Origin: Streptomyces sp. SPB162
GTDB lineage: Bacteria; Actinomycetota; Actinomycetes; Streptomycetales; Streptomycetaceae
Assembly (NCBI RefSeq): GCF_029504575.1
Contig: NZ_JAQFII010000001.1
Coordinates: 1,140,501-1,204,500 of the forward strand
DNA: 64,000 bases
Direction: 5' to 3'
Positions 1-64,000 of the stretch are shown here, piece after piece. Made by a program: the position numbers and the translations under genes. A model generated the notes under the pieces. It was not told the DNA's origin and did not search any database. It saw nothing but the letters and a program-made list of their open reading frames with translations. Positions within the stretch are counted from its first letter, which is position 1. Every line of letters begins with the position of its first letter.

Positions 1-2
1 GG

Positions 3-584
3 TGGCGGCTTCGGGCGGAGCCCGTCGGCACCGATCCCGGCTGGTACGCCGAGTTCGGCGGACTCGTGCCCGCCGAGGTCCTCGCCGCCGTCACCGACGC
101 CCTCGTCGCCCCACCGCCGCAGCGACCGGACCCGTGGCAGCACGTGACCTCGGCAGGATGGCACCACAAGCCGGACGGCGCGCGCTCGCCGGACTCCATG
201 TGTCACATCGAACTCCAGCCATCGAGCGAATTCCACGACCGGTTGTCCTGGCACATCGACACCCACGAGCCCGGCCACGGGGAGTTTCCCGGCCCGCGTA
301 TCTGGCACGCCTACCTCGACGAGAACACCCCCGCTCACCTGGTCAGCGCGTTCCTCACTGCGCTGACCGACCGCAGCCCGCTCCAGCGTGGCATGTTCGA
401 GCGCACCGGCCACTGCAGCGCCGTACAGGAGCCCAGCGCGCTGCGCCCGCAGCAGGTGGTCGACGCCCACGCCACGCGCATCAAACACCTCCGCGCCCGG
501 ACACACTCCGCCGGCAGCCAGCAGACGAAACCCGCGACAGCCCCGGCGCACGCCAGCACCGCGCAGCCGGCCGCTCGCCGCTGA
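3..584 (+). CDS. DUF317 domain protein, 5' end outside the window
   Basis: The open frame runs in from the left edge without a start; 193 residues are visible. The pattern resembles DUF317, a family common on Streptomyces plasmids and integrative elements: a WYAEFGG block, an AEVLAAVTDAL helix, then W..Y.DE.TPAHLVSAFLTAL near the middle. The function of DUF317 is unknown. A GTG at position 66 could be an internal start, but the DUF317-like coding continues upstream of it. The last 40 residues are Ala/Thr/Pro-rich and probably disordered. A decayed second DUF317 copy lies just downstream. Confidence 0.7.
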   Translation, partial: WRLRAEPVGTDPGWYAEFGGLVPAEVLAAVTDALVAPPPQRPDPWQHVTSAGWHHKPDGARSPDSMCHIELQPSSEFHDRLSWHIDTHEPGHGEFPGPRIWHAYLDENTPAHLVSAFLTALTDRSPLQRGMFERTGHCSAVQEPSALRPQQVVDAHATRIKHLRARTHSAGSQQTKPATAPAHASTAQPAARR

Positions 585-603
585 ACCGACAGGACCCCTC
601 CTC

Positions 604-1170
604 ATGTCCAAAGACCACCACGCACACCGCGACTTCCTGCGGCACCTCGACCACTACGTGCGGGACAGCCAGAAGATTCTCGACGCCTGGGACGCGTACT
701 CCGACGAGCACACCGACCTCGACGGCTGGCCCTACGACGTCCACGCCTACGGCATGCGCAAGAGCCAGCGCGACACGGACACCGCCGAGGCGTTCGAGAC
801 GCTCCGCTACGGCGCCCGGCACCTGCTGGCGACGACCGAGACACAGCTGGCCCAACTGCCGGAGAACACGGTCCAGAGCCGCTGGGTCTACCAACTGGGC
901 GTCCTGCACACGGCCCTCGACCGGCTCGACGAACTAAACGAGCAATGGCTACTCACCCGCGACGCCCTCCCCGCCACCGCAAAGCCCGGCACCGCCGAAT
1001 TCGACGACGCCCTCGCCGAACATCACGCCGAATCATGGAGCTACCTCGACGACTGGGCCACCCACGGCAAAGCGCTCCGGGAAGTCAACACCGCATCCCT
1101 CAACGCCCCTTCACCCTTGGCCCCCACACCGGCCCTCGCACCCACCCGGCGAGCCGCCGCACGGAAGTGA
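604..1170 (+). CDS. Hypothetical protein, 188 aa, mobile-element associated
   Basis: The ATG at 604 follows an AGGA-type ribosome site and lies 20 bp after the DUF317 stop, so both genes probably share a transcript. The protein is acidic and helical, rich in Asp, His, Leu and Thr, with no membrane segment or signal peptide and no catalytic motif I recognise. The C-terminal 25 residues are Ala/Pro-rich. Its stop overlaps the GTG of the next (decayed) frame. I do not recognise a family; its place beside DUF317 suggests element housekeeping and no more. Confidence 0.6.
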   Translation: MSKDHHAHRDFLRHLDHYVRDSQKILDAWDAYSDEHTDLDGWPYDVHAYGMRKSQRDTDTAEAFETLRYGARHLLATTETQLAQLPENTVQSRWVYQLGVLHTALDRLDELNEQWLLTRDALPATAKPGTAEFDDALAEHHAESWSYLDDWATHGKALREVNTASLNAPSPLAPTPALAPTRRAAARK

Positions 1171-1760
1171 CCACGCCCCCGACTCCCGAGACCGTCGAGG
1201 TCGACTTCATCACCCCGGGCCACCTCGCCTGCGCCCCCGCCTGGATCACCGTCCCCCTCCACCGTGCCTGCGGATGGAGTTACGGCGGGCCCCCTGATGC
1301 CGCGCGTCCTGCTCTCCAGCCCCGACCAGAAGGCCCTCCTGCGCCTCGAGCCCGCCCCCGACGACCAGTGGTGGACCCTCCACCACGCCGCCGAGGCCGC
1401 CGAGCCGAACCGGCCCGCCTGGTACGCGAGCTTCGGAGCCCGCCCCCGGTCGAGCTGATCGCCGCAGTCACCGACGCCCTCACCGATCCGGCCCCAGCCA
1501 CTGACGCGCCTTACAACCCCGGTCACCCTCGGCACGCACCGGATGGTCTGGCAGGCCCGCTTCGGCGCCCAAGCCCCGCCACACCTCGTCGCCGCGTTCA
1601 CCGTCGCTCGCCGATACGAAGCCGGTGCTCCGCACCCACAGCGGGCGCAGTCTGTCGACGCTCGGCCCGGGCGTCGTCATCCGCCAGACGACCGGCGCCG
1701 ACAGCCCCGAGCCCCTCGCGGCAGGAGCCGCCCAGGCACGGCCGCAGCCAGCTGGCCCTC
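1167..1760 (+). pseudogene. Decayed DUF317 gene (several frameshifts)
   Basis: A GTG at 1167 overlaps the preceding stop and opens a DUF317-like frame (VDFITPGHLACAPAWIT...). The homology then moves between frames: DQKALLRLEPAPDDQWWTL and RPAWYASFGA in frame 1, VELIAAVTDALTDPAP in frame 3, VWQARFGAQAPPHLVAAFTV in frame 1, and SLSTLGPGVVI in frame 2. Put together these form the usual DUF317 order, including the WYASFGA and TPxHLVAAF-like blocks seen in the first gene. At least four frame changes are needed, so this is a degraded paralogue and not one sequencing slip. The end point is approximate. Confidence 0.6.
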
Positions 1761-1788
1761 CCCTCCCCCGCCCGGAAGCACGTAGCCC

Positions 1789-3582
1789 TTGCCCTCTTCC
1801 TCCCCCAGCAGCAACACCGACGGATACGACCTCGTCCTGCGCCTCCTCCTCGGCGGGCTCGCCGTCGTCGTCCCCCTGTCCCACCTGGCCTGGCTGTCCG
1901 GCAACATCACCGCCTACCTCACCGGCACCAACTGGGCCCCCTACCAGCCGACCAACGCCCTGCTCCACCCCGAGCAGGTCTGGTCCGGCGCAGGAGAAAC
2001 GTCCCTGCTGATCGGCGCCCGCATCGTCCCCGTTCTCCTTCTCCTCGCCCTCGGGGCGGGGGCGGGCTTCCTATGGGCTCGCCACAAAAACCGGAGCAGC
2101 GGCAAGAAGACGAAGATCACCGACATGGCCAAGGCCCGGGACATCGAGCCACTGATGGCCAAGGCGGTCACCGACAAAGCCCGCTCCCTGCGCCCCAGCT
2201 TGAAGGACAGCAAGCACATCGACGCGAAGGACACCGGCATCCTCCTCGGCAACCTGCAGGACAGCCGCCACGAGGTACGGATGGGGTTCGAGGACGTCGC
2301 CGTCGCGATCATGGCGCCCCGTTCCGGTAAGACCACCTCGCTCGCCATCCCCTCCATGCTCGGCGCGCCGGGCCCGGTCCTGCTGACGTCGAACAAGGCC
2401 GCCGGCGACGCCTTCACCACCACGTACGAGGCAAGGGCCCAGGCGGGGACGGTGTGGACCATGGACCCGCAGCAGATCGCGCACGCCGCCCGCGAGATGT
2501 GGTGGAACCCCCTCGCCAGCGCGAAAACCCTGGACGGGGCGAACCGGCTCGCCGGACACTTCCTCGCCGCCTCGGTGGACGCCTCCCAGCAGGGCGACTT
2601 CTGGTCGAAGGCCGGCAGCAACATCCTCTCCCAGCTTCTCCTGGCGGCAGCGCTCGACGAGCGGCCCATCACCGACATCATGCAGTGGCTCGCCTTCCCC
2701 GCCGACCGCACTCCGCTGGACATCCTGCGCGACCACGACGTCGCCGCCGTCGCCGCGCAGCTCAAGGGCACCGTCGAGGGGCCCCCGGAAACGAGGGACG
2801 GCATCTACGAGACCGCCCGGCAGTACGCCTCCGCCCTCCTGAACGTGGAAATCGCCGCGTGGGTCACCCCGCAGAAGGATGTCCCGGAATTTCGGCCGGA
2901 GCAGTTCGTCAGGTCCACCGACACGCTGTTCCTGCTCAGCAAGGACGGCGGCGGCGGAGCCTCGGCGTTGATCGCCGCGTGCGCAGATTCGGTGATGCGG
3001 GCCGCGACCGCCCAGGCCGAACGTGCTGGCGGGCGCCTGGATCCGCCCATGCTGGCGATCCTCGACGAGGCCGCCAACGTGTGCAAGATCAGCGACTTGC
3101 CAGATCTGTACTCTCACCTCGGCAGCCGCGGGATCATCCCGATCACGATCCTGCAGTCCTACCGTCAGGGCCAGAAGGTCTGGGGAGACACGGGTATGGA
3201 CGCCATGTGGTCCGCCTCGACCGTCAAGGTGATCGGCAGCGGCATCGACGACCCCGACTTCGCCGACAAGCTCAGCCGCCTGATCGGCGACCACGACGTG
3301 CAGACCACGTCCACCTCGCACTCGGAGTCCGGCAAGAGCACGTCAGTGTCGATGCGGCAGGAACGGATCCTGCCTGCCGACGCGATCCGCGCTCTGCCCA
3401 AGGGCACCGCGCTCTGCTTCGCCACCGGCATGCGCGCCGCCATGCTCGACCTCCGGCCGTGGTACCGGGAGCCCGGCGCGGAGGAACTGTCCGCGGCGTC
3501 CGCCCGCGCGTCGCAAGCGATCACCGCCCGCGCCGTGGCGAAGCACGCGCCGACGCAGGACGACTTCGGGCTGGCCACGTGA
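1789..3582 (+). CDS. VirD4/TraG-like type IV coupling ATPase
   Basis: The 597-aa protein probably couples DNA to a conjugation channel. Two hydrophobic helices near the N terminus (about residues 18-40 and 82-103) anchor it in the membrane. A cytosolic motor follows, with a Walker A APRSGKTT near residue 176, a Walker B MLAILDEAAN near residue 425, and a TraM-recognition-like region (GSRGIIPITILQSYRQG). TTG at 1789 is the only start close to the upstream in-frame stop; the next candidate would remove the membrane part. The end overlaps the methyltransferase start by 4 bp. Streptomyces conjugation usually relies on an FtsK-like TraB; this is the VirD4/TraG type. No relaxase is visible. Confidence 0.8.
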   Translation: MPSSSPSSNTDGYDLVLRLLLGGLAVVVPLSHLAWLSGNITAYLTGTNWAPYQPTNALLHPEQVWSGAGETSLLIGARIVPVLLLLALGAGAGFLWARHKNRSSGKKTKITDMAKARDIEPLMAKAVTDKARSLRPSLKDSKHIDAKDTGILLGNLQDSRHEVRMGFEDVAVAIMAPRSGKTTSLAIPSMLGAPGPVLLTSNKAAGDAFTTTYEARAQAGTVWTMDPQQIAHAAREMWWNPLASAKTLDGANRLAGHFLAASVDASQQGDFWSKAGSNILSQLLLAAALDERPITDIMQWLAFPADRTPLDILRDHDVAAVAAQLKGTVEGPPETRDGIYETARQYASALLNVEIAAWVTPQKDVPEFRPEQFVRSTDTLFLLSKDGGGGASALIAACADSVMRAATAQAERAGGRLDPPMLAILDEAANVCKISDLPDLYSHLGSRGIIPITILQSYRQGQKVWGDTGMDAMWSASTVKVIGSGIDDPDFADKLSRLIGDHDVQTTSTSHSESGKSTSVSMRQERILPADAIRALPKGTALCFATGMRAAMLDLRPWYREPGAEELSAASARASQAITARAVAKHAPTQDDFGLAT

Positions 3583-4850
3583 TACTCGACCTCTTCGCGG
3601 GGCCGGGCGGCTGGAGCAGGGCGCTGCACGTCCTCGGCGTGCGCGACATCGGGCTGGAATGGGACGAGTGGGCGTGCAAGACCCGGGCCGCGGCTGGGCA
3701 GTTGACCATCCGCACCGACGTGGCAAGGTATCCGACCTGGCCCTTCATCGGCCGCACCCGCGGAATGATCGCTTCCCCTCCGTGCCAGGCATGGAGCATG
3801 GCCGGCAAACGCCTCGGCCTGGTGGACCAGCCGCTGGTGCACGCGGCGGTCGAGGACCTGGCCGCCGGACGCGACACTCGCGAGCGCCTCCTCGCCGCAT
3901 GCCGTGACGAGCGTTCCCTGCTCGCGGCCGAGCCGATGCGCTACCTGCATGCCCTGAACACGGTCGGAGAACCCGACTGGGTCGCCATGGAGGAGGTCCC
4001 GGGCGTCCTGCCCTTGTGGAAGCAGTACGCGGCCGTCCTGCGTGGCTGGGGATTCTCGGCCTGGTACGGGATCCTCAACGCCGCCGACTTCGGCGTTCCG
4101 CAGACCAGGAAACGGGCGATCCTCCTTGCCTCCCGGGTGCAGACAGCGCAACCTCCCACACCCACGCACTCCCACGTCGCCGAGCCCGAATCGCTGTTCG
4201 GTCCGGGTCGCGCCCGCTGGGTCAGCATGGCCGAGGCCCTGGGATGGGGCGCGACCGACCGGCCCGTCCCCACCGTCTGCGCGGGTGGTGGACCCGGCGG
4301 CGGGCCGGAACCGTTCCCGTCGGGCTCCCGCAAGACGCTGTCCGACGCCCGGGATCGCGGCACCTGGATGCCCCGACCGGACGGGGTGGTCCTGCAGTCC
4401 CGTCGCGAAGGCGCTGGTTGGGCGGCCCGGCACGGCACACGCGAGAACCGGGCCGCCGACGCTCCTGCGCCGACGTTCACCGCCGAGGCCCACCGCTGGT
4501 CCTGGTCCCTGCGCAGCAACAACCAGACCAACGCCACAGTCCGTCCGCTGTCCGAGCCAGCTGGCACGCTGTTCTTCGGGCACCGCGCGAACGAGTGCAC
4601 CCGGGTCGCCGCACCGGCCTCGGCTGGGATCGAGAACACGGATGCGCCAACGGTGCTGGAGCCGATCCGGATCACAGCGCGCGAGGCCGGCCTCCTGCAG
4701 ACCTTCCCGGCCGACTACCCCTGGGCCGGTAACAAGGGCCAGCAGTTCTCGCAGATCGGCAACGCCGTACCGCCGTTGCTCGCCGGCCACCTTCTCGCCC
4801 CGCACCTCGGCCTCGCCCTCACCCCCGACGACTTCACTCTCGCCGCCTGA
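3579..4850 (+). CDS. Orphan C5-cytosine DNA methyltransferase
   Basis: The 423-aa enzyme would methylate C5 of cytosine in a specific DNA sequence. Motif I DLFAGPGG is at residues 4-11, the catalytic Cys loop SPPCQAWS near 66-73, motif VI EEVPGV near 137, motif VIII QTRKRAILLAS near 175, and motif X QIGNAVPPLL near 392. The target recognition region lies between about 200 and 370. The GTG start overlaps the coupling-ATPase stop by 4 bp, so the two are translationally coupled. No cognate restriction enzyme is adjacent. As part of a transfer module it may protect the element from host restriction; that role is inferred. Confidence 0.88.
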   Translation: MILDLFAGPGGWSRALHVLGVRDIGLEWDEWACKTRAAAGQLTIRTDVARYPTWPFIGRTRGMIASPPCQAWSMAGKRLGLVDQPLVHAAVEDLAAGRDTRERLLAACRDERSLLAAEPMRYLHALNTVGEPDWVAMEEVPGVLPLWKQYAAVLRGWGFSAWYGILNAADFGVPQTRKRAILLASRVQTAQPPTPTHSHVAEPESLFGPGRARWVSMAEALGWGATDRPVPTVCAGGGPGGGPEPFPSGSRKTLSDARDRGTWMPRPDGVVLQSRREGAGWAARHGTRENRAADAPAPTFTAEAHRWSWSLRSNNQTNATVRPLSEPAGTLFFGHRANECTRVAAPASAGIENTDAPTVLEPIRITAREAGLLQTFPADYPWAGNKGQQFSQIGNAVPPLLAGHLLAPHLGLALTPDDFTLAA

Positions 4851-5961
4851 TGCCCCACGCCCCCGAACCTGACGAAGACGGCTTCGACGCAACACCACCC
4901 CAGCCGGTGTTCCACGTCGAGCAGGCCCTCCTCGGCGCACTCCTTCTCGAGCCGCACCGTCTCGGCGACGTGACCGGCATCGCCGCTGACTCCTTCTCTA
5001 CCGCCGCGCACGCCGCCCTGTTCGCCGCAATCAGCACACTGCCTCCGCCCGACCCGGCCGAGCACGCGAAGAACGCCAATTGGCTCGTCCGCGTGCTCGC
5101 CACGGGTCAGGAGCAGGCGCGCGGGCTGACCGCCTCGTACCTGCACACCCTCGTCCAGGTCTGTCCATGGCCCCGTCACGCACCGGCTTACGGATGGTCG
5201 AGGCCGAACATGCCCGTCGCCGTCTGCAGACAGCCGCCGAACGCCTCGTCCAGACCGTCCACGATGACTCCCTCCCGCACGCCGTGCAGGCGGTGCTCGC
5301 CGAGGCCGACGCGCTCGCCGCGGTCGTGGACGACATCGCAGCCAGATTCCCACCGCGCGCAGGCGTGCTGCCCCGCACCGCGGCACCATCGCCGCCAGTC
5401 GCGCCCGACTACATGGAGGCGGTCGAGGAGGAGCAGATGCTGCTCGCGACCGCCACCGCCAACCCTGCCGACATCGAATCCGCCCGGTGGCTACTACCCG
5501 ACGACCTCACCCTGCCCTTGCACGCCGGCCTGTGGCAGTGCCTGACCGCCCTGGCCCGCCGCCGCGAGCCCGTCGACCCAGTCACCGTCCTGTGGGAGGC
5601 CCAACAGCGCGGCCTGCTCGACGACGGAAGCGAACCGGGCGAGGTGCTCCACCTGCTGGCCGAACCGGCCGGTTCCGTGGAGCACTGGGGCGAGCGCGCA
5701 CTGCAACGCTCCCTGCTGGCCACCGCCGATCACACCGGCCGACGCATCGAGGCGTACGCCGGCGACACGGCGAACACGCCGTTCCAGCTCGTCGTCGGCG
5801 CCCGCCGTTCCCTCGCCGACATCGGCGCCGTCCGCACCCGCTGGCAGCACGCCACCGGAACGGTCCCGACGCCGCAACCGCGACCGGCGCCCACCACCCG
5901 TGCCGGCCCGCCAACCACGACGGTCGCGTACACCGGCCGCGTCGCGCGAGCAACCCGATAG
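4850..5961 (+). pseudogene. Protein with two DnaB-N-like domains, broken by one frameshift
   Basis: The ATG at 4850 overlaps the methyltransferase stop. Frame 2 gives a DnaB N-terminal-like domain (VFHVEQALLGALLLEPHRL...). Near 5190 the reading must move to frame 1, where RMVEAEHARRRLQTAAERL follows and a second DnaB-N-like unit appears (EEEQMLLATAT... WLLPDDLTLPLHAGLWQCL). No helicase core (Walker A) is present in either part. An ATG at 5167 could start the second part separately (264 aa). A single indel restores one protein of about 370 residues. The break may be real or a sequencing error. The DnaB N domain normally mediates ring assembly and primase contact. Confidence 0.65.
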
Positions 5962-6277
5962 CACCCCGCATACACGCCTGCACGGGCCGGCCGCAGTCCG
6001 GCTGCCGCACGCAACGGCGGCGTTTGACCACTGCACGACTACGGACGGATGGTTCGGTAGAGCGCGAGCGGGATGCAGCCCTCTCGCCAAGACGACCTGC
6101 ACACGCCTGCACCGTGGCCCGCAGGTTTCGCGCGATTGCCGTGCTGCGCGGTGGACTGTATTTGAGATGCCGGTGCGTTCCACTTCTTGATCAGAAGAGT
6201 GAACTTTGTATAGGCTCCTCGATACGGTGTGTGACGCCTGGGGAACATCCTGTGTGCAGCCGCCGAGGGGGTGGGTT
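5962..6277. other. 316-bp gap with the likely promoter of the ABC-3C operon
   Basis: No convincing gene is seen here. The overlapping open frames lack family signatures and ribosome sites. The last 90 bp hold a promoter-like sequence described separately. The gap separates the transfer genes from the defence operon and probably marks a transcription-unit boundary. Confidence 0.5.
6183..6214 (+). promoter_or_regulatory. Candidate promoter with overlapping inverted repeat
   Basis: A -35-like TTGATC (6187-6192) and a -10-like TATAGG (6209-6214) are separated by 16 bp, about 65 bp before the first ABC-3C gene. A perfect 5-bp inverted repeat, CTTCT-tgatc-AGAAG (6183-6197), covers the -35 box and could bind a regulator. 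Its AT content stands out from the surrounding sequence. Confidence 0.4.
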
Positions 6278-7258
6278 GTGCCTGACTCGATAGCCGTGCC
6301 GACGGGTGTCCAGCCAATCAGCTTCGACGTGCACGCAGTCCGCGGAGGAAGCCCCGGCGGAGCTCGCGACGACTTTGAAACGATGATCGCTCAGCTTGCC
6401 GCCGCGACGACCCCAAACGTACGATCCGTCGCTGCCAACCCGGGCGACTGGGGTATCGACGCTTTCGCCGGGAACCTCGGCGGAGCGATCACAGTGTGGC
6501 AGTCCAAGTACTTCATGCCGGTCACCACCAAGAAGCACATACAGCAGGTCAAAGACTCGCTCGACAACGTGCTGAAGGCAGCCGTCACGAACGGCCACAC
6601 CATCGCCAGCTGGATTCTGTGCATCCCATCCAGCATGGACGGCCCCATGACGGCATGGTGGGACACGTGGACGAAGGCGAGGGAGAAGGAACACAACCTC
6701 GTCATACAGCTCTGGGACGAGACCGCCCTCCGGAAGAAGCTGCTTAGCCCCGAGGGCGACGACGTGCGTCGCGGCTTCTACGAGACGTACGCTCAGGCCG
6801 CCCCCACCCCCGCCCCCGGGGAACAGCTTCGGCTGGTACACGAAGTCGAGGACGACAAGGCAGCCACCCTTGGCTCCGCCTTGTTCATTCGGCAGATGAC
6901 CGAGGCCGGCCACGTGGAGCTGGACTCGGCCAAGAGGCAGTTCTTCAATGCCGATCTGGTGGCTCGCGAGATCGCGCACAAGGACGTTCCGGCGGAGGTG
7001 GCGGCGCTCAGTTCCGCCGATGCGACGCTCCACGGTCTATGGGAGATGCAGTTCAACGAATGCGCGGCCGAGGACGCGCTTCGGGTTCTCCACACCCGTG
7101 TCTGGCGGGATGTACGCAACGAGCACGACAAACTGCCGAAGTCGCTCCGCCTCGAGCTGGTGCACAGCTGGGGGCTGGTCCACCGGCTCGTGGACAACCG
7201 CAAGGCGGGCTGGGTCAAACACTGGCGGCAGATCGCCGCCGAGCACTCCGACGGCTGA
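6278..7258 (+). CDS. ABC-3C system effector-type protein with Mrr-like nuclease domain
   Basis: The 326-aa protein has a restriction-endonuclease-fold N-terminal part: GDWGIDAF near residues 56-63 followed by VWQSKYF near 73-79. This gives the D...QxK arrangement seen in Mrr-like nucleases, with Gln replacing the usual Glu. The C-terminal 120 residues are helical and resemble the C-terminal domains that link effectors to ABC-three-component systems. GTG 6278 has a GAGGGGG site 6-7 bp upstream; an in-frame TTG at 6206 is poorer. It is the first gene of an operon with a middle component and an SMC-like ATPase. Likely role: DNA cleavage on activation by the ATPase during invasion (inferred). Confidence 0.65.
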   Translation: MPDSIAVPTGVQPISFDVHAVRGGSPGGARDDFETMIAQLAAATTPNVRSVAANPGDWGIDAFAGNLGGAITVWQSKYFMPVTTKKHIQQVKDSLDNVLKAAVTNGHTIASWILCIPSSMDGPMTAWWDTWTKAREKEHNLVIQLWDETALRKKLLSPEGDDVRRGFYETYAQAAPTPAPGEQLRLVHEVEDDKAATLGSALFIRQMTEAGHVELDSAKRQFFNADLVAREIAHKDVPAEVAALSSADATLHGLWEMQFNECAAEDALRVLHTRVWRDVRNEHDKLPKSLRLELVHSWGLVHRLVDNRKAGWVKHWRQIAAEHSDG

Positions 7259-7298
7259 CCGCCGTCGCCTGTCCTGCCAGACCTACGAGGAGTTCGCT

Positions 7299-7877
7299 GT
7301 GGAAGCACACCGGCCGGTGATGATGCCGGAGGACGAGGTGACCTTCCGCCTGGCGCAGCTGCTGCTTCTTCTCGACGCCGTCGCCAGACAGGACGCCAAG
7401 GGGGCGAGCCTGGAGCGCCTCGGCTACTACGACTTCCTGTCGGCGAACCCCTTCCTCGTCGTCGATTCCGACGGCCGGGAGGGCAACATGCTCAGGCTGG
7501 CCGGCTTCGATCCGCAGGTGCTCTCGTACGCGTCCTCCTCACAGCGCTTCACCAGTCGACGCGAGCGCATCCAGCACGACCTCGGACTGCTCGTGGCTTA
7601 CGGGTGTTGCGAGGTCCACAACCGCAACGGCGCCTTCGCCTATTCGATCAACAACCGCGGTCGGGAACTCGGGGCTCGCTTCACCGCCACCTACGCCGCG
7701 TCGTTCACCACTGCGGCGTCCATCGTCGTGCGTCGCCTCCGCAAGCTCAGCGACAAGGCGCTGCGGGAACAGACCGCACGGTGGCTGCGGCCGGATGGCG
7801 AGGGCGGCCCTGGTGCCGCGCTCCTCAGCGTGCTGGGACTAGGACCGCAGGCACCTGACATGCCCTGGGAAGGATGA
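7299..7877 (+). CDS. ABC-3C system middle component
   Basis: The 192-aa protein starts at GTG 7299, preceded by GAGGAG with 6-7 bp spacing. It has a helical start (RLAQLLLLLDAVA), an LERLGYYDFLSANPFLV block, and a basic helix-turn-helix-like middle ending in AYSINNRGRELGARF. These features fit the small winged-helix middle component that joins the ABC ATPase to the effector in ABC-three-component systems. It lies 40 bp after the effector, and its stop overlaps the ATPase start (ATGA), which is strong evidence for coupled translation. It is unlikely to be an enzyme. Confidence 0.65.
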   Translation: MEAHRPVMMPEDEVTFRLAQLLLLLDAVARQDAKGASLERLGYYDFLSANPFLVVDSDGREGNMLRLAGFDPQVLSYASSSQRFTSRRERIQHDLGLLVAYGCCEVHNRNGAFAYSINNRGRELGARFTATYAASFTTAASIVVRRLRKLSDKALREQTARWLRPDGEGGPGAALLSVLGLGPQAPDMPWEG

Positions 7878-9889
7878 CCACCATGCAGCCGCTGCCTGGC
7901 ATCCGGATCCGGCGCCTGCGCCTTGCTGGCGTCAGCCGGAACTATGACGTCGATTTCACGCAGGACCAGCGGGTGCGGGGCCTGTCCGTGGTGGCCGGGG
8001 CATTCAGCTCGGGCAAGACCGCGGTGTTGGAGTTCATCGCCTACGGCCTCGGAGGGAAGCGCCATCCACGGCATCCTGAGGTGCTGCGGAAGGTCCGTTC
8101 CTGCCTTCTGGAAGTCGAGCTGTCCGGGGAACCGCACGTCATCGAGCGGCCCGTCGGGGAACCATCGAAGGTCGCCTACGTACGCCGTGGGACGCTGGAC
8201 AGCCCGCCGCTCTCCAAACCTGAGAGCAGGACCATCGAGCCGGCGGGAGCGCCCGAGAGCCTTTCCGCTCTGCTGCTGGGGCACTGCAAGCTCGAAGGCG
8301 TTCAGCTGCGGGAGGCCCCCTCCAGCCGTGAGTCCCGGACCGACCCCCTGAGCATCCGCGACCTCATGAACCTCGCGTTCCTGCCCAACGAGCGCATCGC
8401 CTCCAAGAACTTCCTGTTCGAGAACGAGTACATGAAGAAACACAAGCTGAAGCAGGTGGTCGACGTCGTCTTCGGCGTTCACGACGACCGCGCCGTCGAG
8501 CTTGGGCAACGCATCAAGGAACTGGGCGCCCGACTCACCCAGGCACGCTCCGAACTCGCCGCAGCACGGGCGTTCGTCGACGAGCAGGACGTTCCCACGG
8601 TCGGCGCGCTGATCGCTGAGCAATACGAAGGCGAGCTGCGGGAGCTGACCGAGCAGCTACGGGCCCTCGACGAGGCAGCGCAAGCCGGCACCACCTTCGC
8701 CGGGCGTCTGCGCCGCGAGCACCAGCAAGCGGCCCAGCGCGCCCGGCGAGCCGCTGGCGTGGTACGTGACTGCGAGACGCAACTCACCCGGATGATGCCG
8801 CTGCGGGCGCAGTACGCGGACGACCTCGTCAAGCTCAACATGCTGGCCGAAGCGCAGCGCCTGTTCGATCCCCTCAGCGTCACGACCTGCCCGGCGTGCC
8901 TGAATCGGCTGCCCGCTCCCCCGTCGGTGGAGAACGGCTCGTGCAGTCTGTGCAGCCACGAGCTGCCCCACGACGACAGGCACCTGACGCTCGGCACCGC
9001 CACAGCCGAGCACGCGTCGGATGAAGGACGGCTGGATGTCGCGGCGGAGATCAGAGCCACCAAGGCCCGTTTGAAGGAGATCACTGCCTACGTTGAGGGC
9101 CTGGACAGCTCGCTCGCCACGTTGAAGCTCCAGGCAGAAAACGCCGCCATCGACGAAGAACGTGCCGCAGCCGCGGTCGACGAAGCCACTTCGCCCACCG
9201 TCACCCCGTTCCTCGCCGCTCGCGACAGCCTCCAGCGCCGACGCGAAGAAGTCCTCCGGCATCTCCAGCACGCCGAGAACGCCACGAAGCTTCAGGCTGG
9301 CCTGGAGAAGCGCGCCGCGCTCGTCGAACGGCAGGAGACACAGATCGAACGACTGCGGGAGGAACGCGACCGGCTGGGAGATGCCGCACAGGACCGGGAC
9401 CTGGTCGTCGGCCGAATCAGCGGCCGGTACAGCGAACTCCTGCGGCAGTGGCGCTACCCGAAACTCAGCCAGCCGATGATCGACACGAATCTGGTTCCTC
9501 ACGTACGCGGCGACTCCTACCGCGAGGCGTCATCCGGCGCCCGGACACTCCTGACCCTGGCCTGGCAGCTGGCCGTCTTCGAGGTGGCCGTCGAAACATC
9601 GGCCGCCCACCCCGGCTTCCTCATGATCGACAGCCCGCAGAAGAACCTGGGCCACGGCGGTACCCGGGACGCGGTAATCGCAGACGCGATCGCCATCGAC
9701 GACTTCTACCGCCACCTGACCAGCTGGCTGACTGAACAAGGGGCGGGTGCCCAGGTGATCATCGTCGACAACAGTCCGCCCGCGCTCGTGGAAGAGAACG
9801 TCGTGGTCCGGTACAGCCGCAACGAGGACCGCCCTCCCTACGGGCTGATCGACGACGAGACCACTACAGACGAAGGCAGCCCCGAATAG
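7874..9889 (+). CDS. SMC/Rad50-like ABC ATPase of an ABC-3C system (DUF3732-like)
   Basis: The 671-aa protein has an ABC ATPase head split by a coiled coil with a zinc hook. Walker A GAFSSGKT is at residues 42-49. The Arg/Glu/Ala-rich coiled coil spans about 195-520, with the hook cysteines CPAC (339-342) and CSLC (357-360) at its centre. The signature-like SSGARTLLTLAW lies near 552, Walker B GFLMIDSPQKN near 581-591, and a terminal VIIVDNSPP strand follows. This matches DUF3732-type ABC-3C ATPases. ATG 7874 overlaps the preceding stop; ATG 7883 is better spaced from the GGAAGG site and may be the true start. It probably senses nucleoprotein structures and controls the nuclease partner. Confidence 0.75.
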   Translation: MTTMQPLPGIRIRRLRLAGVSRNYDVDFTQDQRVRGLSVVAGAFSSGKTAVLEFIAYGLGGKRHPRHPEVLRKVRSCLLEVELSGEPHVIERPVGEPSKVAYVRRGTLDSPPLSKPESRTIEPAGAPESLSALLLGHCKLEGVQLREAPSSRESRTDPLSIRDLMNLAFLPNERIASKNFLFENEYMKKHKLKQVVDVVFGVHDDRAVELGQRIKELGARLTQARSELAAARAFVDEQDVPTVGALIAEQYEGELRELTEQLRALDEAAQAGTTFAGRLRREHQQAAQRARRAAGVVRDCETQLTRMMPLRAQYADDLVKLNMLAEAQRLFDPLSVTTCPACLNRLPAPPSVENGSCSLCSHELPHDDRHLTLGTATAEHASDEGRLDVAAEIRATKARLKEITAYVEGLDSSLATLKLQAENAAIDEERAAAAVDEATSPTVTPFLAARDSLQRRREEVLRHLQHAENATKLQAGLEKRAALVERQETQIERLREERDRLGDAAQDRDLVVGRISGRYSELLRQWRYPKLSQPMIDTNLVPHVRGDSYREASSGARTLLTLAWQLAVFEVAVETSAAHPGFLMIDSPQKNLGHGGTRDAVIADAIAIDDFYRHLTSWLTEQGAGAQVIIVDNSPPALVEENVVVRYSRNEDRPPYGLIDDETTTDEGSPE

Positions 9890-10219
9890 CCTCGTCACCC
9901 CGCCTAAACGGCGTTTGTTCCGATTGCTGGGCAGTTCAGGGGCTGTGTCCGCGTCGTTTGCGGTGGCTGATGCTGGCTTGGTGCTGGCGTCGTCGGCGCC
10001 ATGTCGACCAGTGCAGGATGTATGACTTGTGGATCGGATCGAACCACCATGTCGATTCTCTGCGAGCCCTTAGGTCGGGGGCACATCAGAGCCTCCACCG
10101 ATCCCGGAGTGGTTCAGCGCGACACGGAAGGATGTTTTCCCCAACGATCAAAAGAGGCCCGTGCGTGCCTGTCACTGAGCGATGATGTCCACAAGGCCGA
10201 GCGGATCGGGGGATCTGTC
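9890..10219. other. 330-bp gap between defence modules
   Basis: No gene is supported. The OLD-nuclease frame is open from 10001, but codons before 10220 lack conserved sequence and the ribosome site points to 10220. No clear hairpin terminator or promoter was found. Confidence 0.45.
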
Positions 10220-12403
10220 GTGCATCTGAGCCGAGTTGCGGTGAGCGGTCTGCGCGCGAGCGCAGAGACTCTCATGACGTGCGACCTTCCCGGCAGGTTC
10301 AGTGTGCTGATCGGCGCCAACGGCGCCGGCAAGACGACGCTCACGGACGCGCTCTATCTCGCGCACCCTGGAAGCCGGTTTCCCGTGCTTCCAAGACCGA
10401 CATCAGCCGTACTGGCACCCCCTGATACCGGCGTGGAGCGCAGCATCGGCATCACCTACGCGCTGGGAGAAGACCTCGAAGCGGAAGGGCGGCTTGGCCG
10501 CGAGCTTCACACCACTGGCCACCGGCGTCTCGGCGGAGACGCTGAATCCTGGAGAGTCTCACTGCAGCCACAGCTGGGAAGCGTCACCTCCCGGCTGGAC
10601 ATCAACCACGGGCTTGCCCCGAAGCTGGACAACTTCAAACTGATATACCTGCCCGCTTGGCGGCACCCGCTGGACGAACTGGCCCGACGCGAGGCACGCA
10701 TCCTGGTCGAGTTGCTACGGGCGCGCCAGCAGGAACTCCACGGCAGCCGCAACCTGGTGGCTCTACGAGCCCGCGCCTCCCGGCTGCTGGAGGACCTTGC
10801 CAAAGACAGTCTGATCGACGCCGTGGAAGCGCGAATCGGCGAACATCTGGGCAGGCTCTCCGCCGGAGTAAGTCCTCAGTGGCCATACATCCGAGGCCAA
10901 GTCATCGACGACACGTACCTTGCGCGTGTCCTGGAGGTCATGCTCGCCGTCGTCGAAGGCCGCTCCGAGGCCCGTCCTCTGGAGGTCTCCGGGCTGGGGT
11001 ATGTGAACCTGCTTCATATCGCGGTGATGTTGGCAGCGATACCCGATTCTACGGAAGTTCCCGTCACCATTCCGGACCCGTCCGGGGGGCGCGGAGACGG
11101 AGAGGTTCTCTCTGAGGAGGAGCAGGCCCGGCAGGCGTCCGAGAACCAGGTCCAAGCACAGGCCGAGGCAGCAGCGGAGGAAGACTCCTTCTTCTCCACG
11201 GCCCCCTTCCATGCAACGCTCGTCATCGAAGAGCCCGAAGCGCACCTCCACCCCCAGTTGCAGCACTCGCTGGTCCGCTACCTGCGCAGGACCGTCAAGT
11301 CGCGACCTGAACTGCAAGTGATCCTCTCCAGTCATGCGACCGACGTCATCACCGCCTGCGACCCGGAGGAACTCGTGGTCGTACGCCGCACACACCAGGG
11401 AAGCATCAGCCGGTGTGTGAAAGACGTCGTCCCTCGCCAGCATCGCGAGGCCACGCTGCGCATGACCAGACTGCACCTCGACGCCAGCCGTTCATCAGCG
11501 CTCTTCGCTGAACGGCTGCTCCTGGTGGAGGGGGTGACAGAAGGCGCCGTGGTACGCGAGTTCGGCCGGGCCTGGGCTGCCGACGATGACACGAAGCAAG
11601 CCTTCATTGATGCCCTGAGCATCGTACCTATGGGCACCAAGGTCGGTCAGTGGGCTGTCCGTCTCCTGGCTACCTCCGGGGCAGAGCTGTGCACGAAGCT
11701 GGCCGTCCTCCGTGACAGCGACAGCGACACGCCCTTCGACAGTGCACGGGACTCGCCCAAGTGGCTTGCCGAGCACGATCCAGCGATCGTCCAAGCCTTC
11801 ATCAGCCACCCCACGCTGGAGCCGGCCATCACCCCGGGCAATGAGCATCTCATCGCAGCCGCCCAGCAAGCTGTCGACCCGGAGCACCCGCTGGCCGAAG
11901 TCACCGTCGAGGCTGTCCGCGCCTACTTCGGGAGCCGGCGGGCGGGCAAGGACGGTGAGGAAAGCCTCAAGGAAGGGCGAGGCGCCCGGCGAAAGGCTGA
12001 GTTCGCCCTGACGCTCGCCGCCCTGTTGCGCGACGCCACGGATACCGATCGCCAGTTGGCTGGCGGACTCACATCCGTCCGCGTGCCCGACCACCTCAGG
12101 AACCTCTTCGACTTCCTCTACCCAGCTGCCCCAGAGTCTGTTGCTACAGATTTCGCGATCGACGAGGGCGTCACGGAACCGCCCAACTGGCTTGCTCCGG
12201 ACAGCATCTGGGATGAAATGCCAGAGGATATCGAGTGGCCCGAGCTCGAAGAATCGGCTTTCTGGCAGGACCACGAACCCGAACCGGTGAAGGAAGAGCC
12301 CGAGCCGGCAATCGGCGATGCCGAGGAGGCAATGGGCTGGGATGATCTGCTCCTCGCCCGTCCGACGCAGGATGAGCTGCACCCCGTTTCGTGGAGTCCA
12401 TGA
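10220..12403 (+). CDS. OLD-family ATP-dependent nuclease (Gabija GajA-like), C terminus replaced by IS sequence
   Basis: The 727-aa protein has an ABC-type ATPase followed by a TOPRIM nuclease. Walker [10 protein letters not shown] is at 32-40. The Walker B/signature strand [12 protein letters not shown] lies near 336. An SSHATDV motif follows, then the TOPRIM glutamate in LLLVEGVTE (E437) and the acidic RDSDSD near 498. Two acidic, low-complexity linkers are present. GTG 10220 has a GGGGGAT site 7 bp upstream. The last nine residues (ELHPVSWSP) are encoded by the left inverted repeat of the IS3 element. Without the insertion the frame would continue 29 codons to a TAA at 13765-13767, overlapping the helicase start. 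The truncation may spare the catalytic parts. Confidence 0.75.
12370..12372. repeat. Left copy of GGA target-site duplication
   Basis: GGA directly precedes the left inverted repeat and is repeated immediately after the right one. Confidence 0.65.
12373..12399 (+). repeat. IS3 left terminal inverted repeat (27 bp)
   Basis: It begins TGAGCTGCACCCC and ends GTGGAGTCC. Compared with the reverse complement of 13650-13676, 23 of 27 positions match. Confidence 0.85.
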
Positions 12404-12444
12404 AGCCAGGCTTATGATCCTGGCTCGAAGGAGAACCACGAGCT

Positions 12445-12756
12445 GTGCCAGCACCACGTAAGTACCCGGACGAGCTCCGCGAGCGGGCCGTCCGCGAGGT
12501 CCGCACCTCCGGCCGTCCGATCGCGCATGTCGCGAAGGACCTGGGCATCCACAAGGAGGCCCTGCGTGGCTGGGTCCGCCAAGCCGAGGCGGACACCGGT
12601 GAACGCGACGACCGGCTGACCACCGCCGAACAGGAAGAACTGAGGCAACTTCGCCGGGAAAACGCGGAGTTGAGGCGGGCAAACGAGATCCTCAAAGCCG
12701 CGAGCGCGTTTTTTGCGGCCGAACTCGACCGTCCCCGGACGAGGCCGACGAGGTGA
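12445..12756 (+). CDS. IS3-family transposase OrfA (DNA-binding subunit)
   Basis: The 103-aa protein starts at GTG 12445 after a GAAGGAG site. An N-terminal helix-turn-helix (RERAVREV... IAHVAKDLGIHKEALRGWV) binds the IS ends, and a leucine-zipper-like helix follows (EELRQLRRENAELRRANEIL). The frame runs over a T6G tract (12709-12715) where a -1 slip would give the OrfAB transposase. It ends four bases into orfB. Confidence 0.9.
   Translation: MPAPRKYPDELRERAVREVRTSGRPIAHVAKDLGIHKEALRGWVRQAEADTGERDDRLTTAEQEELRQLRRENAELRRANEILKAASAFFAAELDRPRTRPTR
12709..12715 (+). other. Probable -1 programmed frameshift site (T6G)
   Basis: Six T residues followed by G lie near the 3' end of orfA, upstream of the overlap with orfB. 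Reading T-TTT-TTG and slipping back one base moves ribosomes from the orfA frame into the orfB frame, as known for IS3 elements. Confidence 0.6.
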
Positions 12757-13637
12757 TCGAGCATCTCAGGAACAAGGGCCTCGGGGTCGGGTTCGCCTGC
12801 CGGGTGCTGGGGCTGTCGGAGTCGGCGTACTACGCGCGCAAGAAGCGGCCGAAGTCGGCACGCCGGCTGCGCGACGAGCAGGTCATGCCGCTGATCGAAC
12901 AGGTTCATGCCGAGTCCGGCGGCACCTACGGCGTTCGCCGGATCACCCGCGCGCTCAAGCGCAAGGGTGTGCAGGTGGCCCGCTGCACCGTCGAGCGGCT
13001 GATGGACGAGCTGGGCCTGGAGGGCGTCATCCGCGGTCAGCGGCGGCGGACCACTGTGCCGGAGCCGTCGGCACCCAGGCCGCCAGACCTGGTCGACCGC
13101 GACTTCACAGCCTCGCGGCCGGATCAGCTGTGGGTGGCGGACATGACGTATGTGCGCACCTGGTCCGGCTGGGCATACGTGGCGTTCGTCCTGGACGTGT
13201 ACTCGCGGATGATTGTCGGCTGGCAGGTCGCGAATCACATGCGGACCGAACTGCCGTTGGACGCACTGGAGATGGCGTTGTGGAGACGCCGGATCAAGAA
13301 GGACTCCGGTCTCATTCATCACAGCGACCGCGGGTCGCAATACGTATCAATTCGGTATACCGAGAGGCTGTCCGAGATCGGGGCTTCAGCCTCGGTCGGC
13401 TCGGTCGCGGACAGCTACGACAACGCGATGGCCGAGGCCCTGAACGGCACCTTCAAGGCCGAGCTGATCGAGATGCAAGGACCGTGGCGGGACGTTGACC
13501 AGGTGGAGCGGGCGATCTTCCAATGGGTCACCTGGTACAACGAGGAACGGCTCCACTCCGCCCTCGACTACGTACCGCCTGCCGAGTACGAACGCGAGTG
13601 GTGGCGACAACAGGAAGCCAACCCGCAGTCCGCCTGA
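12753..13637 (+). CDS. IS3-family transposase OrfB (DDE catalytic subunit)
   Basis: The 294-aa integrase-type catalytic protein has an HTH_21-like N-terminal region (GGTYGVRRITRALKRKG) and an rve domain. The catalytic triad is visible: Asp in WVADMTYV, Asp in HHSDRGSQY, and Glu in NAMAEALNGTFKAEL. The C terminus has the typical WYNEERLHSALDYVPP block. It is probably expressed as an OrfAB fusion by -1 frameshifting. All motifs are intact, so the element may still be active. Confidence 0.92.
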   Translation: MIEHLRNKGLGVGFACRVLGLSESAYYARKKRPKSARRLRDEQVMPLIEQVHAESGGTYGVRRITRALKRKGVQVARCTVERLMDELGLEGVIRGQRRRTTVPEPSAPRPPDLVDRDFTASRPDQLWVADMTYVRTWSGWAYVAFVLDVYSRMIVGWQVANHMRTELPLDALEMALWRRRIKKDSGLIHHSDRGSQYVSIRYTERLSEIGASASVGSVADSYDNAMAEALNGTFKAELIEMQGPWRDVDQVERAIFQWVTWYNEERLHSALDYVPPAEYEREWWRQQEANPQSA

Positions 13638-13649
13638 AACAAGATCACC

Positions 13650-13676
13650 GGACTCTACGAAACTCGGGGCAGCTCA
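13650..13676 (-). repeat. IS3 right terminal inverted repeat (27 bp)
   Basis: Read on the minus strand it begins TGAGCTGCCCCG and ends GTAGAGTCC, matching the left end at 23 of 27 positions. Confidence 0.85.
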
Positions 13677-13679
13677 GGA
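13677..13679. repeat. Right copy of GGA target-site duplication
   Basis: GGA follows the right inverted repeat directly, matching the left flank. Removing one copy plus the element rejoins the nuclease frame. Confidence 0.65.
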
Positions 13680-13759
13680 GGATCACGCGGTACGGCGCGA
13701 TCCTGGAGGATGGCCCACACGAGTGCAGGTACCCGGGCAATGGCCGGGAGCACAGAGCA

Positions 13760-15241
13760 ATGCTTAAGCCGAGGGCGGGAGTCAACGCCCTGACGCCACG
13801 ACAGCTCATGGCCAGCGGCAGTCCGCACGGCCGCGTGTACGTGGAAGCCGAGCCGGGCTCGGGAAAGACCACGGTGTCGGCCTTCCGCTTCGGACTGCAC
13901 CGCTTTGCTGGCACCACCGACAGACGGGCCGTCGTAGCTGTCAGCTTCACACGCTCAGCCACCGAGGAGCTCCGGGCCCGCGTCATCCGGCACTGGGGCC
14001 TGTCATCAGTGACCTGGCCACACCGCATCGTCACCCTGGACACCCTGCTATGCGACCTTCTCTTCCATCTCCTTCAAAAGGGTGTCCTTCAATGGCCGGG
14101 AGGACACACCGACCTTGAGGTCCTGGATACCTGGCGAACGGCCCTCCCCGGGAAACCCGGGCGCATAAGACCCGTTCTGAGAGTCGACAGCGGACAGGTC
14201 GTCATCAGAACCATCAACGAGTCTCAGTCCGCGAGCCACCCCTCGGTCACGGACTTCATGACAGCGGTCTCCGCGGGCAGGTGCACACACGATAACGTCC
14301 GGGAAGCTCTGCAAGGAGCCCTGGCAACCCGCGTGGGAAGGGAAACCCTCACCTCATATTTGGAGAGCACCGTGCGTTCACTGACAGTGGACGAGGTGTT
14401 CGACGCTAACGACCTGGACAGGGACATCTTGTCGCTCGCCGCGTCAGGATGCAGATCACTCACCCTGGTCGGAGACCCCTGGCAAGCCCTCTACCAGTTC
14501 AGAGGCGCACGTCCCGCAGCGATGACCACCTACATCAGCGAGAACGGCTTCACCACACATCATCTGGACGAATCATTCCGGTGGGGAAGCGACAGGCAGG
14601 CGTCACTCACGAGGCAGCTGCGCCAGCGGATGCCAGTGGAACTGCCGCCAGGTTTCGCTCAGGACGCAGATGTGGTCATTGCGCATAAATGGAAGACACT
14701 CTGGGAGGCGGACCCACACGTACTCCCCCTGGCGATCAGGCCTGGCGTAGGGCAAGCCCAGGAAGCGATATGCACACTGCTCCTCAACGAGATCACCCAG
14801 CGCGCGCTCGGGTTGCAGGCAGTGTTTCTGCACGACGCCTTGGCCACGCTGGGACTGGAAAAAGAGGATCTAGTGACAACTCTCCACCCCTGCCTGCAGA
14901 CTGCCATCTTTCATCTGAAGGACGGCGCTCGGCCTCGGCAAGTATGGGAGAGCCTCGCAGACAGCCTGGCCGATCTCATTCCGGCGCTTGCTGCACAACG
15001 GTACGCACGCAAACCTCTCCTCGCACTGAACCGTCTACAGCTGCGGCTCGAAGATGACCAACTCGTGCCTGGACTGACATGCCACCAGTCCAAAGGCCGA
15101 GAGTGGAACACAGTGGCAATTAAGCTGAGCAGCTCAGACGCTTCGGCCCTGAAGCTCGGCCTCGATCCAACGCAGGCAGACCATCGGGCCCTCTACGTGG
15201 CACTCACGCGCGCGCGCCTGGGCACCGTGGCCCTCACATGA
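13760..15241 (+). CDS. UvrD/PcrA-like superfamily 1 helicase (Gabija GajB-like)
   Basis: The 493-aa protein carries SF1 motifs in order: motif I AEPGSGKTT near 30, Ia VAVSFTRSATEELRARV, II VDEVFDAN near 211, III LTLVGDPWQALYQFRGA, IV ESFRWG, V HQSKGREWNTVAI, and VI YVALTRARLG. Motif II has Phe where UvrD helicases have Gln (DExQD). ATG 13760 has GGGAG upstream. With the IS removed, the nuclease frame would stop at 13767, overlapping this start by 8 bp, as in a coupled operon. The length is close to known GajB proteins. The IS now separates it from its promoter. Confidence 0.75.
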   Translation: MLKPRAGVNALTPRQLMASGSPHGRVYVEAEPGSGKTTVSAFRFGLHRFAGTTDRRAVVAVSFTRSATEELRARVIRHWGLSSVTWPHRIVTLDTLLCDLLFHLLQKGVLQWPGGHTDLEVLDTWRTALPGKPGRIRPVLRVDSGQVVIRTINESQSASHPSVTDFMTAVSAGRCTHDNVREALQGALATRVGRETLTSYLESTVRSLTVDEVFDANDLDRDILSLAASGCRSLTLVGDPWQALYQFRGARPAAMTTYISENGFTTHHLDESFRWGSDRQASLTRQLRQRMPVELPPGFAQDADVVIAHKWKTLWEADPHVLPLAIRPGVGQAQEAICTLLLNEITQRALGLQAVFLHDALATLGLEKEDLVTTLHPCLQTAIFHLKDGARPRQVWESLADSLADLIPALAAQRYARKPLLALNRLQLRLEDDQLVPGLTCHQSKGREWNTVAIKLSSSDASALKLGLDPTQADHRALYVALTRARLGTVALT

Positions 15242-15389
15242 AGCACGCCCAGCCAGCTTCGGTGCCCCGCGCTGCTGGCTCATAGGGCACGGGGGGGGGA
15301 GTTGATCCGCTGTTGGTTCGCGCCGCAGCGCTGCCCCCGGACACGACCAATGCTGCTGCCGTCAATGCGGTCACGACAGCTCGGTTCAT
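15234..15389 (-). CDS. Possible small secreted peptide, 51 aa, over a G9 tract
   Basis: The frame starts at the ATG complementary to 15387-15389. Its N terminus looks like a signal peptide: MNRAVVTALTAAALVVSGG, then an AAA-R junction. The mature part would be about 28 residues, rich in Pro and Gly with one Cys. A run of nine G on the + strand (15291-15299) encodes its three prolines and would shift the frame if its length changed. The ribosome site is weak and the end overlaps the helicase stop. It could be the remnant of a longer secreted protein. Confidence 0.25.
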   Translation of the reverse strand: MNRAVVTALTAAALVVSGGSAAARTNSGSTPPPVPYEPAARGTEAGWACFM

Positions 15390-15686
15390 CCTGCACACCA
15401 TCAGATTTCGGAGCGGTCGCAGTCTAAAGCGCGGCCCGGCGGGCGAATACCCGTCCGCAAGCCACATCCGCCTCCCAGCCATCGGCCCGCGGACGCAGAC
15501 GACTTCGTGCGCATGCGGCACAGCGTCGGCTGGCCGATCAGGGCGTCCACCCGGTGCACGACGGATGCTCCCCGAATCCGGTCGAGCGGCCTCCCCAGTC
15601 CACGCAGAGGCGCGCACCGAACGCTGCGTGCGCATGAGGCGATCTCACCGGGGGTGCCGCTGTCGATACTGAAGGTGCCGCTGACG
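15242..15686. other. 445-bp gap with no firm gene
   Basis: Apart from the possible 51-aa secreted peptide on the minus strand, no supported gene is seen. The G9 run (15291-15299) is the most striking feature. No terminator hairpin was recognised. Confidence 0.45.
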
Positions 15687-16859
15687 TCACCTTGGGTCAC
15701 TCCGGGGGAAGGGGTCGCCGGTCGGCCAGCGTTCCGGCAGACCGAGAGCGGTGTGGACGGAGCGAATCGCGGACCGACGCTCGACCTGGATCCCAGCCAG
15801 TTGCGCGGTTGCCCAGGTAGGGAAGGTGGGGGGAGGAAGCGAGGCGGGGTCCGGGCTTTGCCAGAGAACGGGAGTGTTTTTCGTCCAGGTCCAGGGTGCT
15901 GGGTTGTTCACGACGAGCACGCCGCTGACACGGCTGTGGGCATGGTCGTAGGTGGCAGTCCAGTAGCCATCGGGCTTTCGGCTGAAGGTCGATCCGCTTT
16001 CGTAGGCGTACTCGACGGTACTCCCGTACAGCGCTCTCTCGATGTCCTCATCTTCGGGGAAGTCGGCTGCATGGCCTACCGCCACGATGAATGGCAGCTC
16101 CAGGTCACCGTACTTCCCGCCCTTGTGTGTGACGGCGTGGAGCACTCGCTCCGATCCGTCCTCGACCGCCCATGCCGAGGAGTAGACGCCGATTGTCCTG
16201 CAAGAGGGATTGCCACGTTTGCCTGGGCTGCGGGGGATCGCTTGAAACGTGAGGCACCAGCCAGCCTCTTGCCAAGAGTGACGGGGAAGCGGCACCTTGC
16301 GCTCATGGTCGGCGATGACCTGATCGGGGTCCAAGCTTGCCAGCCATCGCGTCAGCTCGGACTTCAGCCGTCTCTGCGGCGGCGTTGCCGTACCCGCGCT
16401 GCGGAGTTCGCACGATACGAAGAAGTTCGGACTCGGCAAGCGATCGATGGCATCGCTCAACTGCGGTGGAAGCGAGTAGGACCCAGCTTCGCGCTTCTGA
16501 GCCTTCCAGATCGCCTCGACGACGAACTGCTCGTTGCCGCGAGTAACCAGGAAGTCGGGCCTATAGCCACCTGTTCCCGTTTGCCGCTCAACCTCCACGC
16601 TGCAACCGGAACCGCGCAACATCTCGTGCAGATACAACTCCCACAGCGCAGAGTAGACATTCGTGTCGGAGTTTCGATCCCCCAGCCGGCTGAGCAGGCC
16701 GGGTTGAGCCTGGCCAGGGAAGCGCAACCACCATTCGTTGATCACATCCCGAACCTGGTCCCAAAACGGACCGGCGACCCTCTCGAAGAACTCGGCCTGT
16801 GGCTCGGCCGCCCGCTTCGGCGCCGTATCCGTCCGATTCCGGTTCGCGTATACACCCAT
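15687..16859 (-). CDS. Uncharacterised protein with nuclease-like motif
   Basis: The 390-aa soluble protein is read opposite to the defence genes. ATG (complement of 16857-16859) has AGGAT 8-9 bp upstream; the frame stays open to 16934 without conserved sequence. Residues 75-130 hold a segment with YSALWELYLHEMLRGSGC, then GYRPDFLV and FVVEAIWKAQ. This recalls PD-(D/E)xK nucleases (PDF, then Glu), but the spacing to Lys is unusual (ExxxK), so activity is unproven. The C-terminal half is Trp/Pro-rich and unrecognised. Its location beside defence systems suggests another defence gene (inferred). Confidence 0.55.
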   Translation of the reverse strand: MGVYANRNRTDTAPKRAAEPQAEFFERVAGPFWDQVRDVINEWWLRFPGQAQPGLLSRLGDRNSDTNVYSALWELYLHEMLRGSGCSVEVERQTGTGGYRPDFLVTRGNEQFVVEAIWKAQKREAGSYSLPPQLSDAIDRLPSPNFFVSCELRSAGTATPPQRRLKSELTRWLASLDPDQVIADHERKVPLPRHSWQEAGWCLTFQAIPRSPGKRGNPSCRTIGVYSSAWAVEDGSERVLHAVTHKGGKYGDLELPFIVAVGHAADFPEDEDIERALYGSTVEYAYESGSTFSRKPDGYWTATYDHAHSRVSGVLVVNNPAPWTWTKNTPVLWQSPDPASLPPPTFPTWATAQLAGIQVERRSAIRSVHTALGLPERWPTGDPFPRSDPR

Positions 16860-16971
16860 GACAGATGATCCTAGTTCGCTCCGCGGGACATTCTCCTTCC
16901 TTTTCCACTGCGTCCCGACGACCAAAGGGCTCAACCGGGTCAGCCGTTGTCAACCCTTCCCTGCCCCCGTT

Positions 16972-16986
16972 GAAGCAATCGAACCG
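16972..16986 (+). repeat. 15-bp direct repeat, copy 1
   Basis: GAAGCAATCGAACCG is repeated exactly at 17266-17280. The reverse complement recalls a tRNA T-loop (TTCGATT), but no stem pairs around it. Confidence 0.5.
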
Positions 16987-17123
16987 AGGACCTCCCCACA
17001 GGCCGCTTTGGCCTCCAACAGGGGCATAGGCGCGACATGCGCGAGGTCTCGGCCCAAGTCCGGCGAGCGCCCTACCGCCAACCGCGTTGACCATCACCTC
17101 GCTGGCGAGGCAGACGCGGGTGC

Positions 17124-17146
17124 CCCAACCAGCAATGCTGGTTGGG
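17124..17146. terminator. Hairpin with perfect 10-bp stem
   Basis: CCCAACCAGC, loop AAT, GCTGGTTGGG, then CTTT on the + strand. It looks like an intrinsic terminator but has a weak T tract, and no + strand gene is evident just upstream. It may instead insulate the edge of the element. Confidence 0.4.
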
Positions 17147-17265
17147 CTTTCGCCCGATCCTCATAATAATCGGAGCAGGGAAACCGTCCAATTGCTAGTC
17201 ACCGAGACCGGTGATTCCTTGGACTGTTGCAGTCCACCGCACCTCCCCGCTTCCTCGCTTCCCGG

Positions 17266-17280
17266 GAAGCAATCGAACCG
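17266..17280 (+). repeat. 15-bp direct repeat, copy 2
   Basis: Exact second copy of GAAGCAATCGAACCG, overlapping the right half of a 14-bp palindrome. Confidence 0.5.
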
Positions 17281-18017
17281 GAAGGGCACTGTTGACAGGA
17301 ACGCCCAGCCAGGGTAGCGAAACGCATCACGGCCCGTTCAGCCCCTAGCACATCCGCGCCACCTGGAATAGGACCGCGAGCGTCGACGACGCCGCCCAGG
17401 CGTTCCACGTGTCGGGATCGAAGAGCTACGACCGTGTTGGCCGCGGAGGAATTCCCCTGTGGCGTGCAGCCTCCAGTGCGAGCCCTATTCCGACATGACC
17501 AACTCCACGACGACATCCGCCGCAGCAAGCCGGCGGGGCGTCGTCCTATCAGACCCCATCTACGCAGGACCCCCCGCACGGAGCAAGCCGACGGGATCCT
17601 CACGAGCCACGAGCGGGTCACCAACCCCGCGGACGTACTCTTGCCACAAGGTCCTGACCTTGACTTACACGCTCACCGTGAACCAACTGGACGCCCGTGG
17701 ACGGCTTCTACGCCATGTGGCATGTCGTAAGGCGGACTCGCACGCCAACACCACGACCAAGATCCGGACCAGGTGCGGACCAACGCGGCTCAGCAGCAGA
17801 CGATTCCATCCTTTGCCGCAGGTCAGAGGCGGCGGTGAGCGTGTACCACCAGCAGACGAAGAATCTGCTGGCACGAACGCGCACCACACCCAGGCGCAGC
17901 GCTTTGTCCGTGCCCGCAGAGCCGAGCGGCAAAGCCGGGTCGGCCTATCAGTCAGGTCGCCTACCGCGCGACGACCCTGAGCCGATCAGCCCCAAGATGT
18001 CCGAGTTCACGGAGCGT

Positions 18018-18105
18018 AGTCAGCACCAAGTCAGCACGGGACAGGTGAAGACGGGTGATGACGTGGGCTTTTAGTCAGCACCAAACCAGCACGGGAGTCA
18101 GCACC
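18018..18105 (+). repeat. Cluster of AGTCAGCAC direct repeats
   Basis: AGTCAGCAC starts at 18018, 18029, 18073 and 18096. Two larger 24-bp units (18018-18041 and 18073-18096) match at 22 of 24 positions, both ending CAGCACGGGA. Clusters like this near the end of an element can be integrase arm-binding sites; that reading is inferred. The next chromosomal gene starts at 18319. Confidence 0.55.
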
Positions 18106-18318
18106 ACACCGTCAAATCACCCTGAACTACGCATCCCAGACGACACTCATCTCGACCACCATCGATCCCCTGAACCGCCTTTCCACGAGCTGGCATGGTG
18201 GCCGCATGCATAGCGAACCCTCGAACTATGTTGCCCCGCCACATGTGCGCCTGACCTGCGGATTCCTACGGTGTGGCGACACGCAAACGTCCCCGTCACA
18301 CCCCAGGAAGTGGTGCCG

Positions 18319-19707
18319 ATGTCGTCGCCCGCAACCCCTCCACCAGCCCCGAACAACCTCAAGCGCATCGTCGCCGCCAGCCTCATCGGGACCACCATCG
18401 AGTGGTACGACTTCTTCCTCTACGGCTCCGCCGCCGCCCTGGTGTTCAACAAGCTGTTCTTCCCGGGCTCCGATCCGCTGGTCGGCACGTTGCTGTCGTT
18501 CCTGACCTACGCGATCGGCTTCGCCGCCCGGCCGGTCGGCGCGCTGGTGTTCGGGCACTTCGGCGACCGGCTCGGGCGTAAGAAGCTGCTGGTCATCAGC
18601 TTGCTGATGATGGGCGGCGCGACCTTCTGCATCGGCCTGCTGCCGACCCACGCCGCCGTCGGCTCCGCCGCACCGGTGCTGCTGACCGCGCTGCGGCTGG
18701 TGCAGGGCTTCGCACTCGGAGGCGAGTGGGGCGGGGCCGTGCTGCTGGTGTCGGAGCACGGGGACGCGAAGCGCCGCGGGTTCTGGGCCTCGTGGGGGCC
18801 GCAGACCGGGGCGCCCGCCGGGCAGCTGCTGGCGACGGGGGTGCTCTCCGCGCTGACCGCGCTCCTGTCGGACTCGGCGTTCCTGGCCTGGGGCTGGCGG
18901 ATACCGTTCCTGCTCTCCGGCCTGCTGGTCATGGTGGGCCTGTGGGTGCGGCTGTCGGTCGACGAGTCGCCGGTCTTCAAGGCGGCGCTGGCCAAGGCCG
19001 CGGCAAGGACGTCCGAGGACCCGGTGGAGCGGATGCCGCTGGTCGCCGTGTTCCGTGACCACTGGCGCGATGTGCTGGTCGCGATGGGCGCCCGGATGGC
19101 CGAGAACATCAGCTACTACGTCATCACCGCGTTCGTCCTGGTCTACGCGACCACCCACGCGGGGCTCGGCAAACAGACCGCGCTCAACGCCGTCCTCATC
19201 GGATCCGCTGTGCACTTCGCGGTGATCCCGGCCTGGGGCGCGCTGTCCGACCGCATCGGCCGCAAGCCGGTGTACCTGCTGGGCGCGGCCGGGGTGGGGC
19301 TGTGGGCGTTCCCGTTCTTCATGCTCATCGACCACGAGAACTTCGGATCGCTGGTACTCGCGATCACCGTCGGACTGATCTTCCACGGCGCGATGTACGC
19401 CCCTCAGGCGGCCTTCTTCTCGGAGATGTTCTCCACCCGCATGCGGTACTCCGGAGCCTCCATCGGCGCCCAGTTCGCCTCGGTCGCGGCCGGCGCCCCC
19501 GCACCGCTCATCGCGACCGCGCTGCTGAAGGACTACGGCAGTTCCACCCCGATCTCCCTGTACGTGGTCTGCGCCGCGGTCGTCACCCTGGTCGCCGTCC
19601 TGCTCGCCAAGGAGACCCGCGGCCGGGACCTCGCCGCGGTGGAGCCGGAGCGGGAGCGGACCGCGGGCCCGGCGCCCGCGGTGACCGCCGCGTCCGCCCC
19701 GCGCTGA
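18319..19707 (+). CDS. MFS transporter, metabolite:H+ symporter (MHS) family
   Basis: The 462-aa inner-membrane protein has about 12 helices. MHS hallmarks are clear: TTIEWYDFFLYGSAA at the start of helix 1, a GHFGDRLGRKKLL loop between helices 2 and 3, and RLVQGFALGGEWGGA in helix 4. ATG 18319 has AGGAAG 8-9 bp upstream. Relatives take up organic acids such as shikimate, alpha-ketoglutarate or proline/betaine; the substrate cannot be read from sequence. The nearby PucR-like regulator and hydroxybutyrate-dehydrogenase-like SDR suggest a carboxylate such as 3-hydroxybutyrate (inferred). Confidence 0.85.
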   Translation: MSSPATPPPAPNNLKRIVAASLIGTTIEWYDFFLYGSAAALVFNKLFFPGSDPLVGTLLSFLTYAIGFAARPVGALVFGHFGDRLGRKKLLVISLLMMGGATFCIGLLPTHAAVGSAAPVLLTALRLVQGFALGGEWGGAVLLVSEHGDAKRRGFWASWGPQTGAPAGQLLATGVLSALTALLSDSAFLAWGWRIPFLLSGLLVMVGLWVRLSVDESPVFKAALAKAAARTSEDPVERMPLVAVFRDHWRDVLVAMGARMAENISYYVITAFVLVYATTHAGLGKQTALNAVLIGSAVHFAVIPAWGALSDRIGRKPVYLLGAAGVGLWAFPFFMLIDHENFGSLVLAITVGLIFHGAMYAPQAAFFSEMFSTRMRYSGASIGAQFASVAAGAPAPLIATALLKDYGSSTPISLYVVCAAVVTLVAVLLAKETRGRDLAAVEPERERTAGPAPAVTAASAPR

Positions 19708-19712
19708 CGGAG

Positions 19713-19747
19713 GGCCGGTCCGCGGCCGGGACGGTCACGGACCGGCC
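19713..19747. terminator. Bidirectional terminator-like hairpin
   Basis: A perfect 10-bp inverted repeat (GGCCGGTCCG, 15-nt loop, CGGACCGGCC) lies between the convergent transporter and regulator genes. It has no T tract, as is common in Streptomyces. Confidence 0.6.
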
Positions 19748-19752
19748 GCGTC

Positions 19753-21675
19753 TCAGCCCGCGCCGCCCAGCCGGTGCAGGCGCAGGGCCAGTTGGAGTTC
19801 GAGGGTGCGCTCCGGGAGCTGCCAGTCGGGCCCGAGCAGGTGGGCGACGCGCTCCAGGCGCTGCGCGACGGTGTTGACGTGGACGTGCAGCTCGTCCTTG
19901 GTCCTGGCGGGGCTCATCCCGCTCGCGAAGTAGGCGTCGAGGGTACGGACCAGGTCGGTGCCGCGCCGGCCGTCGTAGTCGATGACCGCGCCGATGGTCC
20001 GCCGGACGAAGCCGCCGACGTCGCGGGAGTCGGCCAGCAGCAGGCCCAGGAAGCCGAAGTCCTCGGCGGCGGCGCCCTCGCCGCCGCGGCCGAGCACCCG
20101 CAGCGCGTCCACGCAGCGCTGCGCCTCGGCGTACCCCGCGGCGACCGCCTCGGGGTGCGCGGCCGGGGCGGGCACGCGGCCGGACGCGCCGACGGTGACC
20201 TCGGCGCCGACGGCCGCGCCCAGTTGCGCGGCCAGCCGGCGGGCGGTGCGGGACGCGTCGACGCCGTCCTCCAGCGGCAGCAGCAACACGGTGCCGCCGT
20301 CCCGGGCCGCGGCCAGCCCGTGCCGGGTCGCGGCGAGGTGCGAGGCCGCGGACCACAGGCGCTGACGGTCGACGGTGGCGTCGTCGGCCGGCCGTGCGGC
20401 GAGCACGACGTGCGGTACGTCGAGGTCGGCGCGGAGCCGGCCGGCGCGTTCGCGCAGCAGCCGGGGATCGCGGTGCGGCGCGTCCAGCAGGTCGTCCAGC
20501 AACTCGCCCCGGAAGCGCTGCTCGGCCTCGCCGGCGGTGCGCCGGGCGAGCAGCAGCAGCGCGGTGACCATGGCGGCGCGCTCCAGGGTGCGCTGGTCGA
20601 CGGGGTCGAGTCCGGGGTGGCCGCGCAGGACGAGGGCGCCGAGGAGTTCGCCGCCGGCGGTGACGGCCGCCGTCCAGGTGTCCTTCTCGCGCACCGCGTG
20701 GCCGTCGGCCCGGGAGCGGGCGACGGCGGCCGCGAGCGCGGCGGGCACCGGCTCGCCGCCGGTGCCGGTACCGGTGACCTGCACCGTTCCGGAGAGGACC
20801 TCGGCGACGGCGGCGGCCACGTCGTCGACCCCGCCGCCGCGCAGCACCAGCTCGGTCAGCCGGTCGTGGACCTCGGAGGCCCGTTCCAGGACGGCGCTGT
20901 GGGTGCGGATGGTGTCGTTGGCGGCGCTCAGGCCGTCGAGCGCCGAGCGGGTCTCCTCCAGCAGGTTGGCGGTGTCGATGGCCACGGCGGCCAGTGAGGC
21001 CAGCGAGGCGAGCAGGGCGATCTGCTCGCGTTCGAAGACCCTGATCCGCCGGTCGGCGGCGAAGAGCACTCCGATGACCCCGCTGCCCAGGGCGAGCGGC
21101 ACGCCGAGGATCGCGACCAGGCCCTCGTCGCGGACCCCGGAGTCGATGGTGTGAGTGTGCCGGAACCGCTCGTCGTCGAAGTAGCTCTCGGTGACGTACG
21201 GCATGGCGGTCTGGGCGACGAGCCCGCCGAGCCCGGCGCCCATCGCGAGCCGCAGGCTCTGGAAGCGGGCGGAGACCGAGCCCTCCGTCACCCGCATGTA
21301 GGTGTCCCCGGCCCGGGGGTCGTTGAGGGTGAGGTAGGCGACGTCGGTGCCCAGCAGCGAGCGGGCCCGCTGCACGATGGCCTGCAGCACGGAGTCCAGG
21401 TCGCGCAGCCCCGCCAGGTCGCCCGCGGTCGCGAAGAGCGCCGACAGCTCCGCCTCGCGGCGGCGGCGCCCCTCCAGCTCGTCCCGGACCCGCAGGGCCA
21501 GCCGTTTGGCGCGTTCGAGCTCCGCCAGCCGGGAACCGGGCGCGCCGTCGGCGCGGGCGAGCAGCACCGGGCGCTCGTACTCCTCGGCGGGCGCGGCCCG
21601 GGCGAGGAGCCGCAGGTACGGAGCCTCGGACGGTTCGTCGACTGCCGGGTGATCGCCATTCATGGGCACAGGCAT
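19753..21675 (-). CDS. GAF-domain PucR-type transcriptional regulator
   Basis: The 640-aa regulator has a short coiled N terminus and a GAF domain at about 70-215 (GTDVAYLTLND... VRDEGLVAILGVPLALGSGVIGVLF). A middle CdaR/PucR-type region follows, and a C-terminal PucR HTH covers about 585-630 (LVRTLDAYFASGMSPARTKDELHVH then NTVAQRLERV). Such proteins usually activate catabolic genes in response to a small ligand. ATG 21675 was chosen; ATG 21663, four codons later, is equally possible. It lies between the MHS transporter and the SDR gene and is a likely regulator of both. Confidence 0.8.
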   Translation of the reverse strand: MPVPMNGDHPAVDEPSEAPYLRLLARAAPAEEYERPVLLARADGAPGSRLAELERAKRLALRVRDELEGRRRREAELSALFATAGDLAGLRDLDSVLQAIVQRARSLLGTDVAYLTLNDPRAGDTYMRVTEGSVSARFQSLRLAMGAGLGGLVAQTAMPYVTESYFDDERFRHTHTIDSGVRDEGLVAILGVPLALGSGVIGVLFAADRRIRVFEREQIALLASLASLAAVAIDTANLLEETRSALDGLSAANDTIRTHSAVLERASEVHDRLTELVLRGGGVDDVAAAVAEVLSGTVQVTGTGTGGEPVPAALAAAVARSRADGHAVREKDTWTAAVTAGGELLGALVLRGHPGLDPVDQRTLERAAMVTALLLLARRTAGEAEQRFRGELLDDLLDAPHRDPRLLRERAGRLRADLDVPHVVLAARPADDATVDRQRLWSAASHLAATRHGLAAARDGGTVLLLPLEDGVDASRTARRLAAQLGAAVGAEVTVGASGRVPAPAAHPEAVAAGYAEAQRCVDALRVLGRGGEGAAAEDFGFLGLLLADSRDVGGFVRRTIGAVIDYDGRRGTDLVRTLDAYFASGMSPARTKDELHVHVNTVAQRLERVAHLLGPDWQLPERTLELQLALRLHRLGGAG

Positions 21676-21707
21676 ACCGGCCCGGCCGCCCCCGGCGCCA
21701 GCGGTGG

Positions 21708-22490
21708 TCAGTGAGCGGTCCATCCGCCGTCCATGGTCAGGGACGCGCCCGTGATGAAGGAGGCCGGTTCCGTGCAGAGGTAGGCGGCCAGTTCCGCGAC
21801 CTCCGCCGGCTCCACCAGCCGTTTGACGGCCGAGTCCGCCAGCAGGATCTCGGTCACCACCCGCTCCGCCGGGATGCCGTGCGCGGCGGCCTGGTCGGCG
21901 ATCTGCCGCTCCACGAGCGGGGTGCGCACATAGCCGGGGCACAGGCAGTTGGAGGTCACGCCGTGCGGCGCGCCTTCCAGGGCGGCGGTCTTGGACAGCC
22001 CTTCGAGACCGTGCTTGGCGGAGACGTACGCGGACTTGAACGGCGAGGCCCGCAGCCCGTGCACCGACGAGATGTTGACGATGCGGCCCCAGCCCTGCCC
22101 GTACATGTGCGGCAGCGCACCCCGGATCAGCCGGAAGGGGGCCTCCAGCATGACGCGCAGGACGGTGGAGAAGACGTCGGGCGGGAAGTCCTCGATGGGG
22201 CGGACGAGTTGCAGCCCGGCGTTGTTGACCAGGATGTCGGTGCCGGCCGCCGCCTGCTCGGCGGCGTCGAGGTCGGTCAGGTCCAGCAGCAGGGTCTCCA
22301 CGGAGCCTGGCCGGCCCGCGGCCTCCTCGTCCAGCGCGGCGAGCCCTTCGGCATCGCGGTCGACGGCCCGCACCTTGGCCCCGGCGGCGGCCAGCCGCAG
22401 GGCGCAGGCCCGGCCGATGCCTCCGGCGGCCCCGGTGACGAGTGCGGTGCGGCCACCGAGGTCCGCGGGCGAGGGCGAGATCAGCGTCAT
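21708..22490 (-). CDS. Short-chain dehydrogenase, 3-hydroxybutyrate dehydrogenase-like
   Basis: The 260-aa NAD(P)-dependent oxidoreductase has a Rossmann TGAAGGIG motif, an NNAG motif, and the catalytic Ser (NISSVHG), Tyr and Lys (YVSAKHG). The C terminus ITGASLTMDGGWTAH and an NCLCPGYVRTPLVE loop match 3-hydroxybutyrate dehydrogenases, which oxidise (R)-3-hydroxybutyrate to acetoacetate. ATG 22490 is used; the longer frame lacks conserved sequence. It is transcribed with the PucR-like gene, 32 bp upstream of it. Confidence 0.8.
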   Translation of the reverse strand: MTLISPSPADLGGRTALVTGAAGGIGRACALRLAAAGAKVRAVDRDAEGLAALDEEAAGRPGSVETLLLDLTDLDAAEQAAAGTDILVNNAGLQLVRPIEDFPPDVFSTVLRVMLEAPFRLIRGALPHMYGQGWGRIVNISSVHGLRASPFKSAYVSAKHGLEGLSKTAALEGAPHGVTSNCLCPGYVRTPLVERQIADQAAAHGIPAERVVTEILLADSAVKRLVEPAEVAELAAYLCTEPASFITGASLTMDGGWTAH

Positions 22491-22581
22491 GCTGGGCAGG
22501 CTAGACAGCGATCGCCCGCCGACCGATGTCGGCCGCGCCCACACTTCGCCGCCGGCAGGTGTGGCCGGGCGCCATGGGTGC

Positions 22582-23073
22582 TCAGCGGTCCCCGGGGTCA
22601 GGCGCCGGCACGAACCAGGCCGCCGCCTCGTCCTTGAGGGCGAGCGCGACGCGCTCGCGGTGCAGCGGCGCCAGTTCCGGCAGCGCGTCGACGGCGAACC
22701 AGCCGACGTCGAGCGACTCGTCGTCGTTGACCTGTGCCGTGCCGCCGACGGCGTGGCACAACAGCACCACGTCCATGTACTGCGCGAGATGGCCGTTGGG
22801 GTACTCGATCACCTGGTTGGTGAACACGCCGAGGATCCGCTCGACCACGGCGTCCACCGCGGTCTCCTCCTGGATCTCCCGCACCGCGGCCGCGGCGGGC
22901 TGCTCCCCCGGCTCGGGGATGCCGGCGATCAGCGCCCACTGCCCGGAGTCCGAACGGCGGTTCAGCAGCACCCGGCCGTGGTCGTCGAAGACCACCATGA
23001 CGACGCCCGGCATGAACAGCAGCGTGTTGCCCGCCTTGGCACGGATCGTGCGGATGAACTCGGGGATCGGCAT
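22582..23073 (-). CDS. NUDIX hydrolase
   Basis: The 163-aa protein has a Nudix box with G.....E.......REIQEET, where the final conserved Gly is Ala. It probably cleaves a nucleoside diphosphate derivative; the substrate is unknown. ATG 23073 begins MPIPEFIRTIR, and the longer upstream frame is not conserved-looking. It is a single gene, divergent from the membrane protein that follows. Confidence 0.85.
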   Translation of the reverse strand: MPIPEFIRTIRAKAGNTLLFMPGVVMVVFDDHGRVLLNRRSDSGQWALIAGIPEPGEQPAAAAVREIQEETAVDAVVERILGVFTNQVIEYPNGHLAQYMDVVLLCHAVGGTAQVNDDESLDVGWFAVDALPELAPLHRERVALALKDEAAAWFVPAPDPGDR

Positions 23074-23295
23074 GCTCCGAGGGTATCGACAGCCCGTCGT
23101 TCGCCACACCAGCACCAGGGCTACCAAGTGGTGCTTCGTTCCTGCACTACATATCCACAACTCACCGCCTGAGCCGTTACGGTGACCGGGACAGCGCCCA
23201 CGCGGGGACCCGACGGCGACGGCACCCCGTCGCGTCCGGGTGGCGTCAGGGGGTACCGGGGGATGAGAACGGCGACCGGCGGGGCGTCAGGAGCG

Positions 23296-24717
23296 ATGCG
23301 TGCGGACGGCCGGGACAGCCCGGACGTACGGGTCCAGGGCAGCAGGACCGACGCGCTCGGCGTCGCCGTGCTCGTCGGCTGCGCCACCTGGTCGCTGATA
23401 GCCGCGGCGGGCCGCCCGGCCCGCCCCGAGGGTCTGCTGCTGGCACTGCTCGCGGTGACCGCCGGCTACGCGACCGGCCGGATCGCCGGAGCCCTGCTGC
23501 CCGTCGCCGCCCCGGCGGGCATGGCGCTCGCCATCGTCGTCGCGTCCCTGGTGATGCCCGGCCGGCTGTCCGGGGCCGTCGACACGCCGCCGCTGGGCTA
23601 TCCGAACGCCGACGCCGCGCTGCTGGTCCTGGCCACCGGCGCCGCCTGCTGCGCCGCCTGGGGCTCGCCGTCCCCGTCGCTACGGCTGACGCTGCGCGCC
23701 CTCGGGGCCGGAGCGGGGGCGCTGGCGCTGGCCATCGGTTCGACGGCCGGGTTCGCCGCGTCCGTCGGCGTACTGCTGTGCTCACTGGCCGCCTCGCACA
23801 TGCGGCGGCGGCTGCTCGCCCTGGTGGGCTTCGCGCTGGCGACCGCGATCGCGGTCGGCGGGACGTACGCGGTGGCGACCGACACCCTGCCGTCCGGCCT
23901 GTCGGCCTCCCTCGCCGGACAGCTGACGGCACCCCGGGTCGAGCTGTGGCACGACGCGGTGGGGATGGCCGAGGACCATCCGGTACGCGGTGTCGGTCCC
24001 GACCGCTTCCGGGTGGAGAGCGCGGGCGCGCAGACGGCCTCCGAAGGGCCGCCCACTCCGCAGTCGGCCGTCTTCCAGGTCGTCTCGGAACAGGGCCTGC
24101 CGGGCCTCGCGCTGCTGGGGGCGGCGTTCGCCTGGGTCCTGTGCACGCTCTGGCGCTCGCCGCGCGGCACACCGGTCGTCCTGACGGCGGGAGCCGCCCT
24201 GACGGGCCTCGCCATGCTGGCGACCGTGGACCACGTGCTGAGCTACGCCGTCGTGACAGCGGCGGCGGGGATCGTGGCGGGGCTTGCGGCGGCCCGGGCC
24301 GCTGCCGGACTAGGCCGGGTCGGACCTGACCGGTTGCATGCCGGACTTCACCCATTGCCGGATCGCCTGCACGGCGCCCTCCGCGTCGTCCACCGTGAAG
24401 GTGAAGACGTGCCCGGTGCCCAGTACCAGCACCACTCCCGGGCCGCGGCGCACGATGACCGCGGTGCCCCTTTCAGGGCGCCAACGGTAGCCCCAGCCGC
24501 CCCAGGCGCGGGGGCTGATGTGGGGTTCGAGGTCGGCGGAGGTGACCTGGTCGAGGGGGATGCGGCGACGGGGCACTCCGATGTGGCCGCAGCGTACGTA
24601 GAGGCCTTCGCCGTCCACCGTCACGCGCACGTGGGTGAACGCGACCGTGCCGAAGAGCACCAGCAGTCCGACGGCCACGCAGCCCACCACCGACATGATC
24701 AGGGCGGCCTGACCTGA
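23296..24717 (+). CDS. O-antigen-ligase-like membrane protein with unusual antisense extension
   Basis: The protein has about ten hydrophobic segments. A periplasmic-loop-like region (RVELWHDAVGMAEDHPVRGVG, then PQSAVFQVVSEQGLPGLALLG) matches Wzy/O-antigen ligase proteins that join surface glycans. ATG 23296 has AGGAG 5 bp upstream; GTG 23182 and ATG 23263 are less good. Membrane-like sequence ends near 24300 (residue 335). The remaining 138 residues are His/Gly/Ala-rich and lie wholly antisense to a solid minus-strand gene. A one-base change just upstream would end the frame at a TAG at 24311-24313, so the true end may be there. Confidence 0.6.
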   Translation: MRADGRDSPDVRVQGSRTDALGVAVLVGCATWSLIAAAGRPARPEGLLLALLAVTAGYATGRIAGALLPVAAPAGMALAIVVASLVMPGRLSGAVDTPPLGYPNADAALLVLATGAACCAAWGSPSPSLRLTLRALGAGAGALALAIGSTAGFAASVGVLLCSLAASHMRRRLLALVGFALATAIAVGGTYAVATDTLPSGLSASLAGQLTAPRVELWHDAVGMAEDHPVRGVGPDRFRVESAGAQTASEGPPTPQSAVFQVVSEQGLPGLALLGAAFAWVLCTLWRSPRGTPVVLTAGAALTGLAMLATVDHVLSYAVVTAAAGIVAGLAAARAAAGLGRVGPDRLHAGLHPLPDRLHGALRVVHREGEDVPGAQYQHHSRAAAHDDRGAPFRAPTVAPAAPGAGADVGFEVGGGDLVEGDAATGHSDVAAAYVEAFAVHRHAHVGERDRAEEHQQSDGHAAHHRHDQGGLT

Positions 24718-24873
24718 GGTGTAGGGGCCGGCCACCGCCAGCTCGATGCCGAGCGCCAAGCAGGCCGCGCCGGCCGCCGCCGGCAGCCACTGCATGCGGT
24801 TGCGGGCGTGTCCTGTCCAGACCTGGGGCCAGATCTGGGACGCGGGTGCATCTCCCTGCGGCGCTTCCGTCAT
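24310..24873 (-). CDS. Two-helix membrane protein with PH-like domain
   Basis: The 187-aa protein has two transmembrane helices at about 28-50 and 58-78, then a beta-rich domain (VRVTVDGEGLYVRCG... RRIPLDQVTSADL... GTAVIVRRGPGVVLVL) typical of bacterial PH-like/DUF3093-like membrane proteins. The function is unknown. The coding quality of this strand is better than that of the overlapping + strand frame. Confidence 0.7.
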   Translation of the reverse strand: MTEAPQGDAPASQIWPQVWTGHARNRMQWLPAAAGAACLALGIELAVAGPYTSGQAALIMSVVGCVAVGLLVLFGTVAFTHVRVTVDGEGLYVRCGHIGVPRRRIPLDQVTSADLEPHISPRAWGGWGYRWRPERGTAVIVRRGPGVVLVLGTGHVFTFTVDDAEGAVQAIRQWVKSGMQPVRSDPA

Positions 24874-24946
24874 GTTTCGCAGCCTACTCAGCCACCGGCG
24901 GATCGGCAGCCTCGTGAGCCGTGCGGATGAACGTGGCCGGATGGGC

Positions 24947-25727
24947 TCAGGCGGACGCGGTCGCGCCGAGGGCGACGCCCTCCGCGTAGGCCAGCGCGGA
25001 CGCGGGAAGCGCGGCCCGCTGACCGCTGAGGATCACCGTCAGTCCGCCGGACGGATCGGCCGCCGGATCGGCGACCGCGCCGATCCTGCGCAGGGCCTGG
25101 GCGGCGACCGCCTCCGCCGATCCGAGCAGGGTGACGGCCGGTCCTCCGGACCGCTGGACGGCGGCGCGGATCCGTTCGCCCACCAGCTCGTAGTGCGTAC
25201 AGCCCAGGACCACGGCGCGCACGGCGCGCGGCGTCAGGGCCGCCGCGGCCGCGATGGCCGCGTCGATCGCCGCGTCGTCCGCGTGCTGCACCGCTTCCCG
25301 CCAGGCCGGGACACGGCACTTCCGTCACCGCCGCGCCGCCGCCGAACTCCTCGATCAGCCGGCGCTGGTAGGCGCTGCCGGTGGTCGCGGGCGTGGCCCA
25401 GATGGCCACCACTCCGCCGCCCGCGGCGGCGGGCTTGACCGCGGGTACCGTCCCGATCACCGGCACGCCCGGTTCCAGCTCCGCCCGCAGCGCGGCCAGC
25501 GCGTGCACGGAGGCGGTGTTGCACGCGACGATCAGCGCGTCGGGGCGGGTTTCGGCGGCCGCTCGCGCGCAGGCCAGCGCGCGCGCCGTCACGTTGTCCG
25601 CGGTGCGGCCCCACGGCATCCCCTCGGGATCCGAGGACAGGACGAGGTCCGCGTCGGGCCGCAGCCGACGCAGCGCGGCGGCCGCCGCCAGGAGGCCGAT
25701 TCCGGAGTCCAGCAGCGCGATCTTCAC
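24947..25727 (-). pseudogene. Glutamate racemase-like gene with one frameshift
   Basis: The N-terminal frame gives ALLDSGIG and the first catalytic Cys in VACNTASVHAL, and ends its homology at VTEVPCPGLA. The rest continues in another frame (EAVQHADDAAIDAAI... VVLGCTHYELV), which holds the second catalytic Cys. Taking one C from the CCC run at 25297-25299 rejoins both parts into a protein of about 260 residues. Racemases of this family supply D-glutamate for peptidoglycan. A second murI copy elsewhere is possible. The break may be a homopolymer error. Confidence 0.7.
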
Positions 25728-25813
25728 TCTGTCACCTTATGCGACGACGCCCGCGGCCCCGGGTCGTGTCGTGACACGCCGCGATGGGGCGGCGTTGCGG
25801 CAGACTGCGGCGG

Positions 25814-26986
25814 GTGACGGTGCTGACGTGGGTCGCCGGGGTGTCGCTGCCGGTGTGGGTGTGGCTGCTGCTGGCGCAGGGGTTCTTCTGGCGGACGGAC
25901 GTCCGGCTGCCGGGATCCGGGGCCGAACCGCGAGCCTGGCCGACGGTGGCCGTCGTCGTGCCGGCCCGCGACGAGGCGGCCGTGCTGCCGCTGAGCCTGC
26001 CCTCGCTGCTGGCGCAGGAGTACCCGGGCCGGGCCGAGGTCTTCCTGATCGACGACGGGAGCTCGGACGGGACCGGTGACGCCGCCCGCTCGCTCGCCGC
26101 CCTGCACGGCGGGCTGCCGCTGACGGTGGCCTCGCCCGGTGAGCTGCCGGCCGGCTGGACCGGGAAGCTGTGGGGCGTACGGCACGGCATCGCGCTGGCC
26201 ACCGAGCGCACGCGCGCCGAGTACCTGCTGCTCACGGACGCGGACATCGCCCACGAGCCGGACTCGCTGCGCGCGCTGGTCGCGGCGGCGTGGGAGGCGG
26301 ACCTGGACATGGTGTCGCTGATGGCCCGGCTGCGCGTGGAGACGGGCTGGGAACGGCTGATCGTCCCGGCGTTCGTGTACTTCTTCGCGCAGCTCTATCC
26401 GTTCCGCCGGATCAACCGTCCGGGGGGCCGGACGGCCGCCGCCGCCGGGGGCTGCGTGCTCATCCGCCGCTCGGCCGTCGAGGCGGCCCGCGTCCCGGAG
26501 TCGATCCGGCACGCGGTGATCGACGACGTGGCGCTGGCCCGTGCGGTGAAGGGCGGCGGCGGCCGGATCTGGCTCGGGCTCGCCGACCGGGTGCACAGCG
26601 TGCGTCCTTACCCGGACCTGGGTGAGCTGTGGCGGATGGTCTCGCGCAGCGCCTACGCGCAGTTGCGGCACAACCCGGCGGTCCTCGCGGGGACCGTCGC
26701 CGGGCTCGCCCTGGTCTACCTGGTGCCGCCGCTGGCTGCGCTGGCCGGGGCGGCGGCGGGCGCCCCCGGGCTGTGCGCCCTGGGCGCGGCCGCGTGGGCG
26801 GTGATGGCGGCGACGTACCTGCCGATGCTGCGCTACTACCGGCAGCCGCTCCGGCTCGCGCCGCTGCTTCCCTTCACCGCCGCGCTGTACCTGCTGATGA
26901 CCGTCGATTCCGCGGTGCAGCACTACCGCGGCCGGGGCGCGGCGTGGAAGGGCAGGACCTACGCGCGCCCCGACGCCTCGGTGTAG
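25814..26986 (+). CDS. Family 2 glycosyltransferase, HpnB-like
   Basis: The 390-aa membrane glycosyltransferase has an N-terminal helix, then a GT-A domain: VAVVVPARDEAAVL, FLIDDGSSDGT, and LLLTDADIAHEP with the metal-binding DAD. An acceptor-side IDDVALARAVK block and several C-terminal helices follow. The order matches hopene-associated HpnB proteins and carotenoid glycosyltransferase-like CrtQ. No other hopanoid genes are nearby, so the lipid acceptor is unknown. GTG 25814 was preferred to an in-frame start at 25784. The end overlaps the convergent glycosyltransferase by 28 bp. Confidence 0.75.
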   Translation: MTVLTWVAGVSLPVWVWLLLAQGFFWRTDVRLPGSGAEPRAWPTVAVVVPARDEAAVLPLSLPSLLAQEYPGRAEVFLIDDGSSDGTGDAARSLAALHGGLPLTVASPGELPAGWTGKLWGVRHGIALATERTRAEYLLLTDADIAHEPDSLRALVAAAWEADLDMVSLMARLRVETGWERLIVPAFVYFFAQLYPFRRINRPGGRTAAAAGGCVLIRRSAVEAARVPESIRHAVIDDVALARAVKGGGGRIWLGLADRVHSVRPYPDLGELWRMVSRSAYAQLRHNPAVLAGTVAGLALVYLVPPLAALAGAAAGAPGLCALGAAAWAVMAATYLPMLRYYRQPLRLAPLLPFTAALYLLMTVDSAVQHYRGRGAAWKGRTYARPDASV

Positions 26987-28107
26987 ACGGTGGCCAGCCG
27001 CGCGCCGACGGCCTGCGGTCCGAAGTGCCGCCGGGTCCTGGCCGCGAGCGCCCACGGCTGCCGCAGCGGCAGTTCGGCGGCGGCCTCGACCAGCGCGCGG
27101 GCCAGCGCCCGGGGGTCGGAGGGCGGGACGAGGATGCCGCCGTCGCCACCGACGAGTTCGGGCAGCGCGCCGGTCCGCGCGGCGACGACCGGGGTGCCGC
27201 AGCACAGCGCGTCGAGCGCCGTCGTGCCGAAGCCGCTGACGTGCCGCGGGTCCGCGAAGAGGTCGGCGTGCGCGAGGGCGTGGAGGATCTCCGCACGGCC
27301 GAGCCCACCGGCGAGGACGGCGGCTCCGCCGGCCCCGGAGCGCTGGATGTGTTCGTGGACGGCGCCGCTCCCCGGTCCGTCACCGATGATCCGCAGCCGT
27401 AACCGCGCGTCCTGGTCGAGCGCTTCGGCGAAGGCGTCGACCAGGACGTCCCACCCCTCGTTCCCGACGAGCGGTCCCGCGGCCACGATGCGGACCGGGT
27501 CCTGGCTGATGCGCACCCGGGCGGGCACGTCCGGCAGCGCGTCGGCGTCCACCGGGTGCGGCACGAGCAGATGGCGGCCGGGGAGCCCGAGTTCACCGAT
27601 CCGGGCGAGCAGGGCGTCGCTGACGGGCAGGACCGCGGCCGCCTCGCGGTACAGCCGGGCCGCCCGCCGCCGGTCGAGCAGTCCCGGCAGCGGCCGCGAC
27701 GGGTGCCCGAGCCAGCGGCGGTCGTGCTCCGACAGGACGTACGGGATGCCGGCGGCCTTGGACAACCACGGAAGCTGACCGACCGCGCCCGGGGTGTGGG
27801 CGTGCAGGACGTCGATCGCGCCGCCCTCCGCGCCCGCGAACCGCAGGACGGCTTCGACGCGGCCCGCGGTGCTCCGCTGCCCGGTGGATCCGGCCGCCGG
27901 ACGGCTCCGCTCCCGGTGCGCGGCCTCGATCTCGTACCGACGGGGCCACCGCGGGTCGCGCCCTGCGAACGGCAGTCCCGGCAGCGGTAGCGCACTCAAC
28001 GACCCGACGACGGCCAGCTCGACGACGTCGGCGACCGTGGCGGCGGCCCGCTGCCATGCGTCCGGCCACCCTGGCCCGTCCGGTCCTGACAGCATGGCGA
28101 CACGCAC
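26959..28107 (-). CDS. Family 4 (GT-B) glycosyltransferase
   Basis: The 382-aa protein has a GT-B fold: an N-terminal domain with DVLHAHTPG and YVLSEHDRRWLGH, and a C-terminal Glycos_transf_1 domain with RIVAAGPLVGNEGWDVLVDAF and the donor-binding GFGTTALDALCCGTPVVA, in which the usual Glu is Asp. It would transfer a sugar from a nucleotide donor; the acceptor is unknown. GTG 28107 has GAGGGGTGAG just upstream. It converges on the HpnB-like gene; together they suggest a small surface glycan or glycolipid locus. Confidence 0.8.
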   Translation of the reverse strand: MRVAMLSGPDGPGWPDAWQRAAATVADVVELAVVGSLSALPLPGLPFAGRDPRWPRRYEIEAAHRERSRPAAGSTGQRSTAGRVEAVLRFAGAEGGAIDVLHAHTPGAVGQLPWLSKAAGIPYVLSEHDRRWLGHPSRPLPGLLDRRRAARLYREAAAVLPVSDALLARIGELGLPGRHLLVPHPVDADALPDVPARVRISQDPVRIVAAGPLVGNEGWDVLVDAFAEALDQDARLRLRIIGDGPGSGAVHEHIQRSGAGGAAVLAGGLGRAEILHALAHADLFADPRHVSGFGTTALDALCCGTPVVAARTGALPELVGGDGGILVPPSDPRALARALVEAAAELPLRQPWALAARTRRHFGPQAVGARLATVYTEASGRA

Positions 28108-28232
28108 GGCCTCACCCCTCGTGACTCGGCACGGAGCGCGGCGGGACCTTCTCCCATGCCGGAATCCACCGCTCCGGTGCGCCACTGTGGCACGTCGGCG
28201 CGGCCGTTATGGCCGGTTCGGCACGCTCCGGG

Positions 28233-29690
28233 TCACTTACGGCCGGGCGTCCAGTTCATGCCCCATCCGTAGGCGTAGTCGACCGTGCGCTGCGGGCTCA
28301 CGCCGCGCTGCGGCACCAGGTAGCGCGCCTCGCGCTGCACCACCAGGTCACCGCCCTGGTTGGTGATCAGCGCGAGGGCGCAGACGTTCGACGGCACGGT
28401 GCACTCGTCGAGCGAGAAGTCGATCGGGGCGCCGTTCAGCGGCTGCAGGGTGACGGTCGCGTGCAGCCCGGCGAAGCTCCGCGCGCCTTCGTAGATCGTC
28501 ACGAAGATGAGGATCCTGCGGAACGCCTGCTTGTGGTCCAGGTTGATGGTGAGGTTCTCACCGGACTCGGATCCGCCGGTCCTGTCGTCGCCGTCCAGGT
28601 GGAGGTACGGCGGCTGGTGGAGGGATCCGAACGCGTTGCCGAGCGCCTGGATCACGCCCTTGCTGCCGTCGGCGAGTTCGAACAGGGCGCACAGGTCGAG
28701 GTCGAGGTCGGAGTGGAACGCCGACGGCTTCCCGCTCTTGCGCCCCCAACCCTTGAACTGCTTGTGCACCTGCCAGCTCAGGTTCACCCGCATCGCGCCG
28801 GAGGTGCCGCCCTGCTTGGTGAGGGAGACCGACGGCGCCTCCTTCGTCAGCGTCACCTTCGTGAGCCGCACGGGCTGCGGCGCGACCGGAGAAGCGGCCG
28901 GCACGGGCGGCGCCTGGTACGGCTGCTGCGGGGGCTGGTACTGCTGCGGCGGAGGCGGGGGTGCCTGGTACGGCTGCGGCGCCGGGGGCGGCGGCTGGTA
29001 CGGCTGCTGCGGGGGCTGGTAGGTCTGCGGTGCCGGGGGCGGGGGCTGGTAGGTCTGCGGGGGCTGGTAGGTCTGCGGTGCCGGGGGCGGCGGCTGGTAG
29101 GTCTGCGGGGCGGGGGGCGGCGGCTGGTAGGTCTGCGGGGCGGGAGTCGGCGCGGGAGCGGCGGTCGGCTCGTCGACCGAGATCCCGAAGTCCGTGGCGA
29201 GGCCGCCGAGTCCGCTGTCGTAGCCCTGCCCGACCGCGCGGAACTTCCAGCCGCCCTGGCGGCGGTAGAGCTCGCCGAGCACGAACGCCGTCTCCACGGA
29301 CGCGTCGGTGCTGTCGAAGCGGGCCAGTTCCGCGCCGCTCGCCGGGTCGCTGAGGCGGATGTGCAGTCCGGGGACCTGCCCGAACGTTCCTCCATCGCTG
29401 GAGGCGGCGAGCACGATGGTCTCGATGGCCGGTTCCACCCCACCGAGATCGACGGACAGTGCGTCCGTCACGGCGTCCCCCGCGGTGCGCTTGCCCTCAT
29501 GGCGTACCGCACCGGACGCGTGCGCCGGCTGGTTGTAGAAGACGAAGTCGGCGTCGGACCTGACCTTGCCCCCCGCCAGCAGCAGGGCGGAGGCGTCCAC
29601 GTCCGGGACACCGGGCCCCGTACGCCATCCCAGCTCCACGCGGACGGTCGGCACGGACACCGGCACGTTCGTGCCCTTGCGCATCGTCAT
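28233..29690 (-). CDS. Double TerD-domain protein with proline/tyrosine-rich linker
   Basis: The 485-aa protein has two TerD (stress/tellurite-resistance, calcium-binding) domains, about 4-180 and 300-485. Each shows TerD patterns such as [37 protein letters not shown] and ENLTINLD. The domains are joined by a roughly 110-residue linker of [14 protein letters not shown] repeats. The linker is likely unfolded and could let the two domains bind separate partners. ATG 29690 has AGGGGAG close upstream; the ATG two codons later is better spaced. TerD proteins act in membrane stress and development in Streptomyces. Confidence 0.85.
28865..29155 (-). repeat. Coding repeats for PQTYQPP-type linker
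   Basis: Short tandem units encoding Pro-Gln-Thr-Tyr-Gln-Pro-Pro and variants recur about ten times within the TerD gene. Unit length varies, as expected for slippage-prone linkers. Confidence 0.75.
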
Positions 29691-29820
29691 GCTCTCCCCT
29701 TTTGCACACGGTGCCGTCCACCGTAGCCCGGACCCCTGACCGTCGGACATACACTGCGCCGCGACGGGCGGGGCGACCGCCGGTAACGCCCCGCGGGCAT
29801 GGCTTTTACACGATCTCGCG

Positions 29821-29860
29821 CTCAATGATGACCGATTTTCATCGATTCGCTCGCATTGAG
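29821..29860. promoter_or_regulatory. Nested inverted repeats between divergent genes
   Basis: CTCAATG (29821-29827) pairs with CATTGAG (29854-29860), and inside it CGAT-tttc-ATCG (29833-29844) forms a second repeat. The stretch is AT-rich and lies between the divergent TerD-type and DUF6643-type genes, so it may be an operator or promoter region. Confidence 0.35.
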
Positions 29861-29942
29861 GGACGACCGTCACTCACAGCACACAAAACAACCTACTAAT
29901 CGGTCTCCCCAACCAGCACATCGTGGGCTTAACTTAAGTGCC

Positions 29943-30539
29943 ATGAGCTCCCCCCGCGGCACCTATGGTGGCGGCTACTACGCAGCGCCGTCCTTCCCGG
30001 ACACGCCGATCTACGACAGCCTCGTCGCTGAGCGTGGCACCCCCCAGATCGCCCCGATCAGGGTGCCGTCCGAGTACGCGTACCCGACGTACGAGACCGG
30101 CAGGAACCTTCCGGCCCTGCCGGCCGCCCTCCCCGCGCTTCCGTCCGGTTCGTCGCAGTACGCCCCGTACCCGGCCGCGCAGGGCATGTCCAACGGCTAC
30201 CCGTCGAACGGTTACCAGCCGCAGCCCGCGCCCGTGCAGCACACTCCCGCGCCGTACATCCCGCAGCAGGCCGGCGGTGGGCGCGCGAGCGGCTCCTACA
30301 ACGGCTTCAACGGGGCGAACGGCTTCTCCGGGGCCAACGGTTACAACCCCGGTTCCACCGGCAGCTATCCGGTGCAGCAGCCGCAGCAGCAGGCCCCCGC
30401 GCAGGGCGGTCCCGGCTACGACTCCGCGCGCCAGCCGCAGCGGCCGGCGCCACGCCAGACGCCGAACGGCTATGTGGAGGACCCGTACCAGCAGCGGCGT
30501 CCGCTCGGCCAGGGGAACCAGGGCTACTACCAGGGCTGA
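29943..30539 (+). CDS. DUF6643-type low-complexity protein
   Basis: The 198-aa protein starts SSPRGTYGGGYYAAPSFPD and contains PIYDSLVAERGTPQIAPIRVP, a conserved N-terminal block I recognise from Streptomyces DUF6643 proteins. The rest is rich in Gln, Pro, Gly, Tyr and Asn and probably disordered. There is no signal peptide, membrane helix or enzyme motif. The function is unknown. It diverges from the double-TerD gene across a 252-bp AT-rich region. Confidence 0.7.
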   Translation: MSSPRGTYGGGYYAAPSFPDTPIYDSLVAERGTPQIAPIRVPSEYAYPTYETGRNLPALPAALPALPSGSSQYAPYPAAQGMSNGYPSNGYQPQPAPVQHTPAPYIPQQAGGGRASGSYNGFNGANGFSGANGYNPGSTGSYPVQQPQQQAPAQGGPGYDSARQPQRPAPRQTPNGYVEDPYQQRRPLGQGNQGYYQG

Positions 30540-30592
30540 GCCCGCGCGATACCGGCTGGCCGGGCCGTGACCGGTCCTGGCAGGATGCCGGT

Positions 30593-31420
30593 ATGCCGAT
30601 GAACGCCCTGCTCAGCGCCTTGCACACCTACCCGGTCAAATCGCTTCGGGGCCTGGCCCACGAAACGGCGGACGTGGAGCCGTGGGGGCTCGCCGGAGAC
30701 CGCAGATGGATGCTGGTGGACGAGGACGGGCGCGTCATCACGCAGCGGCAGCACGCGGGAACGGCGCTGGTGACCGCGCAGCCGTCGGGGGGCGGCGCGC
30801 TGCGGTTCACCGCGCCCGGCCGGGAGACTCTGCGGGTGGCCCCGCCCGGGCACGGGCCGGCGGAACCGGTGCTGATCTTCAGCGACAAGGTCGAGGCCGT
30901 GGCGGCGGACGACGCGGCCGCCACGTGGTTCAGCGACTACCTCGGCGTGCCGGCGCGCCTGGTGTACATGCCCGACCCGGCGGTCTGCCGCCCCGTCGAC
31001 CCGGAGCACTCCCGCCCCGGCGACACGGTCTCGTTCGCCGACGGCTTCCCGCTGCTGCTCACCGCCACCGCGTCGCTCGACACCCTCAACGCCCATGTCG
31101 CGCAGGGCCCGCACGCCTCCGAGGGACCGCTGCCGATGAACCGGTTCCGCCCCAACGCGGTCGTGGACGGCACCGAGGCCTGGGCCGAGGACGACTGGCG
31201 GCGGATCAGGATCGGCGAGGTCACCTTCCGGGTCGCCAAGCGCTGCGCTCGCTGTGTCGTACCGACCACGGACCAGGAGACGGCCGAGCGTGGCCGGGAA
31301 CCGATGCGCAGCCTGGCCAAGCACCACCGGATCGACGGAAAGACGATCTTCGGCCAGAACCTGATCCCCGAGCACCCCGGAACCCTGCGGGTCGGCGACC
31401 CGTTGACCATCCTGGAGTGA
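30593..31420 (+). CDS. MOSC domain protein (molybdenum cofactor-type)
   Basis: The 275-aa protein has an MOSC N-terminal barrel (LHTYPVKSLRGLAHETADV) and a C-terminal MOSC domain with PMNRFRPNAVV and the conserved cysteine in AKRCARCVVPTTD. MOSC proteins carry activated sulfur or bind molybdenum cofactor, and the closest types are mARC/YcbX-like N-hydroxylated-compound reductases. ATG 30593 and ATG 30599 are both possible starts. No partner gene is adjacent. Confidence 0.82.
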   Translation: MPMNALLSALHTYPVKSLRGLAHETADVEPWGLAGDRRWMLVDEDGRVITQRQHAGTALVTAQPSGGGALRFTAPGRETLRVAPPGHGPAEPVLIFSDKVEAVAADDAAATWFSDYLGVPARLVYMPDPAVCRPVDPEHSRPGDTVSFADGFPLLLTATASLDTLNAHVAQGPHASEGPLPMNRFRPNAVVDGTEAWAEDDWRRIRIGEVTFRVAKRCARCVVPTTDQETAERGREPMRSLAKHHRIDGKTIFGQNLIPEHPGTLRVGDPLTILE

Positions 31421-31492
31421 CGCGCCAGGGCATCGCTCCTGCGACCACCGCGTGAACGGCTCCGCCCGCCCCGCGCGGGTCCGTGCCGTTCG

Positions 31493-32128
31493 ATGGACGT
31501 GAACGGTCGAAAGGGGTGCTGCTCCTTGGGTTCCAGGGTGCTTTGGTGGCGGTGGCGGCGCAATCCGCTGCGCCGGGCGTCGGACCTCGTCGAGGCGTGG
31601 ATCAGCCTGTTCGCCGTGGTCCTCATGGTCTGCGCCGTGCCCGCGGCCGGCTGGTTCACCGGCCAGACCGCCAACCGCGCCCTGCAGCGCACCGTGCGCC
31701 ATCAACTGGCGGAGCGGACACTGGTCCCCGCCGCCCCGGCCACCGCCGCGTCCGGGCCGGCGGCGGGGACGGACGCCGACGCGGGCCGGGCGGCGGGGCA
31801 GCGGCGGGCCGCCGTGCTCACCTGGAACGCGCCGGACGGCTCGGCGCGCAGCGGCACCGTCCGCGTCGAGAACCAGGAGAGGGTGGACGGCCGCCTGCGC
31901 ATCTGGATCGATCGCGGCGGCCGGCCGGTGGATCCACCGCTGGACCGCGCCACCGCCAGGGCGCACGCGGCCCTGGCCGGGATCGGCGGAGCGGCCCTGG
32001 CGGGCGCTTCACTGCTGGCCGTACGGCAGTTGCTCCTCCGGCGCCTGATGCGCCGGCGGCTGCTCGAATGGGAGCGTGAATGGACCCGCGTCGGGCAGGA
32101 TTGGGGACGGGCGGGCGCCGGCGGCTGA
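31493..32128 (+). CDS. Rv1733c-like two-helix membrane protein
   Basis: The 211-aa protein has a basic N terminus, one transmembrane helix near 36-55 (SLFAVVLMVCAVPAAGWF), an extracytoplasmic domain of about 100 residues (VLTWNAPDGSARSGTVRV), and a second helix near 160-180. This layout is that of actinobacterial Rv1733c-family proteins, whose function is unknown. It precedes the beta-helix/AAA+ gene by 86 bp. Confidence 0.65.
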   Translation: MDVNGRKGCCSLGSRVLWWRWRRNPLRRASDLVEAWISLFAVVLMVCAVPAAGWFTGQTANRALQRTVRHQLAERTLVPAAPATAASGPAAGTDADAGRAAGQRRAAVLTWNAPDGSARSGTVRVENQERVDGRLRIWIDRGGRPVDPPLDRATARAHAALAGIGGAALAGASLLAVRQLLLRRLMRRRLLEWEREWTRVGQDWGRAGAGG

Positions 32129-32214
32129 CCGTGACTCGTCATGGAGGGCGCCCCGCGCACGCTACGGTGGATCCCCCGGTGGCGATACGCAAGAGGTGGG
32201 GGCAGGGCAGCCCG

Positions 32215-34605
32215 ATGGCACATGGCGTGGTGCAGGTGACCAGCACGAGCAGCTCGCGGTGGCGCCGCCGTTCGGGAGAGTACGAAACCCTGGCCGCCGC
32301 CCTGGAAGCGGCCGGCGACGGCGACGTCCTGTCGATCGCGCCGGGCACCTACCGGGAGAACCTCGTCGTGACCCGGGCCGTCACCCTGCGCGCCGCGGAA
32401 GGTCTGGGCTCGGTGCGGATCGCCCCGGTGGCCGGCGTGGCGCTGACGTTGCGCGCGGCGGCGCTCGTACAGGACCTGACGGTCGAGGGGCAGGACACCT
32501 CGGCGGCCGCGCTGCTCATCGAGGGCTGCGCGCCGGAACTGACGGGCCTGCGGGTCGCGACCAGGTCCGCCGTCGGGATAGAGGTGCGCGACAGCGCGCG
32601 CCCCACCGTCCGGCAGTGCACCGTGGACAATCCGGCGGGCCTGGGGATCAGCGTCCTGGAGTCGGCGGGCGGGCTGTTCGAGGACTGCGAGGTGGTCTGC
32701 GCGGGCCAGTCGGGCGTCTCGGTGCGCGGGGGCGCCTCGCCCCGGTTCGAGCGCTGCCGCATCCACCACAGCAATGGCGCGGGCCTGGCCGTCACCGGCG
32801 AGGGCAGCTCCGCCGAGGCCGTCGGCTGCGAGGTCTACGAGATCAAGGGCACCGGCGTACAGGTAGCCTCGCGCGCCACCGGGCACTTCACGGACTGCCA
32901 GGTGCACCGCACCACGGGCGACGGCATCACGCTCGACACCGACGCGGTGCTCACCCTGTCCGACTGCGACATCCACGACATCCCCGAGAACGCGATCGAC
33001 CTGCGGGCCCGTTCCGTCCTCACCCTCACCCGCTCCGCCGTGCGCCGCTTCGGCCGCAACGGCCTGTCGGTGTGGGACCCGGGCACCCGGGTGGACGCCA
33101 ACCAGTGCGAGATACACGACAGCACGGGCGACTACCCCGCGGTCTGGGTGAGCGACGGCGCGACCGCCGTGCTGGACTCCTGCCGGGTGCACGACGTGCC
33201 CGACGCCCTGTTCGTCCTCGACCGGGGCTCCCGGGCGGATGTCGTGGACAGCGACTTCGCCCAGGTGCGCAACACCGCGGTATCGGTGAGCGACGGCGCG
33301 ACCGTCCAGCTCGACGACTGCCGGATCCGCGAGGCGGCCACCGGCGCCTGGTTCCGCGACCACGGCAGCGGCGGCACCCTCGCCCAGGTCACCATCGACG
33401 ACACGGCCACCGGCGTCATCGTCACCAAGGGCGCCGACCCGGTGCTGGACCGCTGCACGGTCACCAACCCCGCGGAGGCCGGGTTCTACGTGTCGGCCGA
33501 GGGCCGCGGCACCTTCACCGGCTGCCGGGTCACCGGCAGCCGCGGCTACGGCTTCCACGTCATCGACGGCTGCCGCAGCACCCTGACCCGCTGCCGCACC
33601 GAGCGCTGCGAGCGCGGCGGTTACGAGTTCGCGGAACCGGGGCCCGTCACCGAGGACTGCACCAGCGACCGGGCGGCGGAGCAGACCGCGGCCACCGGCG
33701 CGCCGGTGGCCGCGGTCGCCGTCCAGTCCTTCGGGCTGCTCGGCGGAGTGCCGCCGCAGGGTTCCGCCGAGCCCCCGGAGCCGGCGCCGGTGGTCCGGGC
33801 CTCGGACGACGTACTGGGCGAACTCGACGCGCTCGTCGGCCTGGACAGCGTCAAGCGCGAGGTGCGCACCCTCATCGACCTGATCGCCGTCGGCCGCCGC
33901 CGTCAGGAGGCCGGTCTCAAGGCGCCCTCCCTGCGCAGGCACCTGGTCTTCACGGGCTCCCCCGGCACCGGCAAGACCACGGTGGCACGGCTGTACGGCG
34001 AGATCCTCGCCTCGCTGGGTGTGCTGCAGCGCGGCCACCTGGTCGAGGTGGCCCGGGTGGACCTGGTCGGCGAGCACATCGGCTCGACCGCGATCCGCAC
34101 CCAGGAGGCGTTCGACCGGGCGCGTGGCGGTGTGCTGTTCATCGACGAGGCGTACGCGCTGTCGCCCGAGGACTCCGGGCGGGACTTCGGGCGCGAGGCG
34201 ATCGACACCCTGGTGAAGCTCATGGAGGACCACCGCGACGCGGTGGTGGTCATCGTCGCCGGGTACACCGCCGAGATGGAGCGCTTCCTCGCCTCCAACC
34301 CCGGTGTGGCGTCCCGGTTCTCCCGCACCATCACCTTCGGCGACTACACGTCCGAGGAACTGCTGCGGATCGTGGAGGCGCAGGCGATCGAGCACGAGTA
34401 CCAGCTCGGCGAGGACGCGGGCGACGCGATCCTCAAGTACTTCAACGCCCTCCCCCGGGGTCCGGGTTTCGGCAACGGGCGCACCGCCCGGCAGACCTTC
34501 GAGGCGATGGTCGAACGGCACGCGGGACGCCTCGCGCACGTCACCGAGCCGAGCCACGACGAGCTGCAGCTGCTCTACCCGGAGGACCTGCCGGAACTGC
34601 CCTGA
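32215..34605 (+). CDS. Right-handed beta-helix fused to a CbxX/EccA-like AAA+ ATPase
   Basis: The 796-aa protein has two parts. Residues about 25-500 form repeated parallel beta-helix rungs with recurrent x-C-x-I/V motifs (such as FEDCEVVCAGQSGVSVRGGA), as in pectate-lyase-like folds. Residues about 540-796 are a CbxX/CfqX AAA+ ATPase with Walker A GSPGTGKTT near 581, Walker B VLFIDEAYALSPED near 640, and a sensor-1 region VVIVAGYTAEM. No signal peptide is present, so the helix domain is probably cytosolic. The AAA+ part resembles SpoVK and EccA; no other type VII secretion genes are here. ATG 32215 is used. Confidence 0.85.
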   Translation: MAHGVVQVTSTSSSRWRRRSGEYETLAAALEAAGDGDVLSIAPGTYRENLVVTRAVTLRAAEGLGSVRIAPVAGVALTLRAAALVQDLTVEGQDTSAAALLIEGCAPELTGLRVATRSAVGIEVRDSARPTVRQCTVDNPAGLGISVLESAGGLFEDCEVVCAGQSGVSVRGGASPRFERCRIHHSNGAGLAVTGEGSSAEAVGCEVYEIKGTGVQVASRATGHFTDCQVHRTTGDGITLDTDAVLTLSDCDIHDIPENAIDLRARSVLTLTRSAVRRFGRNGLSVWDPGTRVDANQCEIHDSTGDYPAVWVSDGATAVLDSCRVHDVPDALFVLDRGSRADVVDSDFAQVRNTAVSVSDGATVQLDDCRIREAATGAWFRDHGSGGTLAQVTIDDTATGVIVTKGADPVLDRCTVTNPAEAGFYVSAEGRGTFTGCRVTGSRGYGFHVIDGCRSTLTRCRTERCERGGYEFAEPGPVTEDCTSDRAAEQTAATGAPVAAVAVQSFGLLGGVPPQGSAEPPEPAPVVRASDDVLGELDALVGLDSVKREVRTLIDLIAVGRRRQEAGLKAPSLRRHLVFTGSPGTGKTTVARLYGEILASLGVLQRGHLVEVARVDLVGEHIGSTAIRTQEAFDRARGGVLFIDEAYALSPEDSGRDFGREAIDTLVKLMEDHRDAVVVIVAGYTAEMERFLASNPGVASRFSRTITFGDYTSEELLRIVEAQAIEHEYQLGEDAGDAILKYFNALPRGPGFGNGRTARQTFEAMVERHAGRLAHVTEPSHDELQLLYPEDLPELP

Positions 34606-36940
34606 GCCGGAAGGCCGGCCGGTCCCGGGGCGGGCAGCCGGCGCAGCAGGGCGGCCCGTTCGGCGGCGAAGGCCGGGTCGGACGGGAAGCAGGAGTGGCC
34701 CAGCACCGGCTCCGGCAGCGGGTGCCGCGGTGTACGGCCGTACGCGACCGGGTCCTTGAGCGGCCCGCGGTCCACCACGGTGCCCTCGCCGACCCGCACC
34801 GGGCCGCCGATCGGATCCGTCCGCCGCCACAGGTTGCGCCACGCGCTCAGCTCCCGGTGCAGGGAGCACAGCTGCGACGGCCCGAAGTGCGCGGGGAACC
34901 AACGCCCGTAGAGCCGCTCCAGCGGGCAGCCGTAGGTGAGCAGGGCGACCCTGCGCCGGGTCGCCGGATCCAGCTGCCAGACGGCCGCCGCCGCCAGCAC
35001 GCTGCCCTGCGAGTGGCCCGACAGGATGATCCGGCCGCCGGTGCGGGCGGTCCAGGTGGACATCCGCCAGGTCAGGTCGGGTACGGCGCGCTCGGCGTAG
35101 CAGGGCGGCGCGAACGGGTGGGCGGCGCGCGGCCAGAACGTGCCCACGTCCCACAGGATGCCGACCGTGCGGCGCGCCGAGGCGTCCCGGTAGGCGCGGC
35201 GCCCGAGCGCGAGCAGCGCGACGACCCCCGCGCCGACCAGCCAGGAGCCCAAGGACTGCGCGGCCCGCGCCACGTCCGGCAGCGGTCCCGGAGTGCCCCC
35301 CGGGCCGCCTCCCCCGGCCCCGACCCGCCGATCCACGCCCCGACGACGGCGCCCGCGCCGAGCACGAACGAGACCCCGCAGACCAGCGCGACCAGTGACG
35401 CGACGGAGTCGGTCAGCCCGGCCCGGGCGATCGCCCCGGCGATCTGCCGGGTCCTGGCCGGCTGCCCGGCCTCCCCCGGATACAGCGTGGCCATCTCCTC
35501 GCCGACCGCCAGCCGCTCCCGCCACAGCCGCCACGCCGCACCGGCCACCACACCCACCAGCACGACCAGCAGCACCGGGATGATCGACGCCTGCCACGTC
35601 AGCAGCGCCGGCGGCCCGCCGTCCCGACCCGGCGCCGCGCCCCGGTCCAGCCAGTCCGCTATCCGCTGGGAGACGCCACCGGTCAGTACCCCGCCCAGGG
35701 CGCAGGCGAGCAGCGCGACCGCCGGTCCGCCGAGGCCGCGCAGCACCGCCTGCCCGGCGCGGCCGCCGAAGTGCGGCGCCGCCGCGGACTGCGCCGGGAT
35801 TTTGAGGGCGTCCGGGGCCGGGTGTGCCGCGCGGTGCATCAACGCGGCCGTCACGGCCAGGGCGGCGATCAGGGCCCCCTGGACGAGGGTGAAGGCGATG
35901 AAGGTGGCGTCGGCCGGTAACCGGCCGGTGGAGACCCAGCCGGCACGGTGCCAGCCGGCGTAGACGGCGACGGCAATCAGCACGGCCGGGCCGCCGCACA
36001 GCAGCAGCCGGGCGGTGCGGTGGTCCGTGGCGTCGTCCGGTTCCGTCTCGCTGCGCCCGGCCCGGCAGGTCTCCAGGACCGCCACGGCGGACAGCGCGAC
36101 GATCGCCCCGCCGAGGGCCCAGCCGGTGGCGCCGAGCGCGCGGGTGCCCCGGTCGTGGTCGTGCAGCAGCGCGGGCACCAGCAGCGCCGTCGCGACGGTG
36201 AGGAGGCCGGCGGCGGTGTGCGCGGAGCGCAGCCGGGCGACCAGCCGGCGGCCGTACCAGAAGCCGGGCAGCGCGAGCGCGGGACCGTCGTCGTCGCGGG
36301 GCCGGTCGTCGGTGGCCGGGCGCTGGGACTCGTAGGCGTACCAGGTGCGGTGCGAGAGCCACCACAGCAGTGCGGTGAGCAGGCCCGGCACCAGGGCCGC
36401 CAGAGCGAGTCGGCGGCCCGGCTCGGCCCACCAGCCGCCGTGGTGCGCGGCGGCGAAGCCGAGCCAGTACTTGCCGCGGACGCAGGAGGCGCGGCCCGCG
36501 CACTGCCAGCCGACCAGGTCCATGGAGACCTCGCAGACCGCGGCGACCAGCAGCAGGGTCAAGGTGAGCGCGATGAGCCGCACCAGCACGTCATAGGTCC
36601 GGTTCAGGCCGCGCCGGTCGGTCGGTGGACGCATCCAGTGGGCGAGATTGACGATCATGAACGGCGTCAGCAGCAGCCACAGCGCGCGGCTGGCGTTGCC
36701 CGAGGTCAGATTGCACCAGGTGTAGGCCTCGGGCACCGGCGTGTCCCGGTCACCCTCGGAATGTTCGGCGTCGACGTCCACCGTGCGGCGGTAGAGCCCC
36801 GCCGTGTCGTCGCCGGCCACCCGCGCCGTGCGCGGATCGCCCAGCATTCCGTCGGGTGTGGCGCCGCCCACGCCGTGGACGAGCAGTTCGAGTGCCGGCG
36901 CCCACGCGTCCGCGGGCCCGGTTCCAGGGTGCCGGTTCAC
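34575..36940 (-). pseudogene. Large membrane protein with alpha/beta-hydrolase C terminus, one frameshift
   Basis: The N-terminal frame, from about GTG 36940, starts with a soluble hydrolase-like segment (LELLVHGVGGATPDGML) and then carries about ten transmembrane helices. Near 35300 the sequence must move to another frame to continue (GGTPGPLPDVARAAQSLGSWLVG), reaching a serine-hydrolase motif GHSQGS. One extra C in the C6 run (35296-35301) would restore a protein of about 790 residues. The end overlaps the convergent AAA+ gene by 31 bp. It may be a sequencing error or a recent mutation. The substrate is unknown. Confidence 0.65.
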
Positions 36941-37146
36941 ACGTTTCCCGTCTGTCGCGCAGTCCCAGGATCGCCGGCGCGGCGGCCGGACGCGGTCCCC
37001 CGTACGGAATGTGCCCCGAAATGGTGACAAGGACGCGCGCCGGAGTCCCGATCACCCCCCGCACGCCCTGATACCCCCCCGCATGGAAGGATGACCGTGG
37101 TTCGATGGCGTTCGACGGGACGCATGAAACGAGAGACAGGCCACGG

Positions 37147-37989
37147 GTGAGCGACAACCAGAATCTCCTCGCCGAGCAGCGACGTGCCCTGATCCTCGAC
37201 GAGGTCAGGCGGCGCGGCGGCGTACGGGTCAACGAACTCACCCGCAAGCTCAATGTCTCGGACATGACGGTCCGCCGCGACCTGGACGCGCTGGCCCGGC
37301 AGGGTGTCGTGGAGAAGGTGCACGGCGGCGCGGTCCCGGTGGTCGAGGCGAGCAGCCACGAGCCGGGCTTCGAGGCGAAATCCGGCCTGGAACTGGGCGC
37401 GAAGGAGGCCATCGCGCGGGCCGCCGCCGAGCTGGTGACACCGGGCAGCGCGATCGCCCTGTCGGGCGGTACGACGACGTACTCCCTGGCCCATCGACTC
37501 CTCGACGTGCCGGACCTGACCGTGGTGACCAACTCCGTGCGCGTCGCCGACGTCTTCCACACCGCGCAGCGGCGCCCGGGCGCGCAGAGCCGGGACGGCG
37601 CGGCGACGGTGGTGCTGACCGGCGGGGTACGGACCCCGTCCGACTCCCTGGTGGGACCGGTCGCGGACCGGGCGATCGGCTCGCTCCACTTCGACATGCT
37701 GTTCCTGGGCGTGCACGGGATCTCGGTCGAGGCCGGCCTGTCGACCCCGAACCTCGCGGAGGCGGAGACCAACCGGCAGTTCGTACGCTCGGCCCGCCGG
37801 GTCGTGGTGATCGCCGACCACACCAAGTGGGGCACGGTGGGGCTCAGTTCCTTCGCCTCGCTGGAGGACGTGGACACCCTGGTCACGGACGCGGGCATCC
37901 CCGAGGTACTGCGCGCGGAGATCTCCGAGTACCTGTCGGACCTGGTCGTCGCGGGCGAAGCGGACTCCCCCTCCCCCGCAGACAGCTGA
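37147..37989 (+). CDS. DeoR/GlpR-family transcriptional regulator
   Basis: The 280-aa protein has an N-terminal HTH_DeoR (RRALILDEVRRRGGVRVNELTRKL, then SDMTVRRDLDAL) and a DeoRC sensor domain of the sugar-isomerase type (GSAIALSGGTTTYSLAHRL, DMLFLGVHGIS, TKWGTVGLSSF). Such regulators usually repress sugar catabolism and respond to a sugar phosphate. GTG 37147 was chosen because the sequence becomes conserved there; ATG 37105 is upstream. No sugar gene is directly adjacent, so the target is unclear. Confidence 0.85.
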   Translation: MSDNQNLLAEQRRALILDEVRRRGGVRVNELTRKLNVSDMTVRRDLDALARQGVVEKVHGGAVPVVEASSHEPGFEAKSGLELGAKEAIARAAAELVTPGSAIALSGGTTTYSLAHRLLDVPDLTVVTNSVRVADVFHTAQRRPGAQSRDGAATVVLTGGVRTPSDSLVGPVADRAIGSLHFDMLFLGVHGISVEAGLSTPNLAEAETNRQFVRSARRVVVIADHTKWGTVGLSSFASLEDVDTLVTDAGIPEVLRAEISEYLSDLVVAGEADSPSPADS

Positions 37990-38013
37990 CGACGCGTCAC
38001 GTAGGGTGCGCCC

Positions 38014-38502
38014 ATGCCCCGCCGACCGCGCTCCCCGCGCCCCCTGCGCCGCGTCGAACCGGACTTCCTCGACACCGCGCCCGTACGCCTGGTCTTCACC
38101 CTCGCCATCACGGCGTCCCCCAAGGCGGTCCACCACGCCCTGGCCGTGGACACGGAGGCCTGGCCGGCCTGGTTCCACGCCGTGAAGTCCGCGCGCCGCA
38201 CCTCGGTCGGCCGGGACGTCGCCCTGGCGGGCGGTGTGCGCTTCGAGGAGACGGTGCTGGTCGACGAAGCGCCGTCGCGCTACGTGTACCGGGCCGACAC
38301 GTGCAACGTGCCCGGCCTGCGGGCCCTGGTGGAGGAGTGGCGCGTCGAGTCGACGGGCGCCGGCAGCCTCGTCCAATGGATCTTCGCGATGGACGGGCCG
38401 GCGCCGCTGCGCTTTTTGATGCGGGTGTCGCGGCCGGGGTTGGGGCGGGCGTTTCGCGCCGCGGTGCTTTCGCTCGACCGGCGGCTGGCGGAAGCGGGGT
38501 AA
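38014..38502 (+). CDS. SRPBCC-family protein
   Basis: The 162-aa protein has the helix-grip pattern of polyketide-cyclase/dehydratase-like SRPBCC proteins: LAITASPKAVHHALAVDTEAWPAWF near the start, GGVRFEETVLVDE in the middle and a long C-terminal helix. These bind hydrophobic ligands. The gene lies 24 bp after the DeoR-type regulator and may share its transcript. Confidence 0.75.
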   Translation: MPRRPRSPRPLRRVEPDFLDTAPVRLVFTLAITASPKAVHHALAVDTEAWPAWFHAVKSARRTSVGRDVALAGGVRFEETVLVDEAPSRYVYRADTCNVPGLRALVEEWRVESTGAGSLVQWIFAMDGPAPLRFLMRVSRPGLGRAFRAAVLSLDRRLAEAG

Positions 38503-38693
38503 TCCGCAGGTCCGCTGGGGGTGCGGGCGCCGGGCCCTCCGGGGCAGGGCTTCGAAATCGTATGTTCACGATCCCCCAACCTCCGGCCGGGGGTGCCTCC
38601 AGCGGCCCACACACAGCTCGGCGGCCTGTCGAAACCCCACCCCTGCGGACCCGTCCCCCTCACGTCACGGCAGGTCGGCACGGGCTGCGCGTT

Positions 38694-39251
38694 CTATTTC
38701 CTCAGCAGGAGGATGACACCCGCTATGGCGACGCCCAGTGCGACCGCCGATGCGCCGTAGGCGAGGCGGTGGGAGCGGAGGACGGGGAGGTAGCGGTCGG
38801 CGGCGAGTCGGCCGGGGCCGGTCAGGGCCAGGGCGGCGGCCGCGGCGGTCAGCAGCAGTTCGTACTCGACGCCCTTGGGTGCAAAGAAGCCGCCGCCCCA
38901 CTTCACGGCCAGCGCGTTGACCATGGTGCCGACCACCGCGGCGCCCGCCAGCGGGGTGAGCAGGCCGACCGCCAGGCCGAGGCCGCCCAGGGTCTCGCTG
39001 AGACCGGCCACCACGGCCATCGCCTTGCCCGACGGGTAGCCGCTCATGGTGAAGAACTGACCGGTGCCGTCGATGCCACCACCGTCGAACCAGCCGAACA
39101 GCTTCTGGCTGCCGTGCGCGGCCATGGTGAGGCCTACCGCGAGCCGGAGGAGGAGCAGCCCCGCGTCATACGCGTGTGGAGTGGCCGCCGCGGTCGCCGG
39201 GGCGGCCGTCTGGATCGCGGGCGATGTGAGTTCGGTGGTGGGGGACGGCAT
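38694..39251 (-). CDS. DoxX-family membrane protein
   Basis: The 185-aa protein has four predicted helices and DoxX hallmarks: LLLRLAVGLTMAAHGSQKLFGWF, then GLSETLGGLGLAVGLLTPLA. DoxX proteins are linked to redox stress and quinone-type chemistry. AGGAG lies about 9-10 bp before the ATG. It diverges from a MarR regulator over a 106-bp region with a clear paired operator. Confidence 0.85.
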   Translation of the reverse strand: MPSPTTELTSPAIQTAAPATAAATPHAYDAGLLLLRLAVGLTMAAHGSQKLFGWFDGGGIDGTGQFFTMSGYPSGKAMAVVAGLSETLGGLGLAVGLLTPLAGAAVVGTMVNALAVKWGGGFFAPKGVEYELLLTAAAAALALTGPGRLAADRYLPVLRSHRLAYGASAVALGVAIAGVILLLRK

Positions 39252-39285
39252 AGGGCGGATCTCCTGGAGTGGGGGACGGGACGTG

Positions 39286-39337
39286 GTTCAAATTCAAACC
39301 ATCGAGCTCGACCGTATCGGCTAATTCGAATTTGAAC
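39286..39337. promoter_or_regulatory. Paired operator for the MarR-type regulator
   Basis: GTTCAAATTCAAAC (39286-39299) and ATTCGAATTTGAAC (39324-39337) are inverted copies of one site, matching at 12 of 14 positions. They are AT-rich against a GC-rich background and lie between the divergent DoxX and MarR genes, so they probably mediate autoregulation and control of DoxX. Confidence 0.65.
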
Positions 39338-39357
39338 AACAGCGCTACGATGACCCC

Positions 39358-39825
39358 ATGGACAACACACGGTGGCTCGACGAGCAGGAGATGGCGGCCT
39401 GGACGGGCTTCCTGGCGGCCAGCAGCCTGCTCGGCCGCCGGGTGGAACAACAGCTCAAGGACGACGCCGACCTCTCGCACCCGCAGTACGAGATCCTCAC
39501 CCGGCTCTCCGCGGCCCCCTGCGGCGAACTCCGGATGACCGAGCTGGCCGACGCCCTCCTCACCTCCAAGAGCGGGCTGACCTACCAGGTCACGCAGTTG
39601 GAGAAGACCGGCCTCGTCCGCCGCCGCTCCTTCCCGGGCGACGTGCGCGGCGTCGTCGCCTGCCTCACGGATGAGGGATGGACCAAGGTCCGCGAGACCG
39701 CCCCCGGCCACGTCGAGCTGGTCCGCGAGCTCCTGATCGACGTCCTCACCCGCGACCAGCTTGCCGCGATCGCGGAGGGCCTGGGCGAGGTGAGCCGCCG
39801 CTTGCGGGCATCGAACGTCCGATGA
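39358..39825 (+). CDS. MarR-family transcriptional regulator
   Basis: The 155-aa protein has a winged helix: LSHPQYEILTRLS, MTELADALLTSKSGLTYQV with the recognition helix, then the wing LEKTGLVRRRSFPGDVRGVVACLT. It is flanked by helices that form the dimer. It diverges from the DoxX gene and probably represses it via the paired site between them. The ligand or redox signal is unknown; one Cys occurs near the start of helix 2 (AAPCGELRM). Confidence 0.9.
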   Translation: MDNTRWLDEQEMAAWTGFLAASSLLGRRVEQQLKDDADLSHPQYEILTRLSAAPCGELRMTELADALLTSKSGLTYQVTQLEKTGLVRRRSFPGDVRGVVACLTDEGWTKVRETAPGHVELVRELLIDVLTRDQLAAIAEGLGEVSRRLRASNVR

Positions 39826-39891
39826 GTCGCGCCGGCGGATGCGTATACGTCCGCACCAGCGGACAGGTCGTGCCGTGAGGGAGCCGGGTCC

Positions 39892-39919
39892 GCTGGTGGG
39901 GGTCCGGCCCCCCACCAGC
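39892..39919. terminator. Bidirectional terminator-like hairpin
   Basis: GCTGGTGGGGG and CCCCCACCAGC form a perfect 11-bp stem with a 6-nt loop between the convergent MarR and alpha-mannosidase genes. Confidence 0.65.
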
Positions 39920-39930
39920 CGGATCAGAGG

Positions 39931-42900
39931 TCAGCCGTCACCCCGAGCCAACCGCAGGGTACGGATCTCGAACGGCCGCAGCGACAACTCGACGCCGGCG
40001 GACCCACCGGACACCGCCCCACCCACCGGCCGCTCCAGCAGGTCGCACACCGTCACCGACCCCAGCGCGAACCCCGTCGTCAGTCGCGCCCGAGCCCGGC
40101 CGCCGGCCGACTCGTACAGCCGCACCACCACATCCCCGCTCCCGTCATCGGCGAGCTTCACCGCCGTCACGACCACCGCGTCCTGGCCGACGGAGACCAG
40201 CGGTGACACCGCCGTGTCGCCCGGAACCCGCCGTTCCGGAAGGTTGATGCGGTAGCCCTCCCGGACCGCGTCCCCGATCGAGGCGCCCGGGACCAGCGCG
40301 TAGCGGAACCGGTGCGTGCCCTGGTCGGTGTGCGGGTCGGGGAAGCGCGGAGCGCGGAGCAGGGAGAGCCGGACGGTGGTGGTGGTACCGCCGGTGAGCG
40401 AGGTGAACGCGTCGGGCCGTACGGTGCGGGTCACGTCGTAGCCGTACGTCGAGTCGTTGACGACGGCGACACCCCAGCCCGGCTCCTCCAGATGCACGAA
40501 CCGGTGGGCGCACGCCTCGAACTTCGCCGCGTCCCAACTGGTGTTGGTGTGCGTGGCGCGGTAGAGGTGGCCGAACTGGGTCTCGGCGGCCGTGCGGTCG
40601 GCGTGCAGGTCGAGCGGGAACGCCGCCTTGAGGAACTTCTCGGTCTCGTGCCAGTCCACCTCGGTGGCGATGTCGAGTCGGCACTCCCCCGCGCTCAGGG
40701 CCAGCACTTGCGACACCCGCGAGGAGCCGAAGCTCCGGGTCACCCGGACCGACGCGACACCGCCGCCGACAGCGTCCAGTTCCAGCGTGTCGACGCCGGT
40801 GAGGTCGGTGACCGTGTTGCGGTAGAACGTGTCGACGTCCCAGGCGTCCCAGCGGTTGGGGAAGTCGGGGTGCAGCTGCAGGAGGTTCGCGGCGGCGCCC
40901 GGGGCGACCGTCTCCCGGCCGGCTTCGAGGTCGTAGACGGAGACGACGAGCCCGCGCGCGTCGATCGCCACCCGCAGCAGCCCGTTGGCGAGGACGAACC
41001 CGCCGCCCTCGCGCGGTGTGGCGGTGACCGGCGCGCCGGTGTACGGCGACGCGACGGCGGCGCCCCCCGCGGCGACGCCGGAACGGGCGTGCGGCGCCGC
41101 GTTGAACAGTACGGAGGTCCCGTCGGCGGGGCTGCCCGCGAGGGCGACCTGCGCGTCGGTGATGATCTGTTCCAGCTCCGCGCCCACGGCCGCGTACTTC
41201 GCCTCCGCCTCGCGGTGCACCCAGGCGATGGACGAGCCGGGGAGGATGTCGTGGAACTGCAGCAGCAGTACCGTCTTCCAGATCCGGTCCAGCTCCTCGT
41301 ACGGGTAGGGGAAGCCGGTGCGAACGGCCGCGGTCGCGGCCCACAGCTCGGCCTCGCGCAGCAGGTGTTCGCTGCGGCGGTTGCCCTGTTTCGTGCGGGC
41401 CTGGCTGGTGAGCGTGGCGCGGTGCAGTTCGAGGTACAGCTCGCCCACCCAGACGGGGGCGTCCGGGTACTCGGCGTGGGCCTTCTCGAAGAACGCCGCG
41501 GGCTTCTCGAAGACGACCTTCGCCGAGCCCTCCAGGTCCGCCAGCCGCTTGCCGTGCGCGAGCATCTCGCGGGTGGTGCCGCCACCGCCGTCGCCCCAGC
41601 CGGTCGGGGCCAGCGACCGGGTCGCGGAGCCCTTCTCCTGGAAGTTGCGGACGGCGTGGGCGACCTCCTTGCCCGACAGCTGGGCGTTGTAGGTGTCGAT
41701 CGGCGGGAAGTGGGTGAAGACCCGGGTGCCGTCCAGGCCCTCCCACCAGAAGGTGTGGTGCGGGAACTTGTTGGTCTCGCTCCAGGAGATCTTCTGGGTC
41801 AGGAACCACTTCGCACCGGCCTGCTTGACGATCTGCGGGAGCGCGGCCGAGTAGCCGAACGTGTCGGGCAGCCACACCTCCTCGGTGTCGATGCCGAACT
41901 CCTCGAGGAAGAACCGCTTGCCGTGCACGAACTGCCGCGCCAGCGCCTCGGATCCCGGCATGTTGGTGTCGGACTCCACCCACATGCCGCCCACCGGCAC
42001 GAACCGCCCGTCCGCGACGGCCTTCTTGACCCGGGCGTACACCTCGGGCCGGTGCTCCTTGATCCAGGCGTACTGCTGCGCCTGCGACATGGCGTAGACG
42101 AACTCCGGGTTCTCCTCCAGCAGGGCCGTCATGTTGGAGGTGGTGCGCGCGACCTTGCGGACGGTCTCGCGCAGCGGCCAGAGCCAGGCGGAGTCGATGT
42201 GCGCGTGGCCCACCGCGCTGATGCGGTGCGCGGAGCGGTGCGCGGGCGCGGCCAGCACCCCGGCCAGCAGCTCGCGGGCGGTGGCGGCCGACCCGCCGAC
42301 GTCCTGCAGGTCCACGGCGTCCAGCGACCGTTCCACCGCGCGCAGGATCTCCCAGCGGCGCGGTGAGTCGGTGGACAGCTCCGCCATCAGACCGCCGAGC
42401 ACCTCCAGGTCCTGCACCAGCTCCCACACCGTCTCGTCGAAAACCGCGAGGTCCATCCGGGCGAGCTTGTACTGCGGCTCGCCGCCCGCGGTCTCCTTGT
42501 CACCGAGGTCGGTGGGCAGGAAGGGGTGGTAGTCGAGCAGGACCGGGTTCGACGAGGCCTCGATGTGCAGTTCCACCCGCTCGCCGCCGGCGACGGGGGC
42601 CCCGATCCGGATCCACTGGTTGCGCGGGTTGAGCCCCTTCACCGGTGAGCCGTCGGACCGGTAGACCAGGCCCTCGCACTGGAAGCCGGGCATGTTCTCG
42701 TCGAAGCCGAGGTCCAGCAGCGCCTCGACGGTCCGCCCGGCCCATTCGTCCGGCACGACGCCGGTCACGGTGATCCAGCTGGTGCCCCACGGCGGACCCC
42801 AGGGCTCACCGGTCTCGATGGGGGTGCGGGGCGCGGCCAGGCCCTCGGCCACCGGGACGGGCTCGCCGGGGGCGTTCCAGATGCCGATGTCCAGCGGCAC

Positions 42901-42984
42901 CGACTGCGGGTGGACGGCGGGGCGGATGCGTTCGTCGAGGACCCGCTTGAGCCGGTCCTCGGTGACGGTTCGGTTGCTGTGCAT
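39931..42984 (-). CDS. GH38 alpha-mannosidase
   Basis: The 1017-aa cytoplasmic enzyme removes alpha-linked mannose. The GH38 metal site is seen in AVGHAHIDSAWLWPLRE (near residue 260), and the nucleophile Asp in WLPDTFGYSAALPQ (near 375). A mid-domain (HDILPGSSIAW) and the C-terminal GH38 beta domains follow. The length is normal for bacterial and yeast Ams1-type enzymes. No signal peptide is present, so it acts on imported oligosaccharides. It is the last gene of the mannoside operon, 127 bp after the preceding hydrolase gene. Confidence 0.92.
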   Translation of the reverse strand: MHSNRTVTEDRLKRVLDERIRPAVHPQSVPLDIGIWNAPGEPVPVAEGLAAPRTPIETGEPWGPPWGTSWITVTGVVPDEWAGRTVEALLDLGFDENMPGFQCEGLVYRSDGSPVKGLNPRNQWIRIGAPVAGGERVELHIEASSNPVLLDYHPFLPTDLGDKETAGGEPQYKLARMDLAVFDETVWELVQDLEVLGGLMAELSTDSPRRWEILRAVERSLDAVDLQDVGGSAATARELLAGVLAAPAHRSAHRISAVGHAHIDSAWLWPLRETVRKVARTTSNMTALLEENPEFVYAMSQAQQYAWIKEHRPEVYARVKKAVADGRFVPVGGMWVESDTNMPGSEALARQFVHGKRFFLEEFGIDTEEVWLPDTFGYSAALPQIVKQAGAKWFLTQKISWSETNKFPHHTFWWEGLDGTRVFTHFPPIDTYNAQLSGKEVAHAVRNFQEKGSATRSLAPTGWGDGGGGTTREMLAHGKRLADLEGSAKVVFEKPAAFFEKAHAEYPDAPVWVGELYLELHRATLTSQARTKQGNRRSEHLLREAELWAATAAVRTGFPYPYEELDRIWKTVLLLQFHDILPGSSIAWVHREAEAKYAAVGAELEQIITDAQVALAGSPADGTSVLFNAAPHARSGVAAGGAAVASPYTGAPVTATPREGGGFVLANGLLRVAIDARGLVVSVYDLEAGRETVAPGAAANLLQLHPDFPNRWDAWDVDTFYRNTVTDLTGVDTLELDAVGGGVASVRVTRSFGSSRVSQVLALSAGECRLDIATEVDWHETEKFLKAAFPLDLHADRTAAETQFGHLYRATHTNTSWDAAKFEACAHRFVHLEEPGWGVAVVNDSTYGYDVTRTVRPDAFTSLTGGTTTTVRLSLLRAPRFPDPHTDQGTHRFRYALVPGASIGDAVREGYRINLPERRVPGDTAVSPLVSVGQDAVVVTAVKLADDGSGDVVVRLYESAGGRARARLTTGFALGSVTVCDLLERPVGGAVSGGSAGVELSLRPFEIRTLRLARGDG

Positions 42985-43111
42985 GAGGGTCTCCTAGATC
43001 CGGGTGACGGCGGCGGACGGCGGGGTGGAGGCGGCGGACGACCGGGTCATGGCCTCTCCATCTGTACGCCGCGGAGCGGGCGAGCGGTAGCGGCGCGGCC
43101 GCGGTGGCCGG

Positions 43112-44380
43112 TCATCGGTGTGCTCCGCCGGGAAGGCCGACCTGGTCGACGGTGAGGACCTCGGTGATGCCGCGGGCCGCCAGATGGGCCGCGTCGCCCA
43201 CCAGTTCGGCGAGTACGGCGGTGGGCCGCACCCCGTCGGCGGCCAGTCGCGCCCACGCCTCGAAGAAGACCCCGCCGGGCGCGCACACGGACCGGGCCGG
43301 CGCGCTCACGCGGTCGCCCGCGTCCACCACCAGCGCGGTGGTGCGCGGCGCCGGGCGGTGTTCGCGCCCGCGCCACCGCTCGACGGCGCGGGCGACGGCG
43401 GCGCCGGCGGGCTTGACCGCGCGGTCGGTGGTGAGCAGTCCCAAGCTGTACTCCAACTCGGGGAAGTCCGCGAGCGCGCGGTCCACGTCGTGGGAGCACC
43501 ACCACGTGATGCCCCACACGTCCGGGCAGTCCAGGGCGGCGGCGATGGTGGCCTCGGTGAACTCCGCGGCGTGTTCGGCGGGGATGTGCGGGGCGGGCGC
43601 CCCCACTTCCTGCAGCCACACCGGCCGGTGCGGGTCGGCGGCCCAGGCCTTCGACAGCTCGATCAGGTAGGCGGCGTGCTGCTCGGTGGCGGTGCCGGTA
43701 CGTCCGTGGCGCTGCGCGGTGCCGTTGAACACCCAGGAGTGGACGGCGGTCGCGGCGCCCAGCAGGGCGGAGTGGCCGGGGGTGAAGGGGTGGTCGTCCT
43801 GGTACCAGGCGGCGTCGTAGGACGCGTGCAGATGGAACTTGCCGGGCGCGCCCTCCTCGCACGCTCCCAGCACCCGCCGCAGCCAGGACTCGGCCTGGCC
43901 GGGGGTGATCCGGTCGGGGTCGGGGTGCGGGCCCGAGGAGAACTGGTTGATCTCGTTGCCGATGGTCATGCCCAGGAAGCCGGGCCGGTCGGCGAGCGCG
44001 GTCGCGAGGGTGCGCAGGTACGCGGCCTCGCCGTCGATGACGTCGGGGTCGGTGAAGAGGTTCCGGCGGTGCCAGGTGGAGGTCCAGGAGGGGAGGAAGT
44101 CGAAGCTGGACAGGTGGCCCTGGAGGCCGTCCACCGCGGTGTCGAGCCCGCGCTCGGCCGCCGCGTCGACCAGCTGGACGAGCTGCTCGACGGCACGCGG
44201 CCTGATCAGGGTGCGGTTCGGCTGGAAGACCGGCCAGAGCGGGAACACCCGGATGTGGTCGAGGCCGAGGGCGGCGATGGAGTCCAGGTCGGCACGGACC
44301 TCGTCGAGGTCGAAGTCGAGCCAGTGGTGGAACCAGCCGCGCGTGGGCGTGTAGTTGACGCCGAAGCGCATGGTGTTCAT
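43112..44380 (-). CDS. Clan GH-A glycoside hydrolase (GH5-like)
   Basis: The 422-aa protein forms a TIM barrel: FGVNYTPTRGWFHHW at strand 1, LDHIRVFPLWPVFQP, the acid/base GNEINQF near 142, and the nucleophile Glu in VWLQEVGAP near 257. No signal peptide is visible. In this operon it probably cleaves beta-linked mannose or another glycoside in imported mannosides; the exact linkage is unknown. ATG 44380 and ATG 44371 are both possible. Confidence 0.75.
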   Translation of the reverse strand: MNTMRFGVNYTPTRGWFHHWLDFDLDEVRADLDSIAALGLDHIRVFPLWPVFQPNRTLIRPRAVEQLVQLVDAAAERGLDTAVDGLQGHLSSFDFLPSWTSTWHRRNLFTDPDVIDGEAAYLRTLATALADRPGFLGMTIGNEINQFSSGPHPDPDRITPGQAESWLRRVLGACEEGAPGKFHLHASYDAAWYQDDHPFTPGHSALLGAATAVHSWVFNGTAQRHGRTGTATEQHAAYLIELSKAWAADPHRPVWLQEVGAPAPHIPAEHAAEFTEATIAAALDCPDVWGITWWCSHDVDRALADFPELEYSLGLLTTDRAVKPAGAAVARAVERWRGREHRPAPRTTALVVDAGDRVSAPARSVCAPGGVFFEAWARLAADGVRPTAVLAELVGDAAHLAARGITEVLTVDQVGLPGGAHR

Positions 44381-44421
44381 CCGGTGCGGTGTCCTCAGTG
44401 CGGGGAGGGGGAGCGGGAGGC

Positions 44422-45264
44422 TCAGCCCTTGACGGCGCCTTCGCCCACGCCGCGGAAGAAGTACCGCTGCAGGCAGGCGAACATGACGATGAGCGGGGCT
44501 ACGGCGATGATGGTCCCGGCGGCGACGAGCCTGGGGTTGTCGGCGAACGTCCCGTGCAGGAAGTTCAGCCCGACGGTCAGCGTGTACTTGTCCGGGTCGG
44601 ACAGCACGATCAGCGGCCAGAGGAAGTCGTCCCAGGCGCCCATGAAGGAGAAGATCGCCACCACCGCCAGCGTGCCCTTGACGGAGGGCAACGCGATCCG
44701 GGTGAAGCGCTGCCAGACGTTGGCGCCGTCGATGACGGCGGCCTCCTCGATCTCGTAGGGGAGGTGGCTGAACGCGTTCCGCATCAGCAGCACGTTCATC
44801 GCGCCGATGCAGCCGGGCAGTACAACGGCGATCAGGGTGTTGTTCAGCTGCAGGTCGCGCAGGGTGGTGAACTGCGCGATGAAGATGGACTCGAACGGCA
44901 CCAGCAGCGCCATGACGAAGGCGGTGGTCGCGAGCTTACGGCCGCGGAAGCGCAGCCGGGCGAGCGCGTAGCCGGCCAGGGCGGAGCCCACGCAGTTGGT
45001 GACGACGCTCGCCGCCGCGACCTTGAGGGAGTTCCAGGCGTACTCCCAGACCGGGATGATGTCCGCGACACCCGAGTAGTTGTCCAGCGTCGGGTGCTCG
45101 GGGAGCAGCTTCGGCGGGTAGCTGTACATGTCCTCGGTCGGGCCCTTGAGCGAGGTGCTCAACTGCCACAGGAACGGGCCGATCGTGACGGCCAGGACGG
45201 TGAGCAGCAGGGCGTAGCGCAGGACCAGCTGCCAACGGGACATACGGCCGCCCATGTCACTCAC
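44422..45264 (-). CDS. Sugar ABC transporter permease (MalG-type)
   Basis: The 280-aa permease has six helices and the EAA loop EEAAVIDGANVWQRFTRIALP that contacts the ATPase. Its GTG start overlaps the stop of the partner permease by 8 bp, which shows translational coupling. It imports oligosaccharide together with the MalF-type partner and the lipoprotein. Confidence 0.92.
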   Translation of the reverse strand: MSDMGGRMSRWQLVLRYALLLTVLAVTIGPFLWQLSTSLKGPTEDMYSYPPKLLPEHPTLDNYSGVADIIPVWEYAWNSLKVAAASVVTNCVGSALAGYALARLRFRGRKLATTAFVMALLVPFESIFIAQFTTLRDLQLNNTLIAVVLPGCIGAMNVLLMRNAFSHLPYEIEEAAVIDGANVWQRFTRIALPSVKGTLAVVAIFSFMGAWDDFLWPLIVLSDPDKYTLTVGLNFLHGTFADNPRLVAAGTIIAVAPLIVMFACLQRYFFRGVGEGAVKG

Positions 45265-46132
45265 CGTCCTTGCGGTCGGCGCGCAGCACCAGCAGCATCA
45301 GTCCGAGGGTGACCACGAAGATCACCACGGAGAGCGCCGAGGCGTAGCCGGTGCGCCCCGACAGCCCGGTGCCGACCCGCTGGACGAGCATGACGATGGT
45401 GGTGTCCTCACCGGCCGGCCCGCCGGTGGGGCCGGCCATCAGGTAGACCTCGGTGAAGACCTTGAAGGCCGCCACCGACGACAGCGCGCCGACCAGCACC
45501 ATCGTGGAGCGCATCGCCGGGACGGTGATGCTGACGAAGCGCCGGAACGCCCCGGCACCGTCCACGGCGGCCGCCTCGTGCAGTTCCTTCGGCACGTTGG
45601 CCAGCGCCGCCAGGTAAATGATCATGTAGTAGCCGAGGCCCTTCCAGACCGTCAGCGCCATCGCGCTGAACAGCAGCAACCACTGGTCGCCGAGGAACTC
45701 CACCGGGCCGGTCCCGAAGTACCCGAGGATCCCGTTGACCAGCCCGCGGTCGTCCAGCATCCACACCCAGATCAGCGCGACCACGACGACCGACGCGACG
45801 ACCGGGGTGTAGAAGGAGGAGCGGAAGAACGCGATGCCGGGGACCTGCTTCTGCACGAGCAGGGCCAGCAGGAGCGGCAGCAGCACGGTGCACGGCACCA
45901 CGAGCAGCACATAGAGCGTGCTGTTGCGCAGCCCGGTCCAGAACTGCTCGTCGTCCAGCATGTCCTGGAAGTTCCGCAGCCCCACCCAGTGGCCGGGGGT
46001 CAGGGTGCGGGCGTCGGTGAAGGCCGTGCCGACGGTGCTGATGAACGGGTAGAGGCTGAACGCGGCGATGATCACCAGGCCGGGCAGCAGGAACAGCCAG
46101 GGGCTGGCGGCCCGGTGGGTCCTTGCACTCAT
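45257..46132 (-). CDS. Sugar ABC transporter permease (MalF-type)
   Basis: The 291-aa permease has six helices, with AASPWLFLLPGLVIIAAFSLY at the start and an EAA loop LHEAAAVDGAGAFRRFVSI. It pairs with the MalG-type permease. It starts 15 bp after the binding-protein gene ends. Confidence 0.92.
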   Translation of the reverse strand: MSARTHRAASPWLFLLPGLVIIAAFSLYPFISTVGTAFTDARTLTPGHWVGLRNFQDMLDDEQFWTGLRNSTLYVLLVVPCTVLLPLLLALLVQKQVPGIAFFRSSFYTPVVASVVVVALIWVWMLDDRGLVNGILGYFGTGPVEFLGDQWLLLFSAMALTVWKGLGYYMIIYLAALANVPKELHEAAAVDGAGAFRRFVSITVPAMRSTMVLVGALSSVAAFKVFTEVYLMAGPTGGPAGEDTTIVMLVQRVGTGLSGRTGYASALSVVIFVVTLGLMLLVLRADRKDGE

Positions 46133-46147
46133 GTCGGATCCGCCCGC

Positions 46148-47455
46148 TCAGCTCTGCTTCAGCAGCTTGTCGCTCTGGGCGACCGCGGCGTCCAGAGCCT
46201 GCTGCGGCGACTTCTTGCCCTGCAGCGCCTTCGCCACCTCGTTCTTGAGGATGGTCTTCATCTCGTCGGTCATCACGACGGGCGTGTAGTTCACCGCGCC
46301 CTTGAGCAGCCGCGCGGAGGCGACCCGGACACGGCCCTCGTCGGTGCCGTCGTCCGTGGTCCAGTAGGGCTGGTCCAGCGAGCCCGCGGTGCTCGGGAAG
46401 ATCGCGACCTTGTGCGCGAAGGACTCCTGGTTCTGCTTGTCGGTGATGAAGTGCGCGAAGGCGATGGCCGCGGCCTTGTGCTTGCTGTGGCTGTTCACCG
46501 CCATGCCCATCACGTACATGTTGGGGTGGCCGGTGTTGTTGGGCGCGTCCGTGATGCCGAGGTTCTTGTACAGCTCCGGCGCGTTCTGCTTGAAGGTGCC
46601 CAGGTCGTGCGCGCTGCCCGGATTCATCGCGACCTTCTGCTGCAGGAACTTCTGCCCGACGGCGTCAGGGCCGCTGGTCAGCGCCTGCGAGTCCAGACCG
46701 CCGTTCTTGAACAGCTCCAGGTACTTGGTGAGCAGCTCGGTGCCCTTGGCGTCGTTGTACGTGAACTTGGTCGCGTCCGCGTTCATCAGCGGGACGCCGT
46801 AGCGGCCGAAGTCCTCGATGGACGGCGTGCCTGCGAGGGTGGCGGTCTTCCCGCCGGACTTCACCGCGATGGCGTTGGCGGCCGTGAAGAGCTCGTCGTA
46901 GGTCTTCGGCGGCTTGGCGGGGTCGAGGCCGGCCTGCCGGAACAGCGTCTTGTTGTAGAACAGCGGGCCGGTGTTGAGGTACCAGGGGAAGGCGTACGAG
47001 CCTTCGAGGCCCGGCAGTTCATTGCCCTTCCACGCCTCGGGCGTGTAGTCGGCCTTGAACCTGGCGGCCACGGGCTCCTTGTCCAGACTCATGATCATGC
47101 CCGCCTTGGCCAGCGGGTACGACAGGTCGGGCGAGACGTTGACGACGTCGGGGAGCGTGCCGCCGGCGGCGTCCGCGCTGAGCTTGTCCGCGTAGTTCTC
47201 GGCGGGCTGGTCGAGCCACTTCACGTGGACGCCGGGGTTCTGCTTCTCGAACTCCGCGGCCAGGCCCTCGAAGTAGTCCTTGTAGTTCGCCCGCAGGTTC
47301 CAGGTCTGGAAGCTGATGTCGCCCTCGATCTTGCCGTCGGCACTGCTGCCGGCGTCGTCCCCGCCGGAGCCGCAGGCGGTCAGCGTCAGCGCGGACAGCA
47401 GCAGGGGCAGGACGACGACAGCTGTTCTGCGGGTTCTTCCACCGGTTACGGGCAT
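46148..47455 (-). CDS. Sugar ABC transporter substrate-binding lipoprotein
   Basis: The 435-aa protein has a basic N terminus, a hydrophobic stretch and the lipobox LTAC, so it is anchored to the outer membrane face. The rest is an SBP_bac_1 fold (FQTWNLRANYKDYFEGLAAEF... LPDVVNVSPDLSYPLAKAG). ATG 47455 follows GAAGGAG by 10-11 bp. It starts the operon, so its promoter lies in the divergent LacI region. No ATPase gene is present; Streptomyces sugar transporters commonly share MsiK (known). Confidence 0.92.
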   Translation of the reverse strand: MPVTGGRTRRTAVVVLPLLLSALTLTACGSGGDDAGSSADGKIEGDISFQTWNLRANYKDYFEGLAAEFEKQNPGVHVKWLDQPAENYADKLSADAAGGTLPDVVNVSPDLSYPLAKAGMIMSLDKEPVAARFKADYTPEAWKGNELPGLEGSYAFPWYLNTGPLFYNKTLFRQAGLDPAKPPKTYDELFTAANAIAVKSGGKTATLAGTPSIEDFGRYGVPLMNADATKFTYNDAKGTELLTKYLELFKNGGLDSQALTSGPDAVGQKFLQQKVAMNPGSAHDLGTFKQNAPELYKNLGITDAPNNTGHPNMYVMGMAVNSHSKHKAAAIAFAHFITDKQNQESFAHKVAIFPSTAGSLDQPYWTTDDGTDEGRVRVASARLLKGAVNYTPVVMTDEMKTILKNEVAKALQGKKSPQQALDAAVAQSDKLLKQS

Positions 47456-47606
47456 GGCTGACAAGCTCCTTCGCTCGGGCCAGGAGGGTGTGGGTGAGGC
47501 GGCGGGGTAAGGCTGCACCCGCGTCGGGAGCATCGTCAACGGTTAACTCCCGATGAATTCACGACATCTGGCATATGTGCAGGTGAGAGCAGTTTTGCTA
47601 ATCAAA

Positions 47607-47646
47607 ACTAATGCGCTTTAGTTCCATTGGACTCAAGCGCATTAGT
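47607..47646. promoter_or_regulatory. Perfect inverted repeat, likely LacI operator
   Basis: ACTAATGCGCTT (47607-47618) and AAGCGCATTAGT (47635-47646) are exact reverse complements separated by 16 bp. A second repeat, TTTTG-ctaat-CAAAA (47593-47607), touches it. Both sit between the divergent binding-protein and LacI genes. Each arm may be a half of a larger site or a separate site; two-turn spacing suggests cooperative binding. Confidence 0.7.
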
Positions 47647-47689
47647 AGACGGACGCACTCCGCGTCCCGGAGTAGGACATAATCCAGCC

Positions 47690-48745
47690 ATGGATCCCGT
47701 GCGCCGCACTCCGGCCCGCCGACCGACGATGAAGGACATCGCGCAGCGCGCGGGCGTCTCCGAGAGCGCCGTGTCCTTCGCGCTCAACGACCGGCCCGGT
47801 GTCTCCCCCGCGACCCGCGACCGGGTCCGCCGGGTCGCGGAACAGCTGGGCTGGCGCCCCAGCACCGCCGCCCGCGCGCTGTCCGGCGAGGGCGCCGCCA
47901 CCGTCGGCCTGGTACTGGCCCGGCCCGCGCACACGCTCGGCGTCGAGTCGTTCTTCCTGCAACTCGTCTCGGGCATCCAGGTGGTGCTGGCGCGACGCCA
48001 CCTCGGACTGCTCTTCCAGGTCGTGGAGGACCTCGGAGAGGAGTGCGCGATCTACCGCCGCTGGTGGGCCGAGCGCCGGGTCGACGGGCTGCTCGTCGTC
48101 GACCCCCGGCTCGACGACCCCCGGCCCGCGCTGCTCGACGAACTCGGCCTGCCCGCCGTCGTCATCGGCGCGCTCGCGCCGGGCGCGCCCGGGCACTGCG
48201 GCATCTCCACCGTGTGGGCCGACGACGCGGGCGCCATGGCCTCGATCGTCGACCATCTGCACGGGCTCGGGCACCGCAGGATCCTGCACATCGCCGGTCT
48301 GCCGCACCTCGCCCACACCCAGCGCCGGATCCGCTCGCTGCGGGCGGAGGCCGCCCGCCGCGGGCTGCCCGACGTCCACTCGATCAGCACCGACTACTCG
48401 GACACCGAGGGAGCCGAGGCCACCCGCCGCGCCCTGGCCCAGCCCCGGCCGCCGACCGCGATCGTCTACGACAACGACGTGCTGGCCGTGGCCGGCCTCG
48501 CCGTCGCCAACGAGCGCGGCCTCTCGGTACCCGGCGATCTGTCCGTCGTGGCCTGGGACGACTCCGTGCTCTGCCGCAGCGCGCACCCCGCGCTGACCGC
48601 GCTCGTCCGCGACACCGGCAGCTTCGGCCGCCACGCGGCTGAGCAGCTGCTCAGCCTCCTCGACGGGAACCCCGCCGAGGAGATCCAGGACGACCTGCCA
48701 CGCCTCATGGCCCGCGCGAGCACGGGTCCGCCTCCCGCGGGCTAG
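47690..48745 (+). CDS. LacI-family repressor of the mannoside operon
   Basis: The 351-aa protein has a LacI HTH (TMKDIAQRAGVSESAVSFALN, with the minor-groove hinge region after it) and a periplasmic-binding-like sensor domain (TVGLVLARPAHTLGVESFF... VYDNDVLAVAGLAVANERGLSVPGDLSVVAWDDS). ATG 47690 was chosen over a longer frame. It diverges from the transport operon and probably represses it until a mannoside is imported. Confidence 0.92.
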   Translation: MDPVRRTPARRPTMKDIAQRAGVSESAVSFALNDRPGVSPATRDRVRRVAEQLGWRPSTAARALSGEGAATVGLVLARPAHTLGVESFFLQLVSGIQVVLARRHLGLLFQVVEDLGEECAIYRRWWAERRVDGLLVVDPRLDDPRPALLDELGLPAVVIGALAPGAPGHCGISTVWADDAGAMASIVDHLHGLGHRRILHIAGLPHLAHTQRRIRSLRAEAARRGLPDVHSISTDYSDTEGAEATRRALAQPRPPTAIVYDNDVLAVAGLAVANERGLSVPGDLSVVAWDDSVLCRSAHPALTALVRDTGSFGRHAAEQLLSLLDGNPAEEIQDDLPRLMARASTGPPPAG

Positions 48746-48785
48746 TGCTCTGGCCGGAAAGGCTTCACCGGTTGTCGGGGCTCGT

Positions 48786-48805
48786 CCACGTAACCCGGTA
48801 CGTGG
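48786..48805. terminator. Hairpin between convergent genes
   Basis: CCACGTA-acccgg-TACGTGG forms a 7-bp stem with a 6-nt loop in the gap between the LacI gene and the convergent membrane-protein gene. Confidence 0.4.
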
Positions 48806-48903
48806 CCGCCCCTCCGCCTTGCGACACACCGCGCCGGACGCCGCGGGACGCGCGCTCGGGGCGAGCGAGCGCCCACACGTCAGGCACGGCCGGCGCCGAC
48901 GAT

Positions 48904-50328
48904 TCAGCGGTACTCGGCCAGTCGGGGGCGGACGCCCAGCATGACGAGGACCGCCGCGGCGGTCAGCGCGCCGGCGGGGACGGCCGGCCAGCCCGCGAGG
49001 GCCGAGCGGGCGCGGCCGGTGTGCCGGTCGAAGTCGGAGCGCTGGTGGTCCGCGAGGGCGTCCAGGGTGGTGGCGAAGTCCCAGAAGTCGAAGGCGACCT
49101 GGCCGCGACCGACTTCGGTGAGGACCGTGACCGCCTCGTCGAGCCGGCCGGCGGCGCGCAGCGCGCGCAGCTTCCGGTCGTCGGCGCGGAAGTGGCCGTA
49201 GCGGGTGAGGACGTCCTGGTAGGCGGGGCCTTCCGCGGTGGACGACCCGGGGGCGAGGAGGACGTCGAGCCTGCGGGTGAGCGTGTCGAAGCGCTCGCGC
49301 TGGAAGCCGGCCGAGGCGGCGTCGTGGACCAGCCACCGGCTCTGCGTGGCGGCGGCGTCGGCGGCCACCGCGCGGGCCTCGGCCAGCCGGGACCAGGGAC
49401 GCAGCCCCTCCCGTCCGGCGGCCTCGACCTCGGACGCCGCCGAGACGAAGGAGAGCGCGCCCGTCAGGGTGACCACCAGCGCCGCGGCCGTGGCGGCGAC
49501 CAGCGCCGGGTTGAAGACCCGCTGGTAGCGGCGGGAGAGGTCCCGCTGCCACCACAGGAGGCAGCCGAGGGCGAGGACACCGAGCACCCCGACGAGCGCC
49601 GCCGACCAGGACGCACTCCCCCGCGCGGCGGACTCCCGGTGCGCGGCCTGCTGGGCGTAGGTCTCCGACAGCGCCGCCGCGACGGGCAGCAGTTCGTTGC
49701 GCAGCACGTCGGCGGCCTCGGAGGACAGGGCGACGGCGGCGTGCGGCGGTACGCCCGCCGGGCGGTCGGGGTTGGTCTCGTCCACGTAGGACGAGCGCGC
49801 GCCGGCGTCGTCGTAGCGGCCGAGCGCGTCGAGCAGGGAGCGGACCCGGTCGCCCTGATCCGGATCGGCGCCGAGCTGCCGCAGCAGGTCGCTGACCTCG
49901 GCGCGGCGCTGCTGCGCGGTGATCAGTGCGAGCAGCCGGTTGCCGACCTCCACGTCCGGCTGGAGTGCCGAGTGGCCGGGGATCAGGGAGTTGGCCCGCT
50001 GGGCGTCGAGGTCCGCGAGCGCGAACCGCAGTTCGGCGGCGACGGCGGCCCGCTGCGTGACGGCCGTGTCCAGGTCGGAGACGTCGCCCCGGACGTCGAT
50101 CGCGCCGAGTACGGCGGCCGCGCACAGGGCGGCGAGCGCCGCCAGGGCGAGCGCGGCCGACACGACGAGCCGCACGGGGCCGTCGAGCGGCGGCCTCGAA
50201 CGCGGCTTCGGTGCGCGCCGGACCTGCGGCGGCGGGGCGGGCGGCAGGGCCGGCGCTCCGGCCGGCGCGGCCTGCGGCGCCTCGGGCGCGGACTCCCGCC
50301 GCGCCGTGGGCGCCTGAGAGGTCGTCAT
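48904..50328 (-). CDS. Membrane protein of unknown function, four helices
   Basis: The 474-aa protein has a Pro/Ala-rich N-terminal tail of about 45 residues, then a helix (about 52-75), an external helical region, two helices near 235-285, a second external helical region and a C-terminal helix. The paired arrangement of helix plus about 150-residue helical domain looks like two sensor-like units (as in four-helix bundle sensors), but no kinase, HAMP or signalling output was recognised. The ATG at 50328 has no strong ribosome site. Confidence 0.65.
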   Translation of the reverse strand: MTTSQAPTARRESAPEAPQAAPAGAPALPPAPPPQVRRAPKPRSRPPLDGPVRLVVSAALALAALAALCAAAVLGAIDVRGDVSDLDTAVTQRAAVAAELRFALADLDAQRANSLIPGHSALQPDVEVGNRLLALITAQQRRAEVSDLLRQLGADPDQGDRVRSLLDALGRYDDAGARSSYVDETNPDRPAGVPPHAAVALSSEAADVLRNELLPVAAALSETYAQQAAHRESAARGSASWSAALVGVLGVLALGCLLWWQRDLSRRYQRVFNPALVAATAAALVVTLTGALSFVSAASEVEAAGREGLRPWSRLAEARAVAADAAATQSRWLVHDAASAGFQRERFDTLTRRLDVLLAPGSSTAEGPAYQDVLTRYGHFRADDRKLRALRAAGRLDEAVTVLTEVGRGQVAFDFWDFATTLDALADHQRSDFDRHTGRARSALAGWPAVPAGALTAAAVLVMLGVRPRLAEYR

Positions 50329-50438
50329 GTCACGACGCTAGGCGCACGCCGGAAAGGGACGGTGTCCTACCGGCGGACTCCGGGTGACCGGCCCGTAACG
50401 GAATCGAACGGACGCCCGCCCTCCGCCACCCGGCCCGC

Positions 50439-51092
50439 TCAGTCCTTGTCGTCCGGCTTCCACAGCGAGTGTTCGCGACGCGCCCACCACGGTGCCACAC
50501 TCCCGGTCCGCATCCCCAATCGCGCCTCGGGGTCCTTGGCGGCCATCCAGACGTGTCCGGTGATGCCGGCGGCGAGCAGCAGCGCGAGCCAGTCGTGGAC
50601 GAAGGTGGCGCCCGTCCGCCAGATCACCGGAGCGAGGTGGGTGAACCACATCAGCAGTCCGGTGCCGATCATCACCAGCACCGCTCCCGCGATGAACGAC
50701 GCGTAGAGCTTCTGCCCCGCGTTGAACTTGCCCGCGGGTACGCCGTCCTTGCTGCGCGTGCGCAGTACGGTGCGCAGCCAGTGCCGGTCGTGCCGGCCGA
50801 AGCGGTTGAGCCTGCCCAGGTCGGCACGGAGCGCGCGGAAGAACACGCCCGCCAGCAGCGGCACCGGCAGCACCAGCCCCGACCACTCGTGCACGGTCAC
50901 CACCAGCCGCCGCCTGCCGACGAGTTCGGACAGCGGAGGCAGGTAGAGGCAGGCGGCGGTGAAGACGCAGACGCCCATCAGCCAGGCGGTGGCGCGGTGC
51001 ACCCAGCGCTCCGCGCGGCTGAAGCGGCGCACCCGCCGTTCGGGACGCCGTACGCCGGCCGGAGTGGTCGTGCCGTCAGGAAGTGGGGTCAT
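50439..51092 (-). CDS. Membrane cytochrome b561-type protein
   Basis: The 217-aa protein has four helices with His residues placed for heme: WVHRATAW, VHEWSGLVLP and VHDWLALLLAAGITGHVW. This is the Ni/Fe-hydrogenase/formate-dehydrogenase gamma type of cytochrome b. Its start overlaps the end of the molybdopterin oxidoreductase gene by 17 bp, so it probably passes electrons to or from that enzyme. Confidence 0.85.
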   Translation of the reverse strand: MTPLPDGTTTPAGVRRPERRVRRFSRAERWVHRATAWLMGVCVFTAACLYLPPLSELVGRRRLVVTVHEWSGLVLPVPLLAGVFFRALRADLGRLNRFGRHDRHWLRTVLRTRSKDGVPAGKFNAGQKLYASFIAGAVLVMIGTGLLMWFTHLAPVIWRTGATFVHDWLALLLAAGITGHVWMAAKDPEARLGMRTGSVAPWWARREHSLWKPDDKD

Positions 51093-51834
51093 CGGACCGT
51101 CCGTTCGACTTTCCGACCCAGGCGTCGACGTCGTAGCCTAGCTTCTCCCAGTAACCGGGTTCGACGCTCTTGGTGACGGTGATCCCCGAGAGCCACTTCG
51201 CCGACTTGTAGAAGTACATCGGCGCCGCGTAGAGCCGGACGGGGCCTCCGTGGGCGTGGGTGACCGGCTTGTCCTGCATCGACAGCGCGACCAGGACGTC
51301 GTTCCGGCGGGCCTGCTGCAACGTGAGGCTCTCGGTGTAGGCGCCGTCGAAGCAGTCGAACCGGATGGCGGTCGCCTCCGGCCGCACCCCCGACGCGGCC
51401 AGGAGCGCGGAGAGCCGCACCCCGGCGAAGGCGGTCTTCGGCACCCGCCAGCCGGTCACGCACTGCACGTCGTGCACCAGCCGCTGCTGCGGCATGGCCT
51501 GCAGGTCGGCCAGCCGGTACGTCGCGGGACGGTCGACGAGCCCGCCGACGGTGAGCCGGTAGTTCTCCGCGTTGCGCTTGGGTACCGACGAGGTCACCGA
51601 GTAGTAGCGGAAGCCCCCGCCGCCGGGCAGCAGTCCCGTCACCCCGGTGGGGTCCTTGGCGCTCACCTCGGCGAGCAGCGCGTCGATGCGGTCCTGGACG
51701 TGGCCGCCCAGCGCGACCCCCGCGGCGCCCAGCCCCAGCATGCCGAGCACGACGCGCCGCCCGACCGGCGCACCGCGCCGTTCGTCCTCTTCCCCCGGGT
51801 CGTCGGGGGTGTCGTCCACGCGGGGTTCGTCCAT
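51076..51834 (-). CDS. Molybdopterin-dependent oxidoreductase (sulfite-oxidase fold)
   Basis: The 252-aa protein has an N-terminal twin-arginine-like signal (GRRVVLGMLGLGAAGVALGG) and a molybdopterin-binding fold. The likely Mo-ligand Cys is in VHDVQCVTGWRVP, and a PVTHAHGGPVRLYAAPMYFYKSAKW block follows. It resembles YedY/MsrP-type enzymes. It is coupled to a cytochrome b gene, so it is probably an exported reductase fed by the membrane. The substrate is unknown; methionine sulfoxide reduction is only one possibility. Confidence 0.85.
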   Translation of the reverse strand: MDEPRVDDTPDDPGEEDERRGAPVGRRVVLGMLGLGAAGVALGGHVQDRIDALLAEVSAKDPTGVTGLLPGGGGFRYYSVTSSVPKRNAENYRLTVGGLVDRPATYRLADLQAMPQQRLVHDVQCVTGWRVPKTAFAGVRLSALLAASGVRPEATAIRFDCFDGAYTESLTLQQARRNDVLVALSMQDKPVTHAHGGPVRLYAAPMYFYKSAKWLSGITVTKSVEPGYWEKLGYDVDAWVGKSNGRSDDPTS

Positions 51835-51886
51835 GACCCGATTCGAGCACGTACGACGGCCGAGGGCCAGGGGCGGCGCCCTGACG

Positions 51887-52699
51887 TCAGGCTTTCGTCA
51901 TAACTCGGGCGAGGAAGCGGTCGAGCGCCGCGTTGAACTCCTCCGGGCGTTCGAGGTTCGGCAGATGCGCGGCGCCTTCGATCACGACCAGCTCGGATCC
52001 GGCGATCCGCCGGTGCATGTCCTCCGCGTCGGCGACCGGGGTGTACTCGTCCTCCCGGCCGACCACGACGAGGGCGGGCACGGCGATCCCGTCCAGCAGT
52101 TCCCGGTAGTCGGGCCGTTCGGCGCGCCCGCGCAGCGCGGCGGCCGCGCCCTCCGGCGGCGCGCCGTACATCATGCGGCGCACGTGGTCGGCGACGGCGG
52201 GTAGTGCCGCGAGGTTGTGGGGCGCGACCATCTTGGACAGCACCTCGTCGGTGTACCCCTTCAGCCCCTCGCGCACCAGCCGTACCGCCAGGTCGCGCCG
52301 GACCCGCTTGCCGTCCTCGGTCTCGGCCGCCGGGAAGGTGTCGGCGAGCAGCACGCCGCGGACCCGGTCGGGGAAGAGCCGGCAGAACTCCATGACGATC
52401 TGGCCGCCCATCGACAGCCCGCCGATGACGACCCGGTCCAGGCCGAGGTGGTCGAGCAGCGCCGCGAGGTCGCGGGCGAAGGTCTCCAGCGGCGTCGTGC
52501 CGGGGACGACGGTGGTCCCGCCGTAGCCGCGCAGGTCCGGGGCGACGACGCGCACGCCCCGGGCCGCGAATGCACCGAGCTGCGGTGCCCACATCGAGCG
52601 GTCGAAGGGGTGTCCGTGGACCAGCAGGAGCGGGTCGCCCGCACCCGTGTCCTCGTACCCGACGGTGATGCCGTTCAGTTCCGCTGTTGCCGCCGTCAT
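51887..52699 (-). CDS. Alpha/beta hydrolase
   Basis: The 270-aa protein has a LLLVHGHPFDRSMW oxyanion region, the nucleophile elbow GGLSMGGQ, an Asp in VVGREDEYTP and a His in IEGAAHLPNLERPEEF. It resembles 3-oxoadipate enol-lactonase and other carboxyl-ester or lactone hydrolases. ATG 52699 has AGGTGG 8 bp upstream; GTG 52711 is close by. It diverges from a MocR-type regulator across a long palindrome. Confidence 0.82.
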   Translation of the reverse strand: MTAATAELNGITVGYEDTGAGDPLLLVHGHPFDRSMWAPQLGAFAARGVRVVAPDLRGYGGTTVVPGTTPLETFARDLAALLDHLGLDRVVIGGLSMGGQIVMEFCRLFPDRVRGVLLADTFPAAETEDGKRVRRDLAVRLVREGLKGYTDEVLSKMVAPHNLAALPAVADHVRRMMYGAPPEGAAAALRGRAERPDYRELLDGIAVPALVVVGREDEYTPVADAEDMHRRIAGSELVVIEGAAHLPNLERPEEFNAALDRFLARVMTKA

Positions 52700-52732
52700 C
52701 GCGCTGACCACCTGTGCTTCCCGTTCATGAAT

Positions 52733-52754
52733 CCGGTCCGACCGGTCGGACCGG
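52733..52754. promoter_or_regulatory. Perfect 22-bp palindrome between divergent genes
   Basis: The half-site CCGGTCCGACC is followed directly by its reverse complement, with no spacer. It lies between the hydrolase and MocR genes and is a strong operator candidate. Because it is GC-rich, chance is a little less unlikely than for an AT-rich site. Confidence 0.55.
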
Positions 52755-52788
52755 TCCCCGGCCCGATGCTAGGGGTGCGATGCGATGA

Positions 52789-52818
52789 GTGCAATGTCTG
52801 TATTGTTCTCGGTGCAAT
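52789..52818 (+). promoter_or_regulatory. GTGCAAT direct repeats upstream of MocR gene
   Basis: GTGCAAT at 52789-52795 and 52812-52818 are 23 bp apart, two helical turns. MocR-type regulators often bind direct repeats, so this is an autoregulation site candidate. Confidence 0.4.
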
Positions 52819-52838
52819 CATGGACGGGTGGAGGTCTG

Positions 52839-54176
52839 ATGGAGGACTACCGGGCGGTCGCCGACGCGGTCGCGGCGGACATCGGGGCCGGTCGGCTGCG
52901 GCCGGGCGACCGGCTCGCCACGCAGCGGGCGTTCGCCCGCGAACGCGGCATCGCCGACTCGACGGCGAACCGGGTCTACCGCGAGCTGGCCCGGCGCGGC
53001 CTGGTCGTCGGTGAGGTCGGACGCGGCACGTTCGTCCGGGCCGCTCCCCGGACGCCGGGTCCGGCGCTCGCCGAGCCGGCCGCCGCGCCGGTCGATCTGG
53101 AGCTGAACTACCCGGTGGTGGAGGGGCAGACCGCACTGCTGGGCGAGGGACTGGGCCGACTGCTGCGGACCGATGTGCTGGCGGACGCCCTGCGGCCGGT
53201 CGGCCCGGCCGGCACTCCGCCGGCGCGCGAGGCGGCCGCCGCCCTGCTCGGCGGGGCCGGCTGGTCCCCCGATCCGGCGCGGGTGCTCTTCGCGGGCAAC
53301 GGCCGGCAGGCGATCGCCGCCGCGGTGGCCGCACTGGTGCCCACCGGCGGCCGGCTCGGGGTCGAGGCACTCACGTACCCGGTGGTGAAGGCCATCGCCG
53401 CCCGGCTCGGCGTCACCCTCGTCCCGCTCGCCCAGGACGAGGACGGGCTGCTGCCCGACGCCCTGCTGGCGGCCCACCGCAGTGCCCCGCTGGCCGCCGT
53501 CTACCTCCAGCCGACGCTGCACAATCCGCTGGCGACGACGATGCCGGAGCGCCGCCGCGCCGAACTCGCCGAGGTGCTGCGCCGCACCGGCGTGCACGCG
53601 GTGGAGGACACCATCTGGGCGTTCCTGTGCGAGGGGCCGCTCCCGCTGGCCGCCTGGGCGCCGGAGCACACCGTCGTCGTCGACAGCCTGTCCAAACGGC
53701 TCGCCCCGGGCCTCACCACCGGTTTCGCCGTGACGCCACCCGGCCTCACCGACCGGATCGCGACCGCGTTGCGCTCCGGCGCCTGGACGTCCGCCGGGTT
53801 CGCCCTCGACGCGGCGACCGGCTGGATGACGGACGGCACGGTGACGGCCGTCGGCCGCGCCAAGCGTGCGGACGTGACGCTGCGCCAGGAGATCGCGCAC
53901 CGGCACCTCGCGGGCTTCTCGGTGCGCACGGCTCCGGGCTGCTACTTCGTCTGGTGGGAGCTGCCCGAGCCCTGGCGCGCGGAGACATTCGTCGCCGCGG
54001 CGGCCCGGCGCGGCATCGCGGTCACTCCGGGCGCGGCGTTCGCGGTGGGCGCGCACAGCGCCCCCACCGCGGTCCGGATCGCGCTCGCCTCGCCGCCGCC
54101 CGGCACACTCTCCGCGGCGCTCGCCACCCTGGCGGCGATCGCCGCGGGCTCCCCGGACGACGCGATGGTCGGTTGA
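52839..54176 (+). CDS. MocR/PdxR-type GntR regulator with aminotransferase domain
   Basis: The 445-aa protein has a GntR winged helix (LRPGDRLATQRAFARERGIADSTANRVYRELARRGLVVGEVGRGTFV) and an aminotransferase class I-like domain (VYLQPTLHNPLATTMPERRR, the PLP lysine in VVDSLSKRLAPGL). MocR proteins sense PLP or amino compounds. ATG 52839 has GGAGG 5 bp upstream. It diverges from the hydrolase gene and ends 12 bp before the convergent Cds1-like gene. Confidence 0.88.
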   Translation: MEDYRAVADAVAADIGAGRLRPGDRLATQRAFARERGIADSTANRVYRELARRGLVVGEVGRGTFVRAAPRTPGPALAEPAAAPVDLELNYPVVEGQTALLGEGLGRLLRTDVLADALRPVGPAGTPPAREAAAALLGGAGWSPDPARVLFAGNGRQAIAAAVAALVPTGGRLGVEALTYPVVKAIAARLGVTLVPLAQDEDGLLPDALLAAHRSAPLAAVYLQPTLHNPLATTMPERRRAELAEVLRRTGVHAVEDTIWAFLCEGPLPLAAWAPEHTVVVDSLSKRLAPGLTTGFAVTPPGLTDRIATALRSGAWTSAGFALDAATGWMTDGTVTAVGRAKRADVTLRQEIAHRHLAGFSVRTAPGCYFVWWELPEPWRAETFVAAAARRGIAVTPGAAFAVGAHSAPTAVRIALASPPPGTLSAALATLAAIAAGSPDDAMVG

Positions 54177-54188
54177 GCCCCTCCGGGG

Positions 54189-55322
54189 TCAGCGCGGCCA
54201 GGCGCCGGTGGCGAGGAAGTGCGCGATGGCGGACGTGTACGGGGCGATGTCCAGGTGCTGCTCGGCGACCCAGGCGTCGGAGTAGTACTTGTCGAGGTAG
54301 CGGTCGCCCGGGTCGCAGATCAGGGTGACGACGCTGCCGGTCTCCCCGGCCGCGACCATCTCCGCGATGATCTTGAAGGCGCTCCACAGCCCGGTCCCCG
54401 TCGAGCCGCCGGCCTTACGGCCGATCGCGCCGTCCAGCGCCCGCACCGCCGCGACCGACGCGGCGTCCGGCACCTTCATCATCCGGTCGATGGCGCCGGG
54501 CACGAAGCTCGGCTCCATGCGCGGCCGTCCGATGCCCTCGATGCGGGAGGCGGCGTCGCTGGTCACGCCCTGGTCGCCGCCGACCCACCCGTCGAAGAAG
54601 CAGGAGTTCTCCGGATCCGGGACACAGAGCCGGGTGTCGCGCTGGGTGTAGTGGACGTAGCGGGCGATGGTGGCGGAGGTGCCGCCGGTCCCCGCGGTGG
54701 CGACGATCCAGGCCGGTTCCGGATACCGCTCCAGCCGCATCTGCTCGAACATCGACTCGGCGATGTTGTTGTTGCCGCGCCAGTCGGTGGCCCGCTCGGC
54801 GTAGGTGAACTGGTCCATGTAGTGTCCGCCGGACTCGGCGGCGAGCCGGGCGGAGACGTCGTACACGGTGCGCGGGTCGTCCACCACATGGCACCGTCCG
54901 CCGTGGAACTCGATCAGCCGCTGCTTCTCCCGGCTGGTCGTGCGCGGGATCACCGCGATGAACGGGACCCCGATGAGGGTGGCGAAGTACGCCTCGGAGA
55001 CCGCCGTCGACCCGCTGGACGCCTCGATCACCGGCTTGCCCGGCCGGATCCAGCCATTGCAGAGCCCGTACAGGAAGAGGGAACGGGCCAGCCGGTGCTT
55101 GAGGGAGCCCGTCGGATGCGTCGACTCGTCCTTCAGGTACAGGTCGATGCCCCATTCGAGCGACAGCGGGAAACGCAGCAGATGGGTGTCGGCCGAACGG
55201 TTGGAGTCCGCCTGGACCTTGCGAACGGCCTCCTTGAGCCACTGCCGGTATCCGTGGTCCGTCCGGTCCACGTCCCCGGTGCGCGTACAACCGCTGTTCC
55301 CCGTCTGCCCGATCGTGCCCAC
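54189..55322 (-). CDS. PLP-dependent cysteine synthase family, Cds1-like
   Basis: The 377-aa fold type II PLP enzyme has the lysine in [12 protein letters not shown], a phosphate- and substrate-binding [13 protein letters not shown] loop, and the glycine loop [15 protein letters not shown]. The length and the C-terminal [16 protein letters not shown] block match actinobacterial Cds1 proteins, which act as L-cysteine desulfhydrases releasing H2S, pyruvate and ammonia. Start alternatives exist in the first 25 residues. It is convergent with the MocR regulator gene. Confidence 0.75.
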
Positions 55323-55728
55323 CGCGCCAGCCTCCGCTCGTGCCGGTCCCCGGCGTCAGGCCGGGCCGTTTCGGATCATAACGACCCAATCCTCCCCTTG
55401 TCGCACACCGGCTCCCCGACATTCCCCCGCCGGCGAACCCGCTCGAATGCGCCCTGTCGGACCGTCGTGGATCGGGGCAGACTGACCGCCGTACGAGGCC
55501 GTGAAAGCCGCAGTTCTGGCCGACGGGCAGCGGTTGCGACGGCCCCGCGAGAGGCGCACGGCACCATGCGGGTTGCGGATCCCGCCACGCGGGGTGACCC
55601 TGAAGTCACATCACGGAGTACTGCAGCAGTCACTCTACGCATTTTCGCTCAGGTGTTCTCATTCCGAGCGGTCCAGGACACGGCTTCCGACACGGCGGCC
55701 GGCCCTCGCCGCGGAGGGAGTCGCAGCC
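55323..55728. other. 406-bp divergent region without a gene
   Basis: The gap lies between the Cds1-like and HATPase genes. The HATPase frame is open from 55501, but conserved sequence begins only after 55729. A small ACTGCaGCAGT palindrome is present near 55620. No clear promoter was identified. Confidence 0.45.
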
Positions 55729-56187
55729 GTGATCATGCAAGCCGATCGACAGTGCACTCTGGAACTCGAAGCACTGCCGCCCCGTATCCAGCAGATACGC
55801 AGAATCGTCGCGGCCCAGTTGCGTTACTGGCATCTCGACCCGCTGCTCGATCCCGCCCTGCTGGGCATCACAGAACTGCTGGCGAACGTTCACCGGCACG
55901 CCGTGGCCGACAAGCACTGCTCGGTGCAACTGACCGTTGTCTCGGGCAGGCTGACGGTATCCGTCCTGGACAGCGACCCCCAGCTGCCCGAGGTCCGGGC
56001 ACCGGAACCGCTGGCCACCGGTGGCCGGGGGCTGGCCATGGTGGCGGCGCTCAGCGACAGCTGGGGAGCCGAACCGGTGGCGGGCGGCGGCAAAAGGGTC
56101 TGGTTCAGCCTGCATGTCGAGGCTCCCGCCCCGGCTCCGCGCAGGCGGCCCGCGGCCCGGCGGATCACCGTCGTCGCCGCAGCCTGA
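55729..56187 (+). CDS. HATPase_c anti-sigma-type regulatory protein (RsbW-like)
   Basis: The 152-aa protein has the HATPase N box (LGITELLANVHRHA), the D-box-like SVLDSDPQLP and the glycine loop ATGGRGLAMVAALSDSWG. It matches the short serine-kinase anti-sigma or regulatory ATPases abundant in Streptomyces. GTG 55729 has GGAGGG 10 bp upstream; ATG 55735 is an alternative. No sigma factor or antagonist gene is adjacent. Confidence 0.82.
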   Translation: MIMQADRQCTLELEALPPRIQQIRRIVAAQLRYWHLDPLLDPALLGITELLANVHRHAVADKHCSVQLTVVSGRLTVSVLDSDPQLPEVRAPEPLATGGRGLAMVAALSDSWGAEPVAGGGKRVWFSLHVEAPAPAPRRRPAARRITVVAAA

Positions 56188-56195
56188 CCCCCGAC

Positions 56196-56241
56196 GGCCA
56201 CGGCCGCCGCGTCCCCCCGTGTGGGCGCGGCGGCCGTGGCC
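56196..56241. terminator. Bidirectional terminator-like hairpin
   Basis: A perfect 16-bp stem (GGCCACGGCCGCCGCG with its reverse complement) and 14-nt loop lie between the convergent HATPase and SHOCT genes. Confidence 0.75.
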
Positions 56242-56250
56242 TGCGGGCGG

Positions 56251-56610
56251 TCATCGGGGACCGTCCCCGGTGCCGGGCTTGCTCGACGTGCCGGGCTTGC
56301 TCGACGTGCCGGGCGTGCTCGACGTGCTCGACGTGCCGAACGGTCCGTACTGCTCGTTCAGCACCGCGAGCCGGCTGCGGTACTCGTCCTCGTCGATCTC
56401 GCCCGCGGCGTAGCGGCGGCCGAGCAGCGCCACCGGGGCGTGCTCACCGTTCGCGGCCCGCCACTGCCACGGTCCGCGGCCGCAGCCCCGGCCGCGCCCG
56501 ACGGTGCGGCGCAGCACCAGGACGACGCCGACCACGACGAGCGCCCAGACGAGCGGGAAGAACAGGATCCACGGGCCGGGCCCGCCGTCGTGCCATGCCA
56601 GGACGTTCAT
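56251..56610 (-). CDS. Small membrane protein with SHOCT domain
   Basis: The 119-aa protein has one helix (about 14-34), a basic glycine-rich linker, and a SHOCT motif ALLGRRYAAGEIDEDEYRSRLAVL. The C terminus is a run of Ser/Thr/Pro/Gly repeats (SSKPGT units) encoded by near-identical 18-bp tandem repeats. SHOCT domains support oligomerisation in membrane proteins; the function is otherwise unknown. Confidence 0.75.
   Translation of the reverse strand: MNVLAWHDGGPGPWILFFPLVWALVVVGVVLVLRRTVGRGRGCGRGPWQWRAANGEHAPVALLGRRYAAGEIDEDEYRSRLAVLNEQYGPFGTSSTSSTPGTSSKPGTSSKPGTGDGPR
56272..56335 (-). repeat. 18-bp tandem repeats in the SHOCT gene
   Basis: Units like CTCGACGTGCCGGGCTTG repeat about three times with small changes and a shortened 12-bp unit, giving the PGTSSK tail. 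Confidence 0.65.
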
Positions 56611-56762
56611 CGCAAGCGTCTCCTCGGTGCCGGTGGGATGCGGTGCATCCCGACACCACCGAGACTGGTCCGAAACCGCGGCCGGGTCGTCGTACGGCCG
56701 GCGGCACCGCGCGTACCGCGCGGGGAGTACGCGCGCCGGGCGCGACTACGTCCGACGCCGTG

Positions 56763-57143
56763 TCAGAAAGTGACGGCGATCCCGACCTGCGGCCGCTTGC
56801 CGAGCCGGAGCATGGTGCCGCCCACGTCCAGCACCCGGAAGCGCAGGCCGTACTTGCCCGCCATGGCCTTGCGGACCCGGTCGAGCTGCGACGCGTCCAG
56901 CAGCCGCGCGGTCCCCTCGGCGGTCGGCGCTCCGGGCGCGATCCTGCCCCGGGCGTCGCACGCGGTGACGGTCACCCGGCCGCTGTTGCGGATCCGCTTG
57001 ACCTTGCCGGTGTCGTTCTTGGTCCAGATGAGCAGCTCGTCCCCGTCGCGGACCGCCCACACCGGGGTGGGCACCGCGGCACCGCTGCGGCGGTAGGTGG
57101 TCAGGCTGATGTAGGGACTGCGGGCGATCTCGTCGGTCACCAT
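56763..57143 (-). CDS. PPOX-class F420-dependent oxidoreductase-like protein
   Basis: The 126-aa protein has the split barrel of the pyridoxamine-oxidase-like superfamily: YISLTTYRRSGAAVPTPVWAVRDGDELLIWT, NDTGKVKRIRNSGRVTVTACDARG, and a C-terminal TMLRLGKRP. These features match the actinobacterial F420-binding type. The substrate is unknown. The deduced start is ATG 57143. Confidence 0.8.
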   Translation of the reverse strand: MVTDEIARSPYISLTTYRRSGAAVPTPVWAVRDGDELLIWTKNDTGKVKRIRNSGRVTVTACDARGRIAPGAPTAEGTARLLDASQLDRVRKAMAGKYGLRFRVLDVGGTMLRLGKRPQVGIAVTF

Positions 57144-57199
57144 GGAACGGGAGGGTACTCCGCGGGCACGGGGACCACCACGCGCCGCCTACCATCGGG

Positions 57200-58102
57200 G
57201 TGGTGGAGACGTGGCGATGCACCGGACTGCGCTGGAAGGGCGGCCCCGCCTCCTGGGAGCCCTGCTGGCAGTGGTCGCACCCCCGGTACGGCGAGCGCAG
57301 CAGCCCGGTCCCCGTGAGCGGCCCGCTGGCGCTGGCCGTGGGCCCGGACGCGGTACGGCGCTGTACGGGTGTGCGGCGGGCCGGCCGTCATCTCGTGTGC
57401 CCGCGCGCCGCGGAGCTGGGCCCCACCGCGCGGCGGGACCTGTGCGACGACTGCGCGGCTCTGGACCGGCTCTCCTCCGTCGCCGCCGACACGATGGCCG
57501 ACGATCCGCGGCCGTACTCCGTCTATCTCGCGTACTTCGGTACCGGCCTGACCAAGGTCGGCATCACCGCCGCGGAGCGCGGCGCGGCCCGGCTGGTGGA
57601 ACAGGCCGCCGTCTGCTTCAGCTTCCTCGGTCGCGGTCCGCTGATGGCCGCCCGGCGCACGGAGGCCTCGCTGGGCGCCGCGCTGGGCATCCCGGACCGC
57701 GTGTCGGCCGGCGCCAAGCGGACGGCGCGGTGGGCACTGCCGCCCGCCGGCGAGCGGGCCGCCGAACTGCGCGCCCGGTACGAGGCGGTGACCGGGTTGC
57801 CGGACACCCTGGAGCGGGTGCCCTACGCCCTGGTCGACCACGCGGCGCTGTTCGGGCTGGAGCCGAATCCGCCCCGGCCGGTGGCCCGGATCACCGCACT
57901 GGCGCCGGGCACGTCCGTCACCGGCACTGTCCGGGCGGTGGCCGGAGGCGACCTGTACCTCGACACGCCGGACGGCTGCCTGCTGCTCGACTCCCGGCTG
58001 GTCTCCGGCTGGCCGCTCACCACGCCCGCTCCCGGACCGCCGGTCCCGGCTCCCACGACTCCCGTGCTCCGGCCGCGCGACGTTCCGGAACCGCTCTTCT
58101 GA
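57200..58102 (+). CDS. DUF2797 family protein
   Basis: The 300-aa protein has a Cys-rich N-terminal part (CTG... CPRAAEL... CDDCAALDRL) and a GIY-YIG-like stretch, YSVYLAYFGTGLTKVGIT, as in DUF2797. The C-terminal part is a small beta domain and a Pro-rich tail. The function is unknown. GTG 57200 is the chosen start. It diverges from the F420-type gene. Confidence 0.7.
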   Translation: MVETWRCTGLRWKGGPASWEPCWQWSHPRYGERSSPVPVSGPLALAVGPDAVRRCTGVRRAGRHLVCPRAAELGPTARRDLCDDCAALDRLSSVAADTMADDPRPYSVYLAYFGTGLTKVGITAAERGAARLVEQAAVCFSFLGRGPLMAARRTEASLGAALGIPDRVSAGAKRTARWALPPAGERAAELRARYEAVTGLPDTLERVPYALVDHAALFGLEPNPPRPVARITALAPGTSVTGTVRAVAGGDLYLDTPDGCLLLDSRLVSGWPLTTPAPGPPVPAPTTPVLRPRDVPEPLF

Positions 58103-58121
58103 ACGCGGTGGGCCGGACGCG

Positions 58122-59783
58122 TCAACCGCGGCTGGGCTCCTGTTCCCTGGCGGCCTGTCCGTTGCTCAGCGCCGACGGCCCGGACGTCTGCCCGGCAGCC
58201 GGAGCGGAGGGCGGCACGGTCCCGGCCGTATCGCCGACCGTCGGCCGTCCCGTCCTGATCGCCAGCAGGACCAGCAGGAAGCCCGACAGCAGCAGCAGGC
58301 AGAGCGCGGCGGACCAGCCCACGACGGGCGGCTGCCACTGCACCGCGCCGCCGGAGAACTGGTGCCTGCGGCCGAACGTGTAGCGCAGCGCCGCCCAGAC
58401 GAACGCGCCGCCCTGGGCCAGCGCCCAGGAGCCGATCAGCAGCAGGGGCAGCCGGCTCCGCAGCGTCGCGGGGAGGGCGACCCAGTTCCTTCCGGCGACC
58501 ACGGCCGCCAGCACCGGGACCCCGACGGCCAGCGCCAGCAGATAACGGCCCTGCCAGATGAGTCCCAGATGGGCGGCCTTCGGGGCCATCAGTACCAGCG
58601 GGCCGAAGGCGGTGCCCGCCATCAGTGCCACCAGGACGAGGTTCTCGCGCGCCCGTCCCGTCGCCAGCGCGAACATCACCAGGCAGCCGACCAGCACCCA
58701 CCAGAGCACGTGCGTGAGTTCCGGAGCGGCGACGTTCAGCGAACCGAAGATCGCCACCATCTGGTGGAGGTAGTTCGGGAGGAGGTCGAAGACCGCCTTC
58801 AGCGCGGAGCTCAGCGGTGAGTACTGCTCCAGGGTCTGGGTGGGCAGCGCGAGGGTGTCGGCCGTCGTGGTCCATGCCACGGCGGCCAGCCCCGCGGCCG
58901 CCGCCACTCCCAGGCACACCCACACCGGGCGCAGCCGCGCCAACTGCCGCAGCCGCCCCGGCCGCGCCAGGATCAGGCCTCCGGCCAGCACCAGCGCGAT
59001 CCACAGCGGACCCAGCGCCCGCATGGACGCGAGCAGGACGCAGGCGGCGCCGAGCCGCACCAGCCGCCGGCGCAGCAGCGGCAGGCCGTCCTGGTCGGTC
59101 GCCAGTCGGACGACGACGGCCCAGGCCAGCACGGCCGCCGCGACCTCGGGCCCATTGGGGTTGACGACCCCGCCGAGGTAGACGGCCGTCGGTGTGGCCG
59201 CGGTCAGCACCCCGATCAGGGCGACGCGTCCGCTGTACCCCTTGGCCGCTCCCTCCACCACCGTCACCACGGCGCTCGCCAGCAGCGCGGCGCACAGCAG
59301 CGCGCTCAGCAGCCGCATCGCGTACAGGCCGGCTTCGCCGGTGAGGAACAGGCTCGGCCAGCCGACCAGCAGGTAGTAGCCCGGACCGTACGTGCCGGCG
59401 CTGGTGATGACGCTCGCGGTGTCGTCGGAGGAGGCGACGGTGCCGCGGCAGGCGACGGAGAGCTTGTCGTCGTCGCGGAAGCACCGGTAGGCGCCGTTGG
59501 TGACGTCCAGGTCGCGGTATCCGGCGGGCACCCGCACCGCCGTGAACCCGACCTCGACCTCGACCCCGACGTGGTGCGACTCGATGACCCGCTGCTCGCC
59601 GCCGAACTCACCGCGGGCGACGGCGGCGGCCTTGACCATGTGGGCGGCCTCGTCCGGAGGCGCGGTGACGGGTGTGGCCAGCGACCACGCGGTCATGAGC
59701 GTGACGAACGTGGCGAAGGCCAGCGTCCAGACCGTACGGGCGGCGGCCCACGCCGACACCCGTTCCCGCAGCCAACCGGCCAC
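58122..59783 (-). CDS. DUF2142 family membrane protein
   Basis: The 553-aa protein has about 11-12 transmembrane helices. The first external loop has TPPDEAAHMVKAAAVARGEF, a DUF2142 hallmark, and the conserved YGPGYYLLVGWPSLF and VWQGRYLLALAVGVPVL-type segments follow. It resembles surface-polymer glycosyltransferase-fold membrane proteins. The frame is open to 59987; GTG 59783 has GTGGAG 7 bp upstream and was chosen. Confidence 0.7.
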   Translation of the reverse strand: MAGWLRERVSAWAAARTVWTLAFATFVTLMTAWSLATPVTAPPDEAAHMVKAAAVARGEFGGEQRVIESHHVGVEVEVGFTAVRVPAGYRDLDVTNGAYRCFRDDDKLSVACRGTVASSDDTASVITSAGTYGPGYYLLVGWPSLFLTGEAGLYAMRLLSALLCAALLASAVVTVVEGAAKGYSGRVALIGVLTAATPTAVYLGGVVNPNGPEVAAAVLAWAVVVRLATDQDGLPLLRRRLVRLGAACVLLASMRALGPLWIALVLAGGLILARPGRLRQLARLRPVWVCLGVAAAAGLAAVAWTTTADTLALPTQTLEQYSPLSSALKAVFDLLPNYLHQMVAIFGSLNVAAPELTHVLWWVLVGCLVMFALATGRARENLVLVALMAGTAFGPLVLMAPKAAHLGLIWQGRYLLALAVGVPVLAAVVAGRNWVALPATLRSRLPLLLIGSWALAQGGAFVWAALRYTFGRRHQFSGGAVQWQPPVVGWSAALCLLLLSGFLLVLLAIRTGRPTVGDTAGTVPPSAPAAGQTSGPSALSNGQAAREQEPSRG

Positions 59784-60233
59784 CGTATGGCTCCACTTCT
59801 CACGCCGCCGGCGCCGCCACCGACGGCCGGTCCCGCTGACGGTCGCGCCGTCGATTTGAGGCGCACCATATACGCGCGAGCTGACGGCGGGGTTCCGCCG
59901 GCCGATACCCCTGCGGGTCCTCCGGCGGCACCCCTGCCGCTCGGAATCGTCCCTGCTCAGATGGGTCTTGTCCCGGGCACCGGACACTCCCGGCCGGCCG
60001 TCGCGCGGCCCGCCCGACGGCGCGCCACCGCCGTGAATTCCCCCACCCGCCCCGCACTGTTCAGCGCGGCGTCACCCTTTCGCGGGCCACCGCCCATCGA
60101 TCGGCGGGGCCCGCCCCGACCGGGCCCGGGCCTCACGGATGCGCGGGCCCCGGCCGGGACACGCCGATGGCCCCGACGCTCGGGGCGGTTCGCCGCGATG
60201 GCCGGGCGAGGAACCAGCCGGGCACGGCCCGGC
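59784..60233. other. 450-bp gap between DUF2142 and ROK genes
   Basis: Both flanking genes are read on the minus strand. The DUF2142 frame stays open through about 200 bp of this gap but without conserved sequence. No gene, clear hairpin or promoter is recognised. Confidence 0.45.
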
Positions 60234-61457
60234 TCAGCCGCCGAGTGCCGCCGGCGGGTCGTCGAGCACCGGCTGCCAGGCCAGCTCGGCGGCGCCGACC
60301 AGACTGTTGTGGTCCAGCGCGCAGGCGAGCAGCGGCACGCTGCCGCTGCGCCCCCACAGGCTGCGGTCGGCCACGACGGCCCGCAGCCGCTCCGGGTCGG
60401 CGTCCAGGAGGTGGCGGTGCAGGCCGCCGAGGAGGATGCGATCGGGGTTGAGGACGTTGACGAGGCCGGCGAGACCGAGCCCGAGCCGGTCGATGAGGGT
60501 GTGCGCGGCGGCGCGGACGGCCGGGTCCCCGTACTCGTCCCGGAGCAGGTCACCGGCTTGTTCGAGGAGGGAGACCGCCGGTCCCGGCGGGCGGCCCGCG
60601 GCTTCGAGGAAGGCCAGCGGGTCCACCTCTACGTCGAGGCAGCCGCGGCTGCCGCAGTGGCAGGGCCGGCCCACCGGATTGACCGTCAGGTGGCCGACCT
60701 CCAACGCGAGACCCGAACTCCCGGTGTGCAGCCGCCCGCCGAGCACGAGCGCTCCGCCGACGCCGCGGTGACCGGTGGCGACGACCAGCAGTTGGCCGGC
60801 GCCGCGCCCGGCGCCGTGCCGGTGCTCGGCGAGCGCGGCGACGTTGACGTCGTTGCCCAGGAAGGAGGGCATCGGGGCGCCGCCCGGTCCGGTGATGCCG
60901 GCCCGGGCGATCTGCTCGGCGAAGACCTGGCGCACCGGGGAGCCCGCGGGCCAGGCGACGTGCAGCGGATTCAGGGCGGTGCCCTCGGGTTCCGCGACGG
61001 CGGACGGTACGGCGAGCCCCGCGCCCAGGCAGGTGCGCCCCGAGGACCGCAGCAGTTCCGCGCCGGCCTCGACCACCGCTCCCAGGACGTGCGCCGGATC
61101 GGCGGGGACGGTCATGCAGCCGGGCGCGGTGGCGACGATCCGCCCACCGAGCCCGACCAGCGCGGCACGGAAACCGTCGGAGTGCACCTGGGCGGCGAGG
61201 ACCACCGGCCCCGCGGGGTCGAGGTGGAGTCCGTGCGAGGGCCTGCCCTGGGCCCCGGAGGCACCGTTCGGCCGGGTGTCCACCCGGATGAACCCGAGCG
61301 CCTCCAGCTCCGCGGCGACCGCGCCCGCGGTCGCGCGGGTCACGCCGAGTTCCGAGGTGAGCAGGGCGCGGGTCGGCGCGCGGCCGGTGTGCACGAGTGC
61401 GAGGGCCGGGCCGAGTGCTCCTCGGCCCCGCTCGAGCCTTGTCCGAATCTGGGTCAC
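60234..61457 (-). CDS. ROK-family transcriptional repressor
   Basis: The 407-aa protein has an N-terminal winged HTH (PTRALLTSELGVTRATAGAVAAELEALGFI) and a ROK domain with the ATP/sugar loop and the zinc motif CHCGSRGCLD. The ROK glucose/mannose-binding residues are partly conserved (NDVNVAALAEH, LEVGHLTV). It diverges from an MFS transporter by only 17 bp, so it very probably controls it. Confidence 0.88.
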   Translation of the reverse strand: MTQIRTRLERGRGALGPALALVHTGRAPTRALLTSELGVTRATAGAVAAELEALGFIRVDTRPNGASGAQGRPSHGLHLDPAGPVVLAAQVHSDGFRAALVGLGGRIVATAPGCMTVPADPAHVLGAVVEAGAELLRSSGRTCLGAGLAVPSAVAEPEGTALNPLHVAWPAGSPVRQVFAEQIARAGITGPGGAPMPSFLGNDVNVAALAEHRHGAGRGAGQLLVVATGHRGVGGALVLGGRLHTGSSGLALEVGHLTVNPVGRPCHCGSRGCLDVEVDPLAFLEAAGRPPGPAVSLLEQAGDLLRDEYGDPAVRAAAHTLIDRLGLGLAGLVNVLNPDRILLGGLHRHLLDADPERLRAVVADRSLWGRSGSVPLLACALDHNSLVGAAELAWQPVLDDPPAALGG

Positions 61458-61459
61458 CC

Positions 61460-61498
61460 CCCTATTCTGACTTTGTGCCGACGCTAAACAAAATAGGG
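61460..61498. promoter_or_regulatory. Inverted repeat over the ROK/MFS divergent starts
   Basis: CCCTATT (61460-61466) and AATAGGG (61492-61498) form 7-bp arms, 25 bp apart. They cover the region where both genes start, so a bound repressor would block both. The start codons themselves are uncertain, as neither has a well-spaced ribosome site. Confidence 0.5.
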
Positions 61499-62707
61499 AT
61501 GGCCCTGACGGGCTCCCGCCGCTCCCCGACCGACCCCTCCCTCACCCGGCTGCGCGTCGCCCTCACCACCTTCTTCGCCCTCGACGGCTTCATCTTCGCG
61601 GGCTGGGTGGTTCGCATCCCGGCCATCAAAGCGCAAGTGGGCGCCTCCGCAAGCGAGCTGGGGCTCGCGCTGCTCGGTGTCTCGGCGGGCGCCGTGGCCA
61701 CGATGGTGCTGACCGGAGGCCTCTGCCGGCGCTTCGGCAGCCGCCGGATCACGGTCGTGACCGGTGTGCTGATGTCCCTGAGCATCGCGCTGCCACCCCT
61801 CACCCATTCGGCCCTCACCCTCGGCCTGGTGCTGCTGGCGTTCGGCGCCGCCTATGGCGGGATGAACGTCGCCATCAACAGCGTCGCCGTCGATCTGGTG
61901 GCCGCGCTGCGCCGTCCGGTGATGTCCGGATTCCATGCCGCGTACAGCCTCGGCGGCCTGCTCGGGGCCGCCGTCGGCGGAGTGCTGGCACCGCACCTGT
62001 CGCCCACCACCCATCTGCTGCTGCTCACCCCGATCGGTCTGCTGGTCGCCGCCGTCGCCGGTCGTACGCTCCTCGGCCGACGGATCACCTCGCCGCCGGA
62101 CGACCGGCGGGTCCCGGGCGCGGGCACCGCTGCCGGAGGGACCGCGCCGGCCGTGCGCAGGACCGGTCTGCTGGTGGCGGTCTTCGGGCTGATCGCGCTC
62201 TGCACCGCCTACGGCGAGGGCGCGCTCGCGGAATGGGGTCCGCTGCACATCCAGGAGGACCTCGGGGGCGGCCAGGGCATCGCCGCGGCCGGATACGCGG
62301 CCGTCGCGCTCGCGATGGCGCTCGGCCGACTGTCCGGCACGGCGCTGCTGGAGCGCCTCGGCCAGACCAGGGCGCTGGTGCTCGGCGGGCTGACCGCCGC
62401 CGCGGGCATGCTCCTCGGCGCACTCGCCCCGTCCGTCTGGATGGCCCTCGCCGGCTTCGCCGTGACCGGCCTCGGGCTGGCCAACCTGTTCCCGGTCGCC
62501 ATCGCCCGCGCGGGCGAACTCGCCGGACCCGGCGGCGTCGCGGCGGCCTCCACCCTCGGCTACGGCGGGATGCTCCTCGGCCCGCCCTCCATCGGTTTCC
62601 TGGCCGACGCCTTCGGGCTGCCGACCGCGCTGACCACGGTGGCCCTGCTGGCCGCGACCGCGTCGGCCATCGCCTATGCCGTACGGAACATCCGTCCCTC
62701 CCCCTGA
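61475..62707 (+). CDS. MFS transporter
   Basis: The 410-aa protein has about 12 helices. An N-terminal FFALDGFIFAGWVVRIPAI helix and an inner-loop MFS motif-A-like segment (GGLCRRFGSRRITVV) are seen. The GANAYGGMNVAINSVAVD-type helix 4 segment is preserved as AAYGGMNVAINSVAVD. This type is close to FucP/sugar or drug efflux relatives with a helix-4 GMNVAIN motif. GTG 61475 is the likely start; ATG 61499 is possible. The substrate is probably a sugar, given the ROK repressor (inferred). Confidence 0.8.
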   Translation: MPTLNKIGMALTGSRRSPTDPSLTRLRVALTTFFALDGFIFAGWVVRIPAIKAQVGASASELGLALLGVSAGAVATMVLTGGLCRRFGSRRITVVTGVLMSLSIALPPLTHSALTLGLVLLAFGAAYGGMNVAINSVAVDLVAALRRPVMSGFHAAYSLGGLLGAAVGGVLAPHLSPTTHLLLLTPIGLLVAAVAGRTLLGRRITSPPDDRRVPGAGTAAGGTAPAVRRTGLLVAVFGLIALCTAYGEGALAEWGPLHIQEDLGGGQGIAAAGYAAVALAMALGRLSGTALLERLGQTRALVLGGLTAAAGMLLGALAPSVWMALAGFAVTGLGLANLFPVAIARAGELAGPGGVAAASTLGYGGMLLGPPSIGFLADAFGLPTALTTVALLAATASAIAYAVRNIRPSP

Positions 62708-62743
62708 GGGCCCAATTCCGGAACGGGATGTCACAATCCCGCC

Positions 62744-63487
62744 ATGAAGATGGCCGAATTCATCGAAATCCTGCGCCACGACGGAACACGGCTCGCCGAC
62801 GCGGCGGGCCAGGCCGGCCTGGACGCGCCAGTCCCGACCTGCCCTGACTGGCGGGTTCGCGACCTCGTGCAGCACACCGGCACCGTCCACCGCTGGGCGA
62901 CCGGATTCGTCGTCGAGGGGCGGGAGCAACCGGCGCCGATAGGGGGCAAGGTGCCGGACGACAGCGCGCTCCTGGACTGGTACCGCGAGGCGCACGCCGA
63001 CCTGGTGGCCGCCCTCACCGCCGCCCCGGTGGATCTGCGGTGCTGGCACTTCCTCGCCGCCCCGTCCCCGTTGGAGTTCTGGGCGCGCCGTCAGGCGCAC
63101 GAGACGGCCGTCCACCGGGTGGACGCCGAGGCCGCGCTGGGCACCGACCCCTCCCCTGCGACCACGGACTTCGCCGCCGACGGCGTGGACGAACTGCTGG
63201 CCGGCTTCCACACCCGTCCCCGCAGCAAGGTGCGGAGCGAACTGCCGCGCACGCTTCGCGTCCAGGCCGTCGACACCCCCGCCGGCACCGGCGACTGGCT
63301 GGTGCACCTCTCGCAGAAGGCCCCGCGGGTGGAGCGCGGGGCGCCGGGTGCGGCCGACTGCACGGTGAGCGGGCCCGCCGCCGACCTCTACCTCGCACTG
63401 TGGAACCGCGGACCGTACGACGGGCTCGATGTCTCCGGGGACACGAAGCTGCTGGAGCTGTGGCGGCGGGCCTCCCCCATCGGGTGA
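62744..63487 (+). CDS. Mycothiol-dependent maleylpyruvate isomerase-like protein
   Basis: The 247-aa protein has a DinB-like helical bundle: TCPDWRVRDLVQHTGTVHRW with metal-binding His, the RRQAHETAVHRVDAE helix, and a C-terminal domain ending LYLALWNRGPYDGLDVSGDTKLL. This is the TIGR03083/MDMPI family, which uses mycothiol in actinobacteria. The substrate is unknown for this copy. It follows the MFS gene by 36 bp on the same strand. Confidence 0.8.
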   Translation: MKMAEFIEILRHDGTRLADAAGQAGLDAPVPTCPDWRVRDLVQHTGTVHRWATGFVVEGREQPAPIGGKVPDDSALLDWYREAHADLVAALTAAPVDLRCWHFLAAPSPLEFWARRQAHETAVHRVDAEAALGTDPSPATTDFAADGVDELLAGFHTRPRSKVRSELPRTLRVQAVDTPAGTGDWLVHLSQKAPRVERGAPGAADCTVSGPAADLYLALWNRGPYDGLDVSGDTKLLELWRRASPIG

Positions 63488-63528
63488 CGGCGCGCCGCGG
63501 CCCGGTGGTTCAGCCGTCGATCCCCGGG

Positions 63529-64000
63529 TCAGTCGTCGATCCCCCGGGCCTGCCGGAAGCGTGCGGCGGCCTCGTCGAGGTCGACGATCGGCTCCGGGTA
63601 CTCCAGGGCCGCGCGTTGGGCGGCGGGCAGCCGCCAGGGCCGGTGGACGGCGCCGCCGGGGACGCCCGTCAGCTCCGGGACCCAGCGGCGTACGTAGCTG
63701 CCGTCCGGGTCGAACCGCTTGGCCTGGGAGAGCGGGTTGAGCACGCGGTTGGGGCGGGTGTCGGTGCCGGTGCCGGCCGCCCACTGCCAGTTGAGCTGGT
63801 TGTTGGCCATGTCCCCGTCGACCAGCAGCTCCAGGAAGTGGGCGGCGCCGATCCGCCAGTCGGCGTAGAGCGTCTTGGTGAGGAAGCTCGCCGCCAGCAG
63901 CCGCGCCCGGTTGTGCATCCACCCCTCGTGCCGGAGCTGACGCATCGCGGCGTCGACGATCGGATAGCCGGTGCGGCCCGCGCGCCAGGCGTCGATCGCG
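63529..64000 (-). CDS. phrB: Deoxyribodipyrimidine photolyase, cut by the right edge
   Basis: Only the C-terminal 157 residues are visible. They carry the FAD-binding photolyase signatures: GYPIVDAAMRQLRHEGWMHNRARLL, KTLYADWRIGAAHFLELLVDGDMANNQLNWQWAAGTGTD and NPLSQAKRFDPDGSYVRRWVPEL. The enzyme repairs UV dimers with blue light. Its start lies beyond position 64000. Confidence 0.9.
   Translation of the reverse strand, partial: AIDAWRAGRTGYPIVDAAMRQLRHEGWMHNRARLLAASFLTKTLYADWRIGAAHFLELLVDGDMANNQLNWQWAAGTGTDTRPNRVLNPLSQAKRFDPDGSYVRRWVPELTGVPGGAVHRPWRLPAAQRAALEYPEPIVDLDEAAARFRQARGIDD

What the first reader, a model, noticed from the sequence alone, without database searches (positions are those of the whole stretch)
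10220..15241. Gabija-like nuclease/helicase pair split by an IS3 insertion, with a reconstructable overlap
An OLD-type ATPase/TOPRIM gene and a UvrD-like gene flank a complete IS3 element with a GGA duplication. Removing the element and one GGA extends the nuclease frame 29 codons to a TAA at 13765-13767, overlapping the helicase ATG by 8 bp. Seen in sequence: the element ends, the duplication, and the frame continuation. Inferred: a formerly coupled class 2 OLD/Gabija operon. Gabija naming rests on gene pairing; both proteins may belong to a distinct OLD subtype.
Basis: partly seen in the sequence, partly recalled or inferred. Interest (0 to 1): 0.78.

Follow-up and report, generated by a model that had tools for sequence, protein, structure and literature searches.

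The report
Gabija phage-defence operon split by IS3
A common two-gene bacterial anti-phage system has been split by a mobile DNA element that cut off the loose end of the first protein and separated the two genes; the history is clear, but the event is ordinary.

Summary
A 1,304-bp IS3-family element (12373-13676), flanked by GGA, sits in the 3' end of a class 2 OLD/GajA gene, directly before gajB. Uninterrupted relatives exist. In the two closest (GajA 80% and 78% identical) the gajA tail lines up without a gap with the window's severed piece beyond the element (14 and 13 of 28 residues; 0 of 100,000 shuffles). Their gajB ATG overlaps the gajA stop by 8 bp, exactly as in the window; so do 10 of 16 relatives read. 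GajA and GajB profiles match strongly, so 'Gabija' rests on more than gene pairing. The insertion removes only the end of a variable acidic tail that one relative lacks almost wholly; the ATPase, the readable part of the TOPRIM site and the helicase motifs are intact, and gajB keeps an open frame and a Shine-Dalgarno-like GGAG. Most likely the insertion uncoupled gajB from gajA and weakened the system without destroying either enzyme; this was not tested. The operon lies in a lower-GC island with conjugation genes and a Lamassu system. Damage recurs in relatives: IS elements in 2 more loci, frameshifts in 2. Known system, known event.

The parts
10220..12403 (+). gajA-like gene (class 2 OLD: ABC ATPase + TOPRIM), 727 aa as it stands; the last 10 residues ([10 protein letters not shown]) are read into the IS end
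   Evidence: PADLOC GajA 3.4e-43; Pfam AAA_15 and AAA_21 and, below its cut-off, OLD-like TOPRIM; TsOLD 6p74 2.7e-14 and BcGajA 4.7e-4 with the family profile
12370..12372 (.). left copy of the GGA target duplication
12373..13676 (+). IS3-family element, 1304 bp, ends TGAGCTG...CAGCTCA; no second full copy found in the held genome
12445..12756 (+). IS3 OrfA (HTH_Tnp_1)
12753..13637 (+). IS3 OrfB (rve integrase core), -1 frame relative to OrfA
13677..13679 (.). right copy of the GGA target duplication
13681..13767 (+). severed 3' end of gajA (28 codons + TAA), holding the GxWP motif of the family tail
   Evidence: 14/28 and 13/28 residues match L025 and L026
13760..15241 (+). gajB-like gene (UvrD-like SF1), 493 aa, start overlaps the severed gajA stop by 8 bp
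   Evidence: PADLOC GajB 4.3e-32; Pfam UvrD-helicase 1.6e-19
6206..9889 (+). Lamassu system beside it (LmuA 6206-7258, ABC-3C middle component ending 7877, LmuB 7874-9889): context, not part of Gabija
   Evidence: LmuA 4.8e-103, LmuB 2e-237; MC2 6e-10

Best explanation
This is a Gabija (GajA-GajB) anti-phage operon of an actinobacterial branch. Before the insertion gajA was about 746 codons long and its stop overlapped the gajB start, so the two were probably translated in a coupled way. One IS3-family element then inserted, in the direction of transcription, into the codons of GajA's acidic C-terminal tail, with a GGA duplication. GajA lost its last 29 residues and gained 10 at the IS end; gajB was left whole, with its own start and a GGAG, but 1.36 kb downstream of the new gajA stop and behind a transposase gene. 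Shown: the anatomy and, by comparison with relatives, the pre-insertion state. Inferred: GajA still folds and cuts; GajB is made in smaller and unbalanced amounts, from readthrough; the 4:4 complex needed for defence is therefore reduced. My split for the outcome: weakened or off 0.6, still working 0.4.
For: Ungapped homology of the severed piece to intact relatives and the same 8-bp overlap. IS ends fixed by other copies. Walker A (GANGAGKTT), Walker B ([12 protein letters not shown]), E437/E441 and D499-x-D501 are present in the window; K38, E337/E338, E437, D499 and D501 are invariant in the 13-sequence alignment, while E441 is D in some. GajB Walker A and DEVFD box are present. L063 GajA stops 12 residues after the conserved DFLY, so the tail is dispensable in at least one relative. 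dN/dS against L025 is 0.18 (gajA) and 0.17 (gajB); in the test against L026 with L027 as outgroup the window's branch is not faster (gajA 32:34, gajB 19:25). Literature, passages only: both proteins are needed in vivo while GajA alone cuts in vitro (PMC10681800, PMC10568477); GajA-GajB interface mutants lose much of their defence (PMC10781630).
Against: The functional step has no direct evidence. The dN/dS and relative-rate figures mostly reflect time before the insertion and cannot show selection since. With L026 as outgroup gajA gave 72:28 unique changes (window:L025, chi2 19.4), although L026's GajA is closer to L025 and so a poor outgroup. No promoter-like and no terminator-like site was found at 12200-13900, so neither IS-driven expression nor a transcription stop is supported. 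11 of 15 other full IS copies show no 3- or 4-bp direct repeat at their ends.
Confidence: 0.85

Rival explanations
1. The system still works: the lost tail is not needed, and the co-directional IS transcript plus gajB's own ribosome site supply enough GajB.
For: Catalytic motifs present; relative L063 with almost no tail; GGAG 9 nt before the gajB ATG (read), no terminator-like site found at 12200-13900; both frames open.
Against: The WP motif at the end of the tail is kept in 13 of 18 relatives with a readable gajA end and is lost here; no promoter-like site found in the element.
Confidence: 0.4
2. The locus is a decaying pseudo-system on its way out, as in several relatives.
For: Of 20 loci (window + 19), 5 carry a lesion: IS3 here, IS4 in L011 gajA, IS5-like in L036 with no gajB found, a 2-bp contraction in L028 gajB, an apparent frameshift in L007 gajB.
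Against: In the window no further lesion was seen in either gene; the two frameshifted relatives could be sequencing errors.
Confidence: 0.3
3. The IS insertion is a reversible on/off switch of the system.
For: The insertion site is flanked by a clean GGA repeat.
Against: IS3-family elements are known (recalled) to move by copying through a circle, so exact loss is rare; no strain of this species with an empty site was available.
Confidence: 0.03

Closest known systems
Gabija of Bacillus cereus VD045 (GajA 8jq9/8sm3, GajB 8jqb/8tjy)
   Same: OLD-type ATPase/TOPRIM protein and a UvrD-like partner; the stretch from Walker B to the TOPRIM glutamate, and the helicase core, align
   Different: GajA was about 170 residues longer (746 inferred against 578) with an acidic tail; similarity is weak (E=1.4e-3 single sequence); an IS3 element separates the genes; the helicase box reads DEVFD, where BcGajB is described with DEXQD
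Class 2 OLD nucleases (B. pseudomallei, X. campestris)
   Same: OLD nuclease next to a UvrD/PcrA/Rep-like gene, which defines the class (passages of PMC10568477); HPTLEP here may correspond to T506/E508 of BpOLD (inference; BpOLD residues from PMC10822852)
   Different: no alignment to BpOLD was obtained
Class 1 OLD, Thermus scotoductus (6p74)
   Same: best PDB match of the nuclease (2.7e-14)
   Different: class 1 stands alone; here a helicase gene follows
Streptomyces IS3-family elements (e.g. on NZ_CP107842.1, 93.7%; NZ_CP109103.1, 92.9%)
   Same: match over the full 1304 bp
   Different: other locations

Membership tests
Gabija (class 2 OLD + UvrD-like) | GajA-type ABC ATPase + TOPRIM protein | tested here: met
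   PADLOC GajA 3.4e-43; Pfam AAA_15 8.5e-17, and OLD-like_TOPRIM 0.0013, below its cut-off
Gabija (class 2 OLD + UvrD-like) | TOPRIM glutamate pair and DxD | tested here: met
   E437/E441 align with LLIEGPSE of BcGajA; D499-x-D501 invariant in the 13-sequence alignment, but its match to D432/D434 of BcGajA is by order, not by a PDB alignment
Gabija (class 2 OLD + UvrD-like) | remaining active-site residues (D511, D513, K541 of BcGajA, from PMC10822852) | tested here: inconclusive
   conserved T532/E534 and K592 are candidates, but no PDB alignment reached them and the AlphaFold model failed (pLDDT 35.9)
Gabija (class 2 OLD + UvrD-like) | helical insert in the TOPRIM domain that marks class 2 (PMC10568477 passages) | not tested
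   no usable structure model
Gabija (class 2 OLD + UvrD-like) | GajB-type UvrD-like partner next door | tested here: met
   PADLOC GajB 4.3e-32; adjacent and overlapping in relatives; in the window an IS lies between
Gabija (class 2 OLD + UvrD-like) | GajA-GajB complex and phage protection | not testable with these tools
   needs protein and phage assays
IS3-family insertion sequence | OrfA + OrfB (rve) in -1 frame | tested here: met
IS3-family insertion sequence | terminal inverted repeats starting TG | tested here: met
   TGAGCTG...CAGCTCA, shared with other copies
IS3-family insertion sequence | short (3-4 bp, recalled) target duplication | tested here: met
   GGA on both sides in the window; 3 or 4 bp repeats in 4 of 15 other full copies with both flanks
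PARIS (AriA-AriB) | AriA ATPase with a separate AriB effector | tested here: not met
   AriA models score lower (best 1.6e-17) than GajA, and the partner is UvrD-like
Class 1 OLD | single gene without helicase partner | tested here: not met
   gajB follows

The most novel reading that the evidence does not exclude
Actinobacterial Gabija carries an extra acidic GajA tail ending in a GxWP motif that controls GajA (for example by touching GajB as it is made from the overlapping start). The IS insertion would then have turned a coupled pair into an uncoupled nuclease plus an IS-driven GajB, a natural experiment on whether coupling and tail matter for defence.
Probability: 0.1. Interest if true: 0.45.

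Novelty: new member of a known kind. Interest (0 to 1): 0.25.

Why it matters
It gives a clear natural case in which a two-gene defence system lost its gene overlap and the end of its nuclease while the recognisable catalytic motifs stayed whole. Together with the other lesions in relatives (5 of 20 loci, two of them possibly sequencing errors) it suggests that this branch of Gabija is often broken, as expected if it is costly (inference). It also warns annotators that a Gabija pair with transposase genes between its members may be missed.

Tried and rejected
AlphaFold2 of the window's GajA with six sequences failed (mean pLDDT 35.9, pTM 0.25); I discarded it, ran no fold search and did not use the second job. 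Promoter and terminator scans of 12200-13900 found none (the scan covers sigma-70-type sites only). PARIS, class 1 OLD and retron OLD were considered and rejected. I looked for a Lamassu beside the relatives' Gabija in part only: 6 proteins of L025/L026 and 2 of L027 gave no Lamassu match, so the Gabija-Lamassu pairing is not shown to be general. Paper searches (listings and abstract beginnings; 15 shown of 167, 19 of 19, 15 of 711, 15 of 19 and 15 of 24) showed no report of an IS-split Gabija in this group; PMC9148166 (passages) describes GajA and GajB separated by another coding sequence in Xylella. Own genome included, gajB was found in 3 of 35 genomes of the genus, gajA in 13 of 394 of the family and 5 of 394 of the class. 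A first count of IS flank repeats used misplaced ends in some copies and was redone.
Full report
gajA runs from GTG 10220 to TGA 12401-12403 and gajB from ATG 13760 to 15241. Between them lies an IS3-family element whose OrfA and OrfB match the IS3 transposase model. To fix its ends I compared it, with 60 bp of window flank added, with the 19 copies held as loci L038-L056 (pieces under 900 bp were not printed): 16 aligned over the full element and stopped within 6 bp (left) and 10 bp (right) of 12373 and 13676; 3 were partial. The element is 1,304 bp, begins TGAGCTG and ends CAGCTCA. No second full copy was found in the held genome; the other match there is 66 bp at 76%. A match at E<=1e-100 was found in 49 of 394 genomes of the family, own included, and on plasmids up to 93.7% over the whole length. 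GGA flanks the window's copy. Of 15 other full copies with both flanks readable, 3 have a 3-bp and 1 a 4-bp direct repeat (L038 has 2 bp); 10 show none.

The pre-insertion state was tested on relatives. Six gajA loci came from the species collection and twelve more from genomes of the family. The two nearest, L025 and L026, have GajA 80% and 78% and GajB 77% and 72% identical to the window's. Their gajA genes are uninterrupted, 746 and 748 codons. The window's 717 codons before the element plus 29 after it make 746. The severed piece (28 residues) matches 14 of 28 in L025 and 13 of 28 in L026 with no gap; none of 100,000 shuffles reach these, and the two other reading frames give 1 to 3.

The overlap is also real. 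In 10 of 16 relatives read the gajB start codon overlaps the gajA stop by exactly 8 bp (7 ATG, 3 GTG); in 5 the overlap is 14 or 17 bp; in L028 no start was listed because its gajB is frameshifted. In the two class relatives it is 4 bp (L062) and 11 bp (L063). L036 has no gajB. The window's ATG 13760 and TAA 13765-13767 give 8 bp.

What the proteins are. PADLOC models: GajA 3.4e-43, GajB 4.3e-32. The family profile finds TsOLD (6p74, 2.7e-14) and BcGajA (4.7e-4) for the nuclease, and UvrD (1.1e-18) and GajB (4.1e-15) for the helicase. The class 2 OLD definition, an OLD nuclease beside a UvrD/PcrA/Rep-like gene, and its equation with GajA come from passages of PMC10568477. Motifs present: Walker A and B, TOPRIM E437/E441 and D499-x-D501 (BcGajA residues from passages of PMC10822852 and PMC10781630), and GajB Walker A and DEVFD. 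Only the E437/E441 region was aligned to a solved TOPRIM domain; the rest is by order and conservation. The Q of the DEXQD box is F here and F or Y in the other 12 sequences of the alignment.

What was lost. The cut falls in the acidic tail after the TOPRIM domain. The tail varies in length; L063 has 12 residues after the conserved DFLY. A WP motif (mostly GxWPT) near its end occurs in 13 of 18 relatives with a readable gajA end: 13 of 16 (absent from L030, L031, L032) and neither of the 2. It lies in the window's severed piece (GGWPT), so the present GajA lacks it. Its role is unknown.

Consequence. GajB is required for defence in vivo although GajA cuts alone in vitro (passages), and interface mutations markedly reduce defence. 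So the level of GajB probably matters. Here gajB starts 1.36 kb after the new gajA stop. It has a GGAG nine bases before its ATG (sequence). The IS points the same way, and no terminator-like or promoter-like site was found at 12200-13900. I judge impairment somewhat more likely than full function (0.6 to 0.4); this is inference.

Selection. dN/dS is 0.17-0.18 against L025 for both genes. Relative-rate counts of window against L026 with L027 as outgroup are even (gajA 32:34, gajB 19:25). Window against L025 with L026 as outgroup gave gajB 39:29 (chi2 1.5) and gajA 72:28 (chi2 19.4); for gajA L026 is nearer to L025 than the window is, so it is not a fair outgroup. These numbers cover mainly the time before the insertion.

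Wider pattern. Of 20 loci (window plus 19), 5 carry a lesion: IS3 here; an IS4-family transposase in L011 gajA; an IS5-like transposase right after codon ~435 in L036 with no gajB in the locus; a 2-bp contraction of a CA run in L028 gajB against its 98.7% identical sister L027; and an apparent frameshift in L007 gajB, a draft genome (a DNA comparison with L008 gave no alignment). The last two may be sequencing errors.

Context. The operon lies in a stretch of lower GC (0.63-0.67 from 6 to 18 kb, against 0.70-0.77 in most bins from 20 kb on, with two bins of 0.67-0.68) with a TraG/TraD-type coupling protein (1789-3582), a DnaB-type N-terminal domain (5080-5961), and a Lamassu system directly upstream; a gene at 15690-16934 on the other strand weakly matches PD-T7-5 (4.9e-9). 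Of six proteins scanned in the 19.5 kb before the window, one is NlpC/P60 and none is an integrase. I read it as defence cargo of a conjugative element (inference). The host is in the family of Streptomyces but in a different genus group (g1) from the Streptomyces relatives (g9): G226's contig has the length of the S. toxytricini record, which identifies g9.

Verdict: correct and well observed, explained, and ordinary in kind.

Noticed in passing
window 1789-3582, 5080-5961, 6206-9889: Conjugation coupling protein, DnaB-type domain and a Lamassu system with LmuA, ABC-3C middle component and LmuB just upstream: the Gabija lies in a lower-GC defence island, probably mobile.
   Followed up: partly
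window 15690-16934 (-): 415-aa protein weakly matching PD-T7-5 (4.9e-9) and PD-T7-1 (5.3e-5), no Pfam match at 0.001: possible further defence gene.
   Followed up: no
L011 3845-7584: gajA of a relative interrupted near codon 240 by an IS4-family transposase on the other strand.
   Followed up: partly
L036 6231-7114: gajA of a relative ends at codon ~435 in an IS5-like element; no match to the rest of gajA or to gajB in the locus.
   Followed up: partly
L028 gajB against L027: 2-bp contraction in a CA repeat shifts the gajB frame in one of two 98.7% identical loci; could be repeat slippage.
   Followed up: partly
GajA tails of relatives: A WP motif (mostly GxWPT) near the end of an otherwise variable acidic tail, in 13 of 18 relatives.
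   Followed up: partly
GajB alignment A5, window residues 211-215: The helicase box reads DE(V/I)(F/Y)D in the 13 sequences aligned, where BcGajB is described with DEXQD.
   Followed up: no
L038-L056: 11 of 15 full copies of this IS with both flanks readable lack a 3- or 4-bp direct repeat at their ends, hinting at rearrangement between copies.
   Followed up: partly
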